DNA of 43,889 nt from contig DYNY01000009.1 in the NCBI GenBank assembly GCA_020720815.1, forward strand, positions 1 through 43,889, in the 5' to 3' direction. The DNA comes from Candidatus Elulimicrobium sp. (GTDB taxonomy: Bacteria; Patescibacteriota; Minisyncoccia; Phycocordibacterales; UBA918). The notes beneath the pieces were generated by a model that worked only from the letters and a program-made list of their open reading frames with translations, was not told the DNA's origin and searched no databases. Shown here in pieces: positions 1-43,889 of the stretch. Each line of letters opens with the position of its first letter. Position 1 is the first letter of the stretch. The translations under genes were made by a program, and so were the position numbers.

Positions 1-44
1 GATCAAGACTGGGGTTGTGGTTGTTTCCACTTTACAAAATAACC

Positions 45-1895
45 ATGTGCGGCATCTTTGGACATGTAGGCAAAATTGAAACAGAGAAAGCTCTGACCTG
101 TCTAAATACACTATCTCATCGCGGGCCAGATGGAGCCGGACACTACGCTTCAGCAGGAATATTTCTCGGTCACCGGCGCTTGTCTATTCTCGACCTCTCA
201 GACAATGGCAAACAGCCCATGTCTTATAACGATGGACGTTATTGGATTACTTTTAATGGCGAAATATACAACTTCATAGAACTAAGGCGAGAACTGGAGG
301 CACTTGGGCACCACTTCAAAAGTGAAAGTGACACTGAGATTATCTTAGCCTCCTTTCTTGAATGGGGTCCTGACTGTCTACATAAATTTAATGGCATGTG
401 GGCTTTGGCGATTTGGGACAGTCAAGAACAATCTCTTTTCCTTAGTCGTGACCGGTTTGGCAAAAAACCACTTTTTTATACTACAGAAAGTGAGGGTCTC
501 TCCTTTGCTTCCGAAATGAAGGCCTTAGCACCACTTCTACCTAGTATTAAAGAGAACCAAAGAATAATAGATGACCTTGAACATATTTTCTACTACGAGA
601 GTACTGATGAGTGTCTCCTTAAAGGAATCAAGCGCTTCCCGGCCGGACACTATGGCTGGTATAAAAATGGCAGTCTTACATTAACTCGCTACTGGAATAC
701 ACTTGATAATTTAATAGACGTACCTGAGTCTTATGAGGAACAGGTAGAAATGTTCCGCGAACTGTTTCTTGATGCGGTAAAGATTCGCATGCGTTCTGAT
801 GTACCTATTGGGACAGCCCTTAGTGGTGGACTTGATTCTAGTGCTGTCTTTGGTGCTATTTCTCATTTGAGCCAAACCGGAGCCGGAGCCAGGGCAAATC
901 GCGATTGGCAACATGCTTTTTCCGCTTCCTTCCCTGGCACACCCCTAGATGAAATAATCTGGGCAGAAAAAGTGGCCAAACATTGTGGGGCTAAAATAAC
1001 TCCGGTCACTATAAAACCAGAAGAACATCTAGCTACTTTCTACGAAGATGTTTATCGTTTTGAGGATTTATATATTACTCCACATATACCTTTTGCTGCT
1101 ACTTACGGAGCAATGAAAAAAGCCGGGGTGACTGTGACACTAGATGGTCATGGAGCAGACGAACTATTTGGCGGTTATAGTTTTGACTACTTGCACATCC
1201 TCCACGATGAGATGTTTAATTATAATAATAGTAAGGCGGTTATAGACACGTACTACAACAGTCAGCTAACAGACAGCCAGCAGTTTGGTAATTTGCCACC
1301 AAAAGGAATTTTTTGGCTCAAGCAATTTATTAAAAATGCCGGCAAGCATTTTCTAAACTACCGAAATACACACCCCGACCAAGATCATCCGAACTTTAAA
1401 AAAATGGACTACTTTACCCAAAAGCTTTATATCTCTTTCCATCAAACTGTCCTCCCTACCCTATTACGCAACTACGATCGCTACAGCATGATGCGTGGCG
1501 TGGAGATTCGCATGCCTTTTATGGACCATCGACTTGTTAGTCTTGCCTTCTCACTTCCTTGGCAGTCCAAAATTAGAAACGGCTACACAAAGTCTATTGT
1601 TCGTGATGCCGTCACTGACTTAATTCCCCATGATGTGGCCTACCGTAAAACCAAAATTGGCTTTAATGCCCCAATGGTAGATTGGTTTAAAGGACCATTA
1701 AAAGTATTTTTTACTGAAGTTATGGCCAGTGATGAATTTAAACATTGCAACCTTATTAATACTGAGGGGGTTAAAAAGGAAGTGACTAGTATAATCGCCA
1801 ATCCCGCCGTAACGTTCCATGACGCAGAAAGTGCCTGGAAAAAAATCTCACCATACTTTTGGGAGAAGGGGTTTTTAAACCGGATTAAAAAATAA
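45..1895 (+). CDS. asnB: Asparagine synthase (glutamine-hydrolysing)
   Basis: N-terminal MCGIFG class II amidotransferase (Cys2), SHRGPDG, LSGGLDSSA PP-loop. Start placed at ATG 45 so that Cys2 follows Met1; the ORF track starts at 15. Confidence 0.93.
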   Translation: MCGIFGHVGKIETEKALTCLNTLSHRGPDGAGHYASAGIFLGHRRLSILDLSDNGKQPMSYNDGRYWITFNGEIYNFIELRRELEALGHHFKSESDTEIILASFLEWGPDCLHKFNGMWALAIWDSQEQSLFLSRDRFGKKPLFYTTESEGLSFASEMKALAPLLPSIKENQRIIDDLEHIFYYESTDECLLKGIKRFPAGHYGWYKNGSLTLTRYWNTLDNLIDVPESYEEQVEMFRELFLDAVKIRMRSDVPIGTALSGGLDSSAVFGAISHLSQTGAGARANRDWQHAFSASFPGTPLDEIIWAEKVAKHCGAKITPVTIKPEEHLATFYEDVYRFEDLYITPHIPFAATYGAMKKAGVTVTLDGHGADELFGGYSFDYLHILHDEMFNYNNSKAVIDTYYNSQLTDSQQFGNLPPKGIFWLKQFIKNAGKHFLNYRNTHPDQDHPNFKKMDYFTQKLYISFHQTVLPTLLRNYDRYSMMRGVEIRMPFMDHRLVSLAFSLPWQSKIRNGYTKSIVRDAVTDLIPHDVAYRKTKIGFNAPMVDWFKGPLKVFFTEVMASDEFKHCNLINTEGVKKEVTSIIANPAVTFHDAESAWKKISPYFWEKGFLNRIKK

Positions 1896-2824
1896 TGAAT
1901 TCAATTGACACACCTATCCTAATACTAATATTTAACCGTCCTGACAAAGTCAGACTTTTAATTGAGCGCCTTAGCACTTTAAAACCTAAATATTTATATA
2001 TTTCAGCTGACGGACCACGCACGGATAAAATTGGAGAAAAAGAATTATGTACTGAAGCTCAATTAATAGCTACAACTATTAATTGGCCTTGTGAAGTAAG
2101 GACACATTTTTCTGTAAATAACTTAGGTTGTAAACTAGCTGTATCTAAAGGAATAACTTGGTTTTTTGAAAACGTAGAAGCTGGAATTATCCTTGAAGAT
2201 GACTGTATTCCAAACGACTCATTTTTCCGTTTTACTTCAAACTTGTTAGAAAAATACAGAGATAATGAACTAGTGATGCATATCAATGGTACTTCGTTTT
2301 TACCGAGTGCAAAATATGATTTAAAAAAAACTTTCTATTTCTCTCACCTTGCTCATAGTTGGGGTTGGGCAACTTGGAAACGGGCATGGCTACACTATGA
2401 CCCCGAAATGAAAAACTTGGAGTCTTTACTCGAAACACTAAAATTAAATAAGGCCTTTAAAAAAGAGAGTCATGCGAAATTTTGGGTAAAGCATTTAAAA
2501 CATATAAGAGATAGACGCGTGGATTCTTGGGCCAATCCATGGCTATACTCAGTAATACAAAGAAATGGTCTCTGCATTACCCCAGTCATTAATTTGGTTT
2601 CAAATATAGGCTTTGACAAGCAAGCAACAAACACTCAAAACACCCCAAATTTCATTGAGACATATTCTGAACTACCAGATTTAATTACATTTCCTTCTGA
2701 AATAAAGCCAGATTATGAAACAGACTTAAAAATAATGGAAAAAGTCTTTATTTCTAGCCACACAAGTAAAATTAAAAAAAAGCTAAGAAAATGGTATGAT
2801 TCGCTAAATTTAGCTAACTTATGA
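1895..2824 (+). CDS. Glycosyltransferase (GT-A fold, nucleotide-diphospho-sugar transferase-like)
   Basis: PILILIFNRPDKVRLLIERL N-terminus, ILEDDCIPNDSFFRF, HSWGWATWKRAW motifs; ATGA-type overlap with neighbours. Confidence 0.7.
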   Translation: MNSIDTPILILIFNRPDKVRLLIERLSTLKPKYLYISADGPRTDKIGEKELCTEAQLIATTINWPCEVRTHFSVNNLGCKLAVSKGITWFFENVEAGIILEDDCIPNDSFFRFTSNLLEKYRDNELVMHINGTSFLPSAKYDLKKTFYFSHLAHSWGWATWKRAWLHYDPEMKNLESLLETLKLNKAFKKESHAKFWVKHLKHIRDRRVDSWANPWLYSVIQRNGLCITPVINLVSNIGFDKQATNTQNTPNFIETYSELPDLITFPSEIKPDYETDLKIMEKVFISSHTSKIKKKLRKWYDSLNLANL

Positions 2825-3579
2825 AATCTCTAGTCAAATCTTTAAAAAGACTAAACGTCCGTAGAAGAAACCGATTTGAAGAATTTGTTACTTCATTTAC
2901 CGATTTTAATTGTACAGTGATTGATAAATCATCCTTTCTTTTCATGTATGACGAAATATTTGAGAAGGAGATCTATAACTTCCCTTGCAAGAGTGAGCGT
3001 CCCTTTATTATTGATTGCGGAGCTAATATAGGATTGGCAACTATTTACCTGAAAAAGAAATTTCCAAATGCTGAAATTATTGCCTTTGAGCCAGATCCAA
3101 AAATATTTACTGTTCTAGAGAAAAATATTAAATCGTCCAATACTTCAGAGTCTGTAACTTGCATTCAGGCCTGCCTAACCAAAACTGAAGGCAACGTGAC
3201 TTTCTATAGTGACGGAGCTGATGGCGGATCAATGTCTACCCCCAAAAATGACTCTACCTCAATTAATGTAAGGGCTCTCAGACTAAAAAACTTTATAGAC
3301 AAACCGGTTGATTTTCTAAAAATAGATATCGAGGGAGCGGAACACGAAGTGTTAGTGGATACTATTGATAAGCTACATTTAGTAAAAAACATATTTGTTG
3401 AATATCATTCTTTTACTGATAGTGAGCAAAAATTTGACGACATACTAAAAATTCTAAGGTTGACTGGTTTCCGTTACTATATTGAGCATATTGGCATTAG
3501 GTCTGAGAAACCATACTTCTCTCGTAACTCAGATCATAATATGGATTTACAAATAAATATTTACGGATATCGTATATAA
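2821..3579 (+). CDS. FkbM-family SAM-dependent methyltransferase
   Basis: IDCGANIGLATIYLKKKFPNAEIIAFEPDP; DFLKIDIEGAEHEVL. Confidence 0.85.
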   Translation: MKSLVKSLKRLNVRRRNRFEEFVTSFTDFNCTVIDKSSFLFMYDEIFEKEIYNFPCKSERPFIIDCGANIGLATIYLKKKFPNAEIIAFEPDPKIFTVLEKNIKSSNTSESVTCIQACLTKTEGNVTFYSDGADGGSMSTPKNDSTSINVRALRLKNFIDKPVDFLKIDIEGAEHEVLVDTIDKLHLVKNIFVEYHSFTDSEQKFDDILKILRLTGFRYYIEHIGIRSEKPYFSRNSDHNMDLQINIYGYRI

Positions 3580-3581
3580 AT

Positions 3582-4310
3582 ATGTCTCTAGCTTCCCTAA
3601 AAAGTAAGATCATTGAAGAAAACTTTTTTCGACCAAAATGGTACTCGGTATTGGTAAACCCTTATTTTATTAACCGCTTTACGCTTTTTACTGCCATCAA
3701 AAAATTTGCCATTGAAACAAACCCGGAGGCTAAAATTCTTGATGTTGGCTGCGGTATTAAACCATATCGAGAACTTTTCCATTCCCATTCTTACACAGGC
3801 ATTGATATCGCTGGTGGCGGTCATACCGACGAAGCCAAGATGGTTGACGTCTTTTATGACGGTAAAAATATTCCCTTCCCAAATGAGTCCTTTGACACTA
3901 TTATCTGTACCCAAGTTTTAGAACACGCTGATGATCCAGAGGTGTTGGCCAAAGAGTGTGTTCGAGTACTAAAACCAGGGGGACGAGCTTTCTTCTCTAT
4001 GCCTTTTATGTATCCAGAGCATGAAATCCCCTTTGATTTTCGCCGCTTCACTCGTTTTGAACACGAGCGACTTTATAAAAAAAATGGTTTGGCTGATTTT
4101 TCTATTAAACAAACTACCGGATTCTTCGGTACCTTTGCTCAGCTATTTGTGGTCTTTACTTTTGAAAGTATTACTTTTAGAGCATCTATTTTAAAAGCAT
4201 TGTTATCACTGTTTATCTTTGCTCCCATTCAGGCTATTGGTCTAGGACTTGATTACCTTACTAACAAATCTGGCCCAACTATGGACTACGTAGTAACTGT
4301 CAAAAAATGA
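3582..4310 (+). CDS. Class I SAM-dependent methyltransferase (Methyltransf_11-like)
   Basis: ILDVGCGIKPYRELF, FDTIICTQVLEHADDPEVLAKECVRVLKPGGRAFFSMPF. Confidence 0.85.
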   Translation: MSLASLKSKIIEENFFRPKWYSVLVNPYFINRFTLFTAIKKFAIETNPEAKILDVGCGIKPYRELFHSHSYTGIDIAGGGHTDEAKMVDVFYDGKNIPFPNESFDTIICTQVLEHADDPEVLAKECVRVLKPGGRAFFSMPFMYPEHEIPFDFRRFTRFEHERLYKKNGLADFSIKQTTGFFGTFAQLFVVFTFESITFRASILKALLSLFIFAPIQAIGLGLDYLTNKSGPTMDYVVTVKK

Positions 4311-5500
4311 ACGTCCTAATTATTGGCACTACCGATATCTTAGGCGGTGCAGCCAAGGTATCATGGGAAATTAAAAAAGCTCTCGAGCAAGAGGGTCATA
4401 GCGTTAATCTGTTTGTAGCTGATAAGCGTAGCAATGAAACTAATATCCGGGTGATTCCTCGCTCAAAATGGCGTAAAGTAGTCGGGTTCTTATTGGCTTC
4501 CGAAGATTTTATCTCGACTGATTGGCTACTCCAAACTCCTGAATTTAAAAGAGCTGATATTGTGCATTGTCATAATATCCATGGTCGTTTTTTTAACCTC
4601 AATACCTTGGCCAAGATGGCCAAATTGAAGCCAGTCGTTTGGACTCTACACGATGAGTGGGCTATTACCCCTCACTGTGCCTATACCCTAGAAGGTACGG
4701 CTTTAAAAAATGGCCTGTATGCCTGCCCAAGTATCGATACCAACCCTCGCCTCCTCTGGGACAATACTGGGGTTCTTACAGATAAAAGAATTAAACTATA
4801 CGAACAAATCAAACTTCACCTAGTTACCCCTTCCCTCTGGCTTAAAACCCGAGCAGAAAACACGATCTTGAGTAAACAAGATATTCGATTTATACCCAAT
4901 GGCATTGATACAACGGTCTTTACTAAAACCAATAAAAAACTCGCCCGGGAAAAACTTAACCTACCCTTAAATAAAAAAATTGTGTTATTTCTTGCTACTG
5001 CTGGCAAAGCTAATACTTGGAAAGGTTGGACTTATACTGAAGAAGTAATACATCAATACCAAAAACGTCCCGAAGCACTATTTCTCAACGTCGGCAATTT
5101 TGTCCCTGAAAATCCCGAGCCAAATGTTGAATATCGCTTACATGTACAAAACCCAGCTGAACTAGCTCTTTACTACAGTGCCGCCGATGTTCTACTCTTT
5201 ACCTCCATCGCCGAAAACTTTCCCTTAGTTATCTTAGAAGCCATGAGTTGCGGACTACCATTAGTGGCTTTTGATGTAGGCGGAGTCAAGGAGGTCTTAG
5301 AAACAGGCCAAAATGGCGTACTCTGCCGCTACCGTAATACCAAAGACTTAGTGGCCGGATTAGATAAAATTCTTAGCTTAAATGAAGATGAGCTTGGTAA
5401 TATTTCAAAATTATCCATTTCTAAGATAAAATCTAGCTACGATACTAGCCACATGACAAAAAAATATCTGACTCTATATAAAGAAATACTAAATTCATGA
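4307..5500 (+). CDS. Glycosyltransferase family 4 (GT-B)
   Basis: HDEWAITPHCAY; ENFPLVILEAMSCGLPLVAFDVGGVKEVL. Confidence 0.85.
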   Translation: MNVLIIGTTDILGGAAKVSWEIKKALEQEGHSVNLFVADKRSNETNIRVIPRSKWRKVVGFLLASEDFISTDWLLQTPEFKRADIVHCHNIHGRFFNLNTLAKMAKLKPVVWTLHDEWAITPHCAYTLEGTALKNGLYACPSIDTNPRLLWDNTGVLTDKRIKLYEQIKLHLVTPSLWLKTRAENTILSKQDIRFIPNGIDTTVFTKTNKKLAREKLNLPLNKKIVLFLATAGKANTWKGWTYTEEVIHQYQKRPEALFLNVGNFVPENPEPNVEYRLHVQNPAELALYYSAADVLLFTSIAENFPLVILEAMSCGLPLVAFDVGGVKEVLETGQNGVLCRYRNTKDLVAGLDKILSLNEDELGNISKLSISKIKSSYDTSHMTKKYLTLYKEILNS

Positions 5501-6411
5501 ATAACGAAGATCGACAAAAATTAATTAAAACCGTCCTCAAGCATGAGGCGCTTCGACCCTTGTCTCGTTTGACTCGACTACTGAAAGATCCACTTTGTGC
5601 TTTTCCTTATTATGTCATTGCTACAATATCGCATGTAAAACCATTTAAAATCAGTTTTAAAACTCTTTGGGGTACCGAAATGACCTGCTTCTTACCGGAA
5701 GGTAATACTTTTTATTATTACGGCTACTGCGAGGCCAACCTGACTAATTTTTTCGTTCGTTACTTAGAAGAAGGTATGACAGTGATTGATGTCGGGGCAC
5801 ATGTCGGCATCTATTCTATGCTATCTTCCGAGCTAGTTGGAAAAAGTGGTCATGTATTTAGTTTTGAACCTACCCCTTGGACTTTTAAGCTACTCCTGGA
5901 AAATACTAAAGCGCTCTCTAATGTGTTTATTTTCAATCAGGCCATTTCTGAGAGTACAAAGAATCTCACCTTCGCCGACTATGGGCCCGGTTATGGCGCC
6001 TACAACAGCGCCACGATTGGTGGTGCCCCAGACCTAAAGAAGCAACCGGAAACAATCACTGTGCCAAGTATTTCATTGAGTCAATTTTGCCAAGAAAAAT
6101 CCCTGCACCCAGACCTAATTAAAATTGATTCCGAGGGCTATGAGCATGAAGTTTTGGTCGGCTCCTTGGCCATTCTAGAAAACTCTACAACCAAGCGACC
6201 CATAGTAAGTATCGAGGTGGCTGGTGGCACTGCCTGGGCAAACAATAGCCACCAAGCCTTTACTCTACTGCAATCACTTAACTACACCCCATACGAGATT
6301 TACCCCAACGGCTTACTCTCACCACACACCTTTAAAGATACCTACACTTACGACAATTTATTATTTATTCCCCAGGAACTTAGCGCAGAATTTACTAAAT
6401 TCTTACTATGA
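5497..6411 (+). CDS. FkbM-family methyltransferase (second copy)
   Basis: VIDVGAHVGIYSMLSSELVGKSGHVFSFEPTP; LIKIDSEGYEHEVL. Confidence 0.85.
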   Translation: MNNEDRQKLIKTVLKHEALRPLSRLTRLLKDPLCAFPYYVIATISHVKPFKISFKTLWGTEMTCFLPEGNTFYYYGYCEANLTNFFVRYLEEGMTVIDVGAHVGIYSMLSSELVGKSGHVFSFEPTPWTFKLLLENTKALSNVFIFNQAISESTKNLTFADYGPGYGAYNSATIGGAPDLKKQPETITVPSISLSQFCQEKSLHPDLIKIDSEGYEHEVLVGSLAILENSTTKRPIVSIEVAGGTAWANNSHQAFTLLQSLNYTPYEIYPNGLLSPHTFKDTYTYDNLLFIPQELSAEFTKFLL

Positions 6412-7277
6412 TAATTTTAAACCTTAAAGGTGGCACTGGTAATCAGCTTTTCCAATATGCTTTAGGGAGATACTTGGCGCTAAAAAATAATGACGTTCTT
6501 AAACTTGATGTGAGTGGCTTGGCTCGAGCCAATACAGTTGGTGATATTTACCGACCTTTTGCGCTAGAGTCGTTTAATATTGAAAAATTAATTGCTACTC
6601 CAGAAGAAATAAAAAAACTTAAGTATCCTTTTGGAATTTTTTCTAAAGCCTGGCGCTTCTTGCGTTTCAAACTATCACGCGATAAAAACACCCTATTTAA
6701 TCCGAAGGTCCTTAATTTGACTGGTGATATTTATCTCGATGGCTATTGGCAGTCACCACTATACTTTATGACTATCAGGGATAGCTTGCTTAAAGAATTG
6801 ACCTTAACCAAACCATTCAGTGAAGCAGGTGTAACTTTTGCCGAGCAGATAAAAAATACTAATGCTGTCGCTCTACACGTTAGGCGGGGTGACTACATAA
6901 AAAATCCACAAGTACAACATGAATTTGGACCTTGTACACTCGACTACTATAACTCCGCCATGACTGAAATCGAAAAGACAATGGTCTCCCCTACTTACTT
7001 TGTTTTTTCCGATGATCTATCTTGGGTAAAAGAAAACTTACCATTGGGAGATAAAGCAGTGTTTGTAAAAGGTAAAGACATGACTGATGTGGAAGATCTT
7101 ATACTCATGAGTATGTGCCAGCACAACATCATCGCCAATAGTAGCTTTAGCTGGTGGAGTGCCTGGCTCAACCAAAATCCCGCTAAAATAGTAATAGCTC
7201 CCACTCCCTGGTTTGAAACCCAGCCCTATGATAAAAATTTAATACCCCCGACATGGATACAACTACCAAAATACTAA
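6408..7277 (+). CDS. Alpha-1,2-fucosyltransferase-like glycosyltransferase (GT11)
   Basis: GGTGNQLFQYALGRYLA; ALHVRRGDY; IIANSSFSWWSAWL. Confidence 0.88.
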   Translation: MIILNLKGGTGNQLFQYALGRYLALKNNDVLKLDVSGLARANTVGDIYRPFALESFNIEKLIATPEEIKKLKYPFGIFSKAWRFLRFKLSRDKNTLFNPKVLNLTGDIYLDGYWQSPLYFMTIRDSLLKELTLTKPFSEAGVTFAEQIKNTNAVALHVRRGDYIKNPQVQHEFGPCTLDYYNSAMTEIEKTMVSPTYFVFSDDLSWVKENLPLGDKAVFVKGKDMTDVEDLILMSMCQHNIIANSSFSWWSAWLNQNPAKIVIAPTPWFETQPYDKNLIPPTWIQLPKY

Positions 7278-8044
7278 CTACCTCCCCTCTCGTTAGCATT
7301 CTCATGCTCACATACAACCGAGCTCAATATATTGGCGAGGCGATAACTAGTGTCTTGGCTCAGACTTATAGCAATTTTGAGCTGATTGTTATTGATGATG
7401 GCTCCACTGATAACACCGCTGATGTGGTCAGTGAATTTAATGACCCGAGAATTAAATATATTAAAGAGCTCACTAATCAAGGCTTGGTGACACGAAGAAA
7501 AGAGAGCTTAGCCTTAGCTAAAGGAGTGTATATCGCCGTCTTGGACAGTGATGATATTTGGTGCTCCAGAGACAAACTAGCCAAGCAGGTAGAGCTACTA
7601 AAAAATAATCCAGACTGTGCGGTAGTAGGTACCTTTATCACCATAATAAATAAAGCTGGGCAGGAAATTAATAAGACGGTATACAAATTATCTGATACCG
7701 ATATCAGAAACACTATCTTACTGAGAAATCAATTTGCTCACTCTAGTGTCCTAATGCGTAAGGTGATGATTGATAAAACACCCGGCTATTCTTCCCTGCC
7801 CGTCGCGGAAGATTTTGAACTATTCTTGCAACTTGGCCTTCATGGCACTTTTGCTAATTTGCCCGAATACCTGACAAAGTACCGTGTCCATGGTATTAGT
7901 GAAAGCGCCAACAAACACAAAATCGTCTCTCATGTTCTATCGATTATCAGACTTCATAAAGACCATTACCCCAAGTACTGTTTAGCCTGGCTTAAATTTA
8001 CCCTTTACCGCCTATTTTTAGCACTAAAAATATCTAATAATTAG
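7253..8044 (+). CDS. Glycosyltransferase family 2
   Basis: VSILMLTYNRAQYIGEAITSVLAQTYSNFELIVIDDGSTDNT; DSDDIW. Confidence 0.9.
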   Translation: MDTTTKILTTSPLVSILMLTYNRAQYIGEAITSVLAQTYSNFELIVIDDGSTDNTADVVSEFNDPRIKYIKELTNQGLVTRRKESLALAKGVYIAVLDSDDIWCSRDKLAKQVELLKNNPDCAVVGTFITIINKAGQEINKTVYKLSDTDIRNTILLRNQFAHSSVLMRKVMIDKTPGYSSLPVAEDFELFLQLGLHGTFANLPEYLTKYRVHGISESANKHKIVSHVLSIIRLHKDHYPKYCLAWLKFTLYRLFLALKISNN

Positions 8045-8103
8045 TAGTTCCAGGCGACTCGATATATGTCACTTTTGCTTTATAAACGTTACCTAGGGCC
8101 GTT

Positions 8104-8730
8104 TTAGACTACAGGTAAGGCATGGGTGGCTAAGGTACTAGCCACCATATCTTTTAGGGTACATCTTGGTTGCCAACCCAGGATTTCTTTAGCTAAGACA
8201 GCCTCGGCCACATTAAAGTAGCGGAAAATCGTGTACCGTTTTATTTTGCCTAACCTAACATATTCGGTATATCATCTTCTCCACCATGAGTTTGCTGTGA
8301 CCGTAAACATTAATTGGTTCTAATGGTGAGTGTTCTGTCACTGCCTCGGTATTATGAGCTGGTGCGTATACCGAGGCGGTTGAAGAAAAGATAATCTGAT
8401 CAATTACAAATTCTTCCCTAACCGACAGTACGTTTAGTGACCCAACCACATTGGTATAAAAATACAGTGAAGGATTAAGCTCACTCTCAACCACCGCTTT
8501 CTTAGCAGCACAATGAATGACGGCTGAAAATTTATATTGTTGGCAAAACTTCCCGGTCGGTGATATCACCCACTACGACCAGTACTTCTTTAAGTAGAAC
8601 TCCGGCTTGGCCAGTGGATAAATTATCAAATACTACTACCTCATAGCCATGGCGATGAGGTAAGACAACACAAGCCGAGCCTACATACCCTGCCCCACCA
8701 GTTACTAAGATAGTTTTTTATACTATCTAT
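8104..8730 (-). pseudogene. Degraded UDP-glucose 4-epimerase (galE) remnant
   Basis: GalE-like pieces in different frames: ILVTGGAGYVGSACVVLPHRHGYEVVVFDNLSTG; SAVIHCAAKKAVVESELNP..FYTNVVGSLNVL; IIFSSTASVYAP; NVYGHSKLMVEKM; RYFNVAEAVLAKEILGWQPR. Large internal deletion after RYFNVA. Confidence 0.85.
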
Positions 8731-8757
8731 TACCACCTCATCAAGAAAAAAGTTCTG

Positions 8758-9624
8758 CTATTTTTTTACATCATCAGTAAAACCCCATTCTGCAGAAAGA
8801 TTTCGGTGCAGGAGAGCCGAGAGTTTCTCTACATCAGACCGATAGTAGTCTTTGAGGAATTGCTCTAACTTTGGTGAAAGTGGTACCTTGCGGGCGACAA
8901 CTGAAACTAGTTCTATGGTGGCTTTCGGTGGCCTTACCACGTACTTCACGTAACTAAAAAAGCGCTTGAGTATTTTCTTCAATAGACGATAATTTCTCTT
9001 TATAATACCCGACCTCTTTTTAGTATCCTCCTCCTCTTCCGGGATTAAATGTTTGAGACTGGCTGGCACAAAACTTTTATCAAGACCAACGTGTTCATAA
9101 GCTTGTGCTAAAGAAGCTAGTGTATTGTTATGCACATCAGAAGCCAATAACACCAAAAAATCATTTGGTGAATAAAGGCCAAAATAATGCAAAAGTTGTC
9201 GACCATACCGAGCACGAAGCATCACCTCTGGATTATCCTTCAGAAAGGCAGAAAGTGATACCGCGGGTGATATCTTGCGGGCACGACGGGCTTCAATATA
9301 TTCCACTCGCACACAAACTAGAGGGTTTTCTATCACCGCCAAAAGACGCGCGCTGGGATAGATTGTGGCGATTAAGCCAGCTGCCTCCGCACTGTTTAAA
9401 TAATCGTAAGCCAATTCACCACAAATAATTTCCTCCTTATATCTACTAAAGTGACTTTCATACCACTCTAGACCTCTCGCAAATTCTTTAGAGTCACTAA
9501 AAAATTTTGTTTCTTCGCTAGCTAAGCATATTCCTGGGTGCTCGGCTAAATAAGTATAAAGCAAGGGTGTAGCCGAACGAGACCCGAGAGCGATGAAATT
9601 TATTAATTTGTGCTGTGCGTGCAT
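8758..9624 (-). CDS. Sulfotransferase-family protein
   Basis: N-terminal FIALGSRSATPLLYTYLAEHPGICLASEETKFFSD resembles the PAPS-binding P-loop region; catalytic status uncertain. Confidence 0.65.
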   Translation of the reverse strand: MHAQHKLINFIALGSRSATPLLYTYLAEHPGICLASEETKFFSDSKEFARGLEWYESHFSRYKEEIICGELAYDYLNSAEAAGLIATIYPSARLLAVIENPLVCVRVEYIEARRARKISPAVSLSAFLKDNPEVMLRARYGRQLLHYFGLYSPNDFLVLLASDVHNNTLASLAQAYEHVGLDKSFVPASLKHLIPEEEEDTKKRSGIIKRNYRLLKKILKRFFSYVKYVVRPPKATIELVSVVARKVPLSPKLEQFLKDYYRSDVEKLSALLHRNLSAEWGFTDDVKK

Positions 9625-9630
9625 GTACTT

Positions 9631-10983
9631 TTATGTTTGTTCTTTATCTGTAGCTGAACTTAGCCAAGTCTCACCATTTAAGAATAACACTTGTTCGATA
9701 GACTCTCTATAGGTGGTTTTGTATACTTCTGGATCTTCGTGGAAACGTGAAGCTATCATTGTCTGAGCTCTTTCCACTAATTGGCGTCGTAGTATGATGT
9801 CGTTCATCAATATATTTAATTTCAAACTAAACTCATCGACTGACCCAGGATCACAAAGAAGGGCTGATTCCCCATCAATAAATAAGTCTTCTCGGGCAGG
9901 AGTCCTAGCCAAAATCAGTGGTATGCCAGCGGCCGCACCTTGCAAGACTACCTCTTCACTCTCTGGCGTAATATCCGGCACAATCAAAACATTAGCGGAC
10001 TTAAGGTAAGGCACCCGGTCTTTAATCTTTGACTCAAAGACCACCTGCTCACTAATTCCTAAAACTTCGGCTCTATTTTCAAATTCTTTTTGTCCAGGAC
10101 CTTCGCCTAAAGCTATCAAGCCAAGGTGTGGGTTACGTAAACCAAACCTAGCGGCATCAAGTAAGCGATAAAACATTGATTCATATCCCAACCGACCGAT
10201 ATACAGCATAATGAAAACAAATGGTTTGTATTTTTCTTTTAGATTTATGGTCGGTTGAACTTTTATGAGTGACTCATAATTGTTGAGACGCGGTAAAATG
10301 GAAAGGTCAACAATTGAGAATTGTTTAGCTAAAAAATTAGCCATCGCCTTAGTGGTAGTCCTAACACTTTTAACTCGTGGAATAGTAAAACGTGGGAGAA
10401 ATCTGCGCCACCAATTTTTTCTAGATGATTCATAGAAATCTTTACTAACATAATTTTCAAAAACATGTATCTGAACTGGACGCTTATACTCTAGACCAAG
10501 CGAGATGGCTAAGACGGCTGATTCAAATGGATCGCGCGCCACTATCATATCTGGTCTAAAGCCCTCCGCGAAAACTAATTGCTCTACCGCTAATTTTCTA
10601 CCCGAAAAGTACGTCATCCACCAACTATGGTGAGTAGCGGTATAAAGCCAAACGTTATCACTCACCCGTAAAACGGGTGTCTTGGTGGAAATACCTTGGC
10701 GTAATATCAAAATATGTACTTCATCAAATAAATCTGCCACGTCGGTATAACCATCGAGCGATTGTTTAGTTGGGCTAAGGAGTGATTCATCACGAGAAAT
10801 AAATAATACTCGAGTGACGTCACGGCTCGAAACAGCCTGGTAAACTGCCTCGGCATTAAGAGCCTCTTCCACCGAGAGGTATTTAGTGTAATCAACTTTG
10901 CGATGTTCCTTATCTAGAGCTCGTTCCAAACTAGAACGCTCATAATCTGAAGCATCGGTACGAAAAAGATCTCGGCCTGACAT
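9631..10983 (-). CDS. Glycosyltransferase family 4-like protein
   Basis: FVFIMLYIGRLGYESMFYRLLDAARFG; IVPDITPESEEVVLQGAAAGIPLILARTPAREDLFIDGESALLCDPG. Start moved to ATG 10983 because TATACT lies 9 nt upstream, inside the longer ORF. Confidence 0.75.
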   Translation of the reverse strand: MSGRDLFRTDASDYERSSLERALDKEHRKVDYTKYLSVEEALNAEAVYQAVSSRDVTRVLFISRDESLLSPTKQSLDGYTDVADLFDEVHILILRQGISTKTPVLRVSDNVWLYTATHHSWWMTYFSGRKLAVEQLVFAEGFRPDMIVARDPFESAVLAISLGLEYKRPVQIHVFENYVSKDFYESSRKNWWRRFLPRFTIPRVKSVRTTTKAMANFLAKQFSIVDLSILPRLNNYESLIKVQPTINLKEKYKPFVFIMLYIGRLGYESMFYRLLDAARFGLRNPHLGLIALGEGPGQKEFENRAEVLGISEQVVFESKIKDRVPYLKSANVLIVPDITPESEEVVLQGAAAGIPLILARTPAREDLFIDGESALLCDPGSVDEFSLKLNILMNDIILRRQLVERAQTMIASRFHEDPEVYKTTYRESIEQVLFLNGETWLSSATDKEQT

Positions 10984-11067
10984 GTCCCTTTTAGTATACC
11001 GCGACATCGGTCAAAATTTTATTGCAACTTGGGATATTAAATTTATTAAAGTTTTTTAAAAAATAAT

Positions 11068-12555
11068 TTAGACTCTTTCCTTCACTGAATTATTCGGACG
11101 CAATAGTAAGCCAACAAAACCCAAAAATAATAAACCTATGAGAGCTAAGTACGCCCAGCTATTTTCTGTTTGTTGATCTTTTTTAGTTTCGGTTAGAGCG
11201 ACTTTACTACCTGCTGCCAAAGCATCCGTAGTAGATAGAAGTGGAACCGGTTCTTGGCTAATGATTTCTGCCATCAAAGTACTTCTATTATCGGCTGGAA
11301 GAGACCTAGCGAAATTAAAAGCGGTGACTGTAGGCTCGAGGTCAGTAGTATTAGTTAAAATCATTTCAGCATCGGTCGGTACTTCGTAGGTACTAACTTT
11401 TGCCGTGGCAAAGGTACCGGCAGTACTTTTGGACAATGTGGAAGGACCAACGGTAGAAGCAACCAGGGTTTTCTCTTGATCAAACAAGGCTACCGTCTGC
11501 GCTATATTTTGCAAACCTAACTTATTCGCATTGATAGTAATAGTACCGCGCGGAATTATTATCGTGTCAGGCGGAAAAATAAAGTTACTGTTTCCCTGTA
11601 CCATAAAACTAGAAAGGTCAACATCATAAAGGGCGTCATTATGAATTTGAATATCCCCCGCTTCGTTTTTGGTAATCGAAAAAGTCACCGGTAAAACTGT
11701 AATCTCTTGTCGCACTACTTGGTTATGGCGCGCATAATTTGCCCGCAACGTCACCACGTAAGTACCAGGGTAGTCATAAGCATGCGTCACCTTTTTCCCC
11801 ATGGCAGTATCTGCGTCACCAAAGTTCCAAGTGTAGTTTAGTGAGTTAATAATATTCTCACCAATACCACTGCCTTCGGCCGAAAAATTAACCGACTGAT
11901 TGATGTAGGCAAAGGTTTGAAAATCCAACTCAAGTTTTAGCTCAGTATCTAATGTCACCAATCGGACCGTGTCATTTTTGTTACTGCTTGTTAGGACCTT
12001 TGACTCGTTACTTGAATTACTGATCAGAGTTGTGGTTAACGCTGAATTATCTTTCGCTTCATTCTCCACTCGCCCGGTTTTGTTTACAACCCCCGGGGTG
12101 GCTTCATCAGTCACCCAGCCAGAACTGGTGTACTGGGCAGTTTCTTTGGTGGTGTTATCACCACCAACCCCAACCCAGTTTTCATCACCAGCTACCTGGT
12201 CTTCTATCTCTCCATTAGCTTTAAATAAAGTAAGGGTAGCACCAGTATTTATTAATGCGCCGGTGTAAATCAAAAGAGCTGTGCCTGGGGCCGACTCTTC
12301 ACTAGTTCGTTTTAAAACAGCATAATCTTTAGCCTCGATATTACCATTAATAGGAATCTCTAAATTGAGGCCGTCCTTAAGCATCCAGCCATCAAGTACG
12401 ACTGCACTATCGCCAGTATTGTAAAGCTCAATCCACTCATGATTAACTGAAACAGTATCCCCCATCCAATTAATCTCATTTATTATGACCGCCCCTTTAA
12501 CAACTGATGGCATCATTAGTAGTGAAATGAAACTAAAAGTGATGAGTGGTCGCAT
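11068..12555 (-). CDS. Exported protein with lamin-tail domain and PKD domain, C-terminal TM anchor
   Basis: VIINEINWMGDTVSVNHEWIELYNTGDSAVVLDGW (LTD); NYTWNFGDADTAMGKKVTHAYDYPGTYVVTLRA (PKD); C-terminal TM ending in RPNNSVKERV. Confidence 0.8.
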   Translation of the reverse strand: MRPLITFSFISLLMMPSVVKGAVIINEINWMGDTVSVNHEWIELYNTGDSAVVLDGWMLKDGLNLEIPINGNIEAKDYAVLKRTSEESAPGTALLIYTGALINTGATLTLFKANGEIEDQVAGDENWVGVGGDNTTKETAQYTSSGWVTDEATPGVVNKTGRVENEAKDNSALTTTLISNSSNESKVLTSSNKNDTVRLVTLDTELKLELDFQTFAYINQSVNFSAEGSGIGENIINSLNYTWNFGDADTAMGKKVTHAYDYPGTYVVTLRANYARHNQVVRQEITVLPVTFSITKNEAGDIQIHNDALYDVDLSSFMVQGNSNFIFPPDTIIIPRGTITINANKLGLQNIAQTVALFDQEKTLVASTVGPSTLSKSTAGTFATAKVSTYEVPTDAEMILTNTTDLEPTVTAFNFARSLPADNRSTLMAEIISQEPVPLLSTTDALAAGSKVALTETKKDQQTENSWAYLALIGLLFLGFVGLLLRPNNSVKERV

Positions 12556-12569
12556 AAACTAGTAATTAT

Positions 12570-14615
12570 TTATGAGCTAAAAGGTGAACGTTCGTCCTTA
12601 GGTTGACGAAACATCCGCTCAATTTTTTTTGGCGCTAGTGGGTTATCTTCTTCTGAGTTCACTACCTCACTTTTATCAGCTAAGATAGCAAAAGCAATCT
12701 CGGCCTCATCAGCCAAACGTTTGATTTCTGCTTTAGCTGAGTTTACTAGTGAACTGTATGGGGTTATTATTGTTTGGTTGGTTGGTTCTTCTGGTTTTGA
12801 AACGAGCCTTATCTTTCTACCCTCATTTTCGTTATCAGCAACTCGTTTTTCGGTATTAATGCCAGACTTGATTTGACTGTCAGAAATTTTACCTAAAGCC
12901 ATAGCTAGATTGTTTTTCCTTTCGGTTCCTTTGCTATCAATTTTCTTTTCCTCTACTTTTTTATCAGAGTTTTTTGTTTCAGTATTATCGTCCGCTAAAC
13001 TGAGCTTAGCCAAAACAGACCGTAGATCTTCCAAAGATTTACCAGATACGTTATTAGATCTTTCGATTTTATTTTTTGGTCGGTAATCGTTGTTACTTTC
13101 TTCACTCTGTCTTCTCTCTTCTTTTTTTGGTTTATCCTCTACTCGCCTTTCGCTATTTGGTCTTGGTTCTTCTTTTTTATCCCGAATTCTTTCCTCAGAT
13201 TTTTGCACCACCGGTACTAGTGGTGGTACCGGTACTGACTTTTTAGTGGTGTCTATTACTACTTTGTCTACCGTCTCAACCGCTGGTTTTGATGCTATCT
13301 TAGGTGCTGACCTTTCTTCTTTTACTGGTGTATGTAAATCTGTCACCACTTTTTCTACCTCTTCCCGAGACTTAGTATAGTTACGACGACTAGCTGCGAT
13401 AACCATTTCTTTGCAAGAAACTTGAGGTCTAACTACCGGTGGCAGAGTAACTGCCGAAAAAGGCTGAGAACCAATACCATCAATCATAAGTGTGAGGTAG
13501 ATCTGGGCAAAACCAAGATTAACTAAATCGGTCGCTAAAAAGCGTGGGGAGAAAACTGTCTCTAATAGTTCCGCATCGAAAGGTCCCACCCGAAAGGCAA
13601 TAGTAGTACCAACGTTACCAAACACCGCATTTCTAACATCTTCCTCCATTTGTTCTATGTATTGATGAGCAATAATTAGATTGAGATGATATTTACGGGC
13701 CTCAGAAAGGATGTTGGCAAAAGTCGCGTTAGCAAATGATTGAAATTCATCCACGTAAAAATAAAAGTTGGGCATCGTCCGCATTTGATCGAGTGGTAAA
13801 TCCGCTCGACTCATCGCTGCTAGATAAATACGGGTAGTTAGCATCGACCCAAGCAAGTTAGCATTAGTCTCACCGACCAGGCCTTTGGAAAGATTCATGA
13901 TGAGAATTTTCTTCTCATCCATAATTTTACGAATATCAAAACTTGAATGTGGCTGACCAATAATATTACGAATGAGCGGATTACCTGTAAACTGACCAAT
14001 TTTATTTTGAATTGCCGGCAAAGCTTCAGCGGCAAAGCGGTCAGTGTAATTAGCAAACTCTTCAGTCCAAAAAGCTTTCACAGCTGGGTCTTTAATATAA
14101 TCGACCACTTGCTTACGATAGGCTTTATCAGAAAAAAGCCTATTAACAGAAAGTAACGTGGTGTCAGGATATTCAATCAGGGCTAGTAGGGCGTTAGTAA
14201 GTATGTATTCCATACGCGCACTCCAAGCATCCACCCAAATTTTCTTGAAAGTCGACATCAACCCTGAAACAACTAAGTGACGCTTATCTGGACCAACGTC
14301 TTCCATCACGTTAAAGGAGATAGGATTGGCCAAATCAAATGGCGCGAAATAAATTACATCATTTACCCGGTGCTCAGGCACATAATCAAGTAGTGTCTCG
14401 GCGGCCGAACCGTGTGGATCAATAAAAGCCATCCCTTCACCGTTTTGAATATCTTGAGCAGCCATATTCTCCAGCATCGTCGACTTACCCATACCGGTTT
14501 TACCGACCACGTACATATGACGTTGTCTGTCTTTGGCGCGAATACCAAAAGGCACTTGCCCGCCCCGGGCATCAGTCTTCGCAAAGAAGTTTATTTTTTC
14601 TGGATCAAAACTCAT
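12570..14615 (-). CDS. T4SS/conjugation-type ATPase (VirB4/TraD/HerA-like) with long charged C-terminal tail
   Basis: MYVVGKTGMGKSTMLENMAAQDI Walker A; GMAFIDPHGSAAETLL; NFYFYVDEFQSFAN Walker B. Start set to ATG 14615 (MSFDPEK). Confidence 0.8.
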   Translation of the reverse strand: MSFDPEKINFFAKTDARGGQVPFGIRAKDRQRHMYVVGKTGMGKSTMLENMAAQDIQNGEGMAFIDPHGSAAETLLDYVPEHRVNDVIYFAPFDLANPISFNVMEDVGPDKRHLVVSGLMSTFKKIWVDAWSARMEYILTNALLALIEYPDTTLLSVNRLFSDKAYRKQVVDYIKDPAVKAFWTEEFANYTDRFAAEALPAIQNKIGQFTGNPLIRNIIGQPHSSFDIRKIMDEKKILIMNLSKGLVGETNANLLGSMLTTRIYLAAMSRADLPLDQMRTMPNFYFYVDEFQSFANATFANILSEARKYHLNLIIAHQYIEQMEEDVRNAVFGNVGTTIAFRVGPFDAELLETVFSPRFLATDLVNLGFAQIYLTLMIDGIGSQPFSAVTLPPVVRPQVSCKEMVIAASRRNYTKSREEVEKVVTDLHTPVKEERSAPKIASKPAVETVDKVVIDTTKKSVPVPPLVPVVQKSEERIRDKKEEPRPNSERRVEDKPKKEERRQSEESNNDYRPKNKIERSNNVSGKSLEDLRSVLAKLSLADDNTETKNSDKKVEEKKIDSKGTERKNNLAMALGKISDSQIKSGINTEKRVADNENEGRKIRLVSKPEEPTNQTIITPYSSLVNSAKAEIKRLADEAEIAFAILADKSEVVNSEEDNPLAPKKIERMFRQPKDERSPFSS

Positions 14616-14641
14616 GAAATTAGTCTCTATAGTATAACAAA

Positions 14642-14677
14642 CAAAAGTCCCAGGGTCGTAATCCCCTGGGACTTTTG
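14642..14677. terminator. Strong inverted repeat CAAAAGTCCCAGGG...CCCTGGGACTTTTG
   Basis: Perfect GC-rich stem with flanking A/T runs between two genes. Confidence 0.8.
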
Positions 14678-14695
14678 TTTTCAAAATACAAAAAA

Positions 14696-14724
14696 CCTAG
14701 AGTCAGAACCAGACTGACTCTAGG
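14696..14724. terminator. Inverted repeat CCTAGAGTCA...TGACTCTAGG
   Basis: 10-bp perfect arms just downstream of the minus-strand LDT/carboxypeptidase gene. Confidence 0.5.
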
Positions 14725-14765
14725 ACCTTCTTTAAGGAAGGAACCCCTAAATTTTTTAGTTGGCC

Positions 14766-16256
14766 TTATCTGGCAAACTTTTCTTCAGCGTAAGCATACA
14801 GTCTATTGACATCACTGTTGCGGTTCTTGGAACCAAGAATTATTATAGCCAACACTCGGTCTTGGTCTTTTACTTTTAAACGATGTAATGTAACAGATGT
14901 CTGTCCAGCAGCAATTGTTTCTCCCACCTTGCCACCGATTAGATTATCGAGGTATTCAACTTTATTAAAATTCACTAATTCTCCAAATTCTCCACTGACG
15001 TATGCCGTCGGTAGATTTTGGTTGACAGTGACTTCAAAAATGAAGCTACGGTTTTCGTAGATATATTTAGACAACAACAGTAAATCCCGAAGAGAGGAAA
15101 TATTTTCTGGGCTGAGACCTGACGCATCAGCAAACTTCGTATCCTTCATACCCAAATTTAGAGCCTTATCATTCATCAATTTTATAAACTCATCTTTTCC
15201 AAGCTGAGCAGATATTACTTCAGCTGCTTCGTTTGAGGACTCGACCAAAAGTAGTTGTAAGAGGCTATATAGTGATACTTTACTTCTATCACCCAAGCGC
15301 GGGATCAAAGATTGAACAAATGACTGTTCCTTAACAGACACTGAGGTATCGAGGTTAATATTTTCTGCCGCGATAAGGGCAGTCATCAACTTTGTTACCG
15401 AAGCAATCGGTAAGATTGACTCCATGTTATTAGAAGCTAAAACGGTACTACTTTTTATATCAGCAATCAAATAATTCTCGGTGTCCAATTCAGGGACTTT
15501 TGGTTCGTAAATAAAATCTTCATCTTCACTCTCTTTCTCATGCACCAAAACCGGTGTGCCAACAGTCACTAACTTATAAAGCTCTTCAGCGTCTTCGGTT
15601 GTCAATCTGATGCAACCACCAGAGAAATCTTCGGGCACTTCTTTCCCATCAGCGTATTTCGGCCAGCCATGAATAAAGAAATTTCCCTGAAAAGTCAAAC
15701 TCCATGGTTGATACATGTAACCAAAAGAGGAGTAATAATTTTCTTTCTTGGCTTCTATCTTGTATAAGCCGGCCGGCGTCTGCCACCAAGAACCTTCCTT
15801 ACCCTTAGACTTTACCGATATGCTTTTGAGTAACACACCATCTTTAAAATAACGCAGTTGCATAGCGTTTAAATCTACTTCTATAAAAGTGATGGCTTCA
15901 TCAATAAAAGCATCTCGGGTCTCAGTAAAGAAGTTTGGTTGTGCTAGCGCTAACTGCACTCCATAATTGAGTGTCTTAACTTCATTAGTGAAAGGGTTCA
16001 CGATTGACACAGTAGGTAATGAAGCGGTATTTGAACCCACCATCATTTTTACTCCTAGTACACTAGCGGTAAAAATAAAAAGTAGAGCCGCCATCGGTAC
16101 TAAAATGAGCTCAATATAATGATTAAGCCTATTTTCTGGTCTAATTATTATTGGCTTTTTTTGGTACGGTATTAGAGATCCCGTACCATCATTGGGGATA
16201 TCATCTTTGTAGCTTACAGCGTAAAATTGCTTCTTAGGTAAATCATCTTCTGGCAT
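14766..16256 (-). CDS. L,D-transpeptidase (YkuD) fused to D-alanyl-D-alanine carboxypeptidase (peptidase S11)
   Basis: FFIHGWPKYADGKEVPEDFSGGCIRL (YkuD); ASVTKLMTALIAAE (SxxK), VESSNEAAEV (SxN), GGKVGETIAAG at the KTG position. Start at ATG 16256, 6 nt after TATGAT. Confidence 0.85.
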   Translation of the reverse strand: MPEDDLPKKQFYAVSYKDDIPNDGTGSLIPYQKKPIIIRPENRLNHYIELILVPMAALLFIFTASVLGVKMMVGSNTASLPTVSIVNPFTNEVKTLNYGVQLALAQPNFFTETRDAFIDEAITFIEVDLNAMQLRYFKDGVLLKSISVKSKGKEGSWWQTPAGLYKIEAKKENYYSSFGYMYQPWSLTFQGNFFIHGWPKYADGKEVPEDFSGGCIRLTTEDAEELYKLVTVGTPVLVHEKESEDEDFIYEPKVPELDTENYLIADIKSSTVLASNNMESILPIASVTKLMTALIAAENINLDTSVSVKEQSFVQSLIPRLGDRSKVSLYSLLQLLLVESSNEAAEVISAQLGKDEFIKLMNDKALNLGMKDTKFADASGLSPENISSLRDLLLLSKYIYENRSFIFEVTVNQNLPTAYVSGEFGELVNFNKVEYLDNLIGGKVGETIAAGQTSVTLHRLKVKDQDRVLAIIILGSKNRNSDVNRLYAYAEEKFAR

Positions 16257-16310
16257 TCCCCTATCATACCGCATGAGATGTGTATATTTGTCTGTTTTAG
16301 CCACAGATTA

Positions 16311-17651
16311 CTACTGGCCTACCGCTATAATTTCTGATGCTCCAGGCTTTAATAAAGCATCTCTCGTGTATATATTACTCGGTGCCCAAATCATAAATGA
16401 CATCACCCCAACGTCATAACTAGCCTGGATTTGAGCTCGTACATCTACTGCGTCATAATCACCACCATAATCAAAATCTTGAATCCAAGTTCTAAATCTA
16501 TTAGCTGTATAGACTGGCTTACTGTAGACAGCCGGTGTAGATGTGCCGATTCTCTCGTGCAAGAAACCTTGCATCGGCGTGGTCGAAGCCACCATACGAT
16601 TTACCCCAGCCTGCATCGCGTAATTTACTACCTTATAAGGGTAATCATTTGGATTTCCCAAACCAAGGAAACTTTTAGGGTAATGAGACGGGTAGACCAT
16701 CGGGGCAATAAAATCAAAGTACGGGGCCGCACGGTCTTGCACTTGACCAATTGAAAGATCATCAAAATTTGTAGTCGTCATACCAAATAAATCGACTGAT
16801 GTGTAGGGTGTAGTCGAAGCGCGCCCGGTATTCTCGTGTTTCACGGAAGTATACAAATTTACATCATCTAGTCTCTCATTCAAATACTTAAAAAAAGCTT
16901 CTAGATTTGCCTGTTTATCTCCAGCATATTCACTCTTGTCGGTGTGCGGAAAAGAAATGTCCTGCATGTTGCCATCACTCGGATAGCGAACGTAATCAAG
17001 ATTAATCTCATCAAAACCAATATTGTATGCATTGACTGCTAATTCAAGAATATGATCCCAATAAGGTTTACTGGCCACATCAATAAAAGATAGCCCTTTA
17101 TAATCATGCCAAACCGAACCATCCGAAAATTTAAGTACCGCTAACTCGGGATGCTTTACAGCATAAAATGGGTCTTGAAAAACCGTCATTCGAGCAATCA
17201 CAAAAATATCCTTTTCATGCAAAATAGTAATAAATTCTTGCATGTCTCTAGTACCGCAACGAGCATTCTCCCAAGCCGGTTGCCAGGCAGTCGAAACTGG
17301 AGGGAATGAAATTGTCCCCGAATAATCTTTTATATCAATCACTACCGCATTGATCTCGGTTTCTTCAATTAAGGTTACCAGTTTATTACGAAAACTTGGG
17401 GTACCAGCCACACATGAAGTCATGTAAATGGCCTTGATTTGTTCTGGTAGTGGTACATGTTTAATAACTGGCCTGGTATCAGGAGGGATGATTTCTTTCT
17501 CTTCTAAGATAGAAGTTTGTTTAGAGATAGTAGCTGGAGCTGTACTATCCAAACGATTATAGGCTAAATCAAAACGTGGAATCATCACATAACTCAAAGG
17601 GACCATGACTATAATTAGACCAACGGCTGATAGACCGACTAATTTTGTCAT
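16311..17651 (-). CDS. Putative glycoside hydrolase (DUF4015-like), signal-anchored
   Basis: AIYMTSCVAGTPSFRNKLVTLIEETEINAVVIDIKDYSGTISF; GFDEINLDYVRYPSDGNM. Confidence 0.8.
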   Translation of the reverse strand: MTKLVGLSAVGLIIVMVPLSYVMIPRFDLAYNRLDSTAPATISKQTSILEEKEIIPPDTRPVIKHVPLPEQIKAIYMTSCVAGTPSFRNKLVTLIEETEINAVVIDIKDYSGTISFPPVSTAWQPAWENARCGTRDMQEFITILHEKDIFVIARMTVFQDPFYAVKHPELAVLKFSDGSVWHDYKGLSFIDVASKPYWDHILELAVNAYNIGFDEINLDYVRYPSDGNMQDISFPHTDKSEYAGDKQANLEAFFKYLNERLDDVNLYTSVKHENTGRASTTPYTSVDLFGMTTTNFDDLSIGQVQDRAAPYFDFIAPMVYPSHYPKSFLGLGNPNDYPYKVVNYAMQAGVNRMVASTTPMQGFLHERIGTSTPAVYSKPVYTANRFRTWIQDFDYGGDYDAVDVRAQIQASYDVGVMSFMIWAPSNIYTRDALLKPGASEIIAVGQ

Positions 17652-17655
17652 ATAA

Positions 17656-17904
17656 TTATTTTAAATCGTGTTCTTGTTCTTCAAAGAGAGGCTGGGTTGT
17701 CTCCACAAAAGAATCAGTTCCGCGCTCACCATTACCTTTATCGATTCCAGTCAAATAAACTACTCTACGTAGAACATAGCCAACAATAATTAATATTACC
17801 CCCACCACCGCCACTGCATATTGACGCCAAACCTCAGGTAAACCTAAAAAAGGGATTAGGGTAAGGAAGATTCCAGAAAAAAAGACGAGGGTTTCTTTGG
17901 TCAT
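17656..17904 (-). CDS. Small two-TM membrane protein, unknown function
   Basis: Hydrophobic segments; TATACT upstream; adjacent to the glycoside hydrolase gene. Confidence 0.55.
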   Translation of the reverse strand: MTKETLVFFSGIFLTLIPFLGLPEVWRQYAVAVVGVILIIVGYVLRRVVYLTGIDKGNGERGTDSFVETTQPLFEEQEHDLK

Positions 17905-18142
17905 ATCAGAGTAAAAACAGTATACCGTAGTTTTCTTATTGATGCGAAAACTGGGGATAAGTAATGCTAGTCAGGACATATTATGAATTTATACAAACAC
18001 TTCAGCAGATTCTATCGCCAGAGGAGAATGAGTTGGCGGTGAGCTGTAAAGAGAGCTCTGCTTTAAAACAATGGTGATTTTACCTCCAAAAACGAATATG
18101 GTCTACAAATATTAGATAGTTCGTCCTCTATATTATTTGCCA

Positions 18143-18865
18143 CTATCTGGAAACCAACACCACAAACTCCCCACGAACATGGTCGAGGTGGTCAGTGTAA
18201 TACGACAAGAGTTCCTCAGGCGTTCCTTGTACCACCTCTTCATGCAACTTAGTCAGTTCGCGCGCCACCGTAATAGTACGGTTAACCGTACTATTTTCAC
18301 TACTTAAATGTTTAACGAGCGATTCCAAAGTCTTCATTATCCGGTGAACAGATTCATAAAAAATCACCGGTATTTCGTAATCAGCGATAGCTCTGAAAAA
18401 AGTTTCTCGACCCTTCTTATGTGGAACAAAGCCTAAAAAAACAAATTCATTACCGGTAATGCCAGCAATTGAGAAAGCCGTCGTGATAGCAGAAACGCCA
18501 GGAATAGCGTCAATCCGTACCTTTGGTAACTCTTGGCGCACCCTCGCCACCAAGAACACTCCTGGGTCAGAGACCCCTGGAGTTCCAGCGTCAGAAACTA
18601 GAGCAATGTGCCTACCCTCCTCTAAGTCAGCCAAGATAGCCTCATGCACTCCCTCGCTGGCATGAGCATCATAACGCTTAAGCTTAGCCTTAATCTCATA
18701 ATGAAACAGTAGTTTGCCCGTCACCCGCGTATCTTCGCAGAGTACATAGTCTACTTCCTTAAGCACGCGCAGGGCCCGTAGAGTTATATCTTCGAGATTC
18801 CCGATTGGGGTAGCTACCACAGAAAGTCTACCTTGTCCATGATTTTTAGCATTTTTGCTTTCCAT
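18143..18865 (-). CDS. rsmI: 16S rRNA (cytidine-2'-O)-methyltransferase
   Basis: GRLSVVATPIGNLEDITLRALRVLKEVDYVLCEDTRVTGKLL; ALVSDAGTPGVSDPG. Confidence 0.93.
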   Translation of the reverse strand: MESKNAKNHGQGRLSVVATPIGNLEDITLRALRVLKEVDYVLCEDTRVTGKLLFHYEIKAKLKRYDAHASEGVHEAILADLEEGRHIALVSDAGTPGVSDPGVFLVARVRQELPKVRIDAIPGVSAITTAFSIAGITGNEFVFLGFVPHKKGRETFFRAIADYEIPVIFYESVHRIMKTLESLVKHLSSENSTVNRTITVARELTKLHEEVVQGTPEELLSYYTDHLDHVRGEFVVLVSR

Positions 18866-18900
18866 ATTTAAAATTAGACTAACACACTAATAAAAAAGAG

Positions 18901-19440
18901 TTAAACCAACAACTTATGTGTTCGTTTAGCATACCGATACTCAAGTTTTGATTGAGCTGATTTTGGTAACAAAATGACTAGAATTTTAATTAACTCCATC
19001 AACCATTGTTTTAGGTTTACTCTATCCGTAGTCGCTGGAACATAAATTGCCTGTCTGGCGTAGGTAAGACCACGAGCCTCCCATAAATAAAAAAATAATC
19101 GTAGCAAATGATATCGGCCACTAACAATTACTGGCCGATTAATTGAAACCCCTAAAAACTTTTCCACCTCCCCCTTCGTCGTAAAATTACAAGGTTTGAT
19201 TAAAGCCACTACTTCCCCGGTATAGATTTCTTTTATAAAGTCTTTCATGACTTCCGCCAAAGACGGTTCCGTCTCTGGATAGCTTGGTGGTTTATAAGCA
19301 GTTAAGTAAATGACTGATTTATCAACCATATCATTAGCATGGACCCACTTAATCGCGGCCGTGGTTCTTGTCCGAGACGTCAGTGGCAGAACCCGGTCTT
19401 TATCGTACATTCCTTGTGCTAAAATCAAAATGTCATACAT
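18901..19440 (-). CDS. YdcF/ElyC-like DUF218 protein (tentative)
   Basis: ILAQGMYDKDRVLPLTSRTRTTAA; PVIVSGRYHLLRLFFYLWEARGL. Confidence 0.5.
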   Translation of the reverse strand: MYDILILAQGMYDKDRVLPLTSRTRTTAAIKWVHANDMVDKSVIYLTAYKPPSYPETEPSLAEVMKDFIKEIYTGEVVALIKPCNFTTKGEVEKFLGVSINRPVIVSGRYHLLRLFFYLWEARGLTYARQAIYVPATTDRVNLKQWLMELIKILVILLPKSAQSKLEYRYAKRTHKLLV

Positions 19441-19443
19441 AAG

Positions 19444-20742
19444 CTATACGATAAGTTGCTTCGCCACCTCATTGACATCACCTGCCCCCATCACCAAGAC
19501 TACACTTTCGGCTTTAGCATTTTCCTTCACCGCTAGCGCCGTGGCTTCTTTGGTCAAAAAAACTTTAGCAGGAATTCCTCTCTCGTTAATAGCTTTCGCT
19601 AATTGCTCGCTACTAACCCCAGAAATATTCTCTTCGCGCGCCGCATAAATTGGTAGTAGATAAACTACATCAGCCATAGCCAAGGCGGTAACAAAATCAG
19701 CGAATAATTCATGGGTACGCGAATAGGTGTGTGATTGAAAGACCACTGTCAGTTCCTTATCCGAATAAAGCTCTCTGGTGCCAGCAATTGTCGCTTTTAT
19801 CTCAGTCGGATGATGCCCATAATCGTCGTACACTAAAACTCTACCGTAGTCATTCACAAAAGCACCTTTATATTCAAACCGACGCCAAGTACCAGCAAAA
19901 TTTTCGAGTGCTTTTTCGGTATCGCTCGGGTCAAGTTTCAGACAGTCGGCCACCGCTACAGCAGCAGCGGCATTCATTTGGTTGTGAATACCCGGTATAG
20001 TCAGCTTACGCAAGGGGTCAAAAAACTTTCGATAATCAACTACCGTCGCCTTAAGGTTACTTAAAACCGGTAGGACATTTTTATCAGTTAAATTAGCAAT
20101 AACAAATCCTTCTTCCGGTACTTTATTAGCCATTTCTCCAAATGCCTCTTGAACAGAGGCTAAGTCTTTATAATAATCGACATGTTCATGCTCCAAATTT
20201 GTAATCACTAAAATATCTGGTTCCAAACTCAAGAAATCACGCCGATATTCACAGGCTTCAACAATAAAATACTTACTCTTCCCAGCTCGGTAATTGCTCT
20301 TAGTTTTGGCCCGTAGTGAACCCACTACAGCCGAAGGATCTAACCCAGCCTCTTCAAAAATATCAATTAGCATGGCGGTCGTTGTCGTCTTGCCATGCGT
20401 GCCAGAAACCGCCACGAGATGGTACTCATTAGCTATCATCCCGAGCGCGGTAAAATAATTTACCACTGGTACTCCAAGAGTAAATGCCTCTACCATCTCT
20501 TCTTGCTCATGCAACATCGCTTCGGTATAGACGATCAAGTCAATCTCAGGCGAAATATTACTAGCTAATTGCGAGGGATAAAATATCACCCCTTCCGCCA
20601 CAAGTGCATCGGTAATGACTGAAGCTGAACGATCAGAACCACTCACCAACTTCCCTTCATGAAGGCATAGTCTAGCTAGAGCTGACATACCAATTCCACC
20701 GACCCCAATGAAATGTATTCTTTTATAATCACTGAGTTTCAT
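19444..20742 (-). CDS. murC: UDP-N-acetylmuramate--L-alanine ligase
   Basis: IHFIGVGGIGMSALARLCLHEGKLVSGSD; VSGTHGKTTTTAM; DDYGHHPTEI. Start at ATG 20742; the ORF-track GTG start is inside the TATAAT -10 region. Confidence 0.95.
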   Translation of the reverse strand: MKLSDYKRIHFIGVGGIGMSALARLCLHEGKLVSGSDRSASVITDALVAEGVIFYPSQLASNISPEIDLIVYTEAMLHEQEEMVEAFTLGVPVVNYFTALGMIANEYHLVAVSGTHGKTTTTAMLIDIFEEAGLDPSAVVGSLRAKTKSNYRAGKSKYFIVEACEYRRDFLSLEPDILVITNLEHEHVDYYKDLASVQEAFGEMANKVPEEGFVIANLTDKNVLPVLSNLKATVVDYRKFFDPLRKLTIPGIHNQMNAAAAVAVADCLKLDPSDTEKALENFAGTWRRFEYKGAFVNDYGRVLVYDDYGHHPTEIKATIAGTRELYSDKELTVVFQSHTYSRTHELFADFVTALAMADVVYLLPIYAAREENISGVSSEQLAKAINERGIPAKVFLTKEATALAVKENAKAESVVLVMGAGDVNEVAKQLIV

Positions 20743-20765
20743 ATTTTTATTATTATACACAATGT

Positions 20766-20800
20766 GTAACTCTGTGGAGGCTAAGCCTCCACAGAGTTAC
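20766..20800. repeat. REP-like palindrome, copy 1 (GTAACTCTGTGGAGGCTAAGCCTCCACAGAGTTAC)
   Basis: 17-bp perfect arms; shares core CTGTGGAGGCTAAGCCTCCACAG with copy 2 at 21469. Confidence 0.9.
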
Positions 20801-20803
20801 CAA

Positions 20804-21451
20804 CTACTTTTCATTCCACTGTAATAACTTTTTCGTATGCTCACTAAAGGAACTAAACAAAGTGTAGAAATCTGTCTTATTAAGTAACGCTTCGGCCAAC
20901 CTACCTTTTTCTGCTCCGGAATAAACACGCAAACTTGTATTTGGGTTATCAATAAGAGTTTTAATTAAATCATCTTTTACTAAACCACCCTTCTCTAAAT
21001 ATTCTCGTATTGGATTTAGATGAATATATTCAAACAAGTATTTCAAATATCTATCATCTTCAGCATGTTTTGCCTTATAAGTACCTTGAAACAATGAGCC
21101 ACTACGATTGTTTTTGGCATTAAAATATAAAGTGTAGCCTGTACCCAATTTATGCATAAATTTAGATATTCCTGCCTCTGAAGTTTCTTTTAGAATTAAA
21201 TGATAATGATTGTGCATCAAACAAAAGCTAATCACACTAACAATTGGTTTGCGCTTCTGACTAATCAATTCAAGAATACTATAGTCACGAGACAACAACT
21301 GAACATCAACTGACTTTTCGTCATTAACTAGTAGCAAAAGAAGTAGGAAACGCTGATAATCATATTCATTATTAAAAATAATTCTTTTTTCAACACCACG
21401 ATTATATACATGGTAATATTCTCCTACCGAAAATTTTAAATTACGTGACAT
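20804..21451 (-). mobile_element. REP-associated tyrosine transposase-like protein (RAYT, Y1/HUH)
   Basis: EYYHVYNRGVEKRIIF; SFCLMHNHYHLILKE (HUH); LFQGTYKAKHAEDDRYLKYLFEYIHLNPIRE. Flanked by two related palindromes. Confidence 0.9.
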
Positions 21452-21468
21452 AACTACTATAATACCCT

Positions 21469-21495
21469 AGCTGTGGAGGCTAAGCCTCCACAGCT
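21469..21495. repeat. REP-like palindrome, copy 2 (AGCTGTGGAGGCTAAGCCTCCACAGCT)
   Basis: 13-bp perfect arms, same 23-nt core as copy 1. Confidence 0.9.
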
Positions 21496-21547
21496 TTCAT
21501 GGCGCATGAGCATGTAATCCCAAATGATTTTTGTGATTTGGTCAATT

Positions 21548-22918
21548 TCATTCCCCATAAGATTGTATTATTCGCACAAACTCGTCATTCCGCTCATATT
21601 CATTTTTATATTGAGAAAATGATGCAAAGCCAGGCGAAAAAAGTATCACATCGCCTGACAAAGCTCCCTTCATCGCTTCGTTCGTGGCACCAGTTAAATT
21701 ACCTAACACCGATACTCCCACCTCCCCACCATGTATATATTCTAAGAGTTTATCAGTACCCGAACCAGGAATTAAAAAAACTTGACGACAATGCTTTGTG
21801 ATTTCATAGGCCAATTTAGTCACATCAATATTTTTATCAGCTCCACCGGCAATCAAAATAATATTTTGATTGCCGAGATCTAGGGCTTCCAAAGCTACGA
21901 TAGTAGCTTGTGGAGTAGTGGCATTGCTATCATTATAAATCCGTATTCCAGAAGCTGTGGTCAAAAGTAATTGCAGTCTACCTGGCACACCAGGAAAACT
22001 AGCTAGACCAGTAAATATTTCTTCATCGGTAAGTCCGGTCGCTTTAAGTGCCTCATAAGCCAAAGCTGCATTAAGACGGTTATGTTCGCCAGGCATCGAA
22101 AGAAGCATGTCTTCAGGTAAAACTGAAGAATCGGCCAGGACTACTTCCTGTGTAAGTGTTGTCTCGGGTAAAACTTTTTTTAACCAATCAAAAACTGTTG
22201 GGGTCGTTATCAGTACATCACTCGCTTCCTGGTTTAAAAATATTTGTGCTTTATCAGTAAAATACAGCGCCATCGCTTCCTCCCTACTCCTACCACCTCT
22301 TCCATAATAATTTAGATGATCTTCCATGAAGCTGGTAAAGATAGATATCTGTGGACTAATCCCTGCCCAATCAAAACCTTGTAACTGCCAACTATCTAAC
22401 TCCATCACGCAAAGTGAATCTTCTTCCACTTCATTCAATAATTGAAGATTCGAAACGCCACGAATGTTGCCACCTAAGAGCACCTTCTCGCCAGTAACAA
22501 AGGACAGCACGTGGTGAATCATGTGTGTTACCGTCGACTTACCCCGTGTCCCGGTTATACCAATTATTGGCACCCCAGATAATTCAGCGAAGAGAGCTGC
22601 GCTTTGAGCCAATTTAATTCCAGCCTCTCTGGCTGTTTTAAGGTAAGGCGAATCAAGAGGTACACCAGCCGCCACAACAATTAAATCCCGATTTAAAAAA
22701 TCTTCTGTTCTATGTTCACCCAGAACAAACTTAATATTTTTAAATCGCTTCAATTCTCCAACTGAAGATGCTAGTTCTTTTTCTGGCTTAAGGTCGGTAA
22801 TAATTAGTTCAAGAGCGCCCGCTTCGGCCATATATTTAGCATCACCAATCCCACGGCCCAATAAACCCAAACCCATAAGAGTAATTTTTTTTCCTTTAAA
22901 ATAGTCTTTGGCATTCAT
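21548..22918 (-). CDS. murD: UDP-N-acetylmuramoylalanine--D-glutamate ligase
   Basis: ITLMGLGLLGRG; IIGITGTRGKSTVTHM; RIYNDSNATTPQAT; ILIAGGADKN. Confidence 0.92.
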   Translation of the reverse strand: MNAKDYFKGKKITLMGLGLLGRGIGDAKYMAEAGALELIITDLKPEKELASSVGELKRFKNIKFVLGEHRTEDFLNRDLIVVAAGVPLDSPYLKTAREAGIKLAQSAALFAELSGVPIIGITGTRGKSTVTHMIHHVLSFVTGEKVLLGGNIRGVSNLQLLNEVEEDSLCVMELDSWQLQGFDWAGISPQISIFTSFMEDHLNYYGRGGRSREEAMALYFTDKAQIFLNQEASDVLITTPTVFDWLKKVLPETTLTQEVVLADSSVLPEDMLLSMPGEHNRLNAALAYEALKATGLTDEEIFTGLASFPGVPGRLQLLLTTASGIRIYNDSNATTPQATIVALEALDLGNQNIILIAGGADKNIDVTKLAYEITKHCRQVFLIPGSGTDKLLEYIHGGEVGVSVLGNLTGATNEAMKGALSGDVILFSPGFASFSQYKNEYERNDEFVRIIQSYGE

Positions 22919-22994
22919 GCAACTATAATACGTAAAATTGTATTAATTACCACCCTGCTACGGCTATAATATATAGCATGCTAGACTTATATCT

Positions 22995-23573
22995 ATGACC
23001 AAGCAGAATAAAATTATTAATTCAGTTTTATTTATTGGGGTTATTATAGCGGTTTTAGTAGTTTCTTATTTTCTTACCCAGTACGTCTCAACTAATGAAG
23101 CCTCACAAAAACTTATTCAAGAATTTGGTTATTTGGCTGTTCTGGCCATTAGCTTCATTGCTGGCCTAAATCTATTTTTGCCAGTTCCAGCCGCTACTTT
23201 TGTTTCCATTTTTACCGCCGGTGGAATGTCTTTACCGATAATTATATTTTTATTAGTGGCCGGGACAATGACAGCCAACTTACTATCTTTTGCGATTGGT
23301 CACTATGGTCGCAAAGTAACAAATTCGCACTACCCTAAAATTCAAACCTGGCTAACTGATCTTTATACCAAACACAAGAAATACTTACCGTATTTCATCT
23401 TCAGTTTTACCGCCCTAGTCCCAATACCAGATGAGGTCTATCTGATTCCCCTTGGTATCATAGGCATTAGACTAAGAGGGATTATTTTCCCTTTACTTTT
23501 AGGTACTATAGTCTATCAAACACTAGCTGCCTACGGGATAGATAATATTTTTAAATATTATTTAACTAACTAG
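22995..23573 (+). CDS. DedA/VTT-domain-like membrane protein
   Basis: Multiple TM helices; FTALVPIPDEVYLIPLGIIGI; FAIGHYGRK. Confidence 0.65.
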   Translation: MTKQNKIINSVLFIGVIIAVLVVSYFLTQYVSTNEASQKLIQEFGYLAVLAISFIAGLNLFLPVPAATFVSIFTAGGMSLPIIIFLLVAGTMTANLLSFAIGHYGRKVTNSHYPKIQTWLTDLYTKHKKYLPYFIFSFTALVPIPDEVYLIPLGIIGIRLRGIIFPLLLGTIVYQTLAAYGIDNIFKYYLTN

Positions 23574-23651
23574 GATTCATCCATAACAGATTAAGCCAAT
23601 ACCGGGGAAAAGCAGACTTGTCAAAATCTAATTTGCTATACTAAGTGGTAT

Positions 23652-23861
23652 ATGCAACCAAAAAAACTCGAACAATATAAATATTTTCAACCAATCGCTT
23701 GGACACTATGTTTGAGCTTTGCTGGTTTTGTCGGCATGCTCGCCTTACAAGTTCAAGAATCATTTAAACAACTGGAGGAAAGTTCAATCGGTTTTGAAAC
23801 CCGTCTACAAAATATTGAAAATATAGTTAATGTAAATCCACCCCAGAATAACGTCCGCTAA
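23652..23861 (+). CDS. Small single-TM protein, unknown function
   Basis: TATACT 9 nt upstream of ATG, followed by a strong terminator. Confidence 0.6.
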   Translation: MQPKKLEQYKYFQPIAWTLCLSFAGFVGMLALQVQESFKQLEESSIGFETRLQNIENIVNVNPPQNNVR

Positions 23862-23875
23862 TTTTTCATACAATA

Positions 23876-23922
23876 TATTTAACAAACCACCGTAAAAATA
23901 CGGTGGTTTGTTAAATATATTA
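23876..23922. terminator. Long perfect hairpin TATATTTAACAAACCACCGTA-aaaa-TACGGTGGTTTGTTAAATATA
   Basis: 21-bp perfect inverted repeat between convergent features. Confidence 0.85.
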
Positions 23923-23940
23923 GTTAAGTCCCGTCCTCTG

Positions 23941-24014
23941 TCCGCGCTCTAGGATTCGAACCTAGGACCCTCCGAGTATCAGTCGAATGCTCTAGCCAAC
24001 TGAGCTAAGCGCGG
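23941..24014 (-). tRNA. tRNA-Ile(GAU)
   Basis: CCGCGCT TA GCTCAGTTGGCTAGAGC A TTCGA CTGATAC TCGGA GGGTC CTAGG TTCGAAT CCTAG AGCGCGG A; anticodon GAT; no encoded CCA. Confidence 0.95.
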
Positions 24015-24097
24015 ACAGAGGACGGGACCAAAATCCCTCCCTGTAAGTGCTCGCTACTATAACAAATAAGTCCTAAAAATGTAAGTACCTTAAACAT

Positions 24098-24147
24098 TAA
24101 AGGGCCGGTTAGGAATAAATTGCAAGCAACTTATTCCTAACCGGCCC
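24098..24147. terminator. Hairpin AGGGCCGGTTAGGAATAA...TTATTCCTAACCGGCCCT
   Basis: 18-bp perfect arms just downstream of the minus-strand GC-rich ORF. Confidence 0.8.
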
Positions 24148-24161
24148 TAGGCGCGAGCAGT

Positions 24162-24461
24162 CTACTTCTGACTGCTCTGTCGCTGTAGATCGATCAGGGT
24201 CGTCCCGGGTTCTACCGGAACAGACTCCATCGTCAGACCTTGAAACTTATCCTCAGTGCAAGCGTAGTAACGTCCATCAAGCTCGATGGCCACGCATTGA
24301 CCAGCGATGTGGTCCCGATACTCGACTGGAGGATCACTATCGAGTAGTACGCGAACCAACAAGGCAAGCACCGCCATGAACATTGCCACCTTGAGTAGGT
24401 TACCTAGCCTGGTCGGCCGTTTCAGGCCAACCAGATCACTGTAAATTCCGGGACGCGCCAT
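24162..24461 (-). CDS. GC-rich cassette protein, single TM segment, unknown function
   Basis: Start MARPGIYSDLVG with AAGGAG SD 6 nt upstream; TM AMFMAVLALLVRVLL. Confidence 0.75.
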   Translation of the reverse strand: MARPGIYSDLVGLKRPTRLGNLLKVAMFMAVLALLVRVLLDSDPPVEYRDHIAGQCVAIELDGRYYACTEDKFQGLTMESVPVEPGTTLIDLQRQSSQK

Positions 24462-24474
24462 ATCAGTCTCCTTC

Positions 24475-24576
24475 TTAATTGGTGGCCAGCAGGTAGCCCG
24501 CTGCAACGAGCAGAAAAAGGCCAAGGGCGGAAACTGGTCTCCACCACCAGGTCAGTCGAAAATCACACTTCATCAT
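24475..24576 (-). CDS. 33-aa membrane peptide MMKCDFRLTWWWRPVSALGLFLLVAAGYLLATN
   Basis: Read manually; stop lies immediately upstream of the SD of the 24461 gene; hydrophobic helix; not in the ORF track. Confidence 0.5.
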   Translation of the reverse strand: MMKCDFRLTWWWRPVSALGLFLLVAAGYLLATN

Positions 24577-24624
24577 AAGAACCTAAAACCGCGAAGCGGT
24601 GTTGTGAATCAAATAGTATTAGAG

Positions 24625-24646
24625 CATGTATTGATGTAATAGTCAA
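24625..24646 (-). promoter_or_regulatory. Promoter element TTGACTATTACATCAATACATG
   Basis: -35-like TTGACT plus AATACATG; same arrangement as at 31595-31616. Confidence 0.6.
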
Positions 24647-24705
24647 ACCCGCTCCCTGGGATTTATCCCCCCAACATATCCTATTAATGAGTTATACTTA
24701 AGCTT

Positions 24706-25068
24706 ATGAAAAAGTCACTTTTTACCTTATTTGTTTCCTTACTACTTTTACCACATTTAACTTTTGCTCAAACTGCACAGCTTCTACTAGAAAATATTCC
24801 TAAATTTATCAGTAATGTTCTCATCCCTTTTTTGTTTGGGATGGCATTCTTAGTTTTTGTCTACAATATTATTCGCTACTTCGTAATTGGCGGTAGTAAT
24901 GAAAAGGAGCACGACAATGCTAAGAATTTAGCGATCTATAGTGTGGCGGCTTTTGTCTTTCTAGTTATATTTTGGGGAATTGTTAATATGTTAACCAATT
25001 CCCTTGGACTAGAAGGAGAAGACCAACCTTGTTCTGATTACCAAAAGACTTTTGGTAATTGTCCTTAA
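24706..25068 (+). CDS. Small exported two-TM protein, TrbC/VirB2-pilin-like
   Basis: Signal peptide ending TFAQ, two TM segments, YFVIGGSNEKEHDNAKNLAIYSVAAFVFLVIFWGIVNML; TATACT 7 nt upstream of ATG. Confidence 0.65.
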   Translation: MKKSLFTLFVSLLLLPHLTFAQTAQLLLENIPKFISNVLIPFLFGMAFLVFVYNIIRYFVIGGSNEKEHDNAKNLAIYSVAAFVFLVIFWGIVNMLTNSLGLEGEDQPCSDYQKTFGNCP

Positions 25069-25086
25069 ATTTAGTGAAAGTAAAGA

Positions 25087-25128
25087 ACACAAGAACCGGA
25101 AACATAAAAATGTTTCCGGTTCTTGTGT
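25087..25128. terminator. Hairpin ACACAAGAACCGGAAACAT-aaaa-ATGTTTCCGGTTCTTGTGT
   Basis: 19-bp perfect arms downstream of the plus-strand gene. Confidence 0.8.
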
Positions 25129-25137
25129 AAAAAGACA

Positions 25138-25181
25138 AACAATAAGCCTTCATTAGTATACACGAATGAAGGCTTATTGTT
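25138..25181. terminator. Hairpin ACAATAAGCCTTCATT...AATGAAGGCTTATTGT
   Basis: 16-bp arms, downstream of the minus-strand 16S. Confidence 0.75.
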
Positions 25182-25384
25182 ATCTTGCAACATCTATCAG
25201 CGACAAATTAGGAGATAGTTTTCACTCTCTTTTGTCTTATCCTTTGGACTTGGTCTTTCCCAAGAGTCTAATACCATTTCAGAGAACTGAGTATTATGTC
25301 TCGTTATATGCTCAATTGAGGCATATAACATCGACCAATTAGCCGTGTTTATATAAGTTACCCTATATAACCGACGTGTCCAAT

Positions 25385-26840
25385 TGGAATTAATCCACGA
25401 CCAGCTTCCGCTAGCCGTGCCTTGTTACGACTTAGTCCTTGTTATCGAATTTACCGTAGGTCGCCACAAGGACGAACTTCGGGCACTTCCGACTCCCCTG
25501 ACTTGACGGGCGGTGAGTACAAGGCTCGGGAACGTATTCACCGTGACGTGCTGATTCACGATTACTAGCGATTCCAGCTTCATGTGGGCGAGTTGCAGCC
25601 CACAATCCGGACTGAGGATAGTTTTATTAGGATTTGCTCCACCTTGCGGTATTGCGTCCCGTTGTGCTACCCATTGTATCACGAGTGCAGCCCAAGGCAT
25701 CAAGGGACATGCTGACCTGGCGTCATCCTCACCTTCCTCTCCCGTGAGGGAGCAGTCTCGCCTGACACTTATAACAGGCAACGAGGGTTGCGTTCGTTTC
25801 CCCACTTAAGGGAACAGCTCAAGCCACGAACTGACGACGGCCATGCATCACCTGCCATACACCCTCGAAGGCTTCTCTGGTTTCCCAGAGCGTGCAGTAT
25901 GGTTTCTAGCCTTGGTAAGGTTTTTCGCTTATCGACGAATTAAGCCACATGATCCACTGCTTGTGCGAGCCCCCGTCTATTCCTTTGAGTTTTAATCTTG
26001 CGATCGTACTACCCAGGCGGTCTGTTTAACGCGTTAGCTTCGCCACAGAGAGGGTCGATACTCCCTATAGCCAACAGACAGCGTTTAGGGCGTGGACTAC
26101 GCGGGTATCTAATCCGCTTCGCTACCCACGCTTTCGTGCCTCAGCGTCAATAAAGTCCCAGCAAGCTGCCTTCGCATTTGGTATTCCCCACGATATCAAC
26201 GGATTTCACCCCTACACCGTGAGTTCTGCTTGCCTCTGACTCATTCTAGTTATACCGTTTCAAATGCGATTCTGGGGTTGAGCCCCAGGATTTAACACCT
26301 GACTAATATAACCGCCTACGCACCCTTTACGCCCAGTAAATCCGGATAATGCTTGGGGCCTCTGTATTACCGCTCCTGCTGGCACAGAGTTAGGAGCCCC
26401 TTATTCATGAGGTAACGTCAAAAATTCCTCCCTCATAAAAGGTGTTTACGTCCCTAAGGACTTCATCCACCACGCGGCGTCGCTCCGTCAGGCTTTCGCC
26501 CATTGCGGAAGATTCTCGACTGCAGCCTCCCGTAGGAGTATGGACCGTGTCGCAGTTCCATCGGTGGGGGTCAGGCTCTCACCTCCCCTAGCCGTCGTAG
26601 CCTTGGTAAGCCGTTACCTTACCAACAAGCTGATAGCCCGCAGGCCGTTCCTAAAGCGATAAATCTTTACCCCGAAGGGACCATCAAGTATTATTCCGAC
26701 TTTCGCCGGGTTATGCCTGACTTTAGGGTACGTACCTACGTGTTCCTACCTCGTCTGCCATGAATATAAATTCATTCGACTTGCATGCCTCATCCACGCC
26801 GCCAGCATTCATCCTGAGCTAGGATCAAACTCTAATTTAA
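25385..26840 (-). rRNA. rrs: 16S ribosomal RNA (stand-alone)
   Basis: Reverse strand has AGAGTTTGATCCTAGCTCAG, ACTCCTACGGGAGGC, GTGCCAGCAGGAGCGGTAA and GTCGTAACAAGG plus the h45 GGAA loop. Ends approximate. Confidence 0.97.
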
Positions 26841-27878
26841 GACAGGGTAGCTGAAGCAAAAGCTTCAGTACCTTGCGTTTGTGAGTATTGCGGTACTGTA
26901 CTACTTCCCGCACTCAACAAACTATTTTTTACCTAAGGATAAGACAAAAGAAAGAAAAATGAATTGCTTGTCTCTTGCCTCATAATTTGTGCTGATGCAT
27001 ACCATTATCTACTTTATAAAAAAGTAGAAAAAGTATGATACGTATACACATTGCTGTTGCAACAATATGTATATCTATTCAATTGTGTGCTACGAGCACA
27101 CAATCCTCACACTAGTAAATAGACAAGTTGCCTTGTTGATTTATTTCCGGTGAGTGTTGTCAAACTACTAGTTCTCGTTCGGGGTCATCAACCTGAAACA
27201 AATCAAGTCAAAGGCGCATAAAATCACCTTCTTTAAACCTCCGATGAACAGTGCTGAGCATTATACAGATAGATAAAAATAATGCAAGCACTTAGCGTGG
27301 ACATAGCTAAAATGATGGTGACGAAAGTCTAAAAACTACCTACAAGGGCCGGCCTAGACACGAAAAAAGTCACCACAATGAAGTTGTGGCTTGGGGTTTT
27401 GGGACGAATGAGACTAAACGCCTGTATAAAACTATATAAAACGTGTCTTTATGTCATATTCCTTTACAGCTCGCTACAGCTGACCGCTCCCTCTGGGGTC
27501 GCGGCTCAGCTAAGCGGCCTGTATAAGTTCGTAATAGTCACATGCTACGCATGTTCGTTTACTCACTTAAACGCAAAAAGTCCCAGCATGAAAGCTAGGA
27601 CCTTGAATTGGGGTGGAATGCCGAAGTATCCCGAAAGAACAAAAGAACGCTGTTACTGCACACGATACAAGTACCCACTACCACACAAAGACAAGCCAAG
27701 TGCAATGATGAATAATCGTCATTCGTGAGGTACGAATCGGACTAGCCAAAACTTACCTAAGTAAACTTCCGTTCTTTGATCAATGCACTCAAAACAGTAT
27801 TTGAACTATTTTGAATGCACTTTAAGTACTAGAGGACGACCGAATCACTTTCATGATATCGGTCGCCTCCCCTTCTAA

Positions 27879-29183
27879 CTAAGCAGCCACCTTTAGGGTG
27901 GTTAGCTGTCGGTCGAAGGCACACCGATTGGCAGCCCCAAAAACCAACAGTTCTACTCCGTTATAACGCTTGCTGGCCTTGGTCTTCTGGAGCCTGACCT
28001 CGTCCTTCGGGTCATGCCCAGGCACACCAGTGACATAGACATACCCCAAACGGGCATGCTCGACCAAAATGGACACTTTGCCGACACCTTCGACCTGCAA
28101 GACAAAGGTCTGCGGTTCTTCCTTATCGCTCAGTCCAAGCGCCCGGCACAACATACCGAACCTGTCCGGAAACTGCACCTGCCGGCGAGTCGAGCTCGCC
28201 TTGTTCAAATCAACTTCGTCCTGTATGTTTTGTACCTGCTCGTCGAGCTCTTTGAACTCGTCCTTGACCATTCTGGTCTGTCGGCGGTTCTTGACGAGCT
28301 CGACGTAAGCCCAGAAGACCAACAAGGCAATGATGCCGATTGCACCAACAACATACAACAAATACTTCTCCACGGTGCTGACGCGACCGTCGACGGCCTT
28401 GGCTTTGGCTTCGAATGTACCCGCCGCCTTGATAGCAACAGTAGCCCGGTTCATGGCCGGTTCGGCCGCTTTGGTGGCGGCTATGCCAGCAGCGATGATC
28501 GTGGCATCAATCTGCTCGGCGACGCTCTTTTTGAGGGCGTCGCGGGCAGTGTTCTGCGCAACGATTTGCACTTTGAGGGCAGTCATCGCCTCGGCCGTCG
28601 GCGCCTTCTCCAATGCATCACGCAGGCTCGCGATCTCGGTTTCCTTGGCCGAGAGTTGTTGGCGAACCGAAATGATGGCTTGCGCATTCTCCGCCGCCTT
28701 CATTTCAAGCGCAGCTTGCGCCTTGGCAAAGGTGGCTTCGAGCGCCACGAGCTGCTCGGGTGTCACAGCCGCAACGTATGTCACAGCTGTGACGGGTGTC
28801 GCGACCGGTGTGGCGAAGGGGAAGAAGATCCCTTTGCCTTGCCCTTGCGCTTGGAGTTCGGCACCGGTCATGGTGTCGCTCCAGCCGTTGCGGGCCTTGA
28901 GCGCCGTGAAGCGCTCGGGTTTGTTGGCGCAGGCCGCCTGCCAAGCCGAAGCCTGGTTTTGGCAAACCCACACCAACACGGCGGCGGTGTAGATGGTGTC
29001 GGTCTCAGGGTCATACCCCTTGACGTCGCCCATCTCCACCTTCGCCAAATTCGTGAGGAACTGTTGCCAGTTACCAGACTTGGTCGACTCGATGAGGATG
29101 CGCTCCTCGGGGGCGTTGGCGAAGGCCTGTCCAACCCAAAGGAAGGACAGGACGGTCGCCAGGACGATTTGGACAAACTTCAT
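27879..29183 (-). CDS. GC-rich secreted/membrane protein with coiled-coil and TM; unknown function
   Basis: Signal peptide MKFVQIVLATVLSFLWVGQAFA; coiled-coil; TM YLLYVVGAIGIIALLVFWAYVELV; SD AAGGAG 6 nt upstream of ATG. Confidence 0.8.
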   Translation of the reverse strand: MKFVQIVLATVLSFLWVGQAFANAPEERILIESTKSGNWQQFLTNLAKVEMGDVKGYDPETDTIYTAAVLVWVCQNQASAWQAACANKPERFTALKARNGWSDTMTGAELQAQGQGKGIFFPFATPVATPVTAVTYVAAVTPEQLVALEATFAKAQAALEMKAAENAQAIISVRQQLSAKETEIASLRDALEKAPTAEAMTALKVQIVAQNTARDALKKSVAEQIDATIIAAGIAATKAAEPAMNRATVAIKAAGTFEAKAKAVDGRVSTVEKYLLYVVGAIGIIALLVFWAYVELVKNRRQTRMVKDEFKELDEQVQNIQDEVDLNKASSTRRQVQFPDRFGMLCRALGLSDKEEPQTFVLQVEGVGKVSILVEHARLGYVYVTGVPGHDPKDEVRLQKTKASKRYNGVELLVFGAANRCAFDRQLTTLKVAA

Positions 29184-29259
29184 GACTCACTCCTTAGATG
29201 AATGCCGATTGGGTCGCCCCAACTAGCACTTAGTTTCCGGGCGACCGGGATTCCCGCAG

Positions 29260-29742
29260 CTAGTGGCCGCAGGTGTTGGTGTTCGCGCAGGGCGATTCCA
29301 TCTTCAACGTCGCCATGTTGATGGCTTTTGCCACAGACTCGGCCTTGACTTGGTTATTGATTACCGTGCCATTGCACACACTGCCAGCCGGGCACTTACC
29401 CTTCTCGGCGACGGCGCGTGCCGTGTTGCCGTTGACGATGGCTGCACCGGTACCGCCCATGGCACCGACCGCCACTTGACCAGCGACGGTTTGGCCATGG
29501 ACTCGGTCCGGCGGAGCGGCGTTCTCTGCCAACTTGCACTTGCCGATGATGGGCTGACTGGTCTCCTTGTCGACCGGGCATTGGTATTCACCAACGCTCG
29601 TCGACGAACGATCCCAGCTATCCCCCACCGTTGTGGCGACGAAGTAGTTGCCGTTCGGCAACAACTTGGCCGAACTGGCGCAAGCGCCGAGCAGGACAGT
29701 GACGCACACGTGCACGAGGCTCAAGAAAAAGCGATTCTTCAT
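29260..29742 (-). CDS. GC-rich predicted lipoprotein, unknown function
   Basis: Lipobox VTVLLGAC; SD AAGGAG 6 nt upstream of ATG. Confidence 0.8.
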   Translation of the reverse strand: MKNRFFLSLVHVCVTVLLGACASSAKLLPNGNYFVATTVGDSWDRSSTSVGEYQCPVDKETSQPIIGKCKLAENAAPPDRVHGQTVAGQVAVGAMGGTGAAIVNGNTARAVAEKGKCPAGSVCNGTVINNQVKAESVAKAINMATLKMESPCANTNTCGH

Positions 29743-29775
29743 AACGATCTCCTTGATTCAGTTGGGTTGGGTTGT

Positions 29776-30504
29776 TTACCGGCAGACGCGCACTTGACGA
29801 ATTACCGTCATGACGTCGCCGGGGATATTGACGAAAGTGTCGGGTATCGCGACCTGACCGCGACAAACCAGGACCGAGAGTCCTGGCACATACACGAACT
29901 GGCCTGGCGACGGCACAATGTACCGTTGCGAGACCCAGCCACATTTCGGCACCGGGGCCTCGGCCTTGGGAGCCGGAGACGGAGGCGGAGACGGTGTTGC
30001 AGAGGGAGTCAGCGGCGGAGGGGGAGAAGGCGGGGGTACCGCCTCGAAGACCACGCCAACGTTGTTGCACGAACGACCCTTGTCGCCCATGAACCAGTAC
30101 GCAAAGACCCGGTCGCCGAGGTCGCACAGCAGTGCGACCTCGGGACGACCAATCGCCTTTTCCACATGGCGCGTGACCCGTGAACGTCCGCTCTCGCGAC
30201 CGTTCATATAGTCGAAAATTACCCCGTCGCGGACAAGCACCTTGCGGCACTCGCTCCCGCGGAGCTTCTCTTCTAGCGTCACACACATCTGCGGCGTGAG
30301 CCGGTCCTGCGGATCGACGGCGGCCGTGCGGTTGCATTGCTCAATCGCCGAACGCAGGGTCGGAGAGAAAGACGATGGCCGCATGCGCGTCCATTTCCCG
30401 AGCGCCGGATTCTCCGACGTCGGGTAGTCACTTGCCCAGCTGGGCACAGCAACCATGAGCAGCGCCGTGAGCGCCGCTCGCAAAGACATCCTGAGGATGC
30501 TCAT
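29776..30504 (-). CDS. GC-rich secreted protein with Pro/Ser/Thr-rich linker, unknown function
   Basis: Signal peptide ALTALLMVAVPSWA; PPPSPPPPLTPSATPSPPPSPAP linker; AAAGGAAG upstream of ATG. Confidence 0.78.
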   Translation of the reverse strand: MSILRMSLRAALTALLMVAVPSWASDYPTSENPALGKWTRMRPSSFSPTLRSAIEQCNRTAAVDPQDRLTPQMCVTLEEKLRGSECRKVLVRDGVIFDYMNGRESGRSRVTRHVEKAIGRPEVALLCDLGDRVFAYWFMGDKGRSCNNVGVVFEAVPPPSPPPPLTPSATPSPPPSPAPKAEAPVPKCGWVSQRYIVPSPGQFVYVPGLSVLVCRGQVAIPDTFVNIPGDVMTVIRQVRVCR

Positions 30505-30799
30505 GGCGTTTTTCTTCCTTTGGTTGTGTCACCGACTCTTGAGTTGAGCTGATGACGGTTTGAAATTTGATTCTATATTATTCTAAGTTGTCAAAGGACA
30601 AAGACGAGAGCTTTTGACCCTTATCCCCCTTTGTGAGTTTTACCCCACTTCATTAATTATGATAGCACACTTTATATAAAAAATCAAGTCTTGACGCCCA
30701 TTCTCTTTCAGGCCTTCTTTTGGCTTTTTTTTGCCATTAAAATAATATCGAGTGAGGCTTATACTCACTCGATAAACTGTTTTTAAATTAAAAAAGTCC

Positions 30800-30837
30800 C
30801 CGCTTGACCGTGAGGTATAGGCGGGGACTTTGGGTTG
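30800..30837. terminator. Hairpin AAAGTCCCCGC...GCGGGGACTTT
   Basis: 11-bp arms, immediately 3' of the minus-strand 30873 gene. Confidence 0.8.
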
Positions 30838-30872
30838 GTGGCAAAGTTAGACTCTGCCACGGGTTGCCGTGC

Positions 30873-31400
30873 TTACGGCGTGGCGGGGGTGGTCGTCGGT
30901 GCCGGCAGGTACTTCCACTGCGTCTGCAAGGACGCCGTGAACATGCTGTTGGTACCAGCGATGCTGGACACCGGGGCGGCTTGCGTGCCGATGCCCTGGT
31001 TGGTGGCCCGGGCGCCGGTCATCTGCTCTCCGATGATGTAGAGCTTGGCTTGGGTCGAAGAGCAGTCGACAGTGCAGTTCGGGTTGGAATTCCCGGTCAA
31101 GTACGTGTCCGCACCAAGCCGGAAAAACCCGTCGGCCAAGGTCGTGACGGTACCCTTGCCGTCGCCACCGACGTTGTAGCCCTGTCCGATGCTGGAACTG
31201 ATGTTCCAACCATTGACCGTGAGGCCAATGGGGGCCGGGGCCGGTGCGATGGTGCTGGTGCTGACCGTGACACCCGGAAGGGCTGTCGAGGTCTGGCCAT
31301 GGGCCATTGTGAGCAACCCCAAGGTGCCGAAGGTGGCCATGAGCAGCAGAGCTGCCAAACCAACGATGCCCTTACGGGCGTTGAAGAACAAGTTGCACAT
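30873..31400 (-). CDS. GC-rich secreted protein, unknown function
   Basis: MCNLFFNARKGIVGLAALLLMATFGTLGLLTMAHG signal; SD AAGGAG 9 nt upstream of ATG 31400. Confidence 0.75.
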   Translation of the reverse strand: MCNLFFNARKGIVGLAALLLMATFGTLGLLTMAHGQTSTALPGVTVSTSTIAPAPAPIGLTVNGWNISSSIGQGYNVGGDGKGTVTTLADGFFRLGADTYLTGNSNPNCTVDCSSTQAKLYIIGEQMTGARATNQGIGTQAAPVSSIAGTNSMFTASLQTQWKYLPAPTTTPATP

Positions 31401-31594
31401 GGCGGATTTCTCCTTGTTGCCATTAATGATAGCCAAGAGTGAAATACTCTCAACCGCTTGATCCACCGAAGGTGGAATCAGGCCCCGCCAAAGCGGGGGC
31501 CGTGAATTGTGGTGCACGTGATCAAGAAGGATATTCGAGACTCGTTACAATGACCCACAACCTCCGCTCCGGTAAGTACCTATTGAACAATATA

Positions 31595-31616
31595 CATGTA
31601 TTCGGTCAAAAGTCAA
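31595..31616 (-). promoter_or_regulatory. Promoter element TTGACTTTTGACCGAATACATG
   Basis: Same architecture as the element at 24625-24646; about 190 nt upstream of the 31400 start. Confidence 0.6.
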
Positions 31617-31752
31617 GCCAAAAAATGTCCCCTAAAACTATTTCTGTCCCAGATCCATACGAATTTTATTTAAAGAAAAAGATATAAAGGAAGAGTCTAT
31701 CCGCTTCTCAACCATCACTGTGCTACAATCTTTTTGAAGAAGACCATTACCT

Positions 31753-32322
31753 ATGAATAAAAAAGCTTTCCTTAATTTATTAAATGAGTTTTTGCCTGTA
31801 TTGGGGTTTTTCACGGCTGTACAGTTTTTTTCTTTTTATACTGCCACTAGTATTCTCATGGCACTCACTGTTTTGTCTTTGTCTGTCGGTTGGTACTTCG
31901 AGCGACACTTGCCCGTACTCCCTATTATCTCTGGTTTTTTTGTGATTATCTCTGGTTTTATAACCATCATCTATAAAACTCCAGATGCACTCATATTTGC
32001 CGATTCTCTATATTATTTTATGATGGGGCTAATAATCGCTACTGGTTTAATCTTTAAAATTAATATTTTAAAATTAATTTTTGCTCGCGTCTTTGCCGTG
32101 AAAGATATGGGCTGGAAAATTCTGGCTATTCGTTGGGTAGTAATTTTCTTACTCGGTGGAATTGCCAATGAAGTAGTACGACAGTTAGCTACCCCGGAAG
32201 TCTGGGTTCATTTCAAAATCCTTAAGGTCATTTTAATTACTATCTTTGGCTTATATCAATTTACCCTCTCGCGTAAGTATCGTATACCTGAAATCTCTAC
32301 TGATTGGGGGTTACGAAACTAG
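31753..32322 (+). CDS. Septation protein A-like membrane protein (YciB/IspZ)
   Basis: QFFSFYTATSILMALTVL; RWVVIFLLGGIANEVVRQLATPEVWVHFKIL. Confidence 0.75.
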   Translation: MNKKAFLNLLNEFLPVLGFFTAVQFFSFYTATSILMALTVLSLSVGWYFERHLPVLPIISGFFVIISGFITIIYKTPDALIFADSLYYFMMGLIIATGLIFKINILKLIFARVFAVKDMGWKILAIRWVVIFLLGGIANEVVRQLATPEVWVHFKILKVILITIFGLYQFTLSRKYRIPEISTDWGLRN

Positions 32323-32409
32323 TGCTTAGAAATTTCATTTAGCCTATTTCTTAATGTCATCAGTATAACATTGGAAATGTATTGAAAAATTGCGTACAAT
32401 CTACGTGTT

Positions 32410-33105
32410 ATGTCTCACACCGAAACCATTGTCATGTCTGTTGGAGGGTCCCTCATTGTTCCAGACCAGATTGATACTAATTTTTTAGCTGAATTAAAAA
32501 CCTTTATTACCAAAGAAACTAGTAGTGGTCGGCGATTTATTATTATTGCCGGTGGTGGTAAAACAGCCAGACGTTATCAGGAAGCAGCCGCAACAGTCAG
32601 CATCATGCAAAACGAAGACCTCGATTGGCTTGGGCTACACGCCACTCGCCTCAATGGTCACCTATTACTGACTATCTTTCGCGACTTGGCCCACCGCGTA
32701 ATGATTACTAATCCTGATGAAATATTGGATGTACCTAAAGACGCAAAACTCATAGTCGCAGCTGGGTATAGACCAGGAGCCTCAACCGACTTACGCGCGG
32801 TGCAAATTGCTGACCGCTTAAAAGCACATAAAGTGGTAAACCTTTCTAATACTGACTATGTCTATACTGACAACCCACACACCAATTCCGAAGCCAAGGA
32901 GTTAAAAAATATTAGTTGGGCTGAATTTAGATCTATAATTCCAGAAGACTGGCAACCTGGCATGTCGGCTCCGTTTGACCCGGTAGCGGCTAAGGAAGCT
33001 GAGAAACGAGGAATAGAAGTAGCCCAAATAAATGGCACAAAGCTGGCTGAGTTAGATAATTACTTAAACAATCAACCATTCGTTGGCACGAGGATTCACC
33101 CATAA
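32410..33105 (+). CDS. pyrH: UMP kinase (amino-acid kinase family)
   Basis: VMSVGGSLIVPD; IIIAGGGKTARRYQEAA; VVNLSNTDYVYTDNP. Confidence 0.85.
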   Translation: MSHTETIVMSVGGSLIVPDQIDTNFLAELKTFITKETSSGRRFIIIAGGGKTARRYQEAAATVSIMQNEDLDWLGLHATRLNGHLLLTIFRDLAHRVMITNPDEILDVPKDAKLIVAAGYRPGASTDLRAVQIADRLKAHKVVNLSNTDYVYTDNPHTNSEAKELKNISWAEFRSIIPEDWQPGMSAPFDPVAAKEAEKRGIEVAQINGTKLAELDNYLNNQPFVGTRIHP

Positions 33106-33117
33106 AATGGAGTTAGG

Positions 33118-33156
33118 AAAAAGCCCGAGAAAGCTTCGCTTTCTCGGGCTTTTTCT
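33118..33156. terminator. Hairpin AAAAAGCCCGAGAAAGC-ttc-GCTTTCTCGGGCTTTTT
   Basis: Perfect bidirectional terminator between convergent genes. Confidence 0.88.
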
Positions 33157-33161
33157 ATCAA

Positions 33162-33713
33162 CTACCGCTCATATCTTTTAATAAACTCATCTATCTTTTG
33201 ATGAAAAGCACCCATATCACCATCATTTTCAATAATTAAAGTTGATTCTTTAAGTGCGCCAAAAATATCCTGCTTGGTTGGATCATCCGGATTTGATTCC
33301 TTTATTTCCTGTTCACGCCACTGTTCGTACGTCACATCATCAGTTTCACTACCACGATTTACTATGCGTTCATAGCGAATCATTGGTTCAGCATCTATCC
33401 CTAAAACAATACCTCCCTGTTCTTTGAGGTATCTAGCTTCAGCCACTGCTCGAATACTTTCCACCACACAATTACCACCATGGTCTTTTGCCATCCCAAC
33501 TAATTGTTCAAAAATATAGGTTGGTCCATGTTCCTTGCGCAAATTATTGGCTACTTCAATCATTGTGTCACGATTTATCGGTAGACCAAGACGAGTGATC
33601 TCAGCAATAATAAAGGTGCGGGCGGAAAAGTGTGAAAAAGATTTCTGGTCTACTAGGTAGTCAGCCGCACAACCTTTACCTGCGCCAAATGAACCGGTGA
33701 GGCCGATGATCAT
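33162..33713 (-). CDS. P-loop nucleotide kinase-like protein (dephospho-CoA/dNMP kinase-like)
   Basis: MIIGLTGSFGAGKGCAADYL Walker A. Confidence 0.6.
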   Translation of the reverse strand: MIIGLTGSFGAGKGCAADYLVDQKSFSHFSARTFIIAEITRLGLPINRDTMIEVANNLRKEHGPTYIFEQLVGMAKDHGGNCVVESIRAVAEARYLKEQGGIVLGIDAEPMIRYERIVNRGSETDDVTYEQWREQEIKESNPDDPTKQDIFGALKESTLIIENDGDMGAFHQKIDEFIKRYER

Positions 33714-33719
33714 ACAAAT

Positions 33720-34703
33720 TTATTTTTTAGAGTTAGTCGCCTGTTTTTTTGTATGCCACTCTTCATACAATACCAATAACGGATTGGCGATAAAGATAGA
33801 GGAGTAAGCTCCGGCAACGACACCCACCATTAGAATCAGAATAAAATTCTGTGTTACCGAACTACCAAAGAAATACAAGGCTATTAACGCCAAAATAACT
33901 GTCAACGAGGTGTTAATCGAGCGAGCCATTGTTTCATCCACTGCTTGCCCAACAATCGCTCCAAATGGTTTAGCTAGAGTGTAAGTTGTTTCTGTGTGTT
34001 TGACCCCACCTATACCGTTAACCGTCTTTTGTTGCTCCGTTCTATGTTGTTTTAGTTTATCCCGTACACGGTCAAAAATAACAATCGTATCGTTCACTGA
34101 GTAGCCAAGAATAGTTAAGAGTACCGTAACGAAAAGAATATCCGCCTCCGCACCAGTGAAATAACCCAAAAGGCTCATCGCTGCCATTGGTACCAAAATA
34201 TCATGCATCAATACTACAATAGTAATAACCCCGTAGACCCAAGCACTAACCGGCCAACCAATTCCTGAAAAAGCAAAGGCCACATAACAGATAGTCAAGA
34301 TAAGCACGGCACCAATGGCCCAAACGGCTTTATCTTTTAATTCTTGACCAATGACTGGACCAACTGAGGTAAAGCGAGAGACTTCACCTCCCTCACCTAA
34401 GTTAGTCAGGGCTTCACCAAGCTTGATTCTTTCACTGTCATTAAGAGCCCTAGTACTTACTAGATAACCAGACCCCACTTCACTTGATGATTGACGAACT
34501 GAAGTTCCACCAAAATCAAATTCAGCAATCGCTGTTTCAACGGCTGACTTTTCCGGGAGAGTTTTATACCTCACTTCTATCAATGAACCACCAGTAAAAT
34601 CAATACTAGGCTTAAGTCCTAAGAAACCCACCACCAGTAAACAACCGCCAACAATTAATCCTGCAATTGTTAAGAAATATTTTTTATAACTAATTATTTT
34701 CAT
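33720..34703 (-). CDS. secF: Protein translocase subunit SecF
   Basis: IDFTGGSLIEVRY; ILGYSVNDTIVIFDRVRDKL; MARSINTSLT. Confidence 0.95.
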   Translation of the reverse strand: MKIISYKKYFLTIAGLIVGGCLLVVGFLGLKPSIDFTGGSLIEVRYKTLPEKSAVETAIAEFDFGGTSVRQSSSEVGSGYLVSTRALNDSERIKLGEALTNLGEGGEVSRFTSVGPVIGQELKDKAVWAIGAVLILTICYVAFAFSGIGWPVSAWVYGVITIVVLMHDILVPMAAMSLLGYFTGAEADILFVTVLLTILGYSVNDTIVIFDRVRDKLKQHRTEQQKTVNGIGGVKHTETTYTLAKPFGAIVGQAVDETMARSINTSLTVILALIALYFFGSSVTQNFILILMVGVVAGAYSSIFIANPLLVLYEEWHTKKQATNSKK

Positions 34704-34704
34704 A

Positions 34705-36129
34705 CTATTTCTTTATCAGTCCGGTTCCGAATAAATATGGCCAGATTCCACCATCGCTTCGCTTGACATCCGGCAAAGCCATCAGTAGCGTGCGCGTAAA
34801 CACAATAGCTGAAAGCATCGAGGTAAGAATACCTAAGCCCAAAACCAGTGCAAAACCTTTTATTAATGAGGTACCGAACCAAAATAGGATGGCCGCAGAA
34901 AGAAGCCCGGTGACGTTACTATCTTTAATAGCTGTCCAGGCCCGACGGAAACCTTCCTCGGCTGCTTCTTGACTACTTTTACCAGAACGAAATTCTTCCT
35001 TCATACGTTCAAATATCAGCACGTTAGCATCTACCGCCATACCCAGAGAAAGTACGAATCCAGCCAAACCAGCGGCTGTTAGAGTAACGGGAATAAACAT
35101 AAAGATGGATAAAGTCACGGCCACATAGAAACCAAGGGCTATGCCGGCTACCAGTCCTGATACGCGATACCACAAAATTAGGAAAATAGAAATTAGAGCA
35201 AATCCCACCACTCCAGCTTTGAAGCTTTGACTCAAAACACCTGCTCCTAAAGTGGCATCAATGGTTTGGGTACTAGCCAAAGTAATTGGTACTGGCAGAG
35301 CACCAAAGTTAAGATTTTCAGCCAAAGCTCTAGCTTCCACTGCAGAAAAGCCACCTGAAATAATCGCTTTTCCACCCACAATTGTTTCATTAATCCGTGG
35401 CGCAGAAATTGGTTGACCATCCAAGAAGATAGCTAATTGAGAACCAACATTATTCTTAGTAATCTCAACAAATAAATCAGCCCCCTCTTGATTGAAACTA
35501 ATAGAAACAACCGGCTCATTAGCTAACTGTCCAGTTTTACTACCAGTAAATTCAAGTGCAGCACTTTCTAGATAACGACCGGTTAAACCAGTAGCAATGT
35601 AAGGATCACCTAGAGCGGCAATTGAGGAAGCTAGTAGAGCTGGATCTGTGTTAGTAGCTGTATTATCTTCAGACAAACGCAACAACTCATCTTGTTTTGC
35701 CAACTTCTCTGCATCAATTAATTTAAATTCCAAAAGCGGTGTTTGTCCGATTTCAGCCACAGCTTCAGCCACATCGGTCACTCCTGGTAATTCAATTACT
35801 AAACGCTCACGCTTTTCACCTGAGACGATACTACTGTGTTCAACGTAAACAGCATTTTCCTCTGTACCTAAGCGATTTACTCTGGTCTCTATAACACTAC
35901 GCAGAACATTCATCAGTTCCGGCACATCTGAAGCTTTGACACTAGAAGTGTCGGCTTCATATACGAGATGTGAACCTCCAGCTAAATCAAGACCAAGCTT
36001 AAAGGGGTGTTTAGCCCCCTCATTAGTGGCGTTTGTGTAAACAAAAAAACTTAAATAACCTAAAACCGTGATAATTAGTATGGCTCTAAATACTCTTAAA
36101 AACCTAACTGAACTTGATTCTGTGGACAT
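34705..36129 (-). CDS. secD: Protein translocase subunit SecD
   Basis: FKLGLDLAGGSHLVYEAD; VLSLGMAVDANVLIFERMKEE. Confidence 0.95.
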   Translation of the reverse strand: MSTESSSVRFLRVFRAILIITVLGYLSFFVYTNATNEGAKHPFKLGLDLAGGSHLVYEADTSSVKASDVPELMNVLRSVIETRVNRLGTEENAVYVEHSSIVSGEKRERLVIELPGVTDVAEAVAEIGQTPLLEFKLIDAEKLAKQDELLRLSEDNTATNTDPALLASSIAALGDPYIATGLTGRYLESAALEFTGSKTGQLANEPVVSISFNQEGADLFVEITKNNVGSQLAIFLDGQPISAPRINETIVGGKAIISGGFSAVEARALAENLNFGALPVPITLASTQTIDATLGAGVLSQSFKAGVVGFALISIFLILWYRVSGLVAGIALGFYVAVTLSIFMFIPVTLTAAGLAGFVLSLGMAVDANVLIFERMKEEFRSGKSSQEAAEEGFRRAWTAIKDSNVTGLLSAAILFWFGTSLIKGFALVLGLGILTSMLSAIVFTRTLLMALPDVKRSDGGIWPYLFGTGLIKK

Positions 36130-36177
36130 AATAAAATAAATTTATGGTGTTGTTATAGCATATTGCTAAACACTTTC

Positions 36178-36984
36178 CTATTGACGACTTTGCAATTTGA
36201 GGAGATTGTTAAACAAAATTGCAATAGTTAAAGGGCCAATTCCACCTGGCACCGGCGTAAAAATTGAGGCTTTATTAGACACATCTTTATGGGCATCGCC
36301 AACTAGTACTCCGCCATCTTCTGATGCACCGGCATCAAAAACAACTACTCCTTCTTTTATCATTTCTGGTAAAAGAAGATTTTGCTGTCCTACGCCCAAG
36401 ACGATTATATCGGCTTCTTTAGTAGCTTTATAAATGTCATCTTTATTAGTTTTAGCCTCTACCACTAAAACCTTTGCCCCCTTACTTTGGGCATAGAACA
36501 AAACTGGCTTGCCCACTAATCGACCAGCCCCAAATATCACCACCTGTTTATCTTTCCAATCAAGTTTATATCGCTTTGAAATATAATCAATCGCTCCGAC
36601 GACCGGCGGTAGGATTGTGGCTTCTTCACCCTGGTAGGAAAAAGCATCGACGTCTGAATCCTTTGGTATAGCTAAGAGCACTTCTGCCGTATCAATATGA
36701 TGAGGTAGTGGTAACTGTACAATCACTCCAGAGCAGTCTGCAGCGGCTTTTAACACCGCTTCAATCACAGTCTCGGTTGTTGCTTCAGCTGACAATATAT
36801 TGGTTGTTATCTGAATCCCCAACGAACTGGCAATATTTTTTTTCAGCTCTAAATACTTTTGTGTTTCAAAATTTGGATTACAGGCAACGATAGCTAAACA
36901 AAGTGGCTCATGAAGTCCTGCCACTTGATTGGCTATCTCTGTCTTAATCTCTGTCGCCAGAGTTCGTCCGTCTACTATATTCAT
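36178..36984 (-). CDS. folD: Methylenetetrahydrofolate dehydrogenase/cyclohydrolase (FolD), somewhat divergent
   Basis: GVIVQLPLPHHID; FGAGRLVGKPV; TPVPGGIGPLTIAILFNN. Confidence 0.88.
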   Translation of the reverse strand: MNIVDGRTLATEIKTEIANQVAGLHEPLCLAIVACNPNFETQKYLELKKNIASSLGIQITTNILSAEATTETVIEAVLKAAADCSGVIVQLPLPHHIDTAEVLLAIPKDSDVDAFSYQGEEATILPPVVGAIDYISKRYKLDWKDKQVVIFGAGRLVGKPVLFYAQSKGAKVLVVEAKTNKDDIYKATKEADIIVLGVGQQNLLLPEMIKEGVVVFDAGASEDGGVLVGDAHKDVSNKASIFTPVPGGIGPLTIAILFNNLLKLQSRQ

Positions 36985-37000
36985 AAGTGGCTAGTATACA

Positions 37001-38356
37001 TTAACTTCCGGTTCGCATCACGATAGTAGCCACCGTCTTTAAAGCAATTTGCATATCAAGAAAGAGTGAGTGTTTTTCTAGATAAAATAAATCATAGGAA
37101 ATCTTTACCTTTGTCCGTTCGATGTCTACCCCACCCCTTGGTACATCAAAATTTTTAATTTGTGCCCAACCAGATAGTCCAGGCTTCAAGAAATGTCTAG
37201 CGTTATAGTAAGGAACTGACTTACTATAAACATCTACTAAGGCGGGCATCTCTGGCCTAGGGCCGATGAAAGAGAGGTCTCCTTTTAAAACATTAATCAG
37301 CTGTGGTAATTCATCGATTCGTGTCTTGCGCAAAAAAAGTCCAACTTTTGTATCAACCAAAGTACTTTGAAGAGCCTCTTTACCGGCGTCAGCTCCGTTT
37401 TTGGTTCTAAATTTATAAATAGTAATAACCTTGTTATGTTGACCAATTCGCTTAGTAGTGTAAAAAAGTCTACCGTTTTTATTCTCAATTTTCATCGCCA
37501 AAGCCACGAATGGGAAAATAAACACTGTCGGAATAAGTAGAACTAAAGCAAAGATTATATCCAAGGTTCGTTTAAGAAAATCGTAGACCGCACTTTTTGA
37601 TTGTGAAATATTAGCCAAAAACCAATCATACTGGATTGAACTAACCGGTACACGATCAAAAGTATCTTCATAAACTTTATTAAAATCTAAGAAAGTTATT
37701 TTAAAACGTAAAAAGGATAAATCAAAAATCTTTGGCAAAGCCGTTATGACATATTTACTATTAGGATTAGCCACCACTATATCTATCCTCTCTTTTTCAA
37801 TTAAACGTAACAGTTTCTCTTCAAAGTTTTCAGTTTTTTCGGCCGTAGCTTCATCAATAATTCGAATAAAGGTGTAACTATAGCGGTCATTGTTGTTTGT
37901 TTCATCGACCAACTCAATTGATTCCACCCCATCAGCTAATAGAATAGCCCGATGTCTAGTTTTTGGCTCAATTAATCTATATAAATAGAGTCTCCAGAAA
38001 GTTAACAGTACTACACTTAATACTAGATATATCACCAAATTTATTTTTGGTGCAATGCCAAATGGAATGACTAAAAATAGAAAAGCGGCAATGATACCAT
38101 TGATTATTTGCGTATTGATAATACGGCTAAGTAGAAGTGATTTTAGAAAAACTGTATGTTTGTCATACAAGCCAGCAATATAAAAGACAAATAGCCAAAC
38201 CGCTGACAAAGTCAAAAAGGGTCCCAAGTGCGCCGAAAAGAGTTCAGCGCTTGGGATAGAAAAGTAACGCACCAAAAGCATGAGCCACAAAGCCACCACG
38301 AAAAACAAAATGTCGCCAATAATTAATAGTCCTAGTTCTCGGGTTCTTTCTCCCAT
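37001..38356 (-). CDS. Polyprenyl glycosylphosphotransferase (bacterial sugar transferase family)
   Basis: KRTLDIIFALVLLIPT; LRKTRIDELPQLINVLKGDLSFIGPRPEMP. Confidence 0.92.
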   Translation of the reverse strand: MGERTRELGLLIIGDILFFVVALWLMLLVRYFSIPSAELFSAHLGPFLTLSAVWLFVFYIAGLYDKHTVFLKSLLLSRIINTQIINGIIAAFLFLVIPFGIAPKINLVIYLVLSVVLLTFWRLYLYRLIEPKTRHRAILLADGVESIELVDETNNNDRYSYTFIRIIDEATAEKTENFEEKLLRLIEKERIDIVVANPNSKYVITALPKIFDLSFLRFKITFLDFNKVYEDTFDRVPVSSIQYDWFLANISQSKSAVYDFLKRTLDIIFALVLLIPTVFIFPFVALAMKIENKNGRLFYTTKRIGQHNKVITIYKFRTKNGADAGKEALQSTLVDTKVGLFLRKTRIDELPQLINVLKGDLSFIGPRPEMPALVDVYSKSVPYYNARHFLKPGLSGWAQIKNFDVPRGGVDIERTKVKISYDLFYLEKHSLFLDMQIALKTVATIVMRTGS

Positions 38357-38449
38357 AAAATAAATACTCGCTAGCTATGGTACCGAAGTCCATAGAAATG
38401 GCAAGTTTTCACTTAAAACCATTTTTCGCTAGGCTTGGTATTATAAGGT

Positions 38450-39613
38450 ATGCTAAAACCAATGGAAGATATCAATCGACCCAAAATCCTCTACGTCATC
38501 ACCAAATCCTATTTTGGTGGTGCCCAACGCTATGTCTATGAATTAGCTAAGGCGACAAAAGCCAATGGTTTCCCTGTAGCGGTCGCTTGTGGTGGAAAAG
38601 AGGAATTAGTGAATAGGCTTGCTGACTCAGGAATTTTAACTTTTGAGATTGAAGGGGCACAAAGAGATATCAGTCTAATCAAAGAAATTAAAGCTCTTTA
38701 TTCTTTAAGTAGGGTAATTCGTACCTATCAACCAGAGGTAGTTCATCTCAACAGTAGTAAAGTTGGTCTTTTAGGCGCTTTATTGGCTCGATTGCTTCGA
38801 GTGCCAAAAATAATTTTTACAGCCCACGGCTGGCCCTTTCTAGAACCAACCAAAAAGCCCCTCTGGCGCGTCATGGCCTGGGTTGGCTCTTACCTAACTA
38901 GCCTACTAGCTCACCAAATAATACTGGTCAGTAATAATGATTTTAATCATACAAAAATGCTGGGTTTAAAAAATAAATTCCAAGTTATCCATACCGCCGT
39001 CACAGACTTCCCATTACTGGAACGAAAAGCAGCCCGGGAGGCTCTCTTATCAAAAGATATAATCAAAAATCATGAACAAAATATCTGGGTAGTTACCCAC
39101 GGTGAAATTAACCACAACAAAAACCTTAGTGCCGCCATAGATGCCACGGCGGAATTTAACAGCACACACACTACGAAGATATTTTACGCCATTATCGGCT
39201 CAGGTGATTTAATGGATTCCCTAAAGGAACAAGTCTCACTAAAAGGTCTAACTGAACAAGTAATGTTTTTAGGTTACCGAGAAGAGGCTCGACAATATTT
39301 ATTGGCTTTTGATATGTATCTCATGCCATCGCTTAAAGAAGGTCTGCCCTATTCCCTATTAGAGGCTGGATTTGCTGGATTACCTTGTATAGCAAGTCGA
39401 GTTGGCGGAATACCAGAAGTAATAACCGACCACCAATCTGGCATTTTAATCAATCCCGCCAATCACATGGGAATAGTTGCCGCCTTTGATTTTCTACTGA
39501 CTAATGCTGATAAAAGATCGGCCTATTCTAATGAACTAACAAAAAAAATTAAAACCAAATTTTCTTCAGAACTAATGTTTCAAAAAACCCTACCCCTTTA
39601 CACCCTAAGATAG
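38450..39613 (+). CDS. Glycosyltransferase family 4
   Basis: SYFGGAQRYVYELAKA; MPSLKEGLPYSLLEAGFAGLPCIASRVGGIPEVI. Confidence 0.9.
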   Translation: MLKPMEDINRPKILYVITKSYFGGAQRYVYELAKATKANGFPVAVACGGKEELVNRLADSGILTFEIEGAQRDISLIKEIKALYSLSRVIRTYQPEVVHLNSSKVGLLGALLARLLRVPKIIFTAHGWPFLEPTKKPLWRVMAWVGSYLTSLLAHQIILVSNNDFNHTKMLGLKNKFQVIHTAVTDFPLLERKAAREALLSKDIIKNHEQNIWVVTHGEINHNKNLSAAIDATAEFNSTHTTKIFYAIIGSGDLMDSLKEQVSLKGLTEQVMFLGYREEARQYLLAFDMYLMPSLKEGLPYSLLEAGFAGLPCIASRVGGIPEVITDHQSGILINPANHMGIVAAFDFLLTNADKRSAYSNELTKKIKTKFSSELMFQKTLPLYTLR

Positions 39614-40732
39614 GCCAATCAACTCATCTCGCTCGATTGGTTTCCTTTGAGTATATCGGCGCATAGCCAAGACCATACCGATTCCTACAAATTCGGTTAC
39701 TAAGTGTGAACCACCATAACTTAAGAAAGGAATAGTGGTGCCAGTTACGGGCATTAAGCCAATATTAATGCCGATATGAATAAAGAAGTGAGCTAATAGA
39801 TAGATAGCTACGCCAGTAGCAAATAACTTTTCAAAATTACTAGCTCCATTTACAGCATGATACAAAAGACGCAAAATTAAAATCCCAAAAAGGGTAAACA
39901 AAATTAATACCCCCAAAAGACCCCACTCTTCGGCAAAGGCCGCAAAAATAAAATCTGTTTCGTACTCAGGAAGAAATAAAAATTTTGATTGAGTACCATA
40001 CCCTATGCCTTTGCCAAATATCTCACCCGAACCAACCGCCACCGTTGATTGATAAGCATTGTAACCCGCCCCCTGAATGTCTGAAAGCGGATCAAGAAAA
40101 GTTGCAATTCGTTCTTTTTGATAATCTTTAAATGCAAACTGCCATAAACCGCCAAAGGCCATCAAGCCAATCAGAAAAACCACCACCAGATGGCGAAACT
40201 TAATCCCAGCTACCAAAATCATACCAAACCAAATAATAAAGATTATGGCAGCCGTACCAAAGTCTGGTTGCAAAAACACCAAACCAAATAGTAAAAAGGT
40301 ATATACCCCAGAAATTATAATGTGTCTAAAATCACCAATTAACTCATGTCTTTTGGCAAAATATTTGGCTAATACAGCAATTAAAATAAGTTTGGCCGGA
40401 TCTGATACTTGAAGTGAAAAAATACCTAAATCAAAACGCATACGGGCCCCCAATACTTCGTCAGCTAGGTAGAAAGTCAAAATAAGCAAGATAATTACCA
40501 CTACATAACTATAGAAAGCAGCATTATTAGTACGCAAGAATCGATAGTCAGGAATCATCGCCACAAAAAAGGCAACGGTAGCTACTAGAAGCCAGATTAT
40601 TTGGCGGTTGAAGAATACATTATCTCCAACATGGGAATAAAGGGTCGCCAGACCAAAAGCCGATAAACCCAAAACAGCACCAACCAGGATAACGTCAAAA
40701 CCAGAAAATAAACTGCGCCAGAGCTGTTGCAT
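39605..40732 (-). CDS. rodA: Rod shape-determining protein RodA (SEDS family)
   Basis: LQPDFGTAAIIF; GTTIPFLSYGGSHLVTEFVGIGMVL. Confidence 0.9.
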   Translation of the reverse strand: MQQLWRSLFSGFDVILVGAVLGLSAFGLATLYSHVGDNVFFNRQIIWLLVATVAFFVAMIPDYRFLRTNNAAFYSYVVVIILLILTFYLADEVLGARMRFDLGIFSLQVSDPAKLILIAVLAKYFAKRHELIGDFRHIIISGVYTFLLFGLVFLQPDFGTAAIIFIIWFGMILVAGIKFRHLVVVFLIGLMAFGGLWQFAFKDYQKERIATFLDPLSDIQGAGYNAYQSTVAVGSGEIFGKGIGYGTQSKFLFLPEYETDFIFAAFAEEWGLLGVLILFTLFGILILRLLYHAVNGASNFEKLFATGVAIYLLAHFFIHIGINIGLMPVTGTTIPFLSYGGSHLVTEFVGIGMVLAMRRYTQRKPIERDELIGLS

Positions 40733-40890
40733 AACTACAGAGTATACAAAGTATCAAAAAGATGCAAAGTGCACGGGAGAATACTATAGGAACCAGTGCA
40801 AAGTTAAACTTTTTTGCTCCGCCCACCACCACAATACCCACCCTCCGCAAAGAAAGTTAATTTTGTGCGGTTAAGCATTCAGTCGTGTAT

Positions 40891-42327
40891 TTATTGCAAT
40901 GGAGCAAAAACTGGTCGGTTTTTGGGTATTACTTCAATTTTAGTTGGCCCTTCCTCACACAGCCCAGTGGCAATTTGTTTATATACTTTTTCTAAGTCGG
41001 CAATAGTAGGGGCTTCATAGTAAAGATCCGGTTCTGAAGCTAAATTACGGATTAACTCAATATCTCTAGTCATTGAACCATCTTCTTTTTGTAAAGCCTG
41101 ACCAAAACCGATAGTATAAATAGTAACTGAGGCATCTTTGGCCTCTTTAGCTTTTTCTAATGCATAGGTAGCCGCATAATCGCGGTCTAGCTCATTAGTG
41201 GCAGGATTTACCGGCCTGGTGACGTCACCATCAGTTAAAAAAATGATCACCTTCCGAGCATTATCTCGATGTCGCTCTGAAGTTAATTCAGCCAAAGCAG
41301 TAGCAAAGGCATCGCCCATGTTAGTGTACTGCGTACCATCTTTTCCCATCGTTACTTGAGTCGCTGCTTTAGCGGCTATCTGTTTGTCATTAGTTAGAAC
41401 TTGCTCGATTGGTAAGGTAGCAGATGCGGAGTATGAGACCAAACCAATTTGTGTACTACTCTGTACTTGTAAAATAAAGTTTTGAGCCGCAACTTTTGCA
41501 CTTTCTAGTGGCTCCGGTGGATTGCCACCATCAGCAGCCATTGATCCAGAGCGGTCTAATACAACCATAATGTCAGACGGCACTTCACAACTCTTAATTG
41601 TTTTTGCAATTGAATTTGGCCAAGTGAAAACTACTTCGCGAGTCGTCCTTGAAGCAAGTTTATCAATTAAGGTACGCGAAACAGTAAGTGGCTTACCTTC
41701 ACTACTAAAGATTGTAGCCACGGTCTCTACCGCATCAGCATCGGTTAATTCGGTATTTTCTATCTTGGTGGTTAACCTTGGTCTAGTGTCAGCATTTTCC
41801 AAATTTAAATCTATAACACGAAACTGGTTGCGTATATAAGTGGCCGGTAACCAAAGCTCAGCTGGCTCAAATTCAAATCTTGTTTCAGTTGGTGCACGAC
41901 CGTCAGTAGTAGCAATTCTACCTTCGAAAATTGGGTAAACTGTATTCGGTGGTAGCACCGTTGTACCACTACGCTCAGCGATAAGGGAACCATTTTCTAG
42001 TAATTGGAATTTATATTTAAATTCTGGAGTCCCAGCTACCGCGTTACGATTTTGGATATAAGCTACAGCGTTATATTGCCCATCTTGGATCTTAAAACTC
42101 TCCGCCCACTCAACTACTGGATGTGTTATAGACATAGCACAAATCCTGGTACAGGTACCATCACAATCAACCCCGGCTTCGATACCATTTTGTACACTAT
42201 CAAAACAAGTAGGCGGAGTGTATGAATTGATGTAGTAAAACGCTCCCCCAGCAATTATACAGAAGGTACTAAACCCTATACCATACTGTAATCGACGCCA
42301 AAAGGCCCAAGGACGAAACTTACTCAT
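40891..42327 (-). CDS. VWA-domain protein with N-terminal TM anchor
   Basis: DIMVVLDRSGSMAADG (MIDAS DxSxS); KVIIFLTDGDVTRPVNP. Confidence 0.88.
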   Translation of the reverse strand: MSKFRPWAFWRRLQYGIGFSTFCIIAGGAFYYINSYTPPTCFDSVQNGIEAGVDCDGTCTRICAMSITHPVVEWAESFKIQDGQYNAVAYIQNRNAVAGTPEFKYKFQLLENGSLIAERSGTTVLPPNTVYPIFEGRIATTDGRAPTETRFEFEPAELWLPATYIRNQFRVIDLNLENADTRPRLTTKIENTELTDADAVETVATIFSSEGKPLTVSRTLIDKLASRTTREVVFTWPNSIAKTIKSCEVPSDIMVVLDRSGSMAADGGNPPEPLESAKVAAQNFILQVQSSTQIGLVSYSASATLPIEQVLTNDKQIAAKAATQVTMGKDGTQYTNMGDAFATALAELTSERHRDNARKVIIFLTDGDVTRPVNPATNELDRDYAATYALEKAKEAKDASVTIYTIGFGQALQKEDGSMTRDIELIRNLASEPDLYYEAPTIADLEKVYKQIATGLCEEGPTKIEVIPKNRPVFAPLQ

Positions 42328-42343
42328 GGCTTTAAGTATAGCA

Positions 42344-42375
42344 GAAACCCGCCGGCACTTTCGCGCCCGCGGGTG
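42344..42375. terminator. GC-rich hairpin downstream of the minus-strand 42390 gene
   Basis: ACCCGC.GGCGC-gaaag-TGCCG.GCGGGT followed by T run on the minus strand. Confidence 0.65.
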
Positions 42376-42389
42376 GATTCAACCATTCT

Positions 42390-42626
42390 TCACTTGGCTA
42401 GGTTAGCTTGTGTGCGCAACGCCTCGAGGGCACGCGCGTTCAGCAAATTGCTCTCGGCCTTCTCCACTGGTGAAGGTATGTACCTGTGGCACTCCTTACC
42501 GGTTGGAGGCTTGGCGACCGAACCAGTTACCAAGCGCAAGTGAACTTTTTTCTCGCTTTCGTCAGCCTTGGGGCGGTGTGCAGATTCTACCCGCCCGCAT
42601 TTTGTGCAAGAATATCCAAGTCCCAT
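42390..42626 (-). CDS. Small Cys-containing (CxxC) protein, GC-rich cassette
   Basis: MGLGYSCTKCGRVESAH; strong SD AAAGGAGG upstream of ATG. Confidence 0.7.
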   Translation of the reverse strand: MGLGYSCTKCGRVESAHRPKADESEKKVHLRLVTGSVAKPPTGKECHRYIPSPVEKAESNLLNARALEALRTQANLAK

Positions 42627-42651
42627 ATTGGACCTCCTTTGTTGTTACTAG

Positions 42652-42675
42652 CCCACACTTTATCAAAAAATCAAT
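42652..42675 (-). promoter_or_regulatory. Promoter-like element GATTGATTTTTTGATAAAGTGTGG
   Basis: Nearly identical to the element upstream of the 30504 gene (TTGATTTTTTATATAAAGTGTG). Confidence 0.6.
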
Positions 42676-42921
42676 CTTTTTACAAGCACCTCTCCTATTT
42701 TAGGACGGTTAACTGTATTATTAGGAATTACATTTTCTCGGGTAAGTTATATAAAACAAAAAAACCCTTCGTTCAAGGACTTAATGTTAAGCAAAATAAG
42801 GAGAAGTGAAACTTCAACTATATTTTGCTTATGTCGGCGCAATGATAGTTTCGACCCCGCAGGGAAAAACTATCATATGCGAGCGACTAGCGCCTAATCT
42901 TTCCTGCCAACTTTAGTTGGC

Positions 42922-42975
42922 ACTCCTAAATACAAAAAGCCTGTACAGGTGTACAGGCTTTTTGTATTTAGGAGT
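42922..42975. terminator. Very long perfect hairpin ACTCCTAAATACAAAAAGCCTGTACA-gg-TGTACAGGCTTTTTGTATTTAGGAGT
   Basis: 26-bp perfect arms immediately 3' of the minus-strand 5S. Confidence 0.9.
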
Positions 42976-42985
42976 ATTAAAAACT

Positions 42986-43103
42986 TAATGTTGGCGCCTA
43001 CCTACTCTGCCCCATAAATGGAGTACCATCGGCGATGGAGAGCTTAACTTCCGAGTTCGGAATGAGATCGGGTGGACCCTCTCCGCTAAAGCACCAACAT
43101 TAA
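42986..43103 (-). rRNA. rrf: 5S ribosomal RNA
   Basis: Reverse strand TAATGTTGGTGCTTTAGCGGAGAGGGTCCACCCGATCTCATTCCGAACTCGGAAGTTAAG...CGCCAACATTA. Confidence 0.95.
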
Positions 43104-43519
43104 ATTTTCAATAAACGTCATCCGCTTACAAACTGCGTAAAGAACGCGAGAGGTGGAGGAGACCAACAGACAGGTGGCGAACTTTACGGCTTACGATCCT
43201 GAATGTCTTTCGACTTCAATTCACGCGAGCTATTGTTCCCTATTTGTTGACACATCCCCTCCACTTTTTATCTCTCACGCGAGTCCATGTCACATACATG
43301 ACAGAATCCTCTACGCAATTTGTAATAATTACTATATTCAATATTAGTTTAGTGTTTGCACACTAAATCGCATATTCTAGTTTTCTGGCGGTGAATTTCG
43401 AATAAATTCACCGCTGACTTTTTGTATTTAACACAACTTAAACATTCAATCCATTGTTCAGCTTCTTTGTTACAGCATTTCTGTAGTTACGTACACGCTT
43501 TTACCGCATGCAACGTTCC

Positions 43520-43889
<370 letters not shown>

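Follow-up and report, generated by a model that had tools for sequence, protein, structure and literature searches.

The 16S rRNA gene in the window (the whole stretch of 43,889 nucleotides analysed here) was confirmed on re-reading of its sequence to lack the anti-Shine-Dalgarno (anti-SD) motif, and the gene sequences of relatives indicate that the loss is order-wide, with repeated further losses in the class. We consider it very probable that the ancestor of the order lost the anti-SD, and that core genes now start without rRNA-mRNA pairing, operon-first genes largely from leaderless mRNAs.

The full-length gene occupies 26840..25383 (minus strand; Rfam RF00177, model positions 1-1533, 1376.9 bits). 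An exact pattern match placed the intact 1492 region and helix 45 (GTCGTAACAAGG...GGAT) at 25393..25431 (minus), the 1492 region GTCGTAACAAGG itself occupying 25431-25420. Helix 45 reads CACGGCTAGC-GGAA-GCTGGTCGTG and is followed by GGATTAATTCC to position 25385; GGATTAATTCCAATTGG is found after the helix where GGATCACCTCCTT is expected, and the 3' tail at 25378..25396 (minus) is GGATTAATTCCAATTGGAC in place of GGATCACCTCCTTTCT. The initial annotation had thus given the sequence and coordinates of this 3' end correctly, and was right to call both the 1492 region and helix 45 intact. It had also described the trailer as free of CCTCC. The trailer (25130..25377, minus) contains hairpins, and CCTCC does not occur on the minus strand anywhere from 29981 to 24332, and hence neither in the tail nor in the kilobase of trailer; the nearest downstream copy lies more than 1 kb past the 16S gene.

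Several other features of this locus were seen. A GTCGAT element, located in the trailer at about 25325-25340 (minus), 50-80 nt after helix 45, is kept across the order between two variable hairpins. The 530 loop, near 26380 (minus), reads CAGCAGGAGCGG, and its 505-507/524-526 pseudoknot is UCC/GGA rather than GGC/GCC. Compensated variants (UGC/GCA, UCC/GGA and UAC/GUA) were found across the phylum, and the idea that the 530-loop change is a local oddity was rejected. The rRNA operon is split, with the end of the 23S gene (43518-43889) and the 5S gene (42989-43098) some 16 kb upstream of the 16S gene on the minus strand. A tRNA-Ile gene (23940-24014, minus) lies about 1.4 kb downstream of the 16S gene, and a gene for a T4SS pilin-like protein (PF18895; 24706-25068, plus strand) is found just downstream of it on the opposite strand.

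We read the tails of related 16S genes by a pattern search with a gap of 21-25 between conserved elements of the 3' end. All tails read from the same genus and family showed the same helix 45 followed by GGATTAATTCCAAT[TC]GG, without CCTCC; one compensated pair differs in the helix of L027. Searching the GTDB genomes for GGAAGCTGGTCGTGGATTAATTC returned 56 records, carrying the names Candidatus Kaiserbacteria, Nomurabacteria, Zambryskibacteria, Paceibacterota and Parcubacteria, with one labelled Gracilibacteria, and GGAUUAAUUCC is a tail stretch of the CCTCC-free 16S in the lineage of the window. A tail match was obtained in 221 of the 398 genomes of the order. Among the matches listed, CCTCC was present only on 16S copies with a foreign helix 45 (G120:C68, G456:C18, G135:C36, G255:C6 and G490:C30), and no native-type 16S with CCTCC was seen among them, be it in Kaiserbacteria, Nomurabacteria, Zambryskibacteria or others. 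Since the tails match within the genus and the family, and the native-type tails listed for the order likewise lack CCTCC, neither chance nor an isolated sequencing error accounts for them.

Elsewhere in the class the tails vary by family (GGATCACCTCCTTTCTA, GGATCATCTCCTTTCT, GGATCACTTCTTATCT, GGATCATTTCTTTTTT, GGATTATTTACTACC and others), with CCTCC intact in some families, eroded in others, and one base off in some tails. Among the matches listed for the remainder of the phylum, almost every tail is CACCTCC or TACCTCC and few are eroded, which indicates that the same search detects CCTCC where it is present. In a tree of 65 16S rows, from which helix 45 and the tail had been left out, the order and its nearest neighbours grouped as one clade of 32 rows, all of which had lost the motif (SH-aLRT 99). 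The tree implied about seven changes between lost and intact states within the class, a count that is approximate because some rows are partial or long-branched. The loss is no local oddity, being common to a whole order.

We then examined SD motifs, counting GGAGG or AGGAG at -20..-4 of mechanically called ORF starts in about 200 kb per main genome, and in 60-80 kb for three genomes with an intact anti-SD. The share of ORFs with a motif was 2.2% in the genome of the window, 0% in G001 of the same genus, 3.7% in G050 and 5.6% in G074, all under about 10%; in these four and in G382 the motifs were at or near background. Relatives with an intact anti-SD showed 7.5% (G249), 17% (G360) and 18% (G272) against a background of 0-8%, and enrichment was seen in three of four such relatives, G185 being without clear enrichment. 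Because the intact relatives also have little SD in core genes and some -10 signal, and G185 is not enriched, the link between anti-SD loss, SD motifs and -10 boxes is a trend and not a clean switch. A residual SD signal was seen in the 305 operon-first ORFs of the genomes that lack the anti-SD, with 19 hits in the bin -15..-11 and 0-6 in other bins; in this small set of genes the motifs are close to perfect and correctly spaced. SD-bearing genes in these genomes were found in 10 of 55 genes with a GC of at least 0.50 and in 11 of 670 with a GC below 0.46 (p 5e-7).

A different signal occupies the start region. The upstream base profile of the genomes without an anti-SD shows T at -12, A at -11 and T at -7, and the most enriched words (AATAA, TAAAT, ATAAT) are A/T-rich and resemble a promoter box. 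TANNNT peaks at -12 of operon-first genes, at 12% in the genome of the window, 15% in G001 and 21% in G050, against a background of 3%. When scanned with a fixed sigma70 -10 matrix, with the expectation taken from block shuffles, 63 of 305 operon-first genes had their best -10 box at -14..-10, compared to 32.5 +/- 5.3 in the shuffled sequences (z 5.7), while internal genes showed no significant excess at this position (z 1.5). The box is of the extended type (TGnTATAAT), about -12 from the ATG: T reaches 0.52 and G 0.44 in columns that lie before it and played no part in the selection. A -35 box preceding the -10 box is weak at most. The FolD-like gene (36178..36984, minus) provides an example of a leaderless-type start, in that TATACT is found a few bases before its ATG in all five genomes inspected, namely the window and four relatives. 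Clear boxes at -14..-10 are limited to about 29% of operon-first ORFs, and other modes of initiation must therefore serve the remainder.

A TANNNT element at about -12 from the start has been read as the mark of leaderless genes (Zheng et al. 2011, PMC3160421), and the leaderless -10 geometry has been tested in Deinococcus (PMC12340547). Given the same geometry here, leaderless initiation is the best-supported substitute, and would replace SD pairing. YchF, which is retained, promotes leaderless translation, and ribosome biogenesis factors are reduced in CPR (Amikura et al. 2025, PMC12641178); Shine-Dalgarno goes unmentioned in that paper.

Analysis of the translation machinery found IF3 in 16/16 genomes, and an S1-like protein in the same 16, in all cases below the rpsA cut-off. 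A bS21-like protein gave a weak match in the genome of the window and was matched in many others too, and the bS21-like genes readable in the inspected loci were without SD. Tracking of anti-SD status by the presence of bS21 was rejected, since weak or clear matches occur in both groups. Era was found above cut-off in none of 80 genomes. Era contacts GAUCA and CCUCC, and most CPR have lost it (review PMC10582724). Era is absent on both sides of the anti-SD divide, so that its loss alone was rejected as the cause; loss of Era is probably older than loss of the anti-SD, and not sufficient for it.

From these results we infer the following order of events. The 16S of the window would be that of a Kaiserbacteria-type Patescibacterium, in the order of which the anti-SD was lost in the common ancestor. 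Use of SD may already have been low across the class, and the class-wide absence of Era would have removed one factor binding to GAUCACCUCC, so that the tail could drift. Initiation at core genes would no longer proceed through rRNA-mRNA pairing. Operon-first genes would largely be transcribed from an extended -10 box, with the start point at or next to the ATG, yielding leaderless mRNAs, and internal genes may be reached by coupling or through A/T-rich unstructured starts.

The initial annotation had concluded that the ribosome probably cannot perform canonical SD pairing. This agrees with a sole native 16S without the anti-SD and with core genes without SD motifs, but SD motifs persist in a small accessory set that includes an operon beside the 16S gene. 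This four-gene operon (27879..31400, minus; GC 0.55-0.6) lies upstream of the 16S gene and encodes signal-peptide and lipoprotein ORFs at 30873-31400, 29776-30504, 29260-29742 and 27879-29183. Two orphan ORFs, both on the minus strand, also bear SD motifs: one with AAGGAG between the 16S and tRNA-Ile genes (24162..24461; no Pfam match), and one with AAAGGAGG right after the 5S gene (42390..42626). The SD-bearing genes of this contig are grouped around its rRNA loci. Homologous operons were found in G007, G012, G028 and G033, which together with the window make five syntenic Kaiserbacteria genomes, at the same locus beside genes for UMP kinase, CoaE, SecF, SecD and the FolD-like protein (neighbours were named from recognisable sequence, not by family search). 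Among the operon-bearing relatives the 16S tail could be read in G007, where it is GGATTAATTCC.

That the SD motifs of the operon are functionless relics, imported from SD-using bacteria, is a serious alternative but not, in our judgement, the probable one. SD-bearing genes in the genomes without an anti-SD are GC-rich and have no convincing Pfam or PHROG families, which favours this reading. However, the operon occupies the same locus in five genomes although its proteins are only 24-61% identical to those of the window and its GC ranges from 0.37 to 0.62, and its upstream bases have therefore had time to drift. The motif (AGGAG, GGAGG, GAGGA or AAGGA) is nevertheless kept in 13/16 operon ORFs as against 1/52 flanking ORFs (Fisher p 2e-10, indicative only because the motif set was picked after the operon had been seen). 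One window ORF in this count was taken from the opposite strand, which can only weaken the result. Vertical inheritance with a conserved SD argues against recent import, but the motifs may be relics that decay slowly, or the genes may have been exchanged repeatedly with donors that use SD. The queries tried gave no homologues in plasmids, phages or IMG/VR, and the proposal that these are phage or plasmid genes is unsupported. It is unlikely, on the other hand, that the motifs are functional and read by a GGA-binding protein, a separate CCUCC RNA or other ribosomes; if so, a small accessory gene set would have its own initiation route.

We also considered whether the anti-SD has been replaced by the UUCC/UUUCAA tail, which is prone to folding into a small hairpin, through pairing with a new motif in the mRNA. 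The tail is conserved, as GGATTAATTCCAATTGGA in the family and TTTCAA..TGAA elsewhere, and a stem of at least 4 is possible in 76% of distinct tails, compared to 40% in shuffles. The mini-hairpin is only suggestive, being above shuffles with few independent compensatory changes. Pairing of this kind appears quite improbable, since none of the k-mers that stand out upstream is complementary to the tail, the tail varies between families, and duplex energies with the SD operon starts are generally weaker than those with a canonical anti-SD.

Further rRNA pieces were found in the assembly, which totals 856 kb in 49 contigs (completeness 98): on C1 (1.9 kb), C11 (1.2 kb), C25 (3.8 kb) and C48 (1.9 kb), at loci L002, L003, L035 and L036. 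The 16S fragments on C1 and C11 share about 70% identity with the 16S of the window and differ from each other, and C25 is eukaryotic 18S-ITS-5.8S-28S rDNA. The search for a second 16S did find one with a CCTCC tail, on C48, but it was judged a contaminant because of its short contig, its different helix 45, its spacer with tRNA-Ile and tRNA-Ala, and the other foreign rRNA alongside; the four contigs are contaminants from different organisms. These properties of the extra 16S pieces make it extremely unlikely that the true 16S continues into an anti-SD or that the cell relies on another, intact 16S. So do the dozens of independent assemblies that share the tail, and G050, a genome of 981 kb from the order assembled as a single contig, with one 16S match and no CCTCC.

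Anti-SD loss is typically encountered in symbionts of insects, in some Flavobacteriia and in isolated unusual genomes. It has been documented in 128 organisms (Amin et al. 2018, PMC6107228) and in 266 organisms, including one Campbellbacteria and one Wolfebacteria genome (PMC10783764). The initial annotation had described it as known in a few reduced lineages, which holds for the kind of loss but is too narrow, as it also occurs outside reduced genomes, for example in Flavobacteriia (PMC10783764). The SD-scarce organisms of category iv in that survey, which include Campbellbacteria and Ca. Wolfebacteria, are alike in having no CCUCC after helix 45, few SD motifs and a variant common to close relatives, and two Parcubacteria genomes are already on the list. 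Here, in contrast, the loss spans a whole order with several separate losses besides, it is tied to -10 boxes placed at the start codon, and one operon still bears SD motifs. The portion of Amin et al. (2018, PMC6107228) used here applies the same criterion (helix 45, then a tail free of CCUCCU) and reports the same loss of SD; the groups it names are Bacteroidetes, Tenericutes, Proteobacteria and Firmicutes, and not Patescibacteria. In Flavobacterium johnsoniae, most genes similarly lack SD and a small set keeps it, but there CCUCC is present and sequestered by bS21, the gene for which has an SD (PMC10783764), whereas here CCUCC is absent and the inspected bS21-like genes are without SD.

Of these findings, the most surprising is the operon that retains SD motifs. 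Deinococcus-Thermus and Actinobacteria are not known to have lost the anti-SD, which is gone in the lineage of the window. Their leaderless genes likewise carry a TANNNT or -10 box some 12 bp before the start codon (PMC3160421, PMC12340547). A search of open-access journal papers on leaderless initiation and Patescibacteria or CPR returned nothing on a link to anti-SD loss. The kind of loss is already known from single Parcubacteria genomes; its order-wide extent, its repetition and its coupling to leaderless promoters provisionally appear new.

Anti-SD loss is thus fixed in a large uncultured order, and intact, one-base-off and eroded tails stand side by side in the class, so that the steps by which a core translation signal is lost can be read. 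Leaderless promoters are the likely substitute for the lost anti-SD, and gene callers that look for SD sites may place starts wrongly in this lineage. Whether SD motifs can work without an anti-SD can be tested directly on the operon that retains them.
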